From Thiohalomonas denitrificans (GTDB taxonomy: Bacteria > Pseudomonadota > Gammaproteobacteria > Thiohalomonadales > Thiohalomonadaceae): a stretch of 47,675 nucleotides of DNA. This document shows, in pieces, positions 1 through 47,675 of this stretch; position 1 is the first letter of the stretch; each line of letters starts with the position of its first letter. Where the stretch lies: positions 1-47,675 of the forward strand of contig NZ_JAENYR010000022.1 in assembly GCF_016841685.1 (NCBI RefSeq), given 5' to 3'. Below the pieces are notes generated by a model, which saw only the letters and a program-made list of their open reading frames with translations, was not told the origin of the DNA and did no database searches. A program made the position numbers and the translations under genes.

Positions 1-8
1 AAATGGAT

Positions 9-52
9 CCCCGCCTGCGCGGGGATGACGGTTCGCCTGCGCGGGGATGACG
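9..52. repeat. Short REP-like direct repeat with hairpin
   Basis: A 19-bp unit reading CGCCTGCGCGGGGATGACG occurs twice, at 12-30 and 34-52. The first copy is preceded by CCC, so that CCCCGC (9-14) pairs with GCGGGG (19-24) around a 4-nt loop. Two copies with a 3-bp spacer look like an intergenic palindromic repeat rather than a CRISPR array. The array may extend beyond the left edge of the window. Confidence 0.6.
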
Positions 53-561
53 AATATCCTATGCCGCGCACGATCAATCGGGGCGAACAGTTACGAATTA
101 TCACCGCAAAGCCGCTACGCCTGCAAAGACCATTGTTGGCCCAAAGCTGGTCCCCTCCATTCAAAGTAGAAAATGTCTCTTTGACCGGTTAAATGAAGGA
201 ACGGTGTGGACAGAGGGGATTTGTACGTTGAGTCATCGCCTGTGCCGCGGCGTTTTATGCGGGGGCTCCGCTAACCTGCAAATCCGATGGTAGACCCCCG
301 GTTTCCCGGTTTTCGGGCGGATGCCAACAGGTACAACCGTTTCCTCACCAGCTTTCTAGCCGATTTCACCCGTCGCTTTGCGATCAATCCAAAGCACCCT
401 CAAGACGCTCACCGGGCGGTGCACCAGAGCCCCGAGCAACTCAATCGGATCCTGTGCCTGCACCATGCCCGGGAAGCCCACAAAGACATTATGTCCAGGG
501 ATGGACAATATGCTGCGAGGACAAGGGAGGTCCAGGAGCCGCGATGTCCAGGGATGGATTG
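53..561. other. Gene-poor repeat-containing stretch
   Basis: I find no convincing gene here. Positions about 103-128 carry degenerate GCAAAG-type units like those of the 9-nt hairpin family found elsewhere in the window. Positions 491-558 hold the two GGGA-loop hairpins listed separately. Plus-strand reading frames in 287-850 run into and across the minus-strand membrane/TPR gene and look like chance frames. A 36-codon minus-strand frame at 356-466 has no supporting signal. Confidence 0.5.
491..558. repeat. Paired GGGA-loop hairpin repeats
   Basis: The 15-mer ATGTCCAGGGATGGA occurs at 491-505 and 544-558. At 492-507 it extends into a perfect hairpin, with TGTCCA and TGGACA around the loop GGGA. 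The second copy keeps only four stem pairs. The same CAGGGATG core with different stem sequence recurs inside the MITE-like element at 32780-33042, which suggests a structured repeat family rather than chance. Confidence 0.6.
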
Positions 562-1125
562 TCAGCGACCGGCGACAATCCGTCGGGACAGCTCACCAAC
601 AAGCCTGCTGATTTGCGGATGTGTCGAAAGCGCAGCGGCCATCTTTCCGTGTGTAGCAGCTTCATCCGGCTGACCATTTTGAAAAGCGGTCTCCGCCAGA
701 AGGCACTGGACCAACGCCCTATCATTCTCTGTCTTGAGCGACCCGGCAGCCGCCACCAGCAAGTGCACCCGGGCGGCTGCATAGCGACCATCAGCAGCAT
801 CTACCGCGCCACGCAGCCAATGGTAATAGCTGCGACTCACCGGCGACAGTAAGTTGGACCAGCGAATCTGGTTCACCTCCTGCCGTACGACTTCGATTCG
901 CCCCTCCCGAAATGCACGGAATGCACTCCAGACGCCTGCATTGCGAAAGAAATCCCACACCAAGTAGATCGCCCCCAAAGTGAGTGGCCATATCCAGACG
1001 ATGCCTCGGGCCATCATGTAAATCGCCACCAACAGACCAGCGAGTCCCATGGTCAGCCGGAGATATGGATCCAGCAGGTCGGGAAGTCGCCGGAACGCAT
1101 GAACAGGATGTCGGATTCCTGGCAT
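562..1125 (-). CDS. Hypothetical membrane protein with TPR-like C-terminal half
   Basis: A 187-residue protein whose family I do not recognise by name. Residues about 24-44 and 46-62 are two hydrophobic helices, so the N-terminus is probably anchored in the inner membrane. The rest is alpha-helical and alanine-rich, with TPR-like spacing: a YYHWLRGAVDAADGRYAAA stretch, then LVQCLLAETAFQNGQPDEAA. This suggests a cytoplasmic or periplasmic protein-interaction domain. The ATG start at 1123-1125 has an AGGG Shine-Dalgarno about 6 nt upstream. It lies just beyond the pnp terminator and on the same strand, so it is probably transcribed separately from pnp. No catalytic motif is visible. Existence is fairly secure; function is unknown. 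Confidence 0.72.
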   Translation of the reverse strand: MPGIRHPVHAFRRLPDLLDPYLRLTMGLAGLLVAIYMMARGIVWIWPLTLGAIYLVWDFFRNAGVWSAFRAFREGRIEVVRQEVNQIRWSNLLSPVSRSYYHWLRGAVDAADGRYAAARVHLLVAAAGSLKTENDRALVQCLLAETAFQNGQPDEAATHGKMAAALSTHPQISRLVGELSRRIVAGR

Positions 1126-1214
1126 TTCGTACCCTACCCGGCTATCACACCAGCGAAACTTGTGTCGCCGGATGCCGTGAATTCATGGAAATCGGGAGAA
1201 TGCAATTCAAACAC

Positions 1215-1242
1215 AAAAAAGGGACCGAAACGGTCCCTTTTT
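1215..1242 (-). terminator. Rho-independent terminator after pnp
   Basis: The stem GGGACCG (1221-1227) pairs with CGGTCCC (1231-1237) around AAA. It is flanked by six A and five T on the plus strand, so it could work in both directions. It lies 18 bp beyond the pnp stop codon and closes the rimP-to-pnp operon. Confidence 0.85.
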
Positions 1243-1259
1243 ACTTGAAGCGCGGCACC

Positions 1260-3353
1260 TTAGTCTTCGGGACCAATGGCTTTCATACTGAGGCGGATTC
1301 GGCCCTGTTTATCGATCTCCAGGACCTTCACCTTGACCAGATCCCCCTCGTTGAGCTTGTCAGAGACTTTCTCCACCCGCTCATCGGAAATCTGGGAGAT
1401 GTGCACCAGACCGTCCTTACCGGGAAGGATGGTCACGAAGGCGCCAAAGTCCATCAGTTTGGCCACCCGGCCCTCGTATACCGTTCCTACTTCGACATCA
1501 GCGGTTAGCTGATCAATACGGGAACGTGCCTCCTGTCCAGCAGCGTTGTCGATCGACGCGATCTTGATGGTGCCATCATCGCTTATGTCGATACTGGTAC
1601 CGGTCTCTTCCGTGATCTGGCGAATCGTGGCGCCGCCTTTCCCGATCACATCACGAATCCGCTCCGGATTGATCTTGAAGGTGATGTAACGCGGTGCATA
1701 TTCCGACATCTCTTCGCGCGGGGTGGCAATGGCGGCACTCATCTTCTCCAGGATATGGAGTCGGGCACCCTTGGCCTGCTCCAGGGCAATCTCCATGATC
1801 TCGCGAGTAATGCCCTCAATCTTGATATCCATCTGTAGCGCGGTGATGCCATCCGCGGAGCCGGCCACCTTGAAGTCCATGTCGCCGAGGTGATCCTCGT
1901 CACCCATGATATCGGTCAGAACCGCAAACTGGTCTTGCTCTTTGATGAGGCCCATGGCCACACCGGCCACCGGCGCTTTCATCGGCACGCCGGCATCCAT
2001 CAGGGCGAGTGAAGAGCCGCAGACGCTGGCCATGGAGCTGGAGCCATTGGATTCGGTGATCTCCGAAACCACCCGTACGGAATACGGGAAGCCGTCAAAG
2101 TCGGGCATCATCGCCTGAACACCGCGTTTGGCAAGGCGACCGTGACCAATCTCACGCCGTTTAGGACTACCGACAAAGCCGGTCTCCCCCACGCAGTACG
2201 GCGGGAAGTTGTAATGGAACATGAACGGTTCTTTACGCTCACCTTCGATGGCATCGATTACCTGCGCATCGCGAGCGGTACCCAGCGTCGTGACAACCAG
2301 CGCCTGGGTTTCGCCGCGGGTAAACAGGGCAGAGCCGTGGGTACGTGGCAGCACGCCGACTTCAACATCGATAGCCCGAACTGTCTTGGTGTCCCGACCG
2401 TCGATACGCGGCTCACCGGTCAGAATACGGCTACGGACGACCTGCTTCTCCAGTTTGGAGACCGCCTTGGCGATATCGCCGGCTTCCCAGCTGTTCTCAG
2501 CTTCGGGACTGGCCAGCTTCTCGATGATGTCGCTGCGAATCGCACTCAGGCGATCGTAACGATCGAGCTTTTCCTTGATCTGATAAGCGTCATTGATAGC
2601 GGATTGGCCGGCTTCTTCGACTGCCATCTTGAGGGCGCTATCTTCCTTCTGTGCCTGCCAGTCCCATTTCGGGCTACCCGCTTCAGCGACCAATTCATTG
2701 ATGGTCTTGATCACCGTCTGCATCTGTTCGTGGCCGTAAAGCACAGCACCCAACATCTGCTCTTCGGTCAAACCGTTGGCTTCGGACTCCACCATCAGCA
2801 CGGCAGACCCGGTTCCGGCCACCACCAGGTTCAGGTCCAAATCAGGCAGACTGGACAGACTCGGATTGAGCAGGTATTCGCCATCCTTGAAGCCCACGCG
2901 GGCGCCGCCAATCGGGCCGTTGAACGGCGCAGGGGACAGGGCCAATGCGGCCGAGGCTCCGATCATGGCGGGGATATCGGGATCAATTTCCGGGTCAAGG
3001 GAAATGACGGTAGCGATAACCTGAACTTCGTTTTTAAACCCATCGGGGAACAGCGGGCGAAGGGGACGATCGATAAGGCGGGAGGTGAGCGTCTCTTTCT
3101 CGGTCGGCCGGCCTTCACGGCGGAAGAACCCACCGGGGATTTTACCCGCAGCGTAGGTTCTTTCCTGGTAATTGACCGTCAACGGAAAAAAGTCCCGACC
3201 TTCGATCGCTTCCTTGATGGCAACCGCGGTGACCAGCACCACGGTATCCCCCATACTGCACTTCACAGCCCCGGAAGCCTGGCGGGCAATGGCTCCGGTC
3301 TCAAGAGTTACCGTATGGTCGCCGTATTGAAACTGTTTCTTGATGGGCGTCAC
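1260..3353 (-). CDS. pnp: Polyribonucleotide nucleotidyltransferase (PNPase)
   Basis: A 3'-to-5' phosphorolytic exoribonuclease that degrades mRNA with inorganic phosphate; in gammaproteobacteria it is a degradosome subunit. At 697 residues it has the full family length. The order is two RNase PH-like domains separated by a helical domain, then a KH domain with the [12 protein letters not shown] motif near residue 565, then a C-terminal S1 domain ([20 protein letters not shown]) ending near residue 690. The start is GTG at 3351-3353, preceded by AGGAAG about 6 nt upstream. The [11 protein letters not shown] opening matches family N-termini. It is the last gene of the operon, 34 bp after rpsO, the classical rpsO-pnp pair, and a strong terminator follows. 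Family knowledge says pnp mRNA is autoregulated after RNase III cleavage of its leader; I did not find an obvious long leader hairpin in the short gap. Confidence 0.98.
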
Positions 3354-3387
3354 TGTTACTTCCTTTATGGGCCTTGAGCGGGTGTGC

Positions 3388-3657
3388 TTACTTGCGCAGT
3401 CCGAGACGGCTAAGGACCGTACGGTAGCGCTCGAGATCTTTTCGCTTGAGATAATCCAGCAGCTTGCGACGCTGACTCACCATCCGCAGCAGACCACGAC
3501 GGGAGTGATGGTCGTGAATATGCTCTTTGAAGTGGCCCGACAGCTGCTCAATATTGGCAGACAGGAGGGCGATCTGCACCTCGGGCGAACCGGTGTCGCT
3601 GCCGGCCTTACCGTACTCACTGACGATCGCGGCTTTCTGCTCGTTGTTCAGGGACAT
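3388..3657 (-). CDS. rpsO: 30S ribosomal protein S15
   Basis: The small-subunit primary-binding protein that binds 16S rRNA at the central-domain three-way junction and helps make bridge B4. It has 89 residues, the normal length. The motif [29 protein letters not shown] is the conserved RNA-binding core. The ATG start has AGGAG about 12 nt upstream, rather far. A plausible promoter lies at 3694-3723. The 248-bp leader between truB and rpsO would leave room for translational autoregulation, known in other bacteria, but I do not see the specific pseudoknot. Confidence 0.98.
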
Positions 3658-3693
3658 CGCTGTAAACTGCTCCTAGCTGGTTGTCAAACGTAC

Positions 3694-3723
3694 ATTGTAA
3701 CCGCCAATCCGCTCTTTGAACAA
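3694..3723 (-). promoter_or_regulatory. Candidate sigma70 promoter for rpsO-pnp
   Basis: On the minus strand, TTGTTC and TACAAT are separated by 18 bp. The -10 matches five of six consensus bases; the -35 matches only three. It lies about 37 bp upstream of the rpsO ATG, a sensible place for an internal operon promoter. Confidence 0.45.
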
Positions 3724-3905
3724 GGAATTCGGGTCCGTGCCGGCCGGGCACAATTTCAAGTGGCGCCACGGCGGGCAAGCACCTGAGAGGTCAAATGAAC
3801 TAACATGCGCGCGGCGTTGAGCAGGTGAAGACAGGGTTGTCCTGCTTCGGCTGAGTGCTTTGGGCCTGCAAATAGCCGGAAATGCCACTCCAGGGAAAAT
3901 TGCGG

Positions 3906-4826
3906 TCAACTGCCCCTGACAAGCCGTTTCGGGGCGATCCGACCATCATCCAGCACGCGGCCGACGCCCAGAAACTCCTGTTCCGGACCAAACAACCGCA
4001 CCCATCCACCGGTTGGCGCCTGCGGCACGAGAACAGGCTGTCCCTGGCGCACATAAAAAGTGCTGGTATCGGTCAGCGCTACTGCCGGCCACCCGGAGAG
4101 CGCCTCCTCCATGGGCAGCAATACGTCATCCAGGCGCCCGAGCCCCTGCGCTGCCCTTTCCTCCAGTGCCTCCATGGTGACCATCCCCTCTTCGGTGAAG
4201 GGGCCGACAGCGGTGCGGCGCAGTTGAGATAGATGGGCGCCACAATTTAGCGCTTCGCCGATATCTTCAGCCAGCGTGCGGATGTAGGTGCCTTTGGAGC
4301 AATGGACATAAATCTCCAGCTCATCGCCTTCCAGCCGCAGCATCCGCAGTTCATAGATATGAACCGAACGGGGCTCCCGCTCCACCTCGATCCCCTGGTG
4401 TGCAAGCTTGTACAGCGGCTGTCCCTGGCGCTTGATGGCCGAATGCATGGGCGGAATCTGCTGAATGGCTCCACGAAGACTCTCCAGAACCTCCTCCACC
4501 CGCGCCATCGTCACGCCATCGGTGGGACGGCGCTCGAAGACCTCTGCCTCGGCATCACCACTGGCAGTACGTTCGCCGAGCTTACACACCCCTACATAAA
4601 TCTTGTCGGAATCCAGCAGGAAAGCGGAGAGTTTGGTCGCTTCCCCGAAGCAGACGGGCAGCAGCCCACTGGCGAGCGGATCCAGATTGCCGGTATGGCC
4701 CGCTTTCTCGGCCTTGTACAGGCGCTTTACCTCCTGAAGCGCGGCATTGGATGTCAATCCGACCGGCTTGTCGAGGAGGAGGATACCGCTGATCTTGCGG
4801 CCCCTGCGTTTTTGTCGACGTGCCAC
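3906..4826 (-). CDS. truB: tRNA pseudouridine(55) synthase TruB
   Basis: Converts U55 in the T-loop of all elongator tRNAs to pseudouridine in the cytoplasm. The catalytic aspartate is Asp49 in HTGNLDPLASG; KISGILLLDKPVGLTSN at the N-terminus and SKGTYIRTLAEDIG further on are family signatures, and a C-terminal PUA-like region follows. I place the start at GTG 4824-4826, giving 306 residues, with AGGG about 6 nt upstream. The upstream in-frame ATG at 4875-4877 would add 17 residues, but that segment lies inside a Rho-independent terminator hairpin and is not family-like. The gene follows rbfA, in the usual order. Confidence 0.95.
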   Translation of the reverse strand: MARRQKRRGRKISGILLLDKPVGLTSNAALQEVKRLYKAEKAGHTGNLDPLASGLLPVCFGEATKLSAFLLDSDKIYVGVCKLGERTASGDAEAEVFERRPTDGVTMARVEEVLESLRGAIQQIPPMHSAIKRQGQPLYKLAHQGIEVEREPRSVHIYELRMLRLEGDELEIYVHCSKGTYIRTLAEDIGEALNCGAHLSQLRRTAVGPFTEEGMVTMEALEERAAQGLGRLDDVLLPMEEALSGWPAVALTDTSTFYVRQGQPVLVPQAPTGGWVRLFGPEQEFLGVGRVLDDGRIAPKRLVRGS

Positions 4827-4838
4827 TTTCTGCCCTAT

Positions 4839-4875
4839 AAAAAACAATGGCGCTGCCGGACGAACCGGCAGCGCC
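4839..4875 (-). terminator. Rho-independent terminator between rbfA and truB
   Basis: An 11-bp perfect stem, GGCGCTGCCGG with CCGGCAGCGCC, around a 5-nt loop. On the minus strand it is followed within a few bases by a run of six T. It sits 16 bp beyond the rbfA stop and before the truB start, so it may reduce read-through from the rimP-infB part of the operon into truB-rpsO-pnp. Confidence 0.85.
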
Positions 4876-4891
4876 ATGCGTTGGATGGTAA

Positions 4892-5269
4892 TTATTCGTC
4901 CCGGTCCCGCCTTTCCCGATCCCGGCGCACCGCTTCGTCAATCAACGAACTGAGTCGGCTCCCTTCCTGAATCGAGGTATCGAGCACGAATCGCAGGCGT
5001 GGCACCGTGCGGGTACTCATCCGCCGCCCGAGCTCGCGACGGAGAAAACCCGCCGCATGTGTCAGTGCCTGCAGGCTCTGCTCCGCATCGCCCTGTTGGT
5101 CCAGTAACGAAACAAACACCTTGGCGTGCTCCAGATCGCGCGATACCTCGACGCCCGAAATAGTAACAAAGCCGACCCGCGGATCGTTGAGCTCACGCTG
5201 GATCAGCTCTGCCAGGTCCCGCTGCATCTGCTCGCCGACCCGACGTGCACGACTGTATTCCTTCGCCAC
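4892..5269 (-). CDS. rbfA: 30S ribosome-binding factor RbfA
   Basis: A KH-fold late-stage 30S maturation factor acting near the 5' end of 16S rRNA. It has 125 residues and starts MAKEYSRARRVGEQMQRDLAELIQ, the family opening. It continues with LNDPRVGFVTISGVEVSRDL and ends in an acidic/basic tail (RRDRERRDRDE). The start is GTG at 5267-5269 with a modest AGGT upstream. It follows infB by 30 bp and is followed directly by a strong terminator. The gene order infB-rbfA-truB is standard. Confidence 0.97.
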   Translation of the reverse strand: MAKEYSRARRVGEQMQRDLAELIQRELNDPRVGFVTISGVEVSRDLEHAKVFVSLLDQQGDAEQSLQALTHAAGFLRRELGRRMSTRTVPRLRFVLDTSIQEGSRLSSLIDEAVRRDRERRDRDE

Positions 5270-5299
5270 GCTGTTTACCTGTGCTCGGGAGCGGTACCG

Positions 5300-7849
5300 C
5301 TAGAGCTTACGCTCAACCTGGACCCGTTCGTAGACTTCGATCTGGTCGCCCGCCTTGACGTCATTGTAATTCTTTACGCCAATACCGCATTCCAGACCCG
5401 ATTTGACTTCGTTCACGTCATCTTTATAACGCCGCAGCGATTCCAGCTCACCTTCGTAAACAACGACATTCTCACGCAGGACACGAATCGGACTATGGCG
5501 TTTGACTACCCCGTCCACGACCATGCAGCCGGCCACCTGCCCCAGCTTCGGCGAACGGAAAACCTCCCGAACCTCGGCCAGCCCGATGATCTGCTCCTTG
5601 AACTCCGGTGCCAGCATGCCCGTCATCGCCCGCTTCACTTCGTCGATGAGGTCATAAATGACGCTGTAGTAATGCAGATCGACGTCCTGCTCTTCGATAA
5701 GACGTTTGGCCGCCGTATCGGCACGCACATTGAAGCCGATGACAATGGCGTTAGAGGCAACCGCCAGGTTGACATCCGACTCGTTGATGCCCCCGACGCC
5801 GCTGGCGACGATCTTGACCCGGACTTCGTCCGTGGAAAGTTTCTCCAGTGCATCGCTGATCGCACCTACCGAACCTTGGACATCCGCCTTCAAGAGGATG
5901 TTGAGGGTACTGACCTTTCCCTCTTTCATGTCGGCGAACATATTGTCCAGCTTCGCCTGCTGCTGACGGGCGAGCTTGACGTCACGGTATCTCCCCTGAC
6001 GGAAATTCGCCACTTCGCGGGCTTTGCGCTCGTCCGGTACCACCAGCGCTTCGTCACCGGCGACCGGCGTACCCGACAGGCCCAGGATCTCCACCGGGAT
6101 GGAGGGTCCCGCTTCGGTGACCGGCGCTCCGGCCTCATTCAGCATTGCCCGAACTCGGCCATATTCGTGGCCGGCCAGAACGATATCGCCCTTGCGAAGG
6201 GTCCCGCTCTGGACCAGTATCGTAGCCACCGGACCGCGGCCCTTATCGAGACGGGACTCGACCACAATGCCCTTGGCCGGCCCATCGGCTACCGCTTTCA
6301 GTTCAAGCAGTTCCGCCTGCAGAAGAACGGCATCCAGCAGGTTATCAATACCCTGTCCGGTCTTGGCCGAGACCGGCACGAACATCACATCACCACCCCA
6401 CTCTTCCGGAATGACCTCTAGCTGCACGAGTTCCTGTTTAACGCGCTCGGGGTCGGCCGCCTCTTTGTCAATCTTGTTGACCGCAACGACGATAGGCACT
6501 CCGGCTGCCCGTGCATGCTGCACCGCCTCCTTGGTCTGGGGCATGACGCCGTCGTCGGCTGCCACCACCAGAATCACGATATCGGTGACCTGGGCACCGC
6601 GTGCACGCATGGATGTGAATGCTGCGTGCCCCGGTGTATCGAGGAAGGAGACCATCCCGCGGTCGGTTTCCACGTGGTATGCCCCGATATGCTGGGTAAT
6701 GCCCCCCGCCTCGCCGGCGGCGACACGAGTACGTCGAATGTGGTCAAGCAGCGATGTTTTACCGTGATCGACATGACCCATGATGGTAACCACCGGCGCA
6801 CGGTCGACGGCCTCGCCCGACACTTCGGCCTGGGCAAGCACCTCTTCTTCGAGGGCATTTTCCTTGAGCATGACGGGCCTGTGGCCCATCTCCTCGACCA
6901 CGATGGAGGCCGTATCCTGATCAATCACCTGATTAATGGTGACCATCGTACCCATCTTCATCATGGTCTTGATGACTTCGGCCGCTTTCACGGCCATTCG
7001 GTCTGCCAGTTCACCCACCGTGATCGTTTCGGGGAGATTGACCTCCCGAACTACCGGCGCTGTGGGCTTCTCGAAGCCATGCCGGGTGCTGGTGACGATC
7101 GGTTTCTTACCTTTTTTCTTGCGACGGCCGGACTTATCGGCAGAGACGTGCAGTTTTCCAACTTCTGCTTCATCCCGACGCGCAGGTCCTTTGCGTTTTT
7201 TGGGTTTTCCCCGTTCCGGCTTCGTCTCTTTCCCGGTCTCGCGACGCGGCGCCTGCGCGACCTGCTCTTCCGCCTTGCGGCGGGCCTCGGCGTCGGCCTT
7301 CTCTTTTTCGGCCGATTCACGCTGCTTTCGGAGGGCCTCTTCTTCGGCCTGTTTTTTCTCTTCTTCCTTGCGACGCACTTCCTCTTCGGCGTGTTTCTTC
7401 TCTTCCTCGGCCTTTCGGATCGCCTCCTCTTCGGCCCGGCGAACCGCATCCTCGGCAATCTCTTTCTCGAGCCGTTCGGCCACTTCCTGGTCGAGCTTCT
7501 TGTTCTCTTCGGCCGCTACCACGCTGCGCTTGACATAGGTGCGTTTCTTACGCACCTCCACGGTCACCGTCTTGCCTTTGGTGCCGGCGGATTTCTGTCG
7601 AAGTTCGCTGGTGGAACGCCGTTTGAGCGTCACCTTCCGTGGTGTCGCATCCTCTTCTTCATTTGCCTTCGCCGGTACGGTGGTCCCGTGCCTGCCGCGC
7701 AGGTAGTCCAGCAGCCGGACCTTGTCATCATCACCGATGAGCGCGTCGCCGCCATCGGCGGAAACCCCCGCATCAGCCAATTGACTCAGCAGGCGCTCGA
7801 ACGGGATCCCGATCGTCTCGGCAAACTGTTTGACGGTAACCTCTGCCAT
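5300..7849 (-). CDS. infB: Translation initiation factor IF-2
   Basis: The GTPase that brings fMet-tRNA to the 30S subunit and promotes subunit joining. It has 849 residues from ATG 7847-7849, preceded by AGGAG about 10 nt upstream. A GTG two codons earlier overlaps the nusA stop and is an alternative. The order is an N-terminal IF2 domain ([13 protein letters not shown]), a long charged coiled-coil at about 115-200 (repeated [12 protein letters not shown]), a second N-domain ([16 protein letters not shown]), then the G domain. G1 is GHVDHGKT at 358-365, G3 DTPGHAAF, G4 NKID. Domains II-IV follow. The coiled-coil linker is long, as in gammaproteobacterial IF-2. It lies immediately after nusA and feeds rbfA, matching the conserved operon. 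Confidence 0.98.
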
Positions 7850-7854
7850 GTACA

Positions 7855-9369
7855 CTACTCTCCTGCTTCGTCTGACTGGTCACTTTCGAACCAGGGCTTA
7901 CGCGCTTCCATAATGAGTTTGGCGGCACGCTCTTCATCCATTCCTTCGATATCCATCAAATCGTCAACGGCGAGTTCTGCCAGGTCGTCCATCGATTTGA
8001 TATCGCGGCCAGCCAGGATTTCCAAAAGTTCCGCGTCCATGCCCTCCATGCTTGCCAAAGTCTGAACCGTGCCGGTGTCGCTGCGTTCCTCGTTGCTGAT
8101 CTCTCGGGTCAGCAGGACATCCTTGGCGCGGGAGCGGAGTTCATTGACGATGTCTTCATCGAACTCTTCGATTTCAAGCATTTCGACCACCGGAACATAG
8201 GCGACCTCTTCGATGCTCGAAAAGCCTTCCTGAGCGAGGATGGTGCCGACTTCCTCGTCGACATTGAGTTCGTCGGTGAATAACCGGATAAGGGATTCGG
8301 CTTCGGCTTCGCTTTTTTCCTCGGCCTGCTCCTCGGTCATGACATTGAGTTCCCAGCCCGTCAGTTCCGATGCAAGCCGTACATTCTGCCCATTGCGGCC
8401 GATTGCCTGCGACAGCTGATCCTCGCTTACCGCAAGATCCATGCTGTGCGAGTCTTCATCCACTACAATGGAGATCACCTCGGCCGGTGACATTGCATTT
8501 ATGACAAACTGTGCCGCATTTTCGTTCCATAAAACGATATCAACCCGCTCACCGTTAATCTCGTTAGTTACGGATTGTACACGCGACCCGCGCATTCCCA
8601 CACAGGCTCCCACCGGGTCGATACGCGAGTCGTTGGAGTGGACAGCAATTTTTGCACGCAATCCGGGATCACGGGCTGCGGCCTTGATATCGATCAGCCC
8701 TTCGCCCACCTCTGGGACTTCAAGCTTGAACAGCTCAATGAGGAACTCGGGTATGGTACGGCTCACGAAAAGCTGAGGTCCCCGAGGCTCGGCGCGCACA
8801 TCATAAAGATAACCACGGATCCGATCGCCGGGCCGAACCGGTTCCCGGGGGATGACGTGTTCGCGGGGCACCACCGCTTCGATATTGTTGCCGAGGTCGA
8901 GGATGATGCTGCCGCGTTCCAGTCGCTTGACGATACCGTTGATCAGTTCGCCCTTGCGATCGGTATACTGCTCAACGACACGGGCACGCTCTGCCTCCCG
9001 GACCTTCTGGACGATGACCTGCTTGGCGGTCTGCGCCGCGATGCGGCCAAAGGAGACGGACTCGATTTCCTCTTCGACGAAATCCCCCGGCTGAACACCC
9101 TCTTCGTACTCGCGCGCAGCCCCCAGCGTGATCTCCCGTCCGGGATGCTCAAGCTGCTGGACCTCACTGTCGTCCATCACTTCCCAGCGACGGAACGTTT
9201 CATAGTCACCGGTTTCACGGTCGATAGCGACACGGATGTCCACATCACCGCCATGGCGCTTTTTGGTCGCGGTGGCAAGTGCAGCCTCAATGGCTTCAAA
9301 AATGATTTCCTTATCGACGCCCTTTTCGTTGGAAACCGCGTCTACAACCAGAAGGATTTCTTTGTTCAT
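7855..9369 (-). CDS. nusA: Transcription termination/antitermination factor NusA
   Basis: Binds RNA polymerase and nascent RNA, modulating pausing, intrinsic termination and antitermination. It has 504 residues. The order is an N-terminal RNAP-binding domain ([18 protein letters not shown]), an S1 domain ([20 protein letters not shown]), two KH domains ([14 protein letters not shown] and [17 protein letters not shown]), and two C-terminal acidic repeats (about 365-430 and 435-500, rich in Asp/Glu with [10 protein letters not shown] near the end). The duplicated C-terminal repeat is the gammaproteobacterial form. The stop TAG overlaps the upstream alternative GTG of infB, implying translational coupling. 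Confidence 0.98.
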
Positions 9370-9431
9370 ATCCAGCCTTTACTTGCCTAAAACCGGATCC
9401 CGTGGGGCCGCATCGCGACGGCGCGATGCGC

Positions 9432-9887
9432 CTACCACTCGGGGACCAATTGCGCTTTTTCAATATCCTGCAGGGCAAATAGCCATTCCCTGTCTTCGCT
9501 TTCAAGGGTGACTTCGGTGCCGTTGATGCCGATCAGATGTCCCTTGAAGTTACGACGCCCCTCCAGCGGAACCTTGAGCTTTAACTTGACCCGGTTTCCG
9601 GCGAAGCGTTCGTAGTCTTTCGCCTTGAAGAGCGGCCGATCTGCGCCCGGAGAGGACACTTCCAGGGTGTACTGGCCCCGGATTGGATCTTCTACATCCA
9701 GAACCGCACTGATCTGGCGACTCACCCGTGCACAGTCGTCAACGGTTATCCCGTCTTCGCTGTCTATGTATACCCGCAAGAGCGAATGCAGGCCCTGCGC
9801 CAGATACTCGACGCCGACCAACTCATATCCTAATACTGCCACCGACGGCTCCAGGAGCTCGTCGAGGCGCTGACTCATCTGGTCCAT
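9432..9887 (-). CDS. rimP: Ribosome maturation factor RimP
   Basis: A 30S maturation factor needed early in assembly of the central pseudoknot and protein S12 region. It has 151 residues from ATG 9885-9887, which fits family length. The core contains VELVGVEYL-type sequence (LGYELVGVEYLAQ), DDCARVSRQISAVLDVEDPI and YTLEVSSPGADRPL, the hallmark motifs. The longer frame starting at 9935 would add 16 residues encoded inside a palindrome and is unlikely. GGGG lies about 7 nt upstream of the chosen ATG. It is the first protein gene of the nusA-infB operon, 62 bp before nusA. Confidence 0.96.
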   Translation of the reverse strand: MDQMSQRLDELLEPSVAVLGYELVGVEYLAQGLHSLLRVYIDSEDGITVDDCARVSRQISAVLDVEDPIRGQYTLEVSSPGADRPLFKAKDYERFAGNRVKLKLKVPLEGRRNFKGHLIGINGTEVTLESEDREWLFALQDIEKAQLVPEW

Positions 9888-9924
9888 TGCGACCCCGGAA
9901 ACAAAAAATGGGCACTGGGCCGGA

Positions 9925-9965
9925 CCTTTACCCATAAAGGACCTTCAGCCCCTTATGGGTAAAGG
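9925..9965. repeat. 13-bp perfect inverted repeat upstream of rimP
   Basis: CCTTTACCCATAA (9925-9937) is exactly inverted at 9953-9965, with a 15-bp interior that partly extends the stem. It lies 38 bp before the rimP start, in the leader between the tRNA-fMet terminator and rimP. It could be an RNA hairpin or an operator. No T-tract follows directly, so it does not look like a classical terminator. Confidence 0.7.
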
Positions 9966-9978
9966 CCAAGCCTTGGCC
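9964..9978. repeat. GGCCAA hairpin
   Basis: GGCCAA (9964-9969) pairs with TTGGCC (9973-9978) around GCC. The same stem with a 6-nt loop occurs at 40343-40360, also intergenic, which suggests a small REP-like motif. Confidence 0.5.
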
Positions 9979-10034
9979 CATAATCCAAGCGGCGGGGACT
10001 CCTCCCCCGACGACCGACCCCATGAGCCGGTTAC

Positions 10035-10062
10035 GAAAAAGCCCCGTGAACGGGGCTTTTTC
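10035..10062. terminator. Bidirectional terminator between tRNA-fMet and rimP
   Basis: AAAAAGCCCCG (10036-10046) and CGGGGCTTTTT (10051-10061) form a perfect 11-bp stem around TGAA. On the minus strand it lies just 9 bp after the tRNA-fMet CCA end. It should terminate or attenuate the tRNA transcript before rimP. Confidence 0.88.
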
Positions 10063-10070
10063 GCGAAAGA

Positions 10071-10147
<77 letters not shown>

Positions 10148-10159
10148 ACTGATTAAGGC

Positions 10160-10188
10160 ATTCTACTCACCACCAATGCGTATTTCAA
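10160..10188 (-). promoter_or_regulatory. Strong sigma70-type promoter for tRNA-fMet/rimP operon
   Basis: On the minus strand TTGAAA (-35, five of six) and TAGAAT (-10, five of six) are separated by exactly 17 bp. The -10 ends 12 bp before the mature 5' end of tRNA-fMet. This is the best promoter in the window by inspection. Confidence 0.8.
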
Positions 10189-10213
10189 GGCCGGAAACCA
10201 CGAATTCGTTGCT

Positions 10214-10537
10214 TCAGGCCTGGCGGCGGCGCAAATGTTGCTTCAAATCATGCCGGTAGATGAATCCGGGCAACGCAAAGACCAGGAACAGGCAAGCGGT
10301 CACCGCGAAGAACTCCCAATCCTGCGGGTAGAGCGTGCCGTTCAGCTTGTTCTCCACCCCCAGGGCCAGGGCACCGGCAACCAAATAGAGCGCCAGCCAT
10401 TCGGCCCAACGCCACCATGCGCCTTTGCCTTTCTCCCCGGCCGAAAACAGAAAAAAAATCCGCTCACTCAGCCAAGGCAGGTTGGCGGCTACGAAGGCCA
10501 GCCCGATCACGATCCAAACGGCTGCAGTGGTATTCAT
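10214..10537 (-). CDS. DUF2818 family small membrane protein
   Basis: A 107-residue inner-membrane protein with about three hydrophobic segments (residues 3-20, 45-62 and 75-92) and an Arg-rich C-terminal end (LRRRQA). The N-terminus MNTTAAVWIVIGLAFVAANL and the motif LPWLSERIF match the DUF2818 family as I know it, which is typically encoded next to nuoN in beta- and gammaproteobacteria. I chose ATG 10535-10537, with AAGG upstream, over an earlier in-frame codon that adds 17 polar residues. It is separated from nuoN by a 186-bp REP-containing gap. Its role is unknown; a complex I accessory function is only guessed from position. Confidence 0.85.
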   Translation of the reverse strand: MNTTAAVWIVIGLAFVAANLPWLSERIFFLFSAGEKGKGAWWRWAEWLALYLVAGALALGVENKLNGTLYPQDWEFFAVTACLFLVFALPGFIYRHDLKQHLRRRQA

Positions 10538-10628
10538 TTCAGAGCCTTGATTCCGTGGGCGCGTCACCCTAAACCGGTCAGTAGTCACGCAAATTATTGG
10601 ACGGGCAGCCCGGTTGAAAGTTCCGATA

Positions 10629-10704
10629 GGAGCGGCGGAAGCCGCGATGTCCGGGCCTTGTCACCGTGTCTTTCCCCGGCTGCCGCCGCTCCTACTGTTC
10701 GCTC
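10629..10704. repeat. REP-type hairpin downstream of nuoN
   Basis: TAGGAGCGGCGG near the left and its exact inverse CCGCCGCTCCTA near the right flank about 50 bp containing AAGCCGCGATG. The half-site GGAGCGGCGG-N-AGCCGCGA recurs in opposite orientation at about 32743-32767, near rlmE. Abundant REP elements of this GGAGCGGC type are known in pseudomonads and relatives. Confidence 0.7.
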
Positions 10705-10723
10705 CGCAGGGAGGAGAGTCCAG

Positions 10724-12160
10724 CTATCCAATCGCGCTGGCGCAAAGGGCCAGCAGGCTCCCGGGAAAGATCCCCAGGCCGAGGACCGCCAAGCCGTTAG
10801 CCGAGAGGAGAAACCGCAGATCCGAACCGGCGACCAGCGAATGTTCATCTTCCGGCTTGTCGAAATACATGTATTTCACGACTCGCAGATAATAGAAGGC
10901 GCCGATAACCGAAAATACCACCGCGACCACGGCTACCCATATCAGGTCGATTGAAACCACGGCCTCGAGTACGGCCAATTTGGCCCAGAAACCGAGAAAC
11001 GGCGGCACACCCGCCATGGAGAACATCAGGATGAGCATCATCAGGGCGAACCACGGACTGCGTTCGTTAAGCCCCTTGTAGTCCTCCAGGCGATCGGCTT
11101 CGAAACCGGCCCGGCTCATCAAAATCACCATTCCGAAGCCGCCCAGGGTCATAATCACGTAGGCAATCGCGTAATACATGCCCGCTGCATAACCCTCCGG
11201 CGTTCCCGCCAGCACCCCCATCAACAAAAAACCGACATGGGAGATGCCCGAGTAGGCAAGCAGCCGCTTGATATTGGCCTGTGCGATGGCCAGCACGTTA
11301 CCAAGCGCCACCGACAGCACTGCCAGGAGAATGAGCATGTCCTGCCAGTGTCCGTGCAACCCAGGCAACCCATCGACCAGGAGGCGCATCAGCATGGCAA
11401 AGGCCGCCAGCTTGGGCGCCGAACTGACGAACAGCGTCACCGCGGTGGGGGCACCATGGTACACATCGGGAACCCACATATGAAACGGCACCGCACCCAA
11501 CTTGAAGGCGATACCCACGATCAGGAACACCAGGCCGAACACCAGCACCAGACTGGAGGGGCCTGCACCCTGCACACGAGCGCCCAACTCGCCCAAGTCA
11601 AGCGTCCCGGTCGCCCCGTAGAGCATCGACATGCCGTACAGAAGCATCGCAGAGGCCATCGCGCCCAGTATGAAATACTTCATGGCGGCCTCAGAGGCGG
11701 TAGCGGAATTCCGCTGCAGAGCCACCATCGCATAGAGGGAAAGCGACATCAGCTCCAACCCAAGATAGACGGTCAGCATGCTGTGAGCCGAGATCAACAC
11801 CATCATGCCGAGCACCGCGAACAGGCCCAGCAGAAAGAACTCCCCTTTAAAGAGACTGCGGGCGCGCAGGTAGTCCTTCGCATAGAGAAAGGCGACAAAG
11901 GAGGCGATATAGACCACCGACTTGAGCAGCGTCGCCATGGGATCGAGCACGAACGTGCCGTTCATCGTCACCTGTGCAATCGGACTGGAAAGCCCCAAAG
12001 TCACCACCAGAGCTCCGACCAGGGTCGCCTGTGACATCAGGTACGTCACCACCCGGCTGCGGTCGCTGAGAAACAGGTCCACGACCAGAATAAGACAGGC
12101 CATCCCCAGCACAAACAGTTCGGGCACAACCGGCAAAAAGTCAGGCGTTTCGAAATTCAT
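10724..12160 (-). CDS. nuoN: NADH-quinone oxidoreductase subunit N
   Basis: An antiporter-like membrane subunit of complex I, thought to be part of the proton-translocating arm. It has 478 residues with about 14 hydrophobic helices. Conserved elements include [13 protein letters not shown], the broken helix with lysine in [20 protein letters not shown], and [17 protein letters not shown] start with the usual N-terminal hydrophobic segment ([18 protein letters not shown]). It is the last nuo gene. The gap to nuoM holds repeats but no terminator I can see, so one nuo transcript is likely. Confidence 0.97.
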
Positions 12161-12211
12161 AGTCTTGAGTCACTGGTTAATGGTCGCTGGCCGGACGCAG
12201 TGCCCAACCAC

Positions 12212-12247
12212 AATCTTCTTGCTGGCTTTAATCTTCTTGCTGGCTTT
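12212..12247. repeat. Perfect 18-bp tandem duplication
   Basis: AATCTTCTTGCTGGCTTT occurs at 12212-12229 and again immediately at 12230-12247, in the nuoM-nuoN gap. Two exact copies suggest recent slippage; copy number may vary between strains. Confidence 0.8.
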
Positions 12248-12279
12248 CGGTGCATTCGGTCCAGGTTTTTTAAAGACAG

Positions 12280-12343
12280 CCACAGCGGCCACCGAGTACA
12301 CAGAAAAACAGCTAGGTTATATCCTCTGTGCCCTCTGTGGTTA
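12280..12343. repeat. 9-nt-unit inverted hairpin (nuoM-nuoN gap)
   Basis: The left arm (12280-12306) and the inverted right arm (12323-12343) are both built from 9-nt units of the type CCACAGAGG/GCACAGAGG. They face each other across about 17 bp. One of at least six such elements in this window. Confidence 0.6.
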
Positions 12344-12353
12344 AACCTCTCTG

Positions 12354-13874
12354 CTAAAGCTTGGAAACCGCTATATGCTCAACCAGGTTTGCCACTGTCG
12401 GCCCCATGACTTCCAGCAGCGGCGCTGGCCACAGGCCAAGGGCGAGGACGGCTACCGCCAAAACGCCGAGAAAGAGGAATTCCCGCGCGTTGATGTCTTT
12501 CAAAGTGGCCACTCCTTCATGCACCACCTTTCCGTAGATAACGCGCTTGACCATCCACAGGGTGTAGGCCGCCCCGAGAATCAGCGTGGTGGCCGCCAGG
12601 AAGGCATACCAGAAGTTGGCCTTGAAGGCGCTCAGAATCACCATGAACTCCCCGACAAACCCTGCGGTGCCGGGTAGGCCGGCATTGGCCATGGCGAACA
12701 GCACCATGAATCCGGCGAACAGCGGCATAGTGTTCACGACGCCGCCGTAGTCAGCGATTTGGCGGCTGTGCAGACGGTCATAGAGAACACCGACGCAAAG
12801 GAACATGGCCCCCGAGACGAAGCCGTGGGAGATCATCTGGACCATCCCCCCTTCAATCCCCATGGCAACACCGCGCCAACTGCCGGTGTTCTCGAAGATG
12901 CTGAAGGCGACAAAAAAGCCCAGCGTCACAAAGCCCATGTGAGAGATGGACGAGTAGGCAATGAGCTTTTTCATATCTTGCTGAATCAGTGCGACAAAGC
13001 CGATATAGACCACCGCCACCAGCGACAGCAGGATCATCAGCCAATCCAGAGAGTGGCTGGCATCCGGTGTTATCGGCAATGAAAAGCGCAGGAAGCCATA
13101 GGCGCCCAGCTTGAGCATGATGGCAGCCAGTATTACCGAACCGCCGGTGGGTGCCTCCACGTGGGCATCGGGCAGCCAGGTGTGCACCGGCCACATGGGT
13201 ACCTTTACTGCGAAGGCAACCAGGAAGGCCAGGAACAGCCAAATCTGGGCGGTCAGCCCGATCTGGACTGCGTGGAAATCGCCGATCTCGAAGGTTCCGG
13301 TCTGAAAATAGAGATAAATGAGCGCGACCAGCATGAAGACCGAACCCAGAAAGGTATACAGAAAGAACTTGAGGGTCGCATAAACCCGGTTCGGGCCACC
13401 CCAGATGCCGATAATAATGAACATGGGAATCAGCAGGGCTTCCCAGAACACGTAAAAGAGCATGGCGTCCAACGACGCGAAGGCGCCGTTCATGAGTCCC
13501 TCGAGGATCAGGAAAGCCGCCATATACTGCGCCGGTTTGGTCTTGATGACTTCCCAGCCGGCAATCACCACCAGCGCGGTAGTGAACGTGGTAAGGACGA
13601 TAAGCGGCATTGAAATGCCATCCACGCCCAGGTGGTAATAGACATTGAATGTCGCGATCCAGGGTTGTAGCTCGGTGAACTGCATCTCCGCGGTCGTGGT
13701 GTCGAAGCCGGTGAAAAGCAGCACGGAGAGTGCAAAAGTCAACAGCGAGACCAGCAGCGTCAGGACCTTTGCCTGCAGGCCGCCACGGCGGTGGCTGCCC
13801 GTGGCCAGGACCAGCAGGCCGCCCAAAATGGGGGTCCAGATCACCAGACTCAAAAGCGGCAGTTCGGAAAACAT
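12354..13874 (-). CDS. nuoM: NADH-quinone oxidoreductase subunit M
   Basis: The second antiporter-like subunit of the complex I membrane arm. It has 506 residues and about 14 transmembrane helices. The conserved glutamate helix is FYVFWEALLIPMFIIIGIWGG; the lysine-bearing broken helix is AFAVKVPMWPVHTWLPDAHV; AYSSISHMGFVTLG and LPGTAGFVGEF are further family signatures. ATG start; the N-terminus LPLLSLVIWTPILGGLLVLATG is a hydrophobic helix. nuoL is 142 bp upstream. Coupled quinone reduction and proton pumping are family knowledge. Confidence 0.98.
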   Translation of the reverse strand: MFSELPLLSLVIWTPILGGLLVLATGSHRRGGLQAKVLTLLVSLLTFALSVLLFTGFDTTTAEMQFTELQPWIATFNVYYHLGVDGISMPLIVLTTFTTALVVIAGWEVIKTKPAQYMAAFLILEGLMNGAFASLDAMLFYVFWEALLIPMFIIIGIWGGPNRVYATLKFFLYTFLGSVFMLVALIYLYFQTGTFEIGDFHAVQIGLTAQIWLFLAFLVAFAVKVPMWPVHTWLPDAHVEAPTGGSVILAAIMLKLGAYGFLRFSLPITPDASHSLDWLMILLSLVAVVYIGFVALIQQDMKKLIAYSSISHMGFVTLGFFVAFSIFENTGSWRGVAMGIEGGMVQMISHGFVSGAMFLCVGVLYDRLHSRQIADYGGVVNTMPLFAGFMVLFAMANAGLPGTAGFVGEFMVILSAFKANFWYAFLAATTLILGAAYTLWMVKRVIYGKVVHEGVATLKDINAREFLFLGVLAVAVLALGLWPAPLLEVMGPTVANLVEHIAVSKL

Positions 13875-14016
13875 GCACTCAACCCTGTTTAATTTTTGAT
13901 GATCCGCAAAACGGCTAAAAAGGCCCGGTTAAGCTTCTCAAGCTGAAATGACTTTGATGTGCTATTCAAATCGCTTGCTGTGTTGGCGCCCTTGCGCCTC
14001 TGCAGTAACGTTTTGT

Positions 14017-16011
14017 TTAAATGACGAACAGACCGAACAGCGCCAGCAGGCCCAGTATCATCGCGAAAGCGTAGTGATACAGATAGCCGGACTGCACATA
14101 GCGCATCACCGACGCAAACCAGCCCACCGCGAGAGCTGAACCGTTGATCATCAGCCCGTCAATCAGCTTCACATCGCCGAACCGCCACAACGCGTTGCCG
14201 ATGCCCCGGCTGCCACCGGCAAAGAACCACTCATAAAAATCATCGAAGCCGTACTTGCGGTCCAGAATGGCGTAAAGCCAGCCAAACTTCTCCTTCAGCA
14301 TCGTGGGCACGTGGGTGAATTTCATGTACAGCAGATAAGCGGTTGCCACGCCGGCTGCCGCCAGCCAGAACGGTGCGGTGACAAAACCGTGCAGCCCGAA
14401 GGTGAACCAGCCATGGAAGTCGCCCGCCAGCGCCCCGAGCGTGTCATGAGCGGGGGCCACGACAATGGCCTCCCGGAAGAAGTCGCCGAACGCCATGCTG
14501 TCCACAAACAGGGCGCCTGCAAAGACGGAGGGAATGGCGAGCAGGATCAGTGGCCACGTCACCACCCGGGGCGTCTCGTGCAGATGTTCGCGAGTGTGCT
14601 CATCCATACGCGCCTTGCCGTGAAAGACCAGAAAATACATACGGAAGGAATACAGCGCCGTCACGAATACACCGAGCAGGACCGCGATATACGCGATATC
14701 GGAACCCGGCAGTTGCGAATGACCCACTGCCTCGATAATGGAGTCTTTGGAGTAGAAGCCGGAAAAGAAGGGAGCACCAATCAAGGCCAGCGATCCGATC
14801 AGGGTCGTAATCCAGGTAATCGGCATGTACTTGCGCAGGCCGCCCATGTTGCGCATGTCCTGGTCGTGGTGCATGGCGATAATTACCGAGCCCGCTCCGA
14901 GGAACAGCAGTGCCTTGAAGAAGGCATGGGTCATCAGATGGAACATGCCCGCTGCGTAGGCCGACGCGCCCAGGGCGACGGTCATGTAACCGAGCTGGGA
15001 GAGCGTGGAGTAGGCGACCACCCGTTTGATGTCATTCTGCACCAGCCCGAGCAAGCCCATGAAAAAGGCCGTTATCGCACCAATGATGAGGATCATCGAC
15101 AGCGCGGTTTCGGACAGTTCGTAAAGCGGTGACATCCTCGCCACCATGAAGATGCCGGCGGTGACCATGGTGGCGGCGTGAATGAGGGCCGAAATGGGGG
15201 TCGGGCCCTCCATGGAATCGGGTAGCCATACATGCAGCGGTACCTGGGCGGACTTGCCCATCGCACCGATGAACAGCAGGATGCAAATGACAGTAATCAG
15301 GCTCCACTCGGAATCACCCCAAATGGAGACGGTAACGTCCTGATGCATCTCCACCGTGTTGAATACCGCCTGGTAATCCAGAGTATTGAAATACATCAGG
15401 ACCGCGCCGATACCCAGGATGAAGCCGAAGTCGCCAACGCGGTTGACCAGAAAGGCTTTCAGGTTGGCGTAAACGGCGCTCTCACGGGTGGCCCAGAACC
15501 CGATCAGCAGGTAAGAGACAAGCCCCACCGCTTCCCAGCCGAAAAACAGCTGTAGGAAGTTGTTGCTCATGACCAGCATCAGCATGGAGAAGGTGAACAG
15601 CGATATGTAACTGAAGAAGCGCTGATAGCTGTTTTTCCCGGCCAGACTGTCATCCGGCCAGTTGTGCTCGTCGTCCGCCATGTAGCCCACGGTATAGATA
15701 TGCACCATCAGCGAGACGAAGGTCACCACCACCATCATCATGGTCGATAGACGGTCTATCAGGAAGCCGATTTCAAAGCGGATGCCATCAGAGATCATCC
15801 AGGTATAGATGCTCTGATTGATCGAGCCGATGTCGCCACTCAAGGCCTGCAGGAACAGTGTGAGTGACAGCACAAAGGCGATGCCGACGCCGAGAATGGT
15901 CACGCTATGGGCACCCGATCGGCCTATCTTGCCGCCGAACAGTCCGGCTATGACTGAGCCGAAAAGGGGTGCCAAGACGATGGCCAGGGTGATGGCTTCG
16001 AGATTCTCCAT
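14017..16011 (-). CDS. nuoL: NADH-quinone oxidoreductase subunit L
   Basis: The largest and most distal antiporter-like subunit of complex I. It has 664 residues. After the 14-helix core with FFGWEAVGLVSYLLIGFW, GKSAQVPLHVWLPDSMEGPTPISALIHAATMV and AYSTLSQLGYMTVALG, it has the long C-terminal extension that forms the lateral amphipathic helix running along NuoM and NuoN (about residues 540-600). ATG start, 4 bp after the nuoK stop. Confidence 0.98.
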   Translation of the reverse strand: MENLEAITLAIVLAPLFGSVIAGLFGGKIGRSGAHSVTILGVGIAFVLSLTLFLQALSGDIGSINQSIYTWMISDGIRFEIGFLIDRLSTMMMVVVTFVSLMVHIYTVGYMADDEHNWPDDSLAGKNSYQRFFSYISLFTFSMLMLVMSNNFLQLFFGWEAVGLVSYLLIGFWATRESAVYANLKAFLVNRVGDFGFILGIGAVLMYFNTLDYQAVFNTVEMHQDVTVSIWGDSEWSLITVICILLFIGAMGKSAQVPLHVWLPDSMEGPTPISALIHAATMVTAGIFMVARMSPLYELSETALSMILIIGAITAFFMGLLGLVQNDIKRVVAYSTLSQLGYMTVALGASAYAAGMFHLMTHAFFKALLFLGAGSVIIAMHHDQDMRNMGGLRKYMPITWITTLIGSLALIGAPFFSGFYSKDSIIEAVGHSQLPGSDIAYIAVLLGVFVTALYSFRMYFLVFHGKARMDEHTREHLHETPRVVTWPLILLAIPSVFAGALFVDSMAFGDFFREAIVVAPAHDTLGALAGDFHGWFTFGLHGFVTAPFWLAAAGVATAYLLYMKFTHVPTMLKEKFGWLYAILDRKYGFDDFYEWFFAGGSRGIGNALWRFGDVKLIDGLMINGSALAVGWFASVMRYVQSGYLYHYAFAMILGLLALFGLFVI

Positions 16012-16015
16012 GGTT

Positions 16016-16321
16016 TTATCCCTTCAGCGTCCCGAGCTCGTCCACATTAATGGTGCCCCGGTTCCGGAACAGCACAACCAGAATCGCCAAGCCGATGGCC
16101 GCTTCCGCGGCCGCCACGGTCAAGATGAAAAAGACGAAAATCTGGCCGGCGGTATCACTCAGGTAATAGGAGAATGCAATAAAATTGATATTGACCGCCA
16201 GCAGCATCAACTCGATGCACATCAGCAGAATGATGACATTCTTCCGGTTAACAAAGATTCCGGCCATGCTCAGGCCAAACAGAATCGCGCCGACTGTCAG
16301 ATAATCGGACAAGGCAACCAT
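16016..16321 (-). CDS. nuoK: NADH-quinone oxidoreductase subunit K
   Basis: A small core membrane subunit of complex I with three helices, homologous to MrpC. It has 101 residues, the typical length. The glutamates in [13 protein letters not shown] and [13 protein letters not shown] are the conserved mid-membrane carboxylates of helices 2 and 3, important for proton translocation. The ATG has an excellent GGGAGAGG Shine-Dalgarno. It precedes nuoL by 4 bp. Confidence 0.98.
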
Positions 16322-16380
16322 TCGCCTCTCCCTCTGTGATTTCCGTTGTGGCGGTCAACCCGCCTTCAAAACCTAATTCG

Positions 16381-16546
16381 AACCGCAAAGGCGCAAAGAA
16401 CGCAAAGGAACGCTTTCTTTCTTGCCAAAGTCGGCGCCCTATTCTGTTCCGTGACACGCTATCAATACGCGCACCCCGCAATCTCCACCGCTTTCAAATC
16501 CAAGCCTCTTTTAAACCGCCTTTGCGCTCTTTGCGTCTTAGCGGTT
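16381..16546. repeat. 9-nt-unit inverted repeat (nuoJ-nuoK gap)
   Basis: The left arm 16381-16408 is three units of the kind CCGCAAAGG-CGCAAAGA-ACGCAAAGG. The right arm 16519-16546 is the inverse, with GCGCAAAGG-type units. The interior is about 110 bp. A related degenerate half (CCTCTGTGA...GTTGTGG) lies at 16329-16355. Nothing else coding is seen in this 234-bp gap. Confidence 0.65.
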
Positions 16547-16555
16547 CAAAAGCCG

Positions 16556-17158
16556 CTACCGCCGCTCCTCGGATTTCATGGAGACCAGCCGTACCCGGTC
16601 GCCGCGACGCACCTCCACCTGCCGGCCCGGTTCCTGATAGCGGCTATCGGGTCGCCGGCGTAGTGTCAGCGCGATGGCTGCAATGATGGCGACCAGCAGT
16701 ATCACCGATGCAATCTCGAACGGATAGACATAATCGGTATAGAGCTGGAGGCCCAGAAGCCGTGTGTTGCTCACCTCGCCGATCGGCTCCGGCACCGGAG
16801 TGCGCTCGAGGCCGAAATAGTCGCCCCCGACGACCATTGCCATGACCGCGATCAGCAGTATTGCCACCACCCCTCCGACGGCCAGATAGCGGGCGAAACC
16901 CTGTCGAACCACCGCGATATTGATGTCCAGCATCATCACCACGAAAAGGAACAGCACCATCACCGCACCGACATAAACCAGCACCAGCGCGATGGCGAGG
17001 AATTCGGCCCGAAGCAGCAACCAGAGTCCGGCGGTGCTGAAGAAGCAGAGCACCAGAAAAAGTGCTGCGTGCACCGGATTGCGCACGGTAATCACCACAC
17101 CGGCGGAAAACACCAGAACGGCGGAAAATGCGTAGAAGACGATCTGTTCAAAAGCCAT
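16556..17158 (-). CDS. nuoJ: NADH-quinone oxidoreductase subunit J
   Basis: A membrane subunit of complex I with five helices, next to NuoK and NuoA near the quinone channel. It has 200 residues. FYAFSAVLVFSAGVVITVRNPVHAALFLVL and the conserved YVGAVMVLFLFVVMML helix (with a pi-bulge in known structures) identify it. The C-terminal end MKSEERR overlaps a GGAGCGGCGG REP-like half-site, so the last codons may derive from a repeat. ATG start; nuoI lies 27 bp upstream. Confidence 0.97.
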   Translation of the reverse strand: MAFEQIVFYAFSAVLVFSAGVVITVRNPVHAALFLVLCFFSTAGLWLLLRAEFLAIALVLVYVGAVMVLFLFVVMMLDINIAVVRQGFARYLAVGGVVAILLIAVMAMVVGGDYFGLERTPVPEPIGEVSNTRLLGLQLYTDYVYPFEIASVILLVAIIAAIALTLRRRPDSRYQEPGRQVEVRRGDRVRLVSMKSEERR

Positions 17159-17185
17159 ATGGAGCCGTCATCCCGTTGGTTGTGA

Positions 17186-17671
17186 TTAGCGGTATTGGGC
17201 CTGAGCCTCGCGATCAGCCTCGATCTGCGTCTCCAGTCGATCCCCCGCTGCCAGCAGCTGCTCTTTCGTCATCAGCAGGTCGCTGCGAACCTCTCCGTGA
17301 TATTCGTACTCGCGGGTCTCCACGATGGCATCGACCGGGCAGGCCTCCTCGCAAAAACCGCAAAAAATGCATTTACTGAGATCGATATCGTATCGCGTGG
17401 TGCGCCGGGAGCCGTCGTCTCGCTGTTCCGATTCGATAGTAATCGCCAGCGCCGGGCATACCACCTCACACAGCTTGCAGGCAATGCAGCGCTCTTCACC
17501 ATTGGGATAGCGACGCTGCGCGTGCCGTCCCCGAAACCGTGGAGAGAGTGGCGCACGCTCGTCCGGGTACTGTACCGTGAACTTTTTGCCGAAAAAGTAG
17601 CGGCCGGTAACCCCCAAGCCAGCAAACAGCTCCTTGAGAAACAGACTTTTTAAAATATTCGGTGCACTCAT
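17186..17671 (-). CDS. nuoI: NADH-quinone oxidoreductase subunit I
   Basis: The ferredoxin-like subunit carrying [4Fe-4S] clusters N6a and N6b on the electron path to N2. It has 161 residues. The two cluster motifs are [12 protein letters not shown] at about residue 60 and [12 protein letters not shown] at about 99, each followed by the expected proline. The N-terminal amphipathic part ([19 protein letters not shown]) contacts NuoH. ATG start; 18 bp from the nuoH stop. Confidence 0.98.
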
Positions 17672-17689
17672 TCTTTTATCTCTCCCGCT

Positions 17690-18757
17690 TCAGGCGGCCG
17701 CGAACCATGGGCCTATCTCACCCATGACGAGACCACCAACTACCACGATCCAGACGATGGTAATGGGGATGAATACCTTCCAGCCCAGACGCATGATCTG
17801 GTCGTAGCGATAGCGCGGAAAGGTGGCGCGGAACCACAGGTACAAAAACAGAAAGAAGCTGGTTTTTATCAACATCCAGATAATGCTCGACTGGCCGAGC
17901 CAGGAATCGGTCCAGCCCTGGAAGGGTGACAGCCAGCCTCCCAGGAACAGCAGTGCGGCCAGTGCCGAAATCAGGATCATGTTGGCGTATTCGCCAAGGA
18001 AAAACACGGCGAACGCCATGCCGGAATACTCCACATGGAAGCCGGCGACAATCTCCGATTCCCCCTCGGCCACGTCGAACGGGGCCCGGTTGGTCTCAGC
18101 GACGCCGGAGACGAAATAGATGACGAAGAGTGGCAGCAATGGCAGCCAGAACCAACTGAACAGACCATATTCACCCTGTTGGCTCGCCACGATTTGGCCG
18201 AAATTGAGGCTGCCGGCAGCCATGAGTACCCCGACCAACGCGAATCCCATCGCAATCTCGTAGGAGACGATCTGGGCCGCCGAACGCATGGCTCCCAAAA
18301 ATGCATATTTGGAATTGGAGGCCCAGCCGGCGACAATCACGCCATAGACCCCCATCGAGGTAATCGCCAGCACATACAACAGACCGGCGTTGATATCCGC
18401 CAGCACCCAGCCGTCGGCGACGGGAAGCACCGCCCAGGCTGCCAGTGAAGGCGCCATCGCCAGCACCGGTGCGATCAAAAAGAGTTTTTTATCCGCACCG
18501 GCCGGGATAATGATCTCTTTGAACATCAGCTTGAGTGCGTCGGCAATCGGCTGCAGCAGACCGCGCGGTCCGACCCGGTTGGGGCCGACACGCACCTGCA
18601 TGTAACCGATCACCTTGCGCTCGGCGAGCGTCAGGTAGGCCACTGCAGCAAACAGCACACCGAGTATGAGCGCTATCTGAAGCAGAATGGTGAGGCCGAT
18701 AGCCAGGCTCTCAGGCAGTCCCCACCCAATAAATATGGTTTGCAGAAATTCGGTCAT
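17690..18757 (-). CDS. nuoH: NADH-quinone oxidoreductase subunit H
   Basis: The membrane subunit that forms the quinone-binding chamber at the junction of the two arms. It has 355 residues and eight or nine helices. Motifs include [20 protein letters not shown] near residue 45 and [20 protein letters not shown] in the fifth/sixth-helix loop, which carries the conserved acidic cluster. ATG start. Upstream there is a 243-bp gap to nuoG, filled mainly by a MITE-like element that splits the operon physically. Confidence 0.98.
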
Positions 18758-18791
18758 CGGGGTATCCCGTCCGCTTCCTATTTTTTCGCTA

Positions 18792-18998
18792 ACAGCCTGT
18801 CGGATTTAGGTCATCTAAACGAGCAAGTGGGAGAGCGAGGCAACGTTTTCTCGATTTTGAGGAACGTAGTGGCTCTACGTATACGAAAAATCGAGGAAAT
18901 CCGGACCGCTCTCCCATCAGCACACGCCGCCATGGATTGCGGTGGTAGGCAATGCATGGAGCATATCGTCGAGTAGACTATCCTGAAGTCCAGCAGGC
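18792..18998. mobile_element. MITE-like element at the nuoG stop codon
   Basis: About 207 bp without coding potential. Imperfect terminal inverted repeats begin AGCCTGTCGGATTTAGG on the left and, read inverted, GCCTGCTGGACTTCAGG on the right. The interior is a large stem: GGGAGAGCG (18829-18837) with CGCTCTCCC (18907-18915), CTCGATTTT with AAAATCGAG, and ACGTAG with CTACGT at the tip (18864-18880). CGCTA flanks both sides (18787-18791 and 18999-19003), consistent with a 5-bp target duplication that includes the TAG stop of nuoG. No sequence resemblance to the 32780 element was noted beyond a CATGGAT-type core. Confidence 0.65.
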
Positions 18999-19000
18999 CG

Positions 19001-21358
19001 CTAGGCCTGCGTGAGTTCGATGCTCTCGAAGGCGCCGCCCAGGAGCTCACTACCCCGCTTTCCCGAGGCGATGTAGACGCTCCCCGGCGGAACCCTTTCA
19101 TCCGCCACTATCGGCAGTTCGGTACGGCTGTCGCCACGGCTAACCCGGACGCGTCCGGCACTGCTCAGACCCGCATCGGCCAGGGTTTCGGCACATGCGT
19201 GTACCGCCGCCGCACCGGCAAGCGGCGTATCCTGCAGGGGTGCGGCCCGCCGCACCATCGGATCCACGGCATAGATCGGAAAGTCCGTCGTTCGCACAAT
19301 GCCGGTGGGTGCCGGGCCGAGAGTCGGCGCCTGCCACGCGCGACCGTTATCCGGCCGGACATCACGGCATGCGCCCTGCACCTCGGCGAGCACTTCGTCG
19401 GAGCCCATGTAGCCGAAACCTTCGGTATCCAGCAGGTTGCCAAGCACACGCAGCAGCTTCCAGGCCGGCCGTGCTTCGCCCGGCGGATTCGCACAGCCGG
19501 CAAAGCTCTGCCAACGACCCTCGCCGTTGACATACGTACCGGAGGTTTCCAGGTAGAGCGCAATGGGCAGGATGGCATCGGCATATTCGCGCATGGCGGG
19601 GCTGTCGTAGGCGGACAACGCCACGACGAATTCGGCCGCATCCAGGGCGCGTGTGGCCAGTGCCGGATCGATACAGTCCCGTTCCGGCTCGAGCCCCAAT
19701 AACAGGTAACCCCCCAGGCCGGACTCGAACATCGCTCTCCAGTCTTTCCCGCTATCGACCTCGGACCCGGCTGTCCCGCGATGTGGCAGCGCACCGGCCA
19801 GCCAGGCGCCGACACTGTTGCCGCCCTCGGCCAGGAAACCGATACGCACATCCGACAGGTCGGCCAATTGCACCCCCAGTTGCCGCAATGCACCGGCCGC
19901 GGGATGGTAGGCGCTGATGTTACCCAGCAATACCGTGCCGTTTTTGGCCTCGATCAGTGAGCGGGCAATGGCCCGATGTCGATCCTCTATATCGACAGTG
20001 ACCAGGGCATCAAGACCCTCGACTGTAGCGCCTTTCTGTTCGGCTGCCGCACTCACCACAGCAGCCAACTGACCGAGCATGCCGGCCGGGGTATCGATCA
20101 GTTTCTCTCCCACGGGGAAGTGGAAGTCGTAATCCATCGGATTGATCAACGATACCTTGGCCCCCTTGAGGGCGGCCTGCCGCAAACGCTGGCCGAGCAG
20201 CGGCTGTTCGTGGCGCACATTGGAACCCACCAGCAGGGCTGCATCCAGGCTGCCGAGCGAAGCGATGGATTGCCCCAACCAGGGGAAACTCGGCATCGCG
20301 TCCTGATCCGAAAAATCCTGCTGCCGTACCCTGTGGTCAATATGCGATGAACCGAGCTTCCTCATGAGCTTCTGAAGCAGATAGAGCTCTTCGGTGGTGG
20401 ACCAGTCGGCTGCCAGCGCTCCCAGATTCGCTGCTCCGTCGCGAGCGATGATCCGCTTTAGGCCATCGGCAGCGAACGTCAGTGCGGTATCCCAGTCTGT
20501 TTCCTGCCATTGGCCGTCTCTCTTGATCAATGGAGCCATGGCACGGTCTTTGTCATACAAGGCGGTGTAACTGAAGCGGTCACGGTCGGCCAGCCAGGTC
20601 TCGTTGACCTCTTCGTTCTCCCGGGGAACGACACGCATGACGCGGTGAGCCCGCGTATCCACCCGCAGGTTGGCGCCGACACAGTCGTGAGGAGACACAC
20701 TGTGATGCGCGGTCAACTCCCAGGGGCGCGCCGTATAGCGATAAGGCTTTGAAGTCAGTGCACCCACCGGGCAGAGGTCAATGACATTCCCCGACAGCTC
20801 GGATTCGACGGCGTCCTCCAGATAAGTGGTGATTCGCATATGTTCACCACGACCGGGTGCCCCTAGCTCCATCATGCCTGCGATCTCCTGCCCAAAACGA
20901 ACGCAGCGCGTGCAGTGGATGCATCGAGTCATATCGGTAGCGATGAGCGGCCCGATATTCCTGTCCCGGACGACACGCTTGCCCTCGTTGTAGCGAGAGA
21001 CATCGTTGCCGAAACCCATAGCCATTTCCTGCAGGTCACACTCCCCGCCCTGATCGCAGATGGGACAGTCCAGAGGGTGATTGATGAGCAGAAACTCCAT
21101 CACCGAGCGCTGCGCGGCGATGGCTTTGGGTGAGCGTGTATAGACCTTCATACCGCCGGTAACCGGCGTGGCGCAGGCGGGAACCGGTTTCCCCACCTTT
21201 TCCACTTCGACCAGGCACATACGGCAATTGGCGGCAATGGAAAGCTTCTTGTGGTAGCAGAAGCGTGGAATGGTGATGCCGGCGATATCGGCCGCTTCGA
21301 TCACCATTGCACCCTCTTCGGCCTTAATCGTGACGCCGTTGATTTCAATGTCTACCAT
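19001..21358 (-). CDS. nuoG: NADH-quinone oxidoreductase subunit G
   Basis: The large iron-sulfur subunit of the peripheral arm, with a molybdopterin-oxidoreductase-like C-terminal part that lacks cofactor. It has 785 residues. The N-terminal [2Fe-2S] ligands lie in CYHKKLSIAANCRMC plus a later CAT; the His/Cys motif is HPLDCPICDQGGECDLQ and the [4Fe-4S] motif is CIHCTRCVRFGQEIAG. The position where some NuoG proteins bind the off-path N7 cluster reads SVSPHDCVGANLRV without the CxxC pattern, so N7 appears absent. ATG start. Its stop codon lies inside the direct repeat flanking the downstream MITE-like element. Confidence 0.98.
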   Translation of the reverse strand: MVDIEINGVTIKAEEGAMVIEAADIAGITIPRFCYHKKLSIAANCRMCLVEVEKVGKPVPACATPVTGGMKVYTRSPKAIAAQRSVMEFLLINHPLDCPICDQGGECDLQEMAMGFGNDVSRYNEGKRVVRDRNIGPLIATDMTRCIHCTRCVRFGQEIAGMMELGAPGRGEHMRITTYLEDAVESELSGNVIDLCPVGALTSKPYRYTARPWELTAHHSVSPHDCVGANLRVDTRAHRVMRVVPRENEEVNETWLADRDRFSYTALYDKDRAMAPLIKRDGQWQETDWDTALTFAADGLKRIIARDGAANLGALAADWSTTEELYLLQKLMRKLGSSHIDHRVRQQDFSDQDAMPSFPWLGQSIASLGSLDAALLVGSNVRHEQPLLGQRLRQAALKGAKVSLINPMDYDFHFPVGEKLIDTPAGMLGQLAAVVSAAAEQKGATVEGLDALVTVDIEDRHRAIARSLIEAKNGTVLLGNISAYHPAAGALRQLGVQLADLSDVRIGFLAEGGNSVGAWLAGALPHRGTAGSEVDSGKDWRAMFESGLGGYLLLGLEPERDCIDPALATRALDAAEFVVALSAYDSPAMREYADAILPIALYLETSGTYVNGEGRWQSFAGCANPPGEARPAWKLLRVLGNLLDTEGFGYMGSDEVLAEVQGACRDVRPDNGRAWQAPTLGPAPTGIVRTTDFPIYAVDPMVRRAAPLQDTPLAGAAAVHACAETLADAGLSSAGRVRVSRGDSRTELPIVADERVPPGSVYIASGKRGSELLGGAFESIELTQA

Positions 21359-21396
21359 GTTCTTTCCAGCGTTCTCTCGCCAACGTGAACGGTATC

Positions 21397-22659
21397 TTAC
21401 TTGCCGCGTTCGATATGGCTCTCGAACTCTTCACGGAAGTGTTTCAGAAAACTGCGCACCGGCATCGCGGCCGCATCCCCCAGGGCGCAAATCGTATGCC
21501 CCATGATGTTGCCGGCCACCCGGTCCAGCTTTTCAAGATCCTCAGGGCAGCCCTGGCCGTTCTCGATGCGGTGCACCATCCGGGAGAGCCAGCCAGTACC
21601 TTCACGGCACGGCGTGCACTGGCCGCAGGACTCTTCGTAATAGAAGTGCGACAGCCGTGCGAGGGCCCGAACCATGCAGGTGGTCTCGTCCATAATAATG
21701 ACAGAGCCCGCCCCCAGCATCGAACCGGCCTTGGCAATGGAGTCATAATCCATGTCCATGCCCATGGCCACATCCGCCGGCAGCACGGGTGTGGAGCTGC
21801 CGCCCGGAATCACCGCCTTCAGTTTGCGCCCTTTCCAGACCCCTCCGGCCATTTCCAGCAGTTCGGCGAACGGAGTGCCCAGGGGAATCTCATAATTACC
21901 CGGCTTTTCCACATGCCCGGATACGGAAAAAAGCTTGTCACCGCCGTTATTCGGTTTACCGAGTTCCAGAAACCACCGGCCGCCTTTTTCCAGGATCACG
22001 GGTACGGAGGCGAGTGACTCGGTGTTGTTGATGGTGGTCGGACGACCATAGAGACCATAGCTGGCCGGGAATGGGGGTTTGAATCGCGGCTGCCCCTTTT
22101 TGCCCTCGAGGGATTCGAGCAGCGCCGTCTCCTCGCCGCAGATATACGCACCGGCGCCGAGATGGGCTTCGATATCGAAATCGAAACCACTGCCAAAAAG
22201 ACCCTTGCCGAGCAGCCCCGCTGCCCGCGCCTCTTCGAGCGCGCCCTGGAAGCGTTCATACGGCTCCCAGAACTCGCCACGAATATAGTTGTACCCCATG
22301 CTGGCGCCGATCGTATACCCGGCGATGGCCATGCCTTCGATCAGCTGATGAGGGTTGTAACGAAGGATGTCGCGATCCTTGCAGGTACCCGGCTCGCCCT
22401 CATCCGAATTGCAGACGATGTACTTCTGTCCGGGGACACCTCGCGGCATAAAGCTCCACTTGAGCCCGGTCGGGAACCCCGCACCCCCGCGGCCACGCAG
22501 CGCCGACGTCTTCAGCTCGGCGATGATATCGTCAGCCGACGTCTGCTCCTTGAGGATGCGCTCCAGAACCTGATAGCCGCCGACGCTCTTGTAAGCCTCC
22601 AGCGTCCAGGCATTTTCGAGGTGCAGTGTGCGGAAGCATATCTGGTTAGTTTTCATCAT
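21397..22659 (-). CDS. nuoF: NADH-quinone oxidoreductase subunit F
   Basis: The NADH- and FMN-binding subunit, entry point of electrons into complex I. It has about 420 residues. [15 protein letters not shown] near residue 55 and [20 protein letters not shown] near 175 are the FMN/NADH-binding glycine-rich segments; [14 protein letters not shown] near 345 and a later cysteine ([10 protein letters not shown]) ligate [4Fe-4S] N3. The frame opens with TTG-ATG-ATG; I take the first ATG (22657-22659). The second is equally possible. nuoG begins 38 bp downstream. Confidence 0.98.
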
Positions 22660-22775
22660 CAACGGGCTACTGATTCCGATTACTGGTTAACGATCCGGCT
22701 TTACATCAGGCGTATCCGCCCACTTGGGGGCAGCGGACCACTCGCGACAGGCGACGGGTAACCAGCAAGTCACAT

Positions 22776-23273
22776 TCATTCAAGGGTGTCCAACAGACGA
22801 TCCAGCGTCTCAGGGGTCAGGTTTTCGATATACTCCCGGCCCAACTGTAGCATCGGTGCATTCACGCAGGCCCCAAGGCACTCCACCTCTTTGAGGGTGA
22901 ATTTGCCATCGGCCGTGCTCTCGCCGAGCTTGATCCCCAAACGCTTTTCCAGATGTTCCACTACCTCATCCGAACCGCGCAGCATGCAGGAGATGTTGGT
23001 ACAGATAGACAGCTTGTGACGACCGACCGGATTGAGCTCATACATCGAATAGAAGGTCGCCACTTCATAGACTGCAACTGTCGGCATATCCAGGTAAGCC
23101 GCTATGGCCCCGATAAGGGCGTCCGTCAGATAGCCTTCATTTTGCTCCTGCGCAATACGCAGGGCCGCCATGACCGCCGACTGTTGCTGATCGGACGGGT
23201 ACTTCGCGATCCAGTCGTCGATCTCGGCTCGGGTATCCGGTGTCAGTAACTCGATGTTTCCCGGTTGCGCCAT
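22776..23273 (-). CDS. nuoE: NADH-quinone oxidoreductase subunit E
   Basis: A thioredoxin-fold [2Fe-2S] (N1a) subunit of the NADH dehydrogenase module. It has 165 residues. The ligand pairs are CTNISC near residue 90 and CLGAC near 133; the sequence QNEGYLTDALIGAIAAYLDM precedes them. The ATG overlaps the TGA of nuoD (ATGA), implying translational coupling. A 113-116-bp gap to nuoF shows no recognisable feature. Confidence 0.97.
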   Translation of the reverse strand: MAQPGNIELLTPDTRAEIDDWIAKYPSDQQQSAVMAALRIAQEQNEGYLTDALIGAIAAYLDMPTVAVYEVATFYSMYELNPVGRHKLSICTNISCMLRGSDEVVEHLEKRLGIKLGESTADGKFTLKEVECLGACVNAPMLQLGREYIENLTPETLDRLLDTLE

Positions 23274-24526
23274 CAGCGATCGATCTCCCCGAAAACGATG
23301 TCTTGGGTTCCGATCACCGCCACCACGTCGGCAATCATGTGGCCGCGTGTCATTTCGTTGAATGCGGAGAGATGGGCAAAGCCCGGAGCGCGGATCTTGA
23401 GTCGGTAAGGGCGGTTGGCGCCATCGGAGACCAGATAGATCCCGAACTCACCCTTGGGGTGTTCCACCGCGGCATAGGCCTCCCCCTTCGGTAGGGTGAT
23501 CCCTTCGGAGAAGAGTTTGAAGTGGTGAATCAACGCCTCCATATTGCCCTTCATCTCGGTGCGTGATGGCGGCGTGACCTTGTGGTCATCCGCCATCACC
23601 GGCCCTGGATTCCTACGCAGCCAGTCCACGCACTGCTTGATGATGCGGTTGCTCTGGCGGAACTCCTCCATGCGCACCAGATAGCGGTCGTAGCAGTCGC
23701 CATTGGTCCCGATGGGAATATCGAAGTCGAGCTGGTCGTAGACATCATAGGGCTGCTTCTTGCGAAGGTCCCACTCGATGCCCGAGCCTCGCAACATCGG
23801 ACCACTAAAACCCAGCTGCAGGGCTCGTTCCGGCGAGACGATTCCGATGTCGACGGTACGCTGCTTCCATATCCGGTTCTCTGTCAGCAGAGTTTCATAC
23901 TCGTCCACCAGTTTCGGAAAACGGTTGGTAAAGTCCTCGATGAAGTCGAGCAGCGATCCCTGCCGGGGATGATTGAGGGCTTCGATCTCCTTGTCGCCGT
24001 GCCACTTGGATACCTCGTACTGCGGCATCGAATCGGGCAGGTCGCGATAGACGCCTCCGGGCCTGTAGTAGGCCGCGTGCAGACGCGCACCCGAGACCGC
24101 TTCATAGCAGTCCATCAGGTCCTCGCGTTCGCGAAAACAGTAGAGGAACATGGTCATCGCCCCCACATCCAGCGCGTGGGAGCCGAGCCACAGCAGGTGA
24201 TTCAAAATGCGGGTGATCTCATCGAACATCACCCGGATGTACTGTCCCCGAATCGGCACCTCGATCCCGGCAAGCTTCTCAATCGCCATGCAGTAGGCGT
24301 GCTCATTACACATCATAGAGACGTAATCGAGCCGATCCATATAGGGAAGCGACTGCAGGTAGTGCTTGTTTTCGGCCAGCTTTTCGGTTGCCCGGTGCAG
24401 TAGACCGATATGGGGATCCGCGCGCTCCACGACCTCCCCGTCCAGTTCGAGGACCAGACGCAACACCCCGTGTGCTGCGGGGTGCTGTGGCCCGAAATTC
24501 ATCGTGTAGTTACGGATTTCAGGCAC
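23273..24526 (-). CDS. nuoD: NADH-quinone oxidoreductase subunit D
   Basis: The 49-kDa-type subunit, related to the NiFe hydrogenase large subunit, that shapes the quinone site with NuoB. It has 417 residues from GTG 24524-24526, which yields [19 protein letters not shown], the exact family opening, and has GGAGAG upstream. A longer in-frame extension of 48 residues overlaps nuoC in another frame and is rejected. [15 protein letters not shown] and [15 protein letters not shown] are further signatures. It overlaps the nuoC stop by 8 bp. Separate nuoC and nuoD, rather than the fused enteric nuoCD, is a lineage marker. Confidence 0.98.
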
Positions 24527-25211
24527 CGGAACTCTCCCCTTTGGTCTCGGGCTCGGGCTCGGCAAAACGATGGTCTTCCCGAATGATGTGCGGTACGAGA
24601 TTTCTCGGCTCGATACTGACGGGCTCATAGACAACCCGCTTCCTTTCCGGGTCGTATCGCATTTCCACATTTCCCGACAGCGGGAAGTCCTTGCGGAATG
24701 GATGGCCGATAAAACCGTAATCGGTCAAAATCCGGCGCAGATCGAGGTGGCCGTCAAAAACGATACCAAACAGGTCGAACGCCTCACGTTCGTACCAGTC
24801 AGCCGAACTCCATAATTCAACAACCGAAGGTACTATCGGCATTGCATCATCGGAAGCAAACACCCGCAGGCGAAGCCGGTGGTTGTTGGTGATCGACAGC
24901 AGATGATAAACGACTGCGAAACGAGGCCCTTCCCAGCGACCCCGATTGCGCTGTTCGTCGGCCGGTGAGGCCAAATGATACTCCCGGGTATCGAGACTCC
25001 CGTGCCCATAGGTGGAATAGTCCACACCGCAGAGATCCATGAGCTGCTCGAATCCGAATTGCGGCTCACCGCGGAGCACTTCGCAAACATTCAAAAGATG
25101 TTCCGAAGAAACCTCGACCGTCAACTCGCTGCCGACGACGCGCGTCTTCACGCCTTCACTGCCGAAGCGCTCTTCGACACGTTTGGCTAGCTGCTGGTAG
25201 TAGTCGAACAT
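24519..25211 (-). CDS. nuoC: NADH-quinone oxidoreductase subunit C
   Basis: The 30-kDa-type peripheral-arm subunit that packs against NuoD. It has 230 residues. The family signature is [25 protein letters not shown] near residue 150, followed by [20 protein letters not shown] start; nuoB ends 15 bp upstream, and the gap contains the small palindrome AACTCCGGGAGTT. The C-terminal tail ([13 protein letters not shown]) overlaps the nuoD start. Confidence 0.98.
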
Positions 25212-25226
25212 GTAAACTCCGGGAGT

Positions 25227-25703
25227 TTAGCGGGCAATGGTATTGGTCCGCCGGATCTTGTTCTGTAGTTGCAAGATACCGTAAAGCAGGGCCTCGGCGG
25301 TAGGCGGGCAGCCCGGCACATAGATGTCCACCGGCACAATTCGATCACAGCCGCGAACCACAGAATAAGAGTAGTGATAGTAACCGCCGCCATTGGCGCA
25401 GGAGCCCATCGAAATCACCCAGCGCGGCTCGGCCATCTGGTCGTACACCTTACGCAGAGCCGGTGCCATTTTGTTGCACAATGTACCGGCCACAATCATC
25501 ACATCCGACTGACGGGGGCTGGGCCGAAACAGGATCCCGAAGCGATCGAGATCGTACCGGGCCGCACCGGCATGCATCATTTCCACCGCGCAACACGCCA
25601 ACCCGAAGGTCATGGGCCACATGGAGCCGGTCCTTGCCCAGTTGATCAGTTTGTCAGCCGAGGTGGTGACGAAGCCCCTGTCGAGAATGCCTTCTACTCC
25701 CAC
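25227..25703 (-). CDS. nuoB: NADH-quinone oxidoreductase subunit B
   Basis: Holds the terminal [4Fe-4S] cluster N2, which reduces quinone. Ligands are the tandem cysteines in [10 protein letters not shown], then [10 protein letters not shown] and [12 protein letters not shown] place the start at GTG 25701-25703, giving 158 residues with opening [22 protein letters not shown], typical of alpha/beta/gamma NuoB; GGGGG lies about 7 nt upstream. An earlier ATG at 25722-25724 would add seven residues read from inside nuoA. It overlaps nuoA by 10 bp. Confidence 0.96.
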
Positions 25704-26050
25704 TGCAGGGCCCCCTTTTTCCATTCATAGATGAAGCCAATCACGAGAATGCCCAGGAACAGCATCATGGCCGAAAAGCCAAATAGGCCGATATCCTTCA
25801 GGACAATAGCCCAGGGAAAGAGAAAAGCGATTTCGAGATCGAAAATGATGAAGAGGATGGCGACCAGGTAGAAGCGCACATCGAATTTCATGCGCGAATC
25901 TTCAAAAGCCTCGAAGCCACATTCATAAGGTGAGAGTTTTGCCGTATCGGGCCGGTGGGGACCCAAAATAAACCCGAATGCCATCATTGCACCGCCGACG
26001 ATGACACCCACGACGATGAAGATCAGGATGGGCAAATAATTTTCAAGCAT
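25694..26050 (-). CDS. nuoA: NADH-quinone oxidoreductase subunit A
   Basis: A small three-helix membrane subunit near the quinone channel; the first gene of the 14-gene operon. It has 118 residues. The loop [28 protein letters not shown] carries the conserved cysteine and acidic residues. ATG start about 65 nt after the predicted transcription start from the 26122-26150 promoter. The C-terminal WKKGALQWE coding region overlaps the nuoB start. Confidence 0.98.
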
Positions 26051-26121
26051 GCGACAACCTCATCCCTGGCGGCCCGGACCCGCGCCCGCCAATCGACCGA
26101 TAACGATTCGGAAAGGCTGTC

Positions 26122-26150
26122 AGTGTAGGCGGGCCGCCGAGGACGGTCAA
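26122..26150 (-). promoter_or_regulatory. Candidate sigma70 promoter of the nuo operon
   Basis: On the minus strand TTGACC (-35, five of six) and TACACT (-10, four of six) are separated by exactly 17 bp. The -10 ends about 72 bp before the nuoA ATG. It is the only good candidate in the nuoA-tRNA-Leu gap. Confidence 0.7.
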
Positions 26151-26400
26151 GCCGGGCAACTACCAAAAACCTTAGCGATTCATGGGGTTGAATACACAGG
26201 ACCGAGAGACTTGTGCCGCGCAACGGCTTTGACGGCCTGCACTACGAATTTCCCGTACCCTGCCATCGAATACGGTTCTGTCGTCCAGCGAGTTTTTGTG
26301 ATTTTTTATACCAATGCCCCGGGTGAAGGACATTGCGGACCGGTGATCCGCCAATATCGTGACTTTAATTGTTATCGTCACTTGCTTCTCTGATCAAAAT
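26151..26400. other. Remaining nuoA / tRNA-Leu intergenic DNA
   Basis: Together with the promoter this gap is 350 bp. I see no gene. A modest hairpin (AATGTCC with GGGGCATT, read on minus, about 26313-26341) lacks a T-tract. Regulatory sites for nuo may lie upstream of the promoter, but none was recognised. Confidence 0.4.
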
Positions 26401-26485
26401 TGGTGCCGAAGGCCGGACTCGAACCGGCACGGGTTGCCCCACCACCCCCTCAAGATGGCGTGTCTACCAATTCCACCACTTCGGC
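26401..26485 (-). tRNA. tRNA-Leu (GAG)
   Basis: An 85-nt class II tRNA with encoded CCA. The acceptor pair is GCCGAAG with CTTCGGC, discriminator A. The D arm contains the leucine-type GGTAGACACG. The anticodon stem CCATC/GGTGG encloses TTGAGGG, giving anticodon GAG. The variable arm is long. It lies 8 bp after secG, so it is probably cotranscribed with tpiA-secG; secG-tRNA-Leu(GAG) linkage is conserved in gammaproteobacteria. Confidence 0.96.
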
Positions 26486-26493
26486 GAAAAGTT

Positions 26494-26871
26494 TTATTCG
26501 GGCTTGGGAGTGTCCCGCGGCACTGTCGGTGCCTCGCTGCCCTTTGCGCCGCCTGGAGCCGCTGGGATGTCCGTGGGAGCTGGCGCCTCCTGCGTCTGTT
26601 CCACCGCCGCCGGCAGCTCGGTCACGCTTTTGCGCGATACATTTTGCCCGGAAAAATACGCCAGGGAAAGGCTGGTCAGGAAAAAAACGGTCGCCAGTGT
26701 GGCCGTGCCTCGAGTCAGGAATGAGGCCGAACCCTGGGAACCGAATACGGTCGCCGATGCGCCTGCCCCGAAGGCGGCGCCCATATCGGCCCCTTTCCCC
26801 TGCTGCAAAAGCACCAGTGCGATAAGGACCGCGGCGGCGACGAGATGAACGATGAGCAGTACGCTTTCCAT
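26494..26871 (-). CDS. secG: Protein-export translocase subunit SecG
   Basis: The small auxiliary subunit of the SecYEG channel. It has 125 residues. Two membrane helices (about residues 3-20 and 55-75) flank the conserved cytoplasmic loop [34 protein letters not shown]. The C-terminal tail is proline- and alanine-rich and disordered ([21 protein letters not shown]), longer than in E. coli in relative terms. ATG start. tpiA is 23 bp upstream. Confidence 0.96.
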
Positions 26872-26894
26872 TACAATCTATTTCGTTGACCGGT

Positions 26895-27647
26895 TCAGTT
26901 AGCGGCCTTGGCAATGGCCAGGAATTGATCGGCCTTCAGAGAGGCCCCACCAATCAGTCCACCGTCGATATCCGGCTTTGCCATCAATTCGGCGGCGTTT
27001 TCAGGCTTCATGCTTCCGCCGTAGAGGATCTGCAGACCTTCGGCTATTTTGGCGTCTTGAGCCGCCACTCGCTGCCGAATAAATGCGTGTACCGCTTGCG
27101 CCTGTTCCGGCGTGGCGGTTTTGCCCGTACCGATGGCCCAGACGGGCTCGTAAGCAATCACCGCATCCGCCAGTGCAGCCACGCCTTCAGCGGCAATCAC
27201 GGCATCCAACTGGTGTCCGACGACATCTTCGGTAATGTTCTGCTCACGCTCTTCGAGGGTTTCGCCAACACAAACAATCGGCGCCAGACCCGCGGCGCGC
27301 GCTGCAACGAATTTCTTTGCTACATCCTCGTCGGTTTCGCCATAGAGGGTCCGACGTTCGGAGTGGCCGATAATCACGTAGGTACAACCGAATTCCTTTA
27401 CCATTGCAGCGGCGATTTCGCCGGTGAAGGCGCCCGCAGATTCGTGGCTGATATTCTGCGCGCCCCACTTCACCAGGGTGCCGGCCAGCTGCTCGGCCAC
27501 TTCGGGGATATAGACGAAAGGTGGACATACCGCTACGTCGCTTCCCGTGACCTCGCCAATGCCGGTTTTGATGCCGTCAAGCAGGTTTCGGTTCAATTCC
27601 CTGGAGCCGTTCATCTTCCAATTACCAGCTATCAGCGCTCGACGCAT
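26895..27647 (-). CDS. tpiA: Triosephosphate isomerase
   Basis: Interconverts dihydroxyacetone phosphate and glyceraldehyde 3-phosphate in glycolysis/gluconeogenesis. It has 250 residues with a complete TIM barrel. Active-site residues are Lys11 (GNWKMNG), His95 (IIGHSERR) and Glu167 (YEPVWAIGTG); the flexible loop 6 follows Glu167. YGGSMKPENA near residue 208 is the phosphate-binding segment. ATG start. glmM lies 35 bp upstream. Confidence 0.99.
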   Translation of the reverse strand: MRRALIAGNWKMNGSRELNRNLLDGIKTGIGEVTGSDVAVCPPFVYIPEVAEQLAGTLVKWGAQNISHESAGAFTGEIAAAMVKEFGCTYVIIGHSERRTLYGETDEDVAKKFVAARAAGLAPIVCVGETLEEREQNITEDVVGHQLDAVIAAEGVAALADAVIAYEPVWAIGTGKTATPEQAQAVHAFIRQRVAAQDAKIAEGLQILYGGSMKPENAAELMAKPDIDGGLIGGASLKADQFLAIAKAAN

Positions 27648-27682
27648 CGTTTCTCCCCTGCCTTCGAAAACAGGCGCGAAGC

Positions 27683-29068
27683 TTACCTGTTAGAACCGGA
27701 TAAATCAATCGGGCGCGTATCCGGATTACGGGACAAGGCGATCACGGCCTCCACTGAATCGGCCAACCCGCGGGCGACACACTCCACCAGCTCAAGTTCT
27801 TCCCCCTCCACCATCACCCGCACCAGCGGTTCGGTCCCCGAAGGACGAAGGAGTACGCGACCGGTGCCATTCAGCTCCGCCTCAGCGGCACGAACAGAAT
27901 CCTGTACTGCAGTGCAGTCATCCAGGTCAAAACCGGGTGTGGTGCGTACATTAATCATGACTTGCGGGTATTTTGTCATGCCCCCCTTGAGTTCATCAAG
28001 CGACCGCTCCGATTCCACCATGGCGGCCAGAACCTGTAGGGCGGAAATGATGCCGTCTCCGGTAGTGGAGTGGTTCAGACAAAGCAGATGCCCGGAGGAT
28101 TCCCCGCCATACAGCCAGCCGTTTTGCCGGAGGCGTTCCAGGACATAACGGTCGCCCACCTGGACGCGCTGAAAATCGATATTGACGGCCTTGAGTGCGC
28201 GCTCCATGCCGAGATTGCTCATCAGGGTCCCGACCACACCAACGACCGGTTCCCGGCGATGCTGCTCGCGGGCGATGATGAACAGCAGTTCGTCACCATC
28301 GACCACATCGCCGTTGTGGTCGACCATAATGACCCGGTCACCGTCACCGTCAAGGGCAATGCCTGCGTCCGCCCCGCGCTCAATCACTGCCAGACTGAGC
28401 TGTTCAGGTTCGGTCGAACCGCACTCGACGTTGATATTGAGTCCGTCGGGATCGGCACCAATCGTCTCCACTGTGGCACCGAGTTCCCGAAATACGCTTG
28501 GCGCAACATGGTAGGTAGCTCCATTCGAGCAATCGACGATGAGATGCAGCCCCTTGAGACTGAGGTGGCGGGGAAAGGTGCTTTTGCAGAACTCGATATA
28601 ACGGCCGGGGGCATCATCCACCCGGACCGCCTTGCCCAGCGCGGACGACCCCACCGTGGACATGGGCTGCTCCATTCGCTCCTCGATCGCCATTTCCACC
28701 TCGTCCGGCAATTTGGTGCCTTCGGTGGAAAAGAATTTGATCCCATTATCCTGAAACGGATTATGCGAAGCGCTGATGACGATGCCGGCACTGGCCCGCA
28801 GAGTCCGCGTCAGATACGCGACCGCCGGAGTAGGCATGGGTCCCAACAAAAGAATATCGAGACCGGCTGAGGATAGGCCCGCTTCCAGGGCCGACTCGAA
28901 CATGTAGCCGGAAATGCGGGTGTCCTTGCCGATCAGGACCTTGCCCTTGTCGCCGTTCGACAACACCTGACCGGCGGCCCATCCCAGCTTGAGAACGAAT
29001 TCCGGCGTAATCGGAAATTCCCCGACCCGCCCGCGAATACCATCGGTGCCAAAATACTTGCGCCCCAC
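27683..29068 (-). CDS. glmM: Phosphoglucosamine mutase
   Basis: Isomerises glucosamine 6-phosphate to glucosamine 1-phosphate on the route to UDP-GlcNAc for peptidoglycan and LPS. It has 461 residues, all four domains of the alpha-D-phosphohexomutase family. The phosphorylated serine is Ser101 in [16 protein letters not shown]; the Mg-binding loop is DGDGDR at 240-245; the sugar-binding loop is GGESSGH; the phosphate loop is [14 protein letters not shown] near the C-terminus. ATG start. It follows folP by 78 bp, the common folP-glmM pair. Confidence 0.99.
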
Positions 29069-29146
29069 GTAACTCTCCCTTTAATCACTGTTATTGTTCG
29101 TGCCGAAAAGCCTAGCGGAAAGCACCTGTTTCCGGCGGTATCCAGT

Positions 29147-30004
29147 TCACACCCCGGCAGCTGCTGTCACCACGCGCAAGGCATCGACGGTCGGTTCCAC
29201 ATCGTGAACACGGAGCAACCGCGCCCCGAGCCATGCGGACAGGGAGGCAGCCGCGATGCTGCCATGCAGACGCCGTTCCACCGGGGCATTCTCGAGAACG
29301 GCACCAATCATGGATTTTCGTGACAGACCGACCATTACAGGCGTCCCCAATTCAAGCAGTCGAGGCAAATTCCGTAACAGCTCCAGGTTATGGGGCAGGG
29401 TCTTGCCAAAGCCGAATCCGGGGTCGACGACGATCCGCTCCCTCGAGATCCCTCCAGCTTCACAGTCAGCGATCCGATCGGCCAGAAAGCCGAACACATC
29501 CCCCACCACATCCCGATACTGGGGCGTGGCCTGCATGGTTCGCGGTTCACCTTGCATGTGCATGAGGCAAACCGGCACATTCAGTTCGGCGGCAGTCGCC
29601 AGTGCGTGCTCCCGCCGCAGGGCCAAAACATCGTTGATCATTCCGGCACCGGCCCTGACGGCTTCCCGCATGACCTCCGGCTTGCTGGTGTCGATGGAGA
29701 TGGGTATCGGCAACTCGGCAGAGAGCCGTTCAATGACGGGAATCACCCGTTCCAGTTCCTCTTGCACCGACACCGGTTCGGAGCCGGGACGGGTGGACTC
29801 CCCACCCACATCGATAACGGCAGCTCCGGCTGCTGCCATACGCCGCCCCTGCGCCACGGCCGAGTCGGAGTCGCGCCATAGCCCGCCGTCGGAAAAGGAA
29901 TCGGGAGTGACGTTGAGGATCCCCATTGCCCGGGGAAAGGAGAGGTCGAGCGGTTTTCCCGCACAATCCAGGTGCATCGTCGTAATCGGTTGGGTGTATT
30001 CCAT
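29147..30004 (-). CDS. folP: Dihydropteroate synthase
   Basis: Condenses 6-hydroxymethyl-7,8-dihydropterin pyrophosphate with p-aminobenzoate in folate synthesis; the sulfonamide target. It has 285 residues from ATG 30002-30004. Motifs are MGILNVTPDSFSDGG (loop 1), DVGGESTRPGSEPV (loop 2), SIDTSKPEV, DPGFGFGKT (pterin/anion site), GLSRKSMIG and RVHDVEPTVDALRV. A TTG-started frame six codons longer, and an ATG nine codons inside, are alternatives. It lies between ftsH and glmM, after the ftsH terminator. Confidence 0.97.
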   Translation of the reverse strand: MEYTQPITTMHLDCAGKPLDLSFPRAMGILNVTPDSFSDGGLWRDSDSAVAQGRRMAAAGAAVIDVGGESTRPGSEPVSVQEELERVIPVIERLSAELPIPISIDTSKPEVMREAVRAGAGMINDVLALRREHALATAAELNVPVCLMHMQGEPRTMQATPQYRDVVGDVFGFLADRIADCEAGGISRERIVVDPGFGFGKTLPHNLELLRNLPRLLELGTPVMVGLSRKSMIGAVLENAPVERRLHGSIAAASLSAWLGARLLRVHDVEPTVDALRVVTAAAGV

Positions 30005-30020
30005 GGCTTTCAGTATACCC

Positions 30021-30062
30021 AAAAAAAGAAAACGCCCCGCTGAATTGGGGGGCGTTTTTTTT
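30021..30062 (-). terminator. Rho-independent terminator after ftsH
   Basis: On the plus strand AAAACGCCCC (30029-30038) pairs with GGGGCGTTTT (30049-30058). The minus-strand RNA has the stem followed by TTTTC and seven T. It lies 18 bp beyond the ftsH stop and just before the folP start, so folP likely needs its own promoter or read-through. Confidence 0.88.
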
Positions 30063-30079
30063 CGACTGCGGGCAACGAT

Positions 30080-32002
30080 TCAGTGCTGGCCGGCAGGATC
30101 CCCCACCTGGCTTCCACTGGCCTTGTCGTCCTTGTCGGCGGCAACGGGACTTCCCGGACCGGTGCCCGGCTCTTCACCATCCCAGTCCTCCGGAGGCCTC
30201 GGGGGACGGCCCTCCATGATGTCCTTGATCTGCTTCGAGTCGATGGTTTCATACTTGATCAGGGCATCGGCCATGATTTGCAGCTTGTCGGCATGATCAA
30301 TAAGGATCGTCCGGGCCCGTTCGTAGTTTGTCCCGATGAGAGACCGAACTTCCTCATCAATGATATGAGCAGTCTCATCCGACACGTTCTTGTGCTGCGT
30401 GACCTGGTGCCCAAGGAACACCTCGCCCTCGTCTTCACCGTAGGTGAGCGGCCCCAGCTTGTCCGACAGTCCCCACTTGGTCACCATATTACGGGCCAAC
30501 TCGGTGGCACGTTGAATGTCATTCGAGGCACCGGTGGTCACCCGCTCGGGACCGAAGACCAACTCCTCGGCCAGCCGTCCGCCAAACAGACTCGATATCT
30601 GGCTCTGCAGCCGCTGCTTGGAGTAACTGTAGCGATCCTCCTCCGGAAGGAAGAGCGTCACACCGAGCGCACGACCACGTGGGATGATGGTCACCTTGTG
30701 CACCGGATCGTGATCCGGCACGGAAAGACCGACGATGGCATGCCCCGCCTCGTGGTAGGCGGTAAGCTTCTTCTCATCCTCGTTCATCACCATGGACTTG
30801 CGCTCGGCGCCCATCATGATTTTGTCCTTGGCGCGTTCGAAGTCATCCATCTTCACGGTCGTGCTATTGCCACGAGCTGCAAACAGGGCCGCTTCATTGA
30901 CCAGGTTGGCCAGGTCCGCCCCGGAGAACCCGGGCGTGCCGCGGCCGATGATGGAGGCATTGACGTCATCACCCAGCGGCACCTTGCGCATATGCACCTT
31001 GAGGATCTGTTCGCGACCGCGAAGGTCCGGCAGCGGCACTACCACCTGGCGGTCGAAGCGGCCGGGACGCAGCAGCGCCGGATCGAGTACATCGGGTCGG
31101 TTGGTGGCAGCGATGACGATAACGCCCTCGTTGCCCTCGAAACCGTCCATCTCCACCAGTAACTGGTTCAGCGTCTGCTCGCGCTCATCATGTCCGCCGC
31201 CCAGGCCGGCGCCGCGATGACGGCCCACCGCATCGATCTCGTCGATAAAGATGATGCAGGGCGCATGCTTTTTCGCCTGCTCGAACATATCGCGCACACG
31301 GGAAGCGCCCACACCCACGAACATCTCCACGAAATCGGAGCCGGAGATGGTAAAGAACGGTACCTTTGCCTCGCCGGCAATGGCCTTGGCGAGCAGTGTC
31401 TTACCGGTGCCGGGCGGGCCCACCATCAGCACGCCGCGGGGGATCTTGCCGCCGAGCTTCTGGAATTTACCCGGATCGCGCAGGAACTCCACCAGTTCGG
31501 AGACGTCATCCTTGGCCTCCTCGACACCGGCCACATCACTGAAGGTCACCTTGACCTGATCTTCACCGAGCAGCCGGGCCTTGCTCTTGCCGAACGACAT
31601 GGCGCCACGGCCTCCGCCCCCGCCCTGCATCTGGCGCATGAAGAATATCCACACACCGATTAACAGCAGCATCGGGAACCAGGAGATGAAGATCTGGGTC
31701 AGCAGCGACTGACTCTCGGGCGGCTTGGCCTCGACCGCCACGCCATTATTGAGCAAATCGGCAATCAGCCCCGGGTCTTCCGGTGCATAGGTCTGGAAGC
31801 TCTCGCCCGACTGCGTAAGCCCACGGACGGTCTCACCCTCGATCTCGACGTGCTTTACCCGACCCGCTTTCACGTCGGAGAGAAACTGCGAGTATGAAAG
31901 CTCCTGGCTGGGTGCGCGTTGCGGTCCGAAGTTATTAAAGACCGACATCAGGATGATGGCAATAACCACCCAGAGGATGACGTTCTTGGCAATATCGTTC
32001 AA
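30080..32002 (-). CDS. ftsH: ATP-dependent zinc metalloprotease FtsH
   Basis: A membrane-anchored AAA+ protease that degrades misfolded membrane proteins and unstable regulators such as sigma32 and LpxC in enterics. From TTG 32000-32002 it has 640 residues; AGAGG lies about 6 nt upstream and [11 protein letters not shown] matches family openings. A TTG seven codons earlier (32021-32023) is the alternative. Two membrane helices (about 7-23 and 103-121), Walker A GPPGTGKT at 195-202, Walker B FIDEIDA, second region of homology ending RPGRFDRQV, and protease motif HEAGH at 417-421 are all present. The C-terminal tail is disordered. rlmE precedes it, the conserved rlmE-ftsH pair. Confidence 0.98.
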
Positions 32003-32077
32003 AGCTCGCCTCTTTGTATCCAAAATCTCACGAATCGGTGCGGTAAAAAACCCGCCCGACGAGGGTTAGGTACGTTA

Positions 32078-32695
32078 CTACACATGATAGTTCCTCGCCA
32101 CAATGTACACCTCCCGGGAACGGGGTCGCGATGCCTTCGGCTTGCGAATGGCAACGCGTTGAAACGAGTCACGCACCTCTTTGAGAAAGACATCGAAGCC
32201 TTCCCCCTGGAAAACCTTGACGACCATGCTTCCCCCTTTGGAAAGGGTTCGACGTGCCAGTTCCAGCGTCAACTCCGCGAGATACATGGCTTTCGGCTGA
32301 TCAACCGTTTTCATACCACTAATGTTGGGCGACATATCGGACAAAACAAGGTCCGCGGGCCTATCGAGGACCGAGAGCAGATGATCGAGCACCTCCTGCT
32401 CCCGAAAATCGCCCTGCAGCACCTCGACTCCAGGCAAAGGGTCCATCGGCAGGACGTCAAGCGCGACGACCATCCCGCGGTGTCCGACCCGGTCGGCCGC
32501 CACTTGCGACCAGCCCCCGGGCGCCGCTCCGAGATCGACCACGGTCATGCCCGGTTTCAGGAGGTGATCCTTCTCATCGATCTCCGTCAGCTTGTAGACC
32601 GCCCGCGAACGATACCCTTCTGCCCGGGAACGTTTGACAAACTCATCCTCAAAATGTTCATTCAACCAATTTCTACTGCTTTTGCTTCTTGCCAT
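32078..32695 (-). CDS. rlmE: 23S rRNA 2'-O-methyltransferase RlmE (FtsJ/RrmJ)
   Basis: Methylates U2552 in the A loop of 23S rRNA using S-adenosylmethionine; a late 50S assembly step. It has 205 residues. The SAM motif is VVDLGAAPGGWSQVA near residue 52. The catalytic tetrad K-D-K-E is visible as Lys35 (AVYKLTEID), Asp120 (LSDMSPN), Lys160 (VVKVFQGEG) and Glu195 (SREVYIVARN). ATG start. It heads the rlmE-ftsH unit and is divergent from yhbY. Confidence 0.98.
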   Translation of the reverse strand: MARSKSSRNWLNEHFEDEFVKRSRAEGYRSRAVYKLTEIDEKDHLLKPGMTVVDLGAAPGGWSQVAADRVGHRGMVVALDVLPMDPLPGVEVLQGDFREQEVLDHLLSVLDRPADLVLSDMSPNISGMKTVDQPKAMYLAELTLELARRTLSKGGSMVVKVFQGEGFDVFLKEVRDSFQRVAIRKPKASRPRSREVYIVARNYHV

Positions 32696-32779
32696 AGCTT
32701 TTTGCTTTTCAAACCACAGAGCGCTGAGAATTCATTGGACGGCCGTATCGCGGCTACCGCCGCTCCCACGTTACACGGC
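32696..32779. repeat. REP-like half-site next to rlmE
   Basis: The segment 32743-32767 reads TCGCGGCTACCGCCGCTCCC, the inverse of the GGAGCGGCGG-N-AGCCGCGA repeat seen at 10629-10704. Upstream of it, AACCACAGAGCG (about 32715-32726) looks like a fragment of the 9-nt-unit family. Confidence 0.55.
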
Positions 32780-33042
32780 CAGGGTAAACGCATACTCCCA
32801 TTTTTGATGCCGGCGAGCGAGCCAAGTCCTTGATAGCAGGTACGCTGTGAATACCACCTACAGGGATGTAGGAAGTGAAGATGATGCAGGAGCAATCATC
32901 TTTCATCCGTGTACGCTCGACGGCAGCATCCCTCGACAAGTGTGCTCCTGCATTGTCTAACACCGCCATCCCTGGCGGCGTGCTGCCGACGACCTGCTAT
33001 CAAGGACTGACACCGCTCGCTTCAAAGTAGGCGGTTGCCCTG
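32780..33042. mobile_element. MITE-like element 1 with flanking direct repeat
   Basis: About 263 bp without a plausible gene. Left end CAGGGTAAACGCATACT and inverted right end CAGGGCAACCGCCTACT match at 14 of 17 positions. Inside, a perfect 17-bp inverted pair lies at 32825-32841 and 32992-33008, then an 11-bp pair (ATGCAGGAGCA, 32884-32894, with 32943-32953). Two GGGA-core hairpins sit at 32857-32872 and 32963-32978. GTTACACGGC flanks both ends (32770-32779 and 33043-33052), consistent with a 9- to 11-bp target duplication. Ends match element 2 at 39136-39230. It lies in the divergent rlmE/yhbY promoter region. Confidence 0.78.
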
Positions 33043-33161
33043 GTTACACGGCCGGGAGACTGGAGTCGTCGGTATAACACGCGTAAACTGGCGCGGCCTC
33101 GGAATTGGTGGATTATACCTATACCAATCTCGGGTTCTCCGTCTTCCCAGTGGTGCCAAAC

Positions 33162-33455
33162 ATGTCCCTGAATGAAAAACAGAAAAAGTACCTGAGAACA
33201 CTGGCCCACTCGAAAAAACCGGTGGTGCTGACCGGTGCGGCCGGGGTTAGTGAAGCATTGTTGGCGGAAGTCGATGTTGCTCTGACCCGTCACGAACTCA
33301 TCAAGGTCCGAATCAATGCCGCTGACCACGAGGAGCGACAGGCGATGATCGATGCCATCACCGGTAATACCGGGGCGGAACTCGTGCAGCGTATCGGCCA
33401 TGTGGCGGTTCTCTACCGCCAGGCCGAGAAACCGCAGATCACGCTACCGAAGTAA
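33162..33455 (+). CDS. yhbY: CRM-domain RNA-binding protein YhbY
   Basis: A small protein with the chloroplast-splicing and ribosome-maturation (CRM) domain, associated with pre-50S particles in E. coli. It has 97 residues from ATG 33162, exactly the E. coli length, starting MSLNEKQKKYLRTLAHSKKPVV. An in-frame extension upstream (from 33105) lacks support. GVSEALLAEVDVALTRHELIKVRI and GNTGAELVQRIGHVAVLYR are family signatures (the GxxG-like loop is GNTG). No good Shine-Dalgarno is visible. It is one of only two plus-strand proteins here, divergent from rlmE-ftsH, from which a MITE-like insertion now separates it. Confidence 0.96.
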   Translation: MSLNEKQKKYLRTLAHSKKPVVLTGAAGVSEALLAEVDVALTRHELIKVRINAADHEERQAMIDAITGNTGAELVQRIGHVAVLYRQAEKPQITLPK

Positions 33456-33543
33456 TCAGACATGGAAAGCAAGGGGGCAAGCAAACCGGGTTCTCCACCT
33501 CATCCAGCCCCCGTGAGCCCCCTGGTTATGTGATTGGAGTTGA
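33456..33543. other. yhbY / DUF4149 convergent gap
   Basis: The segment about 33470-33530 contains a weak inverted arrangement, GGGGGCAAGC near the left and AGCCCCCGTGAGCCCCC to the right. The right arm again reads in 9-nt units. It may serve as a terminator region for both converging genes, but no T-tract follows. Confidence 0.35.
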
Positions 33544-34011
33544 TCACTGATTGGCGGCCTTATGGGGGCCTGCCGGCTCCAGCCCGGAGGCAACCAGCAC
33601 CCCTCCACCGAGACTCTCAAGCAGATAAAGAATCGAGGCAATGCCGTGCAGGCGACCAAATTCCGCGGCCTGCCGACTGCCCTCGACCAGACCCGGGGCC
33701 TTGAGGTCCGCCATCATCGGCTGCACGATCATCTCACCGATGATGACCAACACGAGCATGACCACCAGAACTCCGAGCTTCCAGTCCGCCACTCTCGAGC
33801 CGTAGCCACTCCCCCGCAGGAGAATCAGCACCGCGCCGCATACAAGGCCGATATAGCTGACCAGCGTAAACAGTTTCCCTGCCAGCATACCGGCAGTCCC
33901 GGTGTCCAGATTGGCAAAGAAGACCGGCACTGCCAGGTAACCTACCGCCCAGAGAGAGCCGACCCAGACGGTCAGCAACAGGCGTTCCAGCGGTCTGCGC
34001 AGGCGTCTCAT
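33544..34011 (-). CDS. DUF4149 (TMEM205-like) membrane protein
   Basis: A 155-residue inner-membrane protein with four hydrophobic helices (about residues 9-33, 45-65, 78-97 and 122-142). The first helix ends in LAVPVFFANLDTGTAGMLAGKLF, characteristic of DUF4149, and GRLHGIASILYLLESLGGGVLV precedes the C-terminus. The gene commonly sits next to greA-carB in gammaproteobacteria. ATG start, 27 bp after greA. Function is unknown; no catalytic residues are evident. Confidence 0.88.
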   Translation of the reverse strand: MRRLRRPLERLLLTVWVGSLWAVGYLAVPVFFANLDTGTAGMLAGKLFTLVSYIGLVCGAVLILLRGSGYGSRVADWKLGVLVVMLVLVIIGEMIVQPMMADLKAPGLVEGSRQAAEFGRLHGIASILYLLESLGGGVLVASGLEPAGPHKAANQ

Positions 34012-34038
34012 CAGGAAGTTTGGGCGGGAGCTGTCTGT

Positions 34039-34514
34039 TTATTCGTAACGGATATCGACGATTTCATATTCGCGTTCGCCACCGGGAGCCCTGACGACAG
34101 CCACGTCGTCAATCTCTCTGCCAATCAGCGCGCGCGCAATGGGTGAGCCGATCGATACACGTCCCGCTTTGATGTCGGCCTCGTCCTCACCGACAATCTG
34201 ATAAGTGACTTCGTCGCCGGACTCGACCTCTACCAGGTCCACGGTTGCCCCGAATACCACCTTGCCATTGGCATTCAGTTTTTTAACATCGATGATCTGA
34301 GCGCTGCCCAGCTTGCCCTCGATTTCGGCGATACGCCCCTCGATAAATCCCTGCTGCTCGCGGGCGGCGTGGTACTCGGCATTCTCCTTCAGGTCTCCGT
34401 GTTCCCGGGCTTCCGCGATGGCCTGAATGACCCGTGGACGTTCCACGCTCTTCAGCTGATGCAATTCATCGCGCAGCTTTTCAGCGCCACGCAGCGTCAT
34501 GGGTGTGCTTTCCA

Positions 34515-34515
<1 letters not shown>
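34039..34515 (-). CDS. greA: Transcription elongation factor GreA
   Basis: Rescues backtracked RNA polymerase by stimulating cleavage of the nascent RNA 3' end through its secondary channel. It has 158 residues: an N-terminal coiled-coil with [17 protein letters not shown] and the acidic tip [20 protein letters not shown], then a C-terminal FKBP-like domain ([23 protein letters not shown]). The ATG overlaps the carB stop (TAATG), so translation is probably coupled. ATG five codons inside is possible but MxxxPMTLRG is the common opening. Confidence 0.98.
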
Positions 34516-37733
<3,218 letters not shown>

Positions 37734-37748
37734 AGTTCTATCAATTCA

Positions 37749-37820
37749 CCACGGGGATCACGGGGAACACGGGGATTTACGGGGAAGGGATTTTCCCCGT
37801 GGCCCCCGTGTTCTCCGTGG
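37749..37820. repeat. 9-nt-unit inverted hairpin (carA-carB gap)
   Basis: The left arm 37749-37785 repeats CCACGGGGA, TCACGGGGA, ACACGGGGA; the right arm (to 37820) is the inverse, with CCACGGAGA and ACACGGGGG units. The arms are almost adjacent, so the transcript should form a long GC-rich hairpin between carA and carB. Confidence 0.75.
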
Positions 37821-37828
37821 TTTAATCA

Positions 37829-38974
37829 CTATTTTGCTCCCTTCATCAAATCGATGAAGTGATCGAAAAGGGGCGCCACATCACGCGGGCCGGGGCTCGC
37901 CTCCGGATGACCCTGAAAACTGAACGCCGGACAGTCGGTGCGGTGAATACCCTGGAGGGAACCGTCGAACAGCGAACGATGGGTAGCCTTCAGGTTGGCC
38001 GGAAGACTAGCTTCATCCACGGAGAAGCCGTGATTCTGACTGGTGATCATCACCTGTCTGGTCTCCAGGTCCTGCACCGGATGGTTGGCGCCGTGATGCC
38101 CAAACTTCATCTTTTCGGTCTTCGCCCCGCTGGCCAGGGCCAGCAATTGGTGGCCGAGACAGATGCCGTAGGTGGGAATCCCGGCATCCAGAACCTTCTG
38201 AATGGCCCGAATCGCGTAGTCGCACGGTTCCGGGTCGCCCGGTCCATTGGAGAGGAATACGCCATCAGGCTTTAGTTCCATCACCTTCTCAACCGGGGTC
38301 TCGGCCGGAACGACCGTAATACGGCAACCACGATCCACCAGCATGCGGAGGATGTTGCGCTTGATGCCATAATCCCAGGTGACCACGTGATAGGGCAGCG
38401 CCTCTTCAATCGGCGCATCGGGATGACCCGGCAATCCGCGTTCGAGACTCCAGCTCGCCTGTGCCCATTCGTAGGGCTGATGGGTGGACACCTCTTTGGC
38501 AAGGTCCATCCCCTTCAGCCCCGGAAAACCACGCGCCGCCGCCAGGGCAGTATTCGCATCGATATGTTCGCCGGCCATGATACAGCCGTTCTGGGCGCCT
38601 TTCTCACGCAGGATACGTGTCAGCCTGCGGGTATCGATGTCGGCGATACCCACCACCTTGTTCTTGCGCAGATACTGGTCAAGCGGTAGCTCGCTGCGCC
38701 AGTTGCTCATAAGCAGTGGCAGATCGCGAATGACCAGGCCACTGGTGAAGACATGGCCCGACTCCTCGTCTTCGGCATTGGTGCCAGTATTGCCAATGTG
38801 CGGATAGGTCAGGGTAACGATCTGTTTGTAGTAAGAAGGATCGGTGAGGATCTCCTGATACCCCGTCATCGCGGTATTGAAGACCACCTCACCGACGGTC
38901 TGCCCCTCAATACCGATGGACTCGCCCCAGAAGAGGGTGCCGTCTTCAAGAGCCAGCAGCGCCGGTTGCCGCAA
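37829..38974 (-). CDS. carA: Carbamoyl phosphate synthase small subunit
   Basis: The glutaminase subunit that channels ammonia to CarB. From TTG 38972-38974 it has 381 residues, against 382 in E. coli; GGAGG lies 8 nt upstream, the best Shine-Dalgarno here. A TTG five codons earlier overlaps that Shine-Dalgarno and is unlikely. The class I amidotransferase nucleophile is Cys272 in [15 protein letters not shown]; the His/Glu partners lie in [25 protein letters not shown] and [15 protein letters not shown] are N-domain signatures. Expected control by arginine and pyrimidines is family knowledge; I found no specific operator. Confidence 0.97.
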
Positions 38975-39135
38975 GGTGATGACCTCCAATGTTTAGACAT
39001 GCGAAGCGGGAGGGGCCGAGTCGACCCTTCCCGCTTAGAAAGCTCGGTGATTAGACAACGCTTTTAGCCGTTGTTCAGGTGGGACGCGATTGTACTGCAT
39101 CGGCCGTAAATCTGTCCATGACCGCAGGAGGCCAT

Positions 39136-39230
39136 CAGGGCAACCGCCTACTTTGAAACGAGTGATGCAAGTGCTTGATATCAGGTCGTGGCTCGCCAAG
39201 CACCAAGCTTGTGAGTATGCGTTTACCCCG
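39136..39230. mobile_element. MITE-like element 2 (short form)
   Basis: About 95 bp. It begins CAGGGCAACCGCCTACT and ends AGTATGCGTTTACCCCG. Its first 56 bp match the inverted right arm of element 1 (32780-33042) at about 48 positions. Its last 20 bp match the inverted left end of element 1 at about 18. The interior is deleted relative to element 1. GGAGGCCA flanks both sides (39127-39134 and 39231-39238), a likely target duplication. It sits between dapB and carA. Confidence 0.75.
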
Positions 39231-39272
39231 GGAGGCCAGCCAGGGAATAAACAGACTGGATAATTGGTTAGG

Positions 39273-39333
39273 CCATAGAGCTCACAGAGCCCCACGGAAT
39301 TCTTCGGCCCTGTGGCCTCTGTTAGCACTGTGG
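39273..39333. repeat. 9-nt-unit inverted hairpin after dapB
   Basis: Left arm CCATAGAGC-TCACAGAGC-CCCACGG (39273-39298) faces the inverted right arm (39308-39333), which read back gives CCACAGTGC, TAACAGAGG, CCACAGGG. It starts about 27 bp beyond the dapB stop and could act as a 3' hairpin. Confidence 0.6.
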
Positions 39334-39359
39334 CTAATCGATACCGGGACCACTAGCTC

Positions 39360-40193
<834 letters not shown>

Positions 40194-40197
40194 TTAT

Positions 40198-40248
40198 GCA
40201 CACAGAGAACAGGGCGAGCGTCCGCTCTCCACTCCGTGTTCTCAGTGG
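40198..40248. repeat. 9-nt-unit inverted hairpin upstream of dapB
   Basis: CACACAGAGAACAGGGCGAGCG (near 40199) faces an inverted right arm reading back CCACTGAGA, ACACGGAGT, GGAGAGCG. Arms are close together. The element lies within the dapB leader, about 32 bp upstream of its start. Confidence 0.55.
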
Positions 40249-40342
40249 AGCCTGTTTGAGAATAGCGGGCGTCACGAGAGCAAGACTGATTGAGTCAGAT
40301 TTTTCGGTCATTTGAGGTAAATCAAAAATGAGCGGGAAACCT

Positions 40343-40380
40343 GGCCAATCAGGCTTGGCCGCACGACTCCATGGATGGAG
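40343..40380. repeat. Double REP-like hairpin
   Basis: GGCCAA-N6-TTGGCC (40343-40360) is followed by CTCCA-TGGA-TGGAG (40367-40380), a CATGGATG-core hairpin. The first stem matches the 9964-9978 hairpin. The rest of the dapB/DsrE gap (40249-40452) shows no gene. Confidence 0.55.
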
Positions 40381-40452
40381 GAGTTAGAGCGAAGCAGGAT
40401 GCCAGAGCCGAGTAGGTCAGTCTATTCTCGGACAGACTTCTGGAACTGGGAT

Positions 40453-40977
40453 TCACCAACTGATGTAGGAATACCCCTGCTCCTGAAGTTCCATCATATC
40501 AGCGGCGCCAACCTCCACCACCTGCGCAAAGTCCACCACGTCGCTTTCATCCCAGTTGAGGGACTTGAGCGTATTGCCACAGGCGTGGAATTCGACGCCA
40601 TACTGGGCAAGGCTGGAGACTCGCGACTGGATCTCCTCACTCACCGGCCGTAGGGGTTCCCTGGCGAGAACGTGGATCCCCTCAGCAAAGGCCACCACGA
40701 CGATTTTCACGTTGTCCCCATACTTGCGAAGAACGGCCCCCACCGAAAACAACACGTGTTCCTGATAGCCGGGATCGGCCTTGTTCAGCTGAAAAAGCAG
40801 CTTGTGCTCAGGCTCGTCGCCCGGAAAGTGCAGGTCATCGATGCTATCCGTCTCCTGAGCACTCGCCTGCCGGCCAAAGAGCCCGAGGCCGGCCCCCGCT
40901 GCCACAGCTGCCGTAAGCAGGCGCCGTCTTGCACGATCGAGTTTCCGTCCCGGACGAATACTCTCTTTCTGACTCAT
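40453..40977 (-). CDS. Tat-exported DsrE-family protein
   Basis: A 174-residue protein with a twin-arginine signal: RRRLL at residues 17-21 followed by the hydrophobic stretch TAAVAAGAGLGLFG and an ASA cleavage-type site near residue 40. It is probably folded in the cytoplasm and exported. The mature part resembles DsrE/DsrF-like proteins: VKIVVVAFAEGIHVLAR, GVEFHACGNTL with conserved Cys133, and the terminal VVEVGAADMMELQEQGYSYISW. Some DsrE proteins take part in sulfur transfer, but a single cysteine does not prove activity. ATG 40975-40977 has AAGGAG upstream; an earlier frame start adds 17 residues without support. It is divergent from the CsrB-like RNA gene. Confidence 0.85.
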   Translation of the reverse strand: MSQKESIRPGRKLDRARRRLLTAAVAAGAGLGLFGRQASAQETDSIDDLHFPGDEPEHKLLFQLNKADPGYQEHVLFSVGAVLRKYGDNVKIVVVAFAEGIHVLAREPLRPVSEEIQSRVSSLAQYGVEFHACGNTLKSLNWDESDVVDFAQVVEVGAADMMELQEQGYSYISW

Positions 40978-41194
40978 CCCATTCTCCTTCACACCTGGAC
41001 TCTTCATCCGGTTTGCCGTTTCGGCCAAAGAGTCTACAACATACCTACTCTGACCGCGTCGTTTTGCGAATCAACTTCGCTACGGAACGATGCGGGTTCA
41101 AGACAAATCCCCCCTGAGAATTTCCGTTTATTATATAGGCGGGCCCTATCCATTACATCCGCCACCTCGCCGCCGCCCCTGCCGCTCCCTAACG

Positions 41195-41212
41195 TGTAAG
41201 TAATTCCCTACA
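41195..41212 (+). promoter_or_regulatory. GacA/UvrY-type upstream activating box
   Basis: TGTAAG-TAATTC-CCTACA matches the GacA consensus TGTAAG-N6-CTTACA at 11 of the 12 fixed bases. It lies about 32-50 bp upstream of the first GGA motif of the small RNA. In pseudomonads such boxes drive rsmX/Y/Z. The core promoter itself I could not define with confidence. Confidence 0.75.
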
Positions 41213-41226
41213 AGACTTTCAGGTTT

Positions 41227-41528
41227 GTCCGACAGACTTTTCAAGGAGTCAGGAAGACAATGCTCACCCACAAGGAAGAGGAAGTTCCAGGGAGGAGACG
41301 GGACAGGAGGGCCCCGAGACAAGGTACAAGGCGGTACGGTGGACGTTGAATCCTGCCAGGAACCGGCACAAGGACGAAAGAACGCGAGGGATTGCGACGC
41401 AGGGAGGGGCAGTGCCACGGATGTGATCCCAGGGAAGGAAGAAGCGAGCCCAACAGGAGAACGAAAAAGGCCCACGGAAGGAGCCAGGGAGTGGTGAAAG
41501 GCCCGGGCATTGCCCGGGCCTTTTTATT
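41227..41528 (+). ncRNA. csrB: CsrB/RsmZ-type CsrA-sequestering small RNA
   Basis: A plus-strand transcript candidate of about 300 nt with about 20 GGA trinucleotides between 41245 and 41490, many as AGGA or AGGGA. Some lie in hairpin loops: TGCC-AGGAACC-GGCA (41354-41368) and CGGG/CCCG (41299-41316) enclosing ACAGGAGG. Its 5' part (GTCCGACAG...GGAGTCAGGAAGACAA) resembles the E. coli CsrB 5' end as I remember it. It ends in a strong terminator (41499-41528). Such RNAs bind many CsrA/RsmA dimers and relieve translational repression. No open frame with family features overlaps it. The 5' end is inferred; it could begin anywhere about 41220-41245. Confidence 0.85.
41499..41528 (+). terminator. 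Terminator of the CsrB-like RNA
   Basis: AGGCCCGGG (from 41499) pairs with CCCGGGCCT (to 41521) around CATTG, followed by TTTTTATT. Read on the minus strand the T-tract is only TTT, so it is mainly a plus-strand terminator. It may also slow transcripts leaving dnaJ. Confidence 0.92.
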
Positions 41529-41557
41529 GACCAGCCGCCACCTGTCGGACCAGACCG

Positions 41558-42700
41558 CTAAAACTTCATTTCCTCAAAGAATTTTCGGACCCCGTCCAGC
41601 CAGGAATGGTGCTTCGGGCTATGCTTGCTGTCACCTTCACGCATGCTCTCGTCGAACGCGTAGAGAAGCTCCTTCTGCTCCTCGGTGAGATTCACGGGAG
41701 TTTCCACCACCACCCGGCACAGCAGGTCACCGACATGGCCGCCACGAACTGATTTGACGCCCTTGCCCCGCAAACGGAACTGCTTGCCGGTCTGGGTCTC
41801 CGGCGGCACCTTCAGCTTGACCCGTCCGTTCAGGGTCGGGACATCCAGTTCACCACCCAGAGCCGCAGTCGTAAACGCTATCGGAACCTCGCAAGAGAGA
41901 TCTGCACCATCGCGCCGGAAGATCGAGTGCGGTTTAACGCTGATCTGAACGTAGAGATCGCCCGGAGGACCCCCGTTTTCACCCGGTTCACCCTCGCCGC
42001 CCAAACGGATCCGATCGCCCGTATCCACTCCCGGCGGCACCTTGACGGAAAGGGTTTTCTGCTGCTCTACCCGGCCCTGGCCGTGGCAGGAGGGACAAGG
42101 GTCGGTGATAATCTGGCCGCTGCCGTGACAGCGTGGGCAAGCCTGCTGGATAGAGAAAAAGCCCTGCTGCATGCGCACCTGGCCATGCCCCTGGCAGGTG
42201 GGACAGGTGGTCGGGCTGCTTCCCTTGCGGGCCCCGGAGCCTTCGCACACTTCGCATTCCACCAGGGTGGGGATACGGATCTTGACGGACGTGCCCTGAA
42301 CCGCATCCTCCAGAGAGAGTTCCAGGTTGTAACGCAGATCGGCACCCCGGAAGGCGCGGCTACCGCCGCGGGCTCCGCCCCCGAAGATGTCGCCAAAGAC
42401 ATCCCCGAAGATATCGGAGAAGTTGGCCCCGCCACCAAAACCACCCGCTCCGCCGGGACCACCACCCATGCCGCCCTCGAGACCGGCATGGCCAAACTGA
42501 TCGTAGGCGGCGCGCTTCTGTGCGTCGGCCAGAACGTCGTAGGCCTCTCTGGACTCCTTGAACTTGTTTTCCGCCTCGGCATCATCCGGATTCCGGTCCG
42601 GATGGAACTTCATCGCCATGCGTTTGAAGGCCTTTTTGATTTCGGCCTCCGTGGCATTGCGCTGAATGCCGAGCACTTCGTAATAGTCGCGTTTTGCCAT
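41558..42700 (-). CDS. dnaJ: Chaperone protein DnaJ
   Basis: The Hsp40 co-chaperone that delivers substrates to DnaK and stimulates its ATPase. It has 380 residues: a J domain with HPD (KFHPDRNP) near residue 33, a Gly/Phe-rich linker (about 75-115, [16 protein letters not shown]), then four CxxCxGxG zinc motifs ([32 protein letters not shown], about 145-210) and C-terminal substrate-binding domains. ATG start. It lies 121 bp after dnaK, with a 9-nt-unit hairpin between them. Confidence 0.99.
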
Positions 42701-42719
42701 AATCCTGAATCGTTCAAAA

Positions 42720-42780
42720 CCACGGGGAGCACGGAGAGCACGGGGTTAAAATTCCCCATGCTCCCCGTGCCCCCCGTGGT
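42720..42780. repeat. 9-nt-unit inverted hairpin (dnaK-dnaJ gap)
   Basis: The left arm 42720-42745 reads CCACGGGGA-GCACGGAGA-GCACGGGG; the right arm 42754-42780 inverts CCACGGGGG, GCACGGGGA, GCATGGGG. The 8-bp spacer makes this a compact, very stable hairpin between dnaK and dnaJ. It could set the dnaK:dnaJ transcript ratio, by analogy with known intercistronic hairpins. Confidence 0.75.
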
Positions 42781-42821
42781 ATGAGTTGGAGGGGTCGGCT
42801 AGCAGCCTTTGGGGCTGCAGT

Positions 42822-44756
42822 CTACTTCTTATTGTCGTCGACTTCCTCGAATTCGGCGTCGACCACATCATCACCGCCCTTCGGTTCGCCACCGGCCGCT
42901 TGCTCGCCACCTTCACCCGCGGCGCCGGCCTCACCCTTTTCGGCATAGAGACGCTCAGCCATTTTACCGGAGGCCTCGGCCAGGGCCTGGGTCTTGGACT
43001 CGATGGCATCCTTGTCATCCCCCTTCATGGCCTCCTCAAGCTCGGTAATGGCGGCCTCGATCTTCTCCTTTTCGTCCGCCTCCAGCTTGTCGCCCAGCTC
43101 GTGCATGGACTTGCGGGTGGCGTTAATCATGCTGTCCGCCTGATTACGCGCCGTCACCAAATCATGGAATTTCTGGTCGTCGGCCTTATGAGCTTCGGCG
43201 TCCTTGACCATCTTGTCGACCTCTTCATCGGACAGGCCGGACGAGGCCTTGATAACGATCTTCTGCTCCTTGCCGGTGCCCTTGTCCTTGGCGGAGACGT
43301 GCAGAATGCCATTGGCGTCGATATCGAAGGTGACCTCGACCTGCGGCACCCCGCGTGGCGCGGGCGGGATATCGGTCAGGTCGAAACGGCCCAGGGACTT
43401 GTTGTCCACCGCACGTTCGCGCTCCCCCTGCAGGACATGCACGGTAACCGCCGTCTGGTTGTCCTCGGCCGTGGAGAAGACCTGGGTGGCCTTGGTCGGA
43501 ATCGTGGTGTTGCGGTCGATGAGCTTGGTCATGATGCCGCCCAGAGTCTCGATACCGAGAGACAGCGGCGTCACGTCCAGCAGCAGCACGTCCTTGACGT
43601 CGCCAGCCAGCACACCACCCTGAATCGCCGCACCCACGGCAACGGCCTCGTCCGGGTTGACATCCTTGCGCGGCTCCTTGCCGAAAAAGTTCTTGACCGC
43701 TTCCTGCACCTTGGGCATGCGGGTCTGACCGCCAACCAGGATGACATCGTCGATCTCCGATGCGGAGAGTCCGGCATCGGACAGGGCGACCTTGCACGGC
43801 TCGATGGTGCGAGCCACCAGGTCGTCTACCAGCCCTTCCAGCTTCGCCCGCGTCACCTTGACGTTCAGATGCTTCGGACCGCTGGCATCCGCCGTTATAT
43901 AGGGCAGGTTGACATCGGTTTGCTGTGTGGAGGAGAGCTCGATCTTGGCCTTCTCCGCGGCCTCTTTCAGCCGCTGCATGGCCAGGGGATCGCTACGCAG
44001 ATCGATGCCCTGGTCCTTCTTGAACTCGTCTGCCAGATAATCGAGCAGCCGCTTGTCGAAATCCTCACCACCCAGGAAGGTGTCACCATTGGTGGAGAGA
44101 ACCTCGAACTGGTGCTCGCCTTCGATCTCCGCAATCTCGATGATGGAGATGTCAAAGGTGCCGCCGCCCAGGTCATAGACGGCAATCTTGCGGTCACCAT
44201 GCTTCTTGTCCATGCCGTAGGCCAACGCTGCTGCCGTGGGCTCGTTGATGATGCGCTTGACCTCCAGCCCCGCAATTCGGCCTGCGTCCTTGGTCGCCTG
44301 GCGCTGGGAATCATTGAAGTAGGCCGGGACGGTAATTACCGCCTCGGTCACTTCCTCGCCGAGATAGTCCTCGGCGGTTTTCTTCATCTTCTGCAGGACC
44401 TTGGCCGAAACCTCCGGGGCCGCCATCTTCTGGCCCTTGGCCTCCACCCAGGCGTCACCGTTATCCGCCTTGACGATCTTGTAGGCCACCAGATCAATGT
44501 CTTTCTGGACCGTATCCTCCTCGAAACGGCGGCCAATCAGTCGCTTGATGGCAAACAGGGTATTCTCCGGGTTGGTGACGGCCTGACGCTTGGCCGACTG
44601 ACCCACCAGTACCTCGTCGTCATCCTTGCTGAACGCGACAATAGAGGGTGTAGTGCGATCGCCTTCGCTGTTTTCGATAACCCGGGCCTTGCCGCCCTCC
44701 ATCACCGCCACACAGGAATTGGTGGTGCCGAGATCGATACCGATAATTTTTCCCAT
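42822..44756 (-). CDS. dnaK: Chaperone protein DnaK (Hsp70)
   Basis: The ATP-dependent Hsp70 chaperone. It has 644 residues. The nucleotide-binding domain opens with [19 protein letters not shown] and contains [22 protein letters not shown] and [13 protein letters not shown]; the linker-to-substrate domain begins near [18 protein letters not shown]. The C-terminal lid ends in a Gly/Ala-rich tail and EEVDDNKK, the typical bacterial EEVD-like end. ATG start. grpE lies 85 bp upstream. I found no CIRCE or convincing sigma32 site directly before dnaK. Confidence 0.99.
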
Positions 44757-44841
44757 AATCTCCTACTCCGATTCTGTTTGGGCCCGCCTGCTGCGGACTC
44801 GGAAATTTCTACCGCATTACATAAGGTCAATAGCCGCGGTT

Positions 44842-45408
44842 TCAACCCTTGGAGACGATCACCATGGCAGGTCGCAGCAGCCGTTCGTTGAGTGTGTAGC
44901 CCTTCTGCATCACCGCCACGACGGTGTTTTCCGGATGTTCCGCACTCTCCTGCATGGTCATGGCCTGGTGGTATTCCGGGTTAAACGGCTCGCCGACCGG
45001 ATTGATTTCCCGGATACCGAACTTCTGCAGTGCATCGCTGAACATCTTCAGCGTCAGTTCGGTACCCTCGCGCAGCCTGGCCACCGTCTCGTCATCGCCA
45101 GTGGCGGCGGACAGACCCATCTCCAGGCTGTCCTTGACCGGCAGCAGCTCGGCGGCGAACTTCTCCAGCGCGAACTTGTGGGCGCCTTCCACATCGCGCT
45201 CCGCACGACGGCGGGTATTTTCCAGCTCGGCCTGCAGGCGCAAGCACTGGCTCCAATGCTCATCCGCCTTGTTACGGGCATCCTCCAGCTGAAGCTGGAG
45301 ATCCTCATGGCCCGCTTCCTGCCCCGCTTCGGTCCCGGTGGCTTCGGCCGACTCCGGGGCCTGTGGCTCTTCGCTTTCGTTGTCCGGAGACTTGGTCTCT
45401 TCGTTCAT
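44842..45408 (-). CDS. grpE: Nucleotide exchange factor GrpE
   Basis: Releases ADP from DnaK and acts as a thermosensor through its long coiled-coil dimer. It has 188 residues: an acidic disordered N-terminus (about 1-40), a helical coiled-coil (about 40-110, [36 protein letters not shown]) and the C-terminal beta domain with [18 protein letters not shown] and [22 protein letters not shown] start with GAGAGGAAG upstream. The hrcA terminator precedes it, so grpE-dnaK-dnaJ may have separate control from hrcA. Confidence 0.98.
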
Positions 45409-45430
45409 GTACAGACTCCGCTTCCTCTCA

Positions 45431-45475
45431 CAAAATAAAAAGGAATCCCCGACGCCGCTACGGCGCCTGAATTCC
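45431..45475 (-). terminator. Terminator between hrcA and grpE
   Basis: GGAAT (45442-45446) pairs with ATTCC (45471-45475), and CGCCG (45453-45457) with CGGCG (45461-45465). On the minus strand the stem is followed by TTTTTATTTT. It lies 16 bp beyond the hrcA stop. Confidence 0.75.
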
Positions 45476-45490
45476 CTGAGATATAGGGGG

Positions 45491-46531
45491 CTACTTGTCG
45501 GGATTCAAGGCCGCGCCGAGCAATCGGGCAGTAATGTCGACGATCGGGATAACACGGCCATAGGCCATACGGGTGGGGCCGATCACCCCTAACACGCCTA
45601 CTACCCGGTCTTCCACCTTGTAGGGGGAAGTAACGATACTGCAGACGTCCAGCGCCTCATGGCCCGCTTCATTGCCGATGAAGATTTGCAGGCCATCGGC
45701 GGCAAGGGACTGGTCCAGGAGATGGAGGATGTCCCGTTTGGTGCCGAACGCCTCGAACAACCGGCGCAGACGCTTCATATCGGACATCTCCGCATACGAC
45801 ATGAGATTGGTCTCGCCAGCCATGAGGTAATCATCCTCATCGTCATCTTCGGAAAAGGCCTGTTGAGCCATCTCCAGCGCAGAACGCATCAGCCGGTCCA
45901 TATCCTCGCGATCGGCCTGCATCTGCTGGATGAGCCGATTGCGCACCTCGCGTAAAGTGCGGCCGGCGAAATGCTCGTTGATGAAATTCGCCGCCCGGGT
46001 CAGTTCCGAGCCGGAATAACGCCGCGTGGTATGAATGATGCGGTTCTGCACCTCCCGCTCATTGACCACCAGAATAACCAGCACACGGGAAGCGGAGAGC
46101 GGCAAAAACTCGATCTGCCGCAATGCCACCTGTTCGCGGCGGGGAAGCATGACCACACCCGCCAGCGAAGTGACGTCCGAAAGCAGGGATGAGGCCGAGG
46201 AGAGCAGCCGGCCGGGGTCCTCTCCACTCTCGAACTGCGCCTCCAGGCCACGAAGCTCCTCCTCATCCAGTGGTTTTATCGTCAGCAGAGTGTCGACAAA
46301 AAACCGGTAGCCCTGCGCCGTTGGTACCCGACCTGCCGACGTGTGCGGCGACCGGATCAATCGCGCCTCCTCAAGGTCGGCCATGACGTTACGGATCGTC
46401 GCCGGACTCAGGTTCAGCTTGCTGTCCCGCGCCAGGGTGCGTGAGCCAACCGGCTGGCCATCACGGATATGGCGCTCCACCAAGGCCTTGAAGAGATATT
46501 GGGCACGTTCGGTCAATTCGTAACCGGCCAT
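45491..46531 (-). CDS. hrcA: Heat-inducible transcription repressor HrcA
   Basis: The repressor of class I heat-shock genes; it binds CIRCE operators and depends on GroEL for activity. It has 346 residues from ATG 46529-46531; a GTG three codons earlier (46538-46540) is an alternative. The N-terminal winged-helix domain contains [25 protein letters not shown] and [20 protein letters not shown]; the GAF-like C-terminal domain ends [34 protein letters not shown] element overlaps its own promoter, which implies autoregulation. Many gammaproteobacteria rely on sigma32 alone, so HrcA plus CIRCE is informative. Confidence 0.97.
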
Positions 46532-46580
46532 GTTGCTCACTCGTCTCTCAGTTACGTCCGATCCACACGTCGGAGCAGCG

Positions 46581-46610
46581 ATTTTAGCACTCCCGGGGGT
46601 CGGCTGCTAA
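46581..46610 (-). promoter_or_regulatory. CIRCE operator overlapping the hrcA promoter
   Basis: TTAGCACTC (46584-46592), a 9-bp spacer, then GGCTGCTAA (46602-46610) match the CIRCE consensus TTAGCACTC-N9-GAGTGCTAA at 16 of 18 arm bases. On the minus strand a promoter reading TTAGCA-N18-TAAAAT (-10 five of six) uses the outer parts of the same site. HrcA bound here would block hrcA transcription. Confidence 0.85.
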
Positions 46611-46746
46611 CGCTGTCGCTAGTGGGCCATGCGGAAAAGGGAGAAGGGACAAACACCTTTTCAACAGCCTGCAAAGCGTGAAACAGTACCCTGGTTGGCG
46701 GACTCCCGGTAACGTGTTAAGTTTCCGGCAGTTTTTGGAGGGAGCA

Positions 46747-47616
46747 ATGGCGGAAGAGTTCACAAGTATCGGGCTGATTGGAAAATACGCGGACGCTTCG
46801 GTCGGTGCGACACTCCGGGGCTTACGGGATTATCTGCAGGGCCACGATGTCGACGTGCTGCTGGATGAGGCCACCGCCGAAGTGTGGCCGGACCATGACA
46901 TGAGCACCGCCAGCCGGCCGCACATCGGCGAGCACTGCGACCTGGCGATCGTGGTCGGCGGTGACGGAACCCTTCTGAATGCCGCCCGTTCGCTCGCCAG
47001 TTACCGGATCGCCCTGCTGGGTATCAATCTGGGTCGTCTGGGGTTCCTGGCCGACATTTCTCCGGATCAAATGCAGGATAAACTGGATTCCATCCTCAAG
47101 GGCGAGTACCAGGAGGACAGACGCTTCCTGCTCCACACCTCCATCATCCGTGACGGTGAAGAGCTCTCCGAAAGCGAGGCGCTCAACGACGTCGTGGTGC
47201 ACAAATGGGACGTGGCGCGGATGATCGAGGTGGAGACCTACGTGGACGGGCGTTTTCTCAACACCGTACGTTCCGACGGCCTTATCGTGTCCACCCCGAC
47301 CGGCTCCACCGCCTATGCGCTATCAGGGGGTGGCCCCATCCTGCAGCCCAGCCTTGATGCCGTCATCCTGGTCCCGATCTGCCCTCACACCCTGAGTCAT
47401 CGACCGATCGTTGTTCACGGCGAAAGCGAGATCGAGATCGTGGTAGGCGGGGCCGGTCAGTCCCATGCACAGGTAACCTGCGATGGACAGATCAATCTGG
47501 GCCTGGTCTCCGGGGACCGGGTGCGAATCAAGAAAAAGTCACACGAAGCACGGCTGATCCACCCCCTGGATCATGACTACTTCCATATCCTCCGCGCCAA
47601 GCTGGGTTGGGGATGA
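46747..47616 (+). CDS. nadK: NAD kinase
   Basis: Phosphorylates NAD to NADP with ATP. It has 289 residues from ATG 46747; GGAGGGAG just upstream is a strong Shine-Dalgarno, and the family opening SIGLIGKYAD follows. An earlier in-frame ATG (46678) would add 23 unlikely residues. The nucleotide motif GGDGT is at residues 71-75; LGINLGRLGFLADI, NDVVVHKW (near 162-169) and SDGLIVSTPTGSTAYALSGGGPIL are signatures. It is divergent from hrcA, a conserved hrcA-nadK neighbourhood in gammaproteobacteria. Confidence 0.98.
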   Translation: MAEEFTSIGLIGKYADASVGATLRGLRDYLQGHDVDVLLDEATAEVWPDHDMSTASRPHIGEHCDLAIVVGGDGTLLNAARSLASYRIALLGINLGRLGFLADISPDQMQDKLDSILKGEYQEDRRFLLHTSIIRDGEELSESEALNDVVVHKWDVARMIEVETYVDGRFLNTVRSDGLIVSTPTGSTAYALSGGGPILQPSLDAVILVPICPHTLSHRPIVVHGESEIEIVVGGAGQSHAQVTCDGQINLGLVSGDRVRIKKKSHEARLIHPLDHDYFHILRAKLGWG

Positions 47617-47621
47617 GCTGC

Positions 47622-47675
<54 letters not shown>

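Follow-up and report, generated by a model that had tools for sequence, protein, structure and literature searches.

A probable Csr/Rsm-type sponge RNA gene with a UvrY/GacA-type box in the gap between dnaJ and a DsrE-like gene of Thiohalomonas denitrificans

In the gap between dnaJ and a DsrE-like gene of Thiohalomonas denitrificans lies an unannotated candidate small RNA gene, on the plus strand, which is probably a CsrA-sequestering sponge RNA of the Csr/Rsm type under the control of a UvrY-type regulator. A sequence-only reading of this DNA had proposed as much, and the proposal is supported here by an upstream box, by an excess of CsrA-type CA(N)GGA sites, by conservation in a congener and by the presence of CsrA and UvrY equivalogs in the genome. 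The RNA would work like CsrB or RsmZ; the kind of regulator is well known and the example is new. In the proposed mechanism a phosphorylated response regulator of the UvrY/GacA type probably binds a palindrome whose centre lies at about -64, and perhaps also a further, weak site that overlaps the -35 region. This binding would switch on a stand-alone transcript of about 258 nt ending at a hairpin and T-run near 41525, and the RNA, with about 18 GGA motifs of which 11 are in CA(N)GGA form, would titrate the one CsrA that was found away from its mRNA targets. Positions are those of the window, the whole 47,675-nt stretch of DNA that was analysed, and the features of the locus are as follows.

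40453..40977, minus strand: gene of the divergent neighbour, a DsrE/DsrF-like protein whose putative Tat signal was read by eye
41195..41212, plus strand: distal UvrY/GacA-type inverted repeat TGTAAG-TAATTC-CCTACA, matching 11 of 12 consensus bases and identical in the congener
41217..41237, plus strand: possible degenerate second site TTTCAG-GTTTGT-CCGACA followed by GAC, found by eye
41256..41261, plus strand: putative -10 element GACAAT, matching TATAAT at 4 of 6 positions, with no recognisable -35
41268..41525, plus strand: predicted small RNA of about 258 nt from a putative start site, with 18 GGA, 11 of them in CA(N)GGA context
41497..41525, plus strand: Rho-independent terminator with 13-nt perfect arms and then a T-run, identical in the congener at 27 of 28 positions (41497-41524)
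41558..42700, minus strand: dnaJ, the convergent neighbour of the small RNA unit

The box had been described as TGTAAG-N6-CCTACA upstream of the GGA-rich stretch, and it is indeed present at 41195-41212, one base off the UvrY/GacA consensus TGTAAGN6CTTACA that is given in the available text of three papers (PMC4682653, PMC3171408, PMC8523701). It is the sole site with at most one mismatch to that consensus in the 3.79-Mb assembly; at two mismatches or fewer such palindromes are not enriched there, with 27 sites compared with 53 for the reversed control. The possible second site, picked post hoc by eye, follows the first at a distance of 22 bp, or two helical turns, with its centre at about -42, and is identical in the congener at 19 of its 21 positions. 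The putative -10 element is unchanged in the congener, and a scan for sigma-70 consensus flagged no promoter for the unit. We infer that transcription starts at about 41268, which would place the box centre at about -64. Support for this predicted start comes from a recurring spacing, in which CYKACAGAC is followed after N18/19 by a -10-like hexamer. The same spacing is seen at seven other palindrome sites of the two Thiohalomonas genomes (in four of which, as at the small RNA, the element comes 22-24 bp beyond the right half of the palindrome itself) and also at sites of the genus labelled g9. This pattern, recognised post hoc, suggests that one type of regulator may serve all of the promoters that share it.

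The genome was also searched for the other genes of a Csr circuit. Absence of csrA or gacA from the genome had been named in advance as evidence against a sponge, and neither is absent. One CsrA was found, encoded next to lysC and scoring 117.7 bits against its NCBIfam equivalog model (cut-off 73), and a regulator on contig C45 scores 299.1 bits against the UvrY/SirA/GacA equivalog NF007018 (cut-off 280) and is 58% identical to E. coli UvrY; it belongs to a genome with five UvrY-like regulators at E <= 1e-15. The search for gacS that had been recommended gave a different outcome, in that a canonical BarA/GacS kinase was not found with either an E. coli BarA query or PF09984. The BarA-type sCache_4 domain (PF09984) has no match in T. 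denitrificans or the congener, though it was detected in 7 of 20 genomes searched, and the BarA query at E <= 1e-40 has as its sole match a kinase that lacks BarA's input domain, a search that a diverged kinase may escape. Of the kinases in the genome, the one most like BarA is a 7TMR-DISM hybrid histidine kinase that also has a receiver domain (contig C114; L160 1285-3735, minus strand), and this protein possibly substitutes for BarA in signalling to UvrY. FliW has no match in either Thiohalomonas genome, which is to be expected where BarA-UvrY small RNAs control CsrA, since BarA-UvrY and FliW are reported to be near-completely anti-correlated (PMC4682653, in its available text). Two gammaproteobacterial relatives run against that reported relationship, G011 (L099, L177) and G002 (L105, L178) each having FliW together with a UvrY-like regulator (56% and 50% identical to E. 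coli UvrY, respectively).

If one accepts that the unit encodes a sponge, there is still a minority chance, to be taken seriously, that its activator is not the UvrY orthologue and is instead another NarL/LuxR-type regulator acting on the TGTAGGN6CCTACA palindromes that this genus shares with genus g9; this likelihood is conditional on the sponge and is not to be added to those of the other readings. The box is equally near to this second palindrome class of the genome, lying one mismatch from either form, and perfect TGTAGGN6CCTACA sites occur on contigs C47, C57 and C113. The number of UvrY-like regulators, the missing canonical BarA and the CYKACAGAC spacing common to these palindrome sites would all fit such an activator. 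Against it stands the UvrY equivalog, which scores above its curated cut-off, and TGTAGG half-sites are also found at published sites of the UvrY/GacA type: in E. coli, TGTAGGAGA adjoins the csrB palindrome (PMC4682653), and in Marinomonas, TGTAGGGGAATTCTTACA precedes csrA1 (PMC8523701), both from the available portions of those papers, so the two site classes may be one.

Control by UvrY itself remains the preferred reading of the box, and the case for a sponge draws further on the composition of the RNA. About 20 GGA motifs in about 246 nt had been counted on the plus strand, and the count stands: the peak of 20 per 250 nt is the densest in the window, where the plus strand averages 4.0 (SD 2.2). 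Stretches of 250 nt with at least 15 GGA start only between 41186 and 41301, with none elsewhere on either strand, and the densest 200 nt, with 16, begin at 41240. Compared with dinucleotide shuffles, the excess of GGA in the core (41268-41496) is modest at about 2 SD, with 18 motifs against 12.8, a value reached by 35 of 2000 and 25 of 1000 shuffles. The CA(N)GGA form, one of four tested and modelled on the repeat of CsrB and the consensus for CsrA in the available text of PMC7652899, separates the core from its shuffles far more clearly (11 compared with 1.98 +/- 1.3, with 0 of 1000 reaching 11), as it does in the congener's copy (10 compared with 1.89; 0 of 1000). E. coli CsrB is alike in this respect, with 15 such sites in 330 nt, where the present core has 11 in 229, against 2.68 in shuffles (0 of 1000), and its 21 GGA compare with 14.4 (reached by 9 of 1000).

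GGA density alone is not specific for sponge RNAs. In about 1.53 Mb of DNA, both strands summed and overlapping loci counted, at least 14 GGA per 200 nt were found in the unit, its copy in the congener, csrB of E. coli and a single coding gene of repetitive sequence, which scores higher than the unit. That gene lies near uvrY in G008 (L101 3041-3601, minus strand) and encodes a GYGPGQ-repeat protein of 186 aa, with 19 GGA per 200 nt. Within 400 bp on both sides of all 27 palindromes of the T. denitrificans genome with at most two mismatches, the small RNA unit leads with 16 GGA per 200 nt; the runner-up, with 12, is the reverse side of the C47 palindrome and holds no CA(N)GGA. A second sponge was not found among these flanking stretches, a search that one with a weaker box would escape.

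The display of the motifs is where the earlier description fared least well. Hairpin loops presenting AGGA had been reported, and some predicted loops do contain GGA, but the accessibility of GGA is within the range of shuffled sequences in both species, its value being reached by 83 of 150 shuffles in T. denitrificans and 107 of 150 in the congener, unlike E. coli CsrB, where 0 of 150 reach it. GGA motifs are predicted to be mostly unpaired in 12 of 18 and 10 of 18 cases in the two species and in 19 of 22 in CsrB, and the mean unpaired probability of GGA is 0.63 here compared with 0.49 for all bases, against 0.80 and 0.44 in CsrB. The predicted folds of the two Thiohalomonas RNAs differ, and their consensus, built on only two sequences, has a two-sided change in 2 of 62 pairs. 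Hairpin display was dropped as support for a sponge. It may be either that the sites are presented linearly or that thermodynamic folding misleads for such a purine-rich RNA.

These properties bear on an unlikely alternative, in which the RNA is real and purine-rich, yet is no CsrA sponge and works through base pairing or targets some other protein. The predicted transcript is 68% purine and its GGA motifs may simply follow from richness in G and A, as the excess of about 2 SD and the ordinary accessibility would allow. Such an RNA would leave the CA(N)GGA excess, far above shuffles in both species, unaccounted for, and the genome holds equivalogs of both CsrA and UvrY. In addition, a box of the UvrY type points to a Csr RNA because in E. 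coli no UvrY target proved stronger than csrB and csrC (PMC4682653, available text).

Conservation was assessed in one same-genus genome (G001), and what follows rests on this single congener. Across the unit (41187-41524) 311 of 343 alignment columns are identical, gaps counted (91%), compared with 37 of 77 (48%) just upstream at 41111-41186 (P = 9e-16). The unit is also more conserved than the fourfold sites of dnaJ (147 of 196 identical, 75%; Fisher P = 2e-6) and those of the DsrE-like gene (66 of 82; Fisher P = 0.018). All 18 positions of the box and 36 of 37 at 41231-41267 are unchanged. Of the 20 GGA at 41240-41496, 18 are retained, against 171 of 235 other trinucleotides, which is in the right direction and by itself not significant (P = 0.11). 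A lack of conservation of the box and the GGA motifs in relatives, which had been put forward as grounds for giving up the proposal, is thus not what the congener presents.

The unit ends, as had been claimed, in a strong terminator, whose arms (41497-41509 and 41511-41523) are complementary at 13 of 13 positions and lead into a T-run, though a consensus promoter and terminator scan left the hairpin at 41497-41525 unflagged. This hairpin could instead serve dnaJ as its terminator on the minus strand, with the GGA-rich strand an unexpressed spacer and no small RNA gene at all, a reading that we consider very unlikely. It is a near-perfect palindrome placed beyond the dnaJ 3' end, and the scan flagged neither promoter nor terminator on the plus strand; however, the T-run is on the plus-strand side (TTTTTATT), with only TTTCACC on the minus-strand side, and the whole unit is conserved up to the box, with a sharp drop upstream of it. 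That one of the strands encodes a short protein, for example through the 109-aa ORF at 41146-41475 (minus strand), can practically be dismissed: both species have open frames of about 70-109 aa, but five one-base indels between them shift the frames, which speaks against a protein and rules out a coding function unless an assembly is wrong, and the 109-aa ORF has no Pfam match at E <= 0.001. The size of 530 bp given for the gap between dnaJ and the DsrE-like gene is right if the DsrE-like gene starts at its upstream TTG (529 bp) and not if it starts at the ATG of MSQKES (580 bp).

The small RNA of the preferred reading had been said to look diverged from CsrB, CsrC and RsmX/Y/Z, so that standard annotation might overlook it, and the Rfam models do overlook it. 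No family matches the unit at the gathering cut-off, the CsrB, CsrC, PrrB_RsmZ, RsmY and rsmX models included; at E <= 10 the area of the terminator hairpin draws twelve weak matches, all well short of their cut-offs, and the CsrC model matched the terminator only, with 8.8 bits against a cut-off of 61. Synteny was followed in 30 of the 49 DnaJ-bearing genomes, and among these 30 loci the stretch beyond the dnaJ 3' end (900 bp, shorter in two) holds the unit only in T. denitrificans and the congener. BLASTN of the unit against 56 genomes gave matches at E <= 0.01 in 10, covering the whole unit only in the congener. The others, of 20-44 nt, mostly fall on the terminator palindrome or a C-rich stretch that precedes the box. 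A single one falls within the body, a 44-nt match in G047 (83%, E = 9e-5), and its locus reaches only 8 GGA per 200 nt.

Searches with box patterns gave a similar picture. A loose pattern of box and GGA occurs in 15 of the 56 genomes, with at most 10 GGA per 200 nt outside the two Thiohalomonas genomes (6 at the match on contig C57 of G018, L181), and a strict one, TGTAAGN6CNNACA followed by spaced AGGA and AGGA, occurs in these two only, with 0 in the control. A third pattern has nine matches in 7 genomes, comprising the unit in both species, L175 and L176 in the congener and five elsewhere; the seven that are not the unit have at most 9 GGA per 200 nt, and in two of them a contig end cuts the stretch to less than 200 nt. 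No copy was found outside the genus by BLASTN or box patterns in the other 54 genomes, and so far, among these 56 genomes, the unit looks genus-restricted. Csr small RNAs may diverge fast and move, and relatives may therefore hold unrelated-looking ones with other spacing.

Comparison with known systems places the candidate close to, and apart from, each of them. RsmX, RsmY and RsmZ of Pseudomonas are likewise GGA-rich RNAs with a GacA box, typically at about -60, and RsmY and RsmZ are about 110-130 nt long; the RNA predicted here has no match to their models at E <= 10 and is about twice that length. E. coli CsrB, whose family we take to be Rfam RF00018, resembles it in ending with a hairpin and T-run and differs in its neighbour genes, the present RNA being without an Rfam match. 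A UvrY-type palindrome also lies upstream of csrB, where its centre is at about -183 (PMC4682653, available text) compared with about -64 from the predicted start here. CsrB1 and CsrB2 of Shewanella (PMC3171408) and CsrB and CsrC of Marinomonas (PMC8523701) were, according to the available text, predicted in a like manner from the box TGTAAGN6CTTACA together with AGGA/ARGGA or ANGGA motifs, to which a Rho-independent terminator was added for Marinomonas, and those papers add expression data (Northern blot and q-RT-PCR, or RNA-seq) whereas the present case is a prediction. Csr RNAs of other species have been predicted by ANGGA motifs plus a terminator (PMC5568370, available text). A literature search, with most subscription journals outside its reach, returned no paper joining CsrA with Thiohalomonas, and for CsrA with Thioalkalivibrio and for csrB and small RNAs of Chromatiales the titles and abstract openings name no such RNA in the lineage.

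If the sponge reading is true, the output RNA of a Csr circuit is placed in Thiohalomonas-related gammaproteobacteria, a lineage known largely from metagenomes. Box, CsrA-site context, terminator and a single congener would then together be able to reveal fast-evolving sponge RNAs, which GGA density alone cannot. A bolder form of this reading, which we hold to be rather doubtful, is that the sponge is of independent origin and genus-restricted, offers CsrA its sites along mostly linear, purine-rich RNA and not in hairpin loops, and answers to a UvrY-type activator that lost BarA as its partner and came to control a wider set of TGTARGN6CCTACA promoters, cassette-like loci included.

A promoter-like class, TGTAGGN6CCTACAGAC-N18-CAKWMT, has 12 sites in 6 of the 56 genomes (reversed control 0) and is confined among them to the genera g1 and g9. 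Two of these sites lie downstream of valS, at G000:C57:20423 (L189) in T. denitrificans and at G001:C3:686 (L183) in the congener, and the class is also present in L179, L181, L182, L184, L185, L187, L188 and L190. At the valS sites about 240 bp of conserved DNA follows in both species, ending in CGGCCTA(A/G)TCAACTGTTA, after which the ORFs differ, a layout reminiscent of cassettes joined at a recombination site. In the congener, a TGTAGGN6CCTACA palindrome and its CTGACAGACG element precede a 67-aa ORF (MVDMDYRQLDNLTPDELRQ...) at L175 1605-1808 (plus strand), and transposase-like fragments lie beside them.
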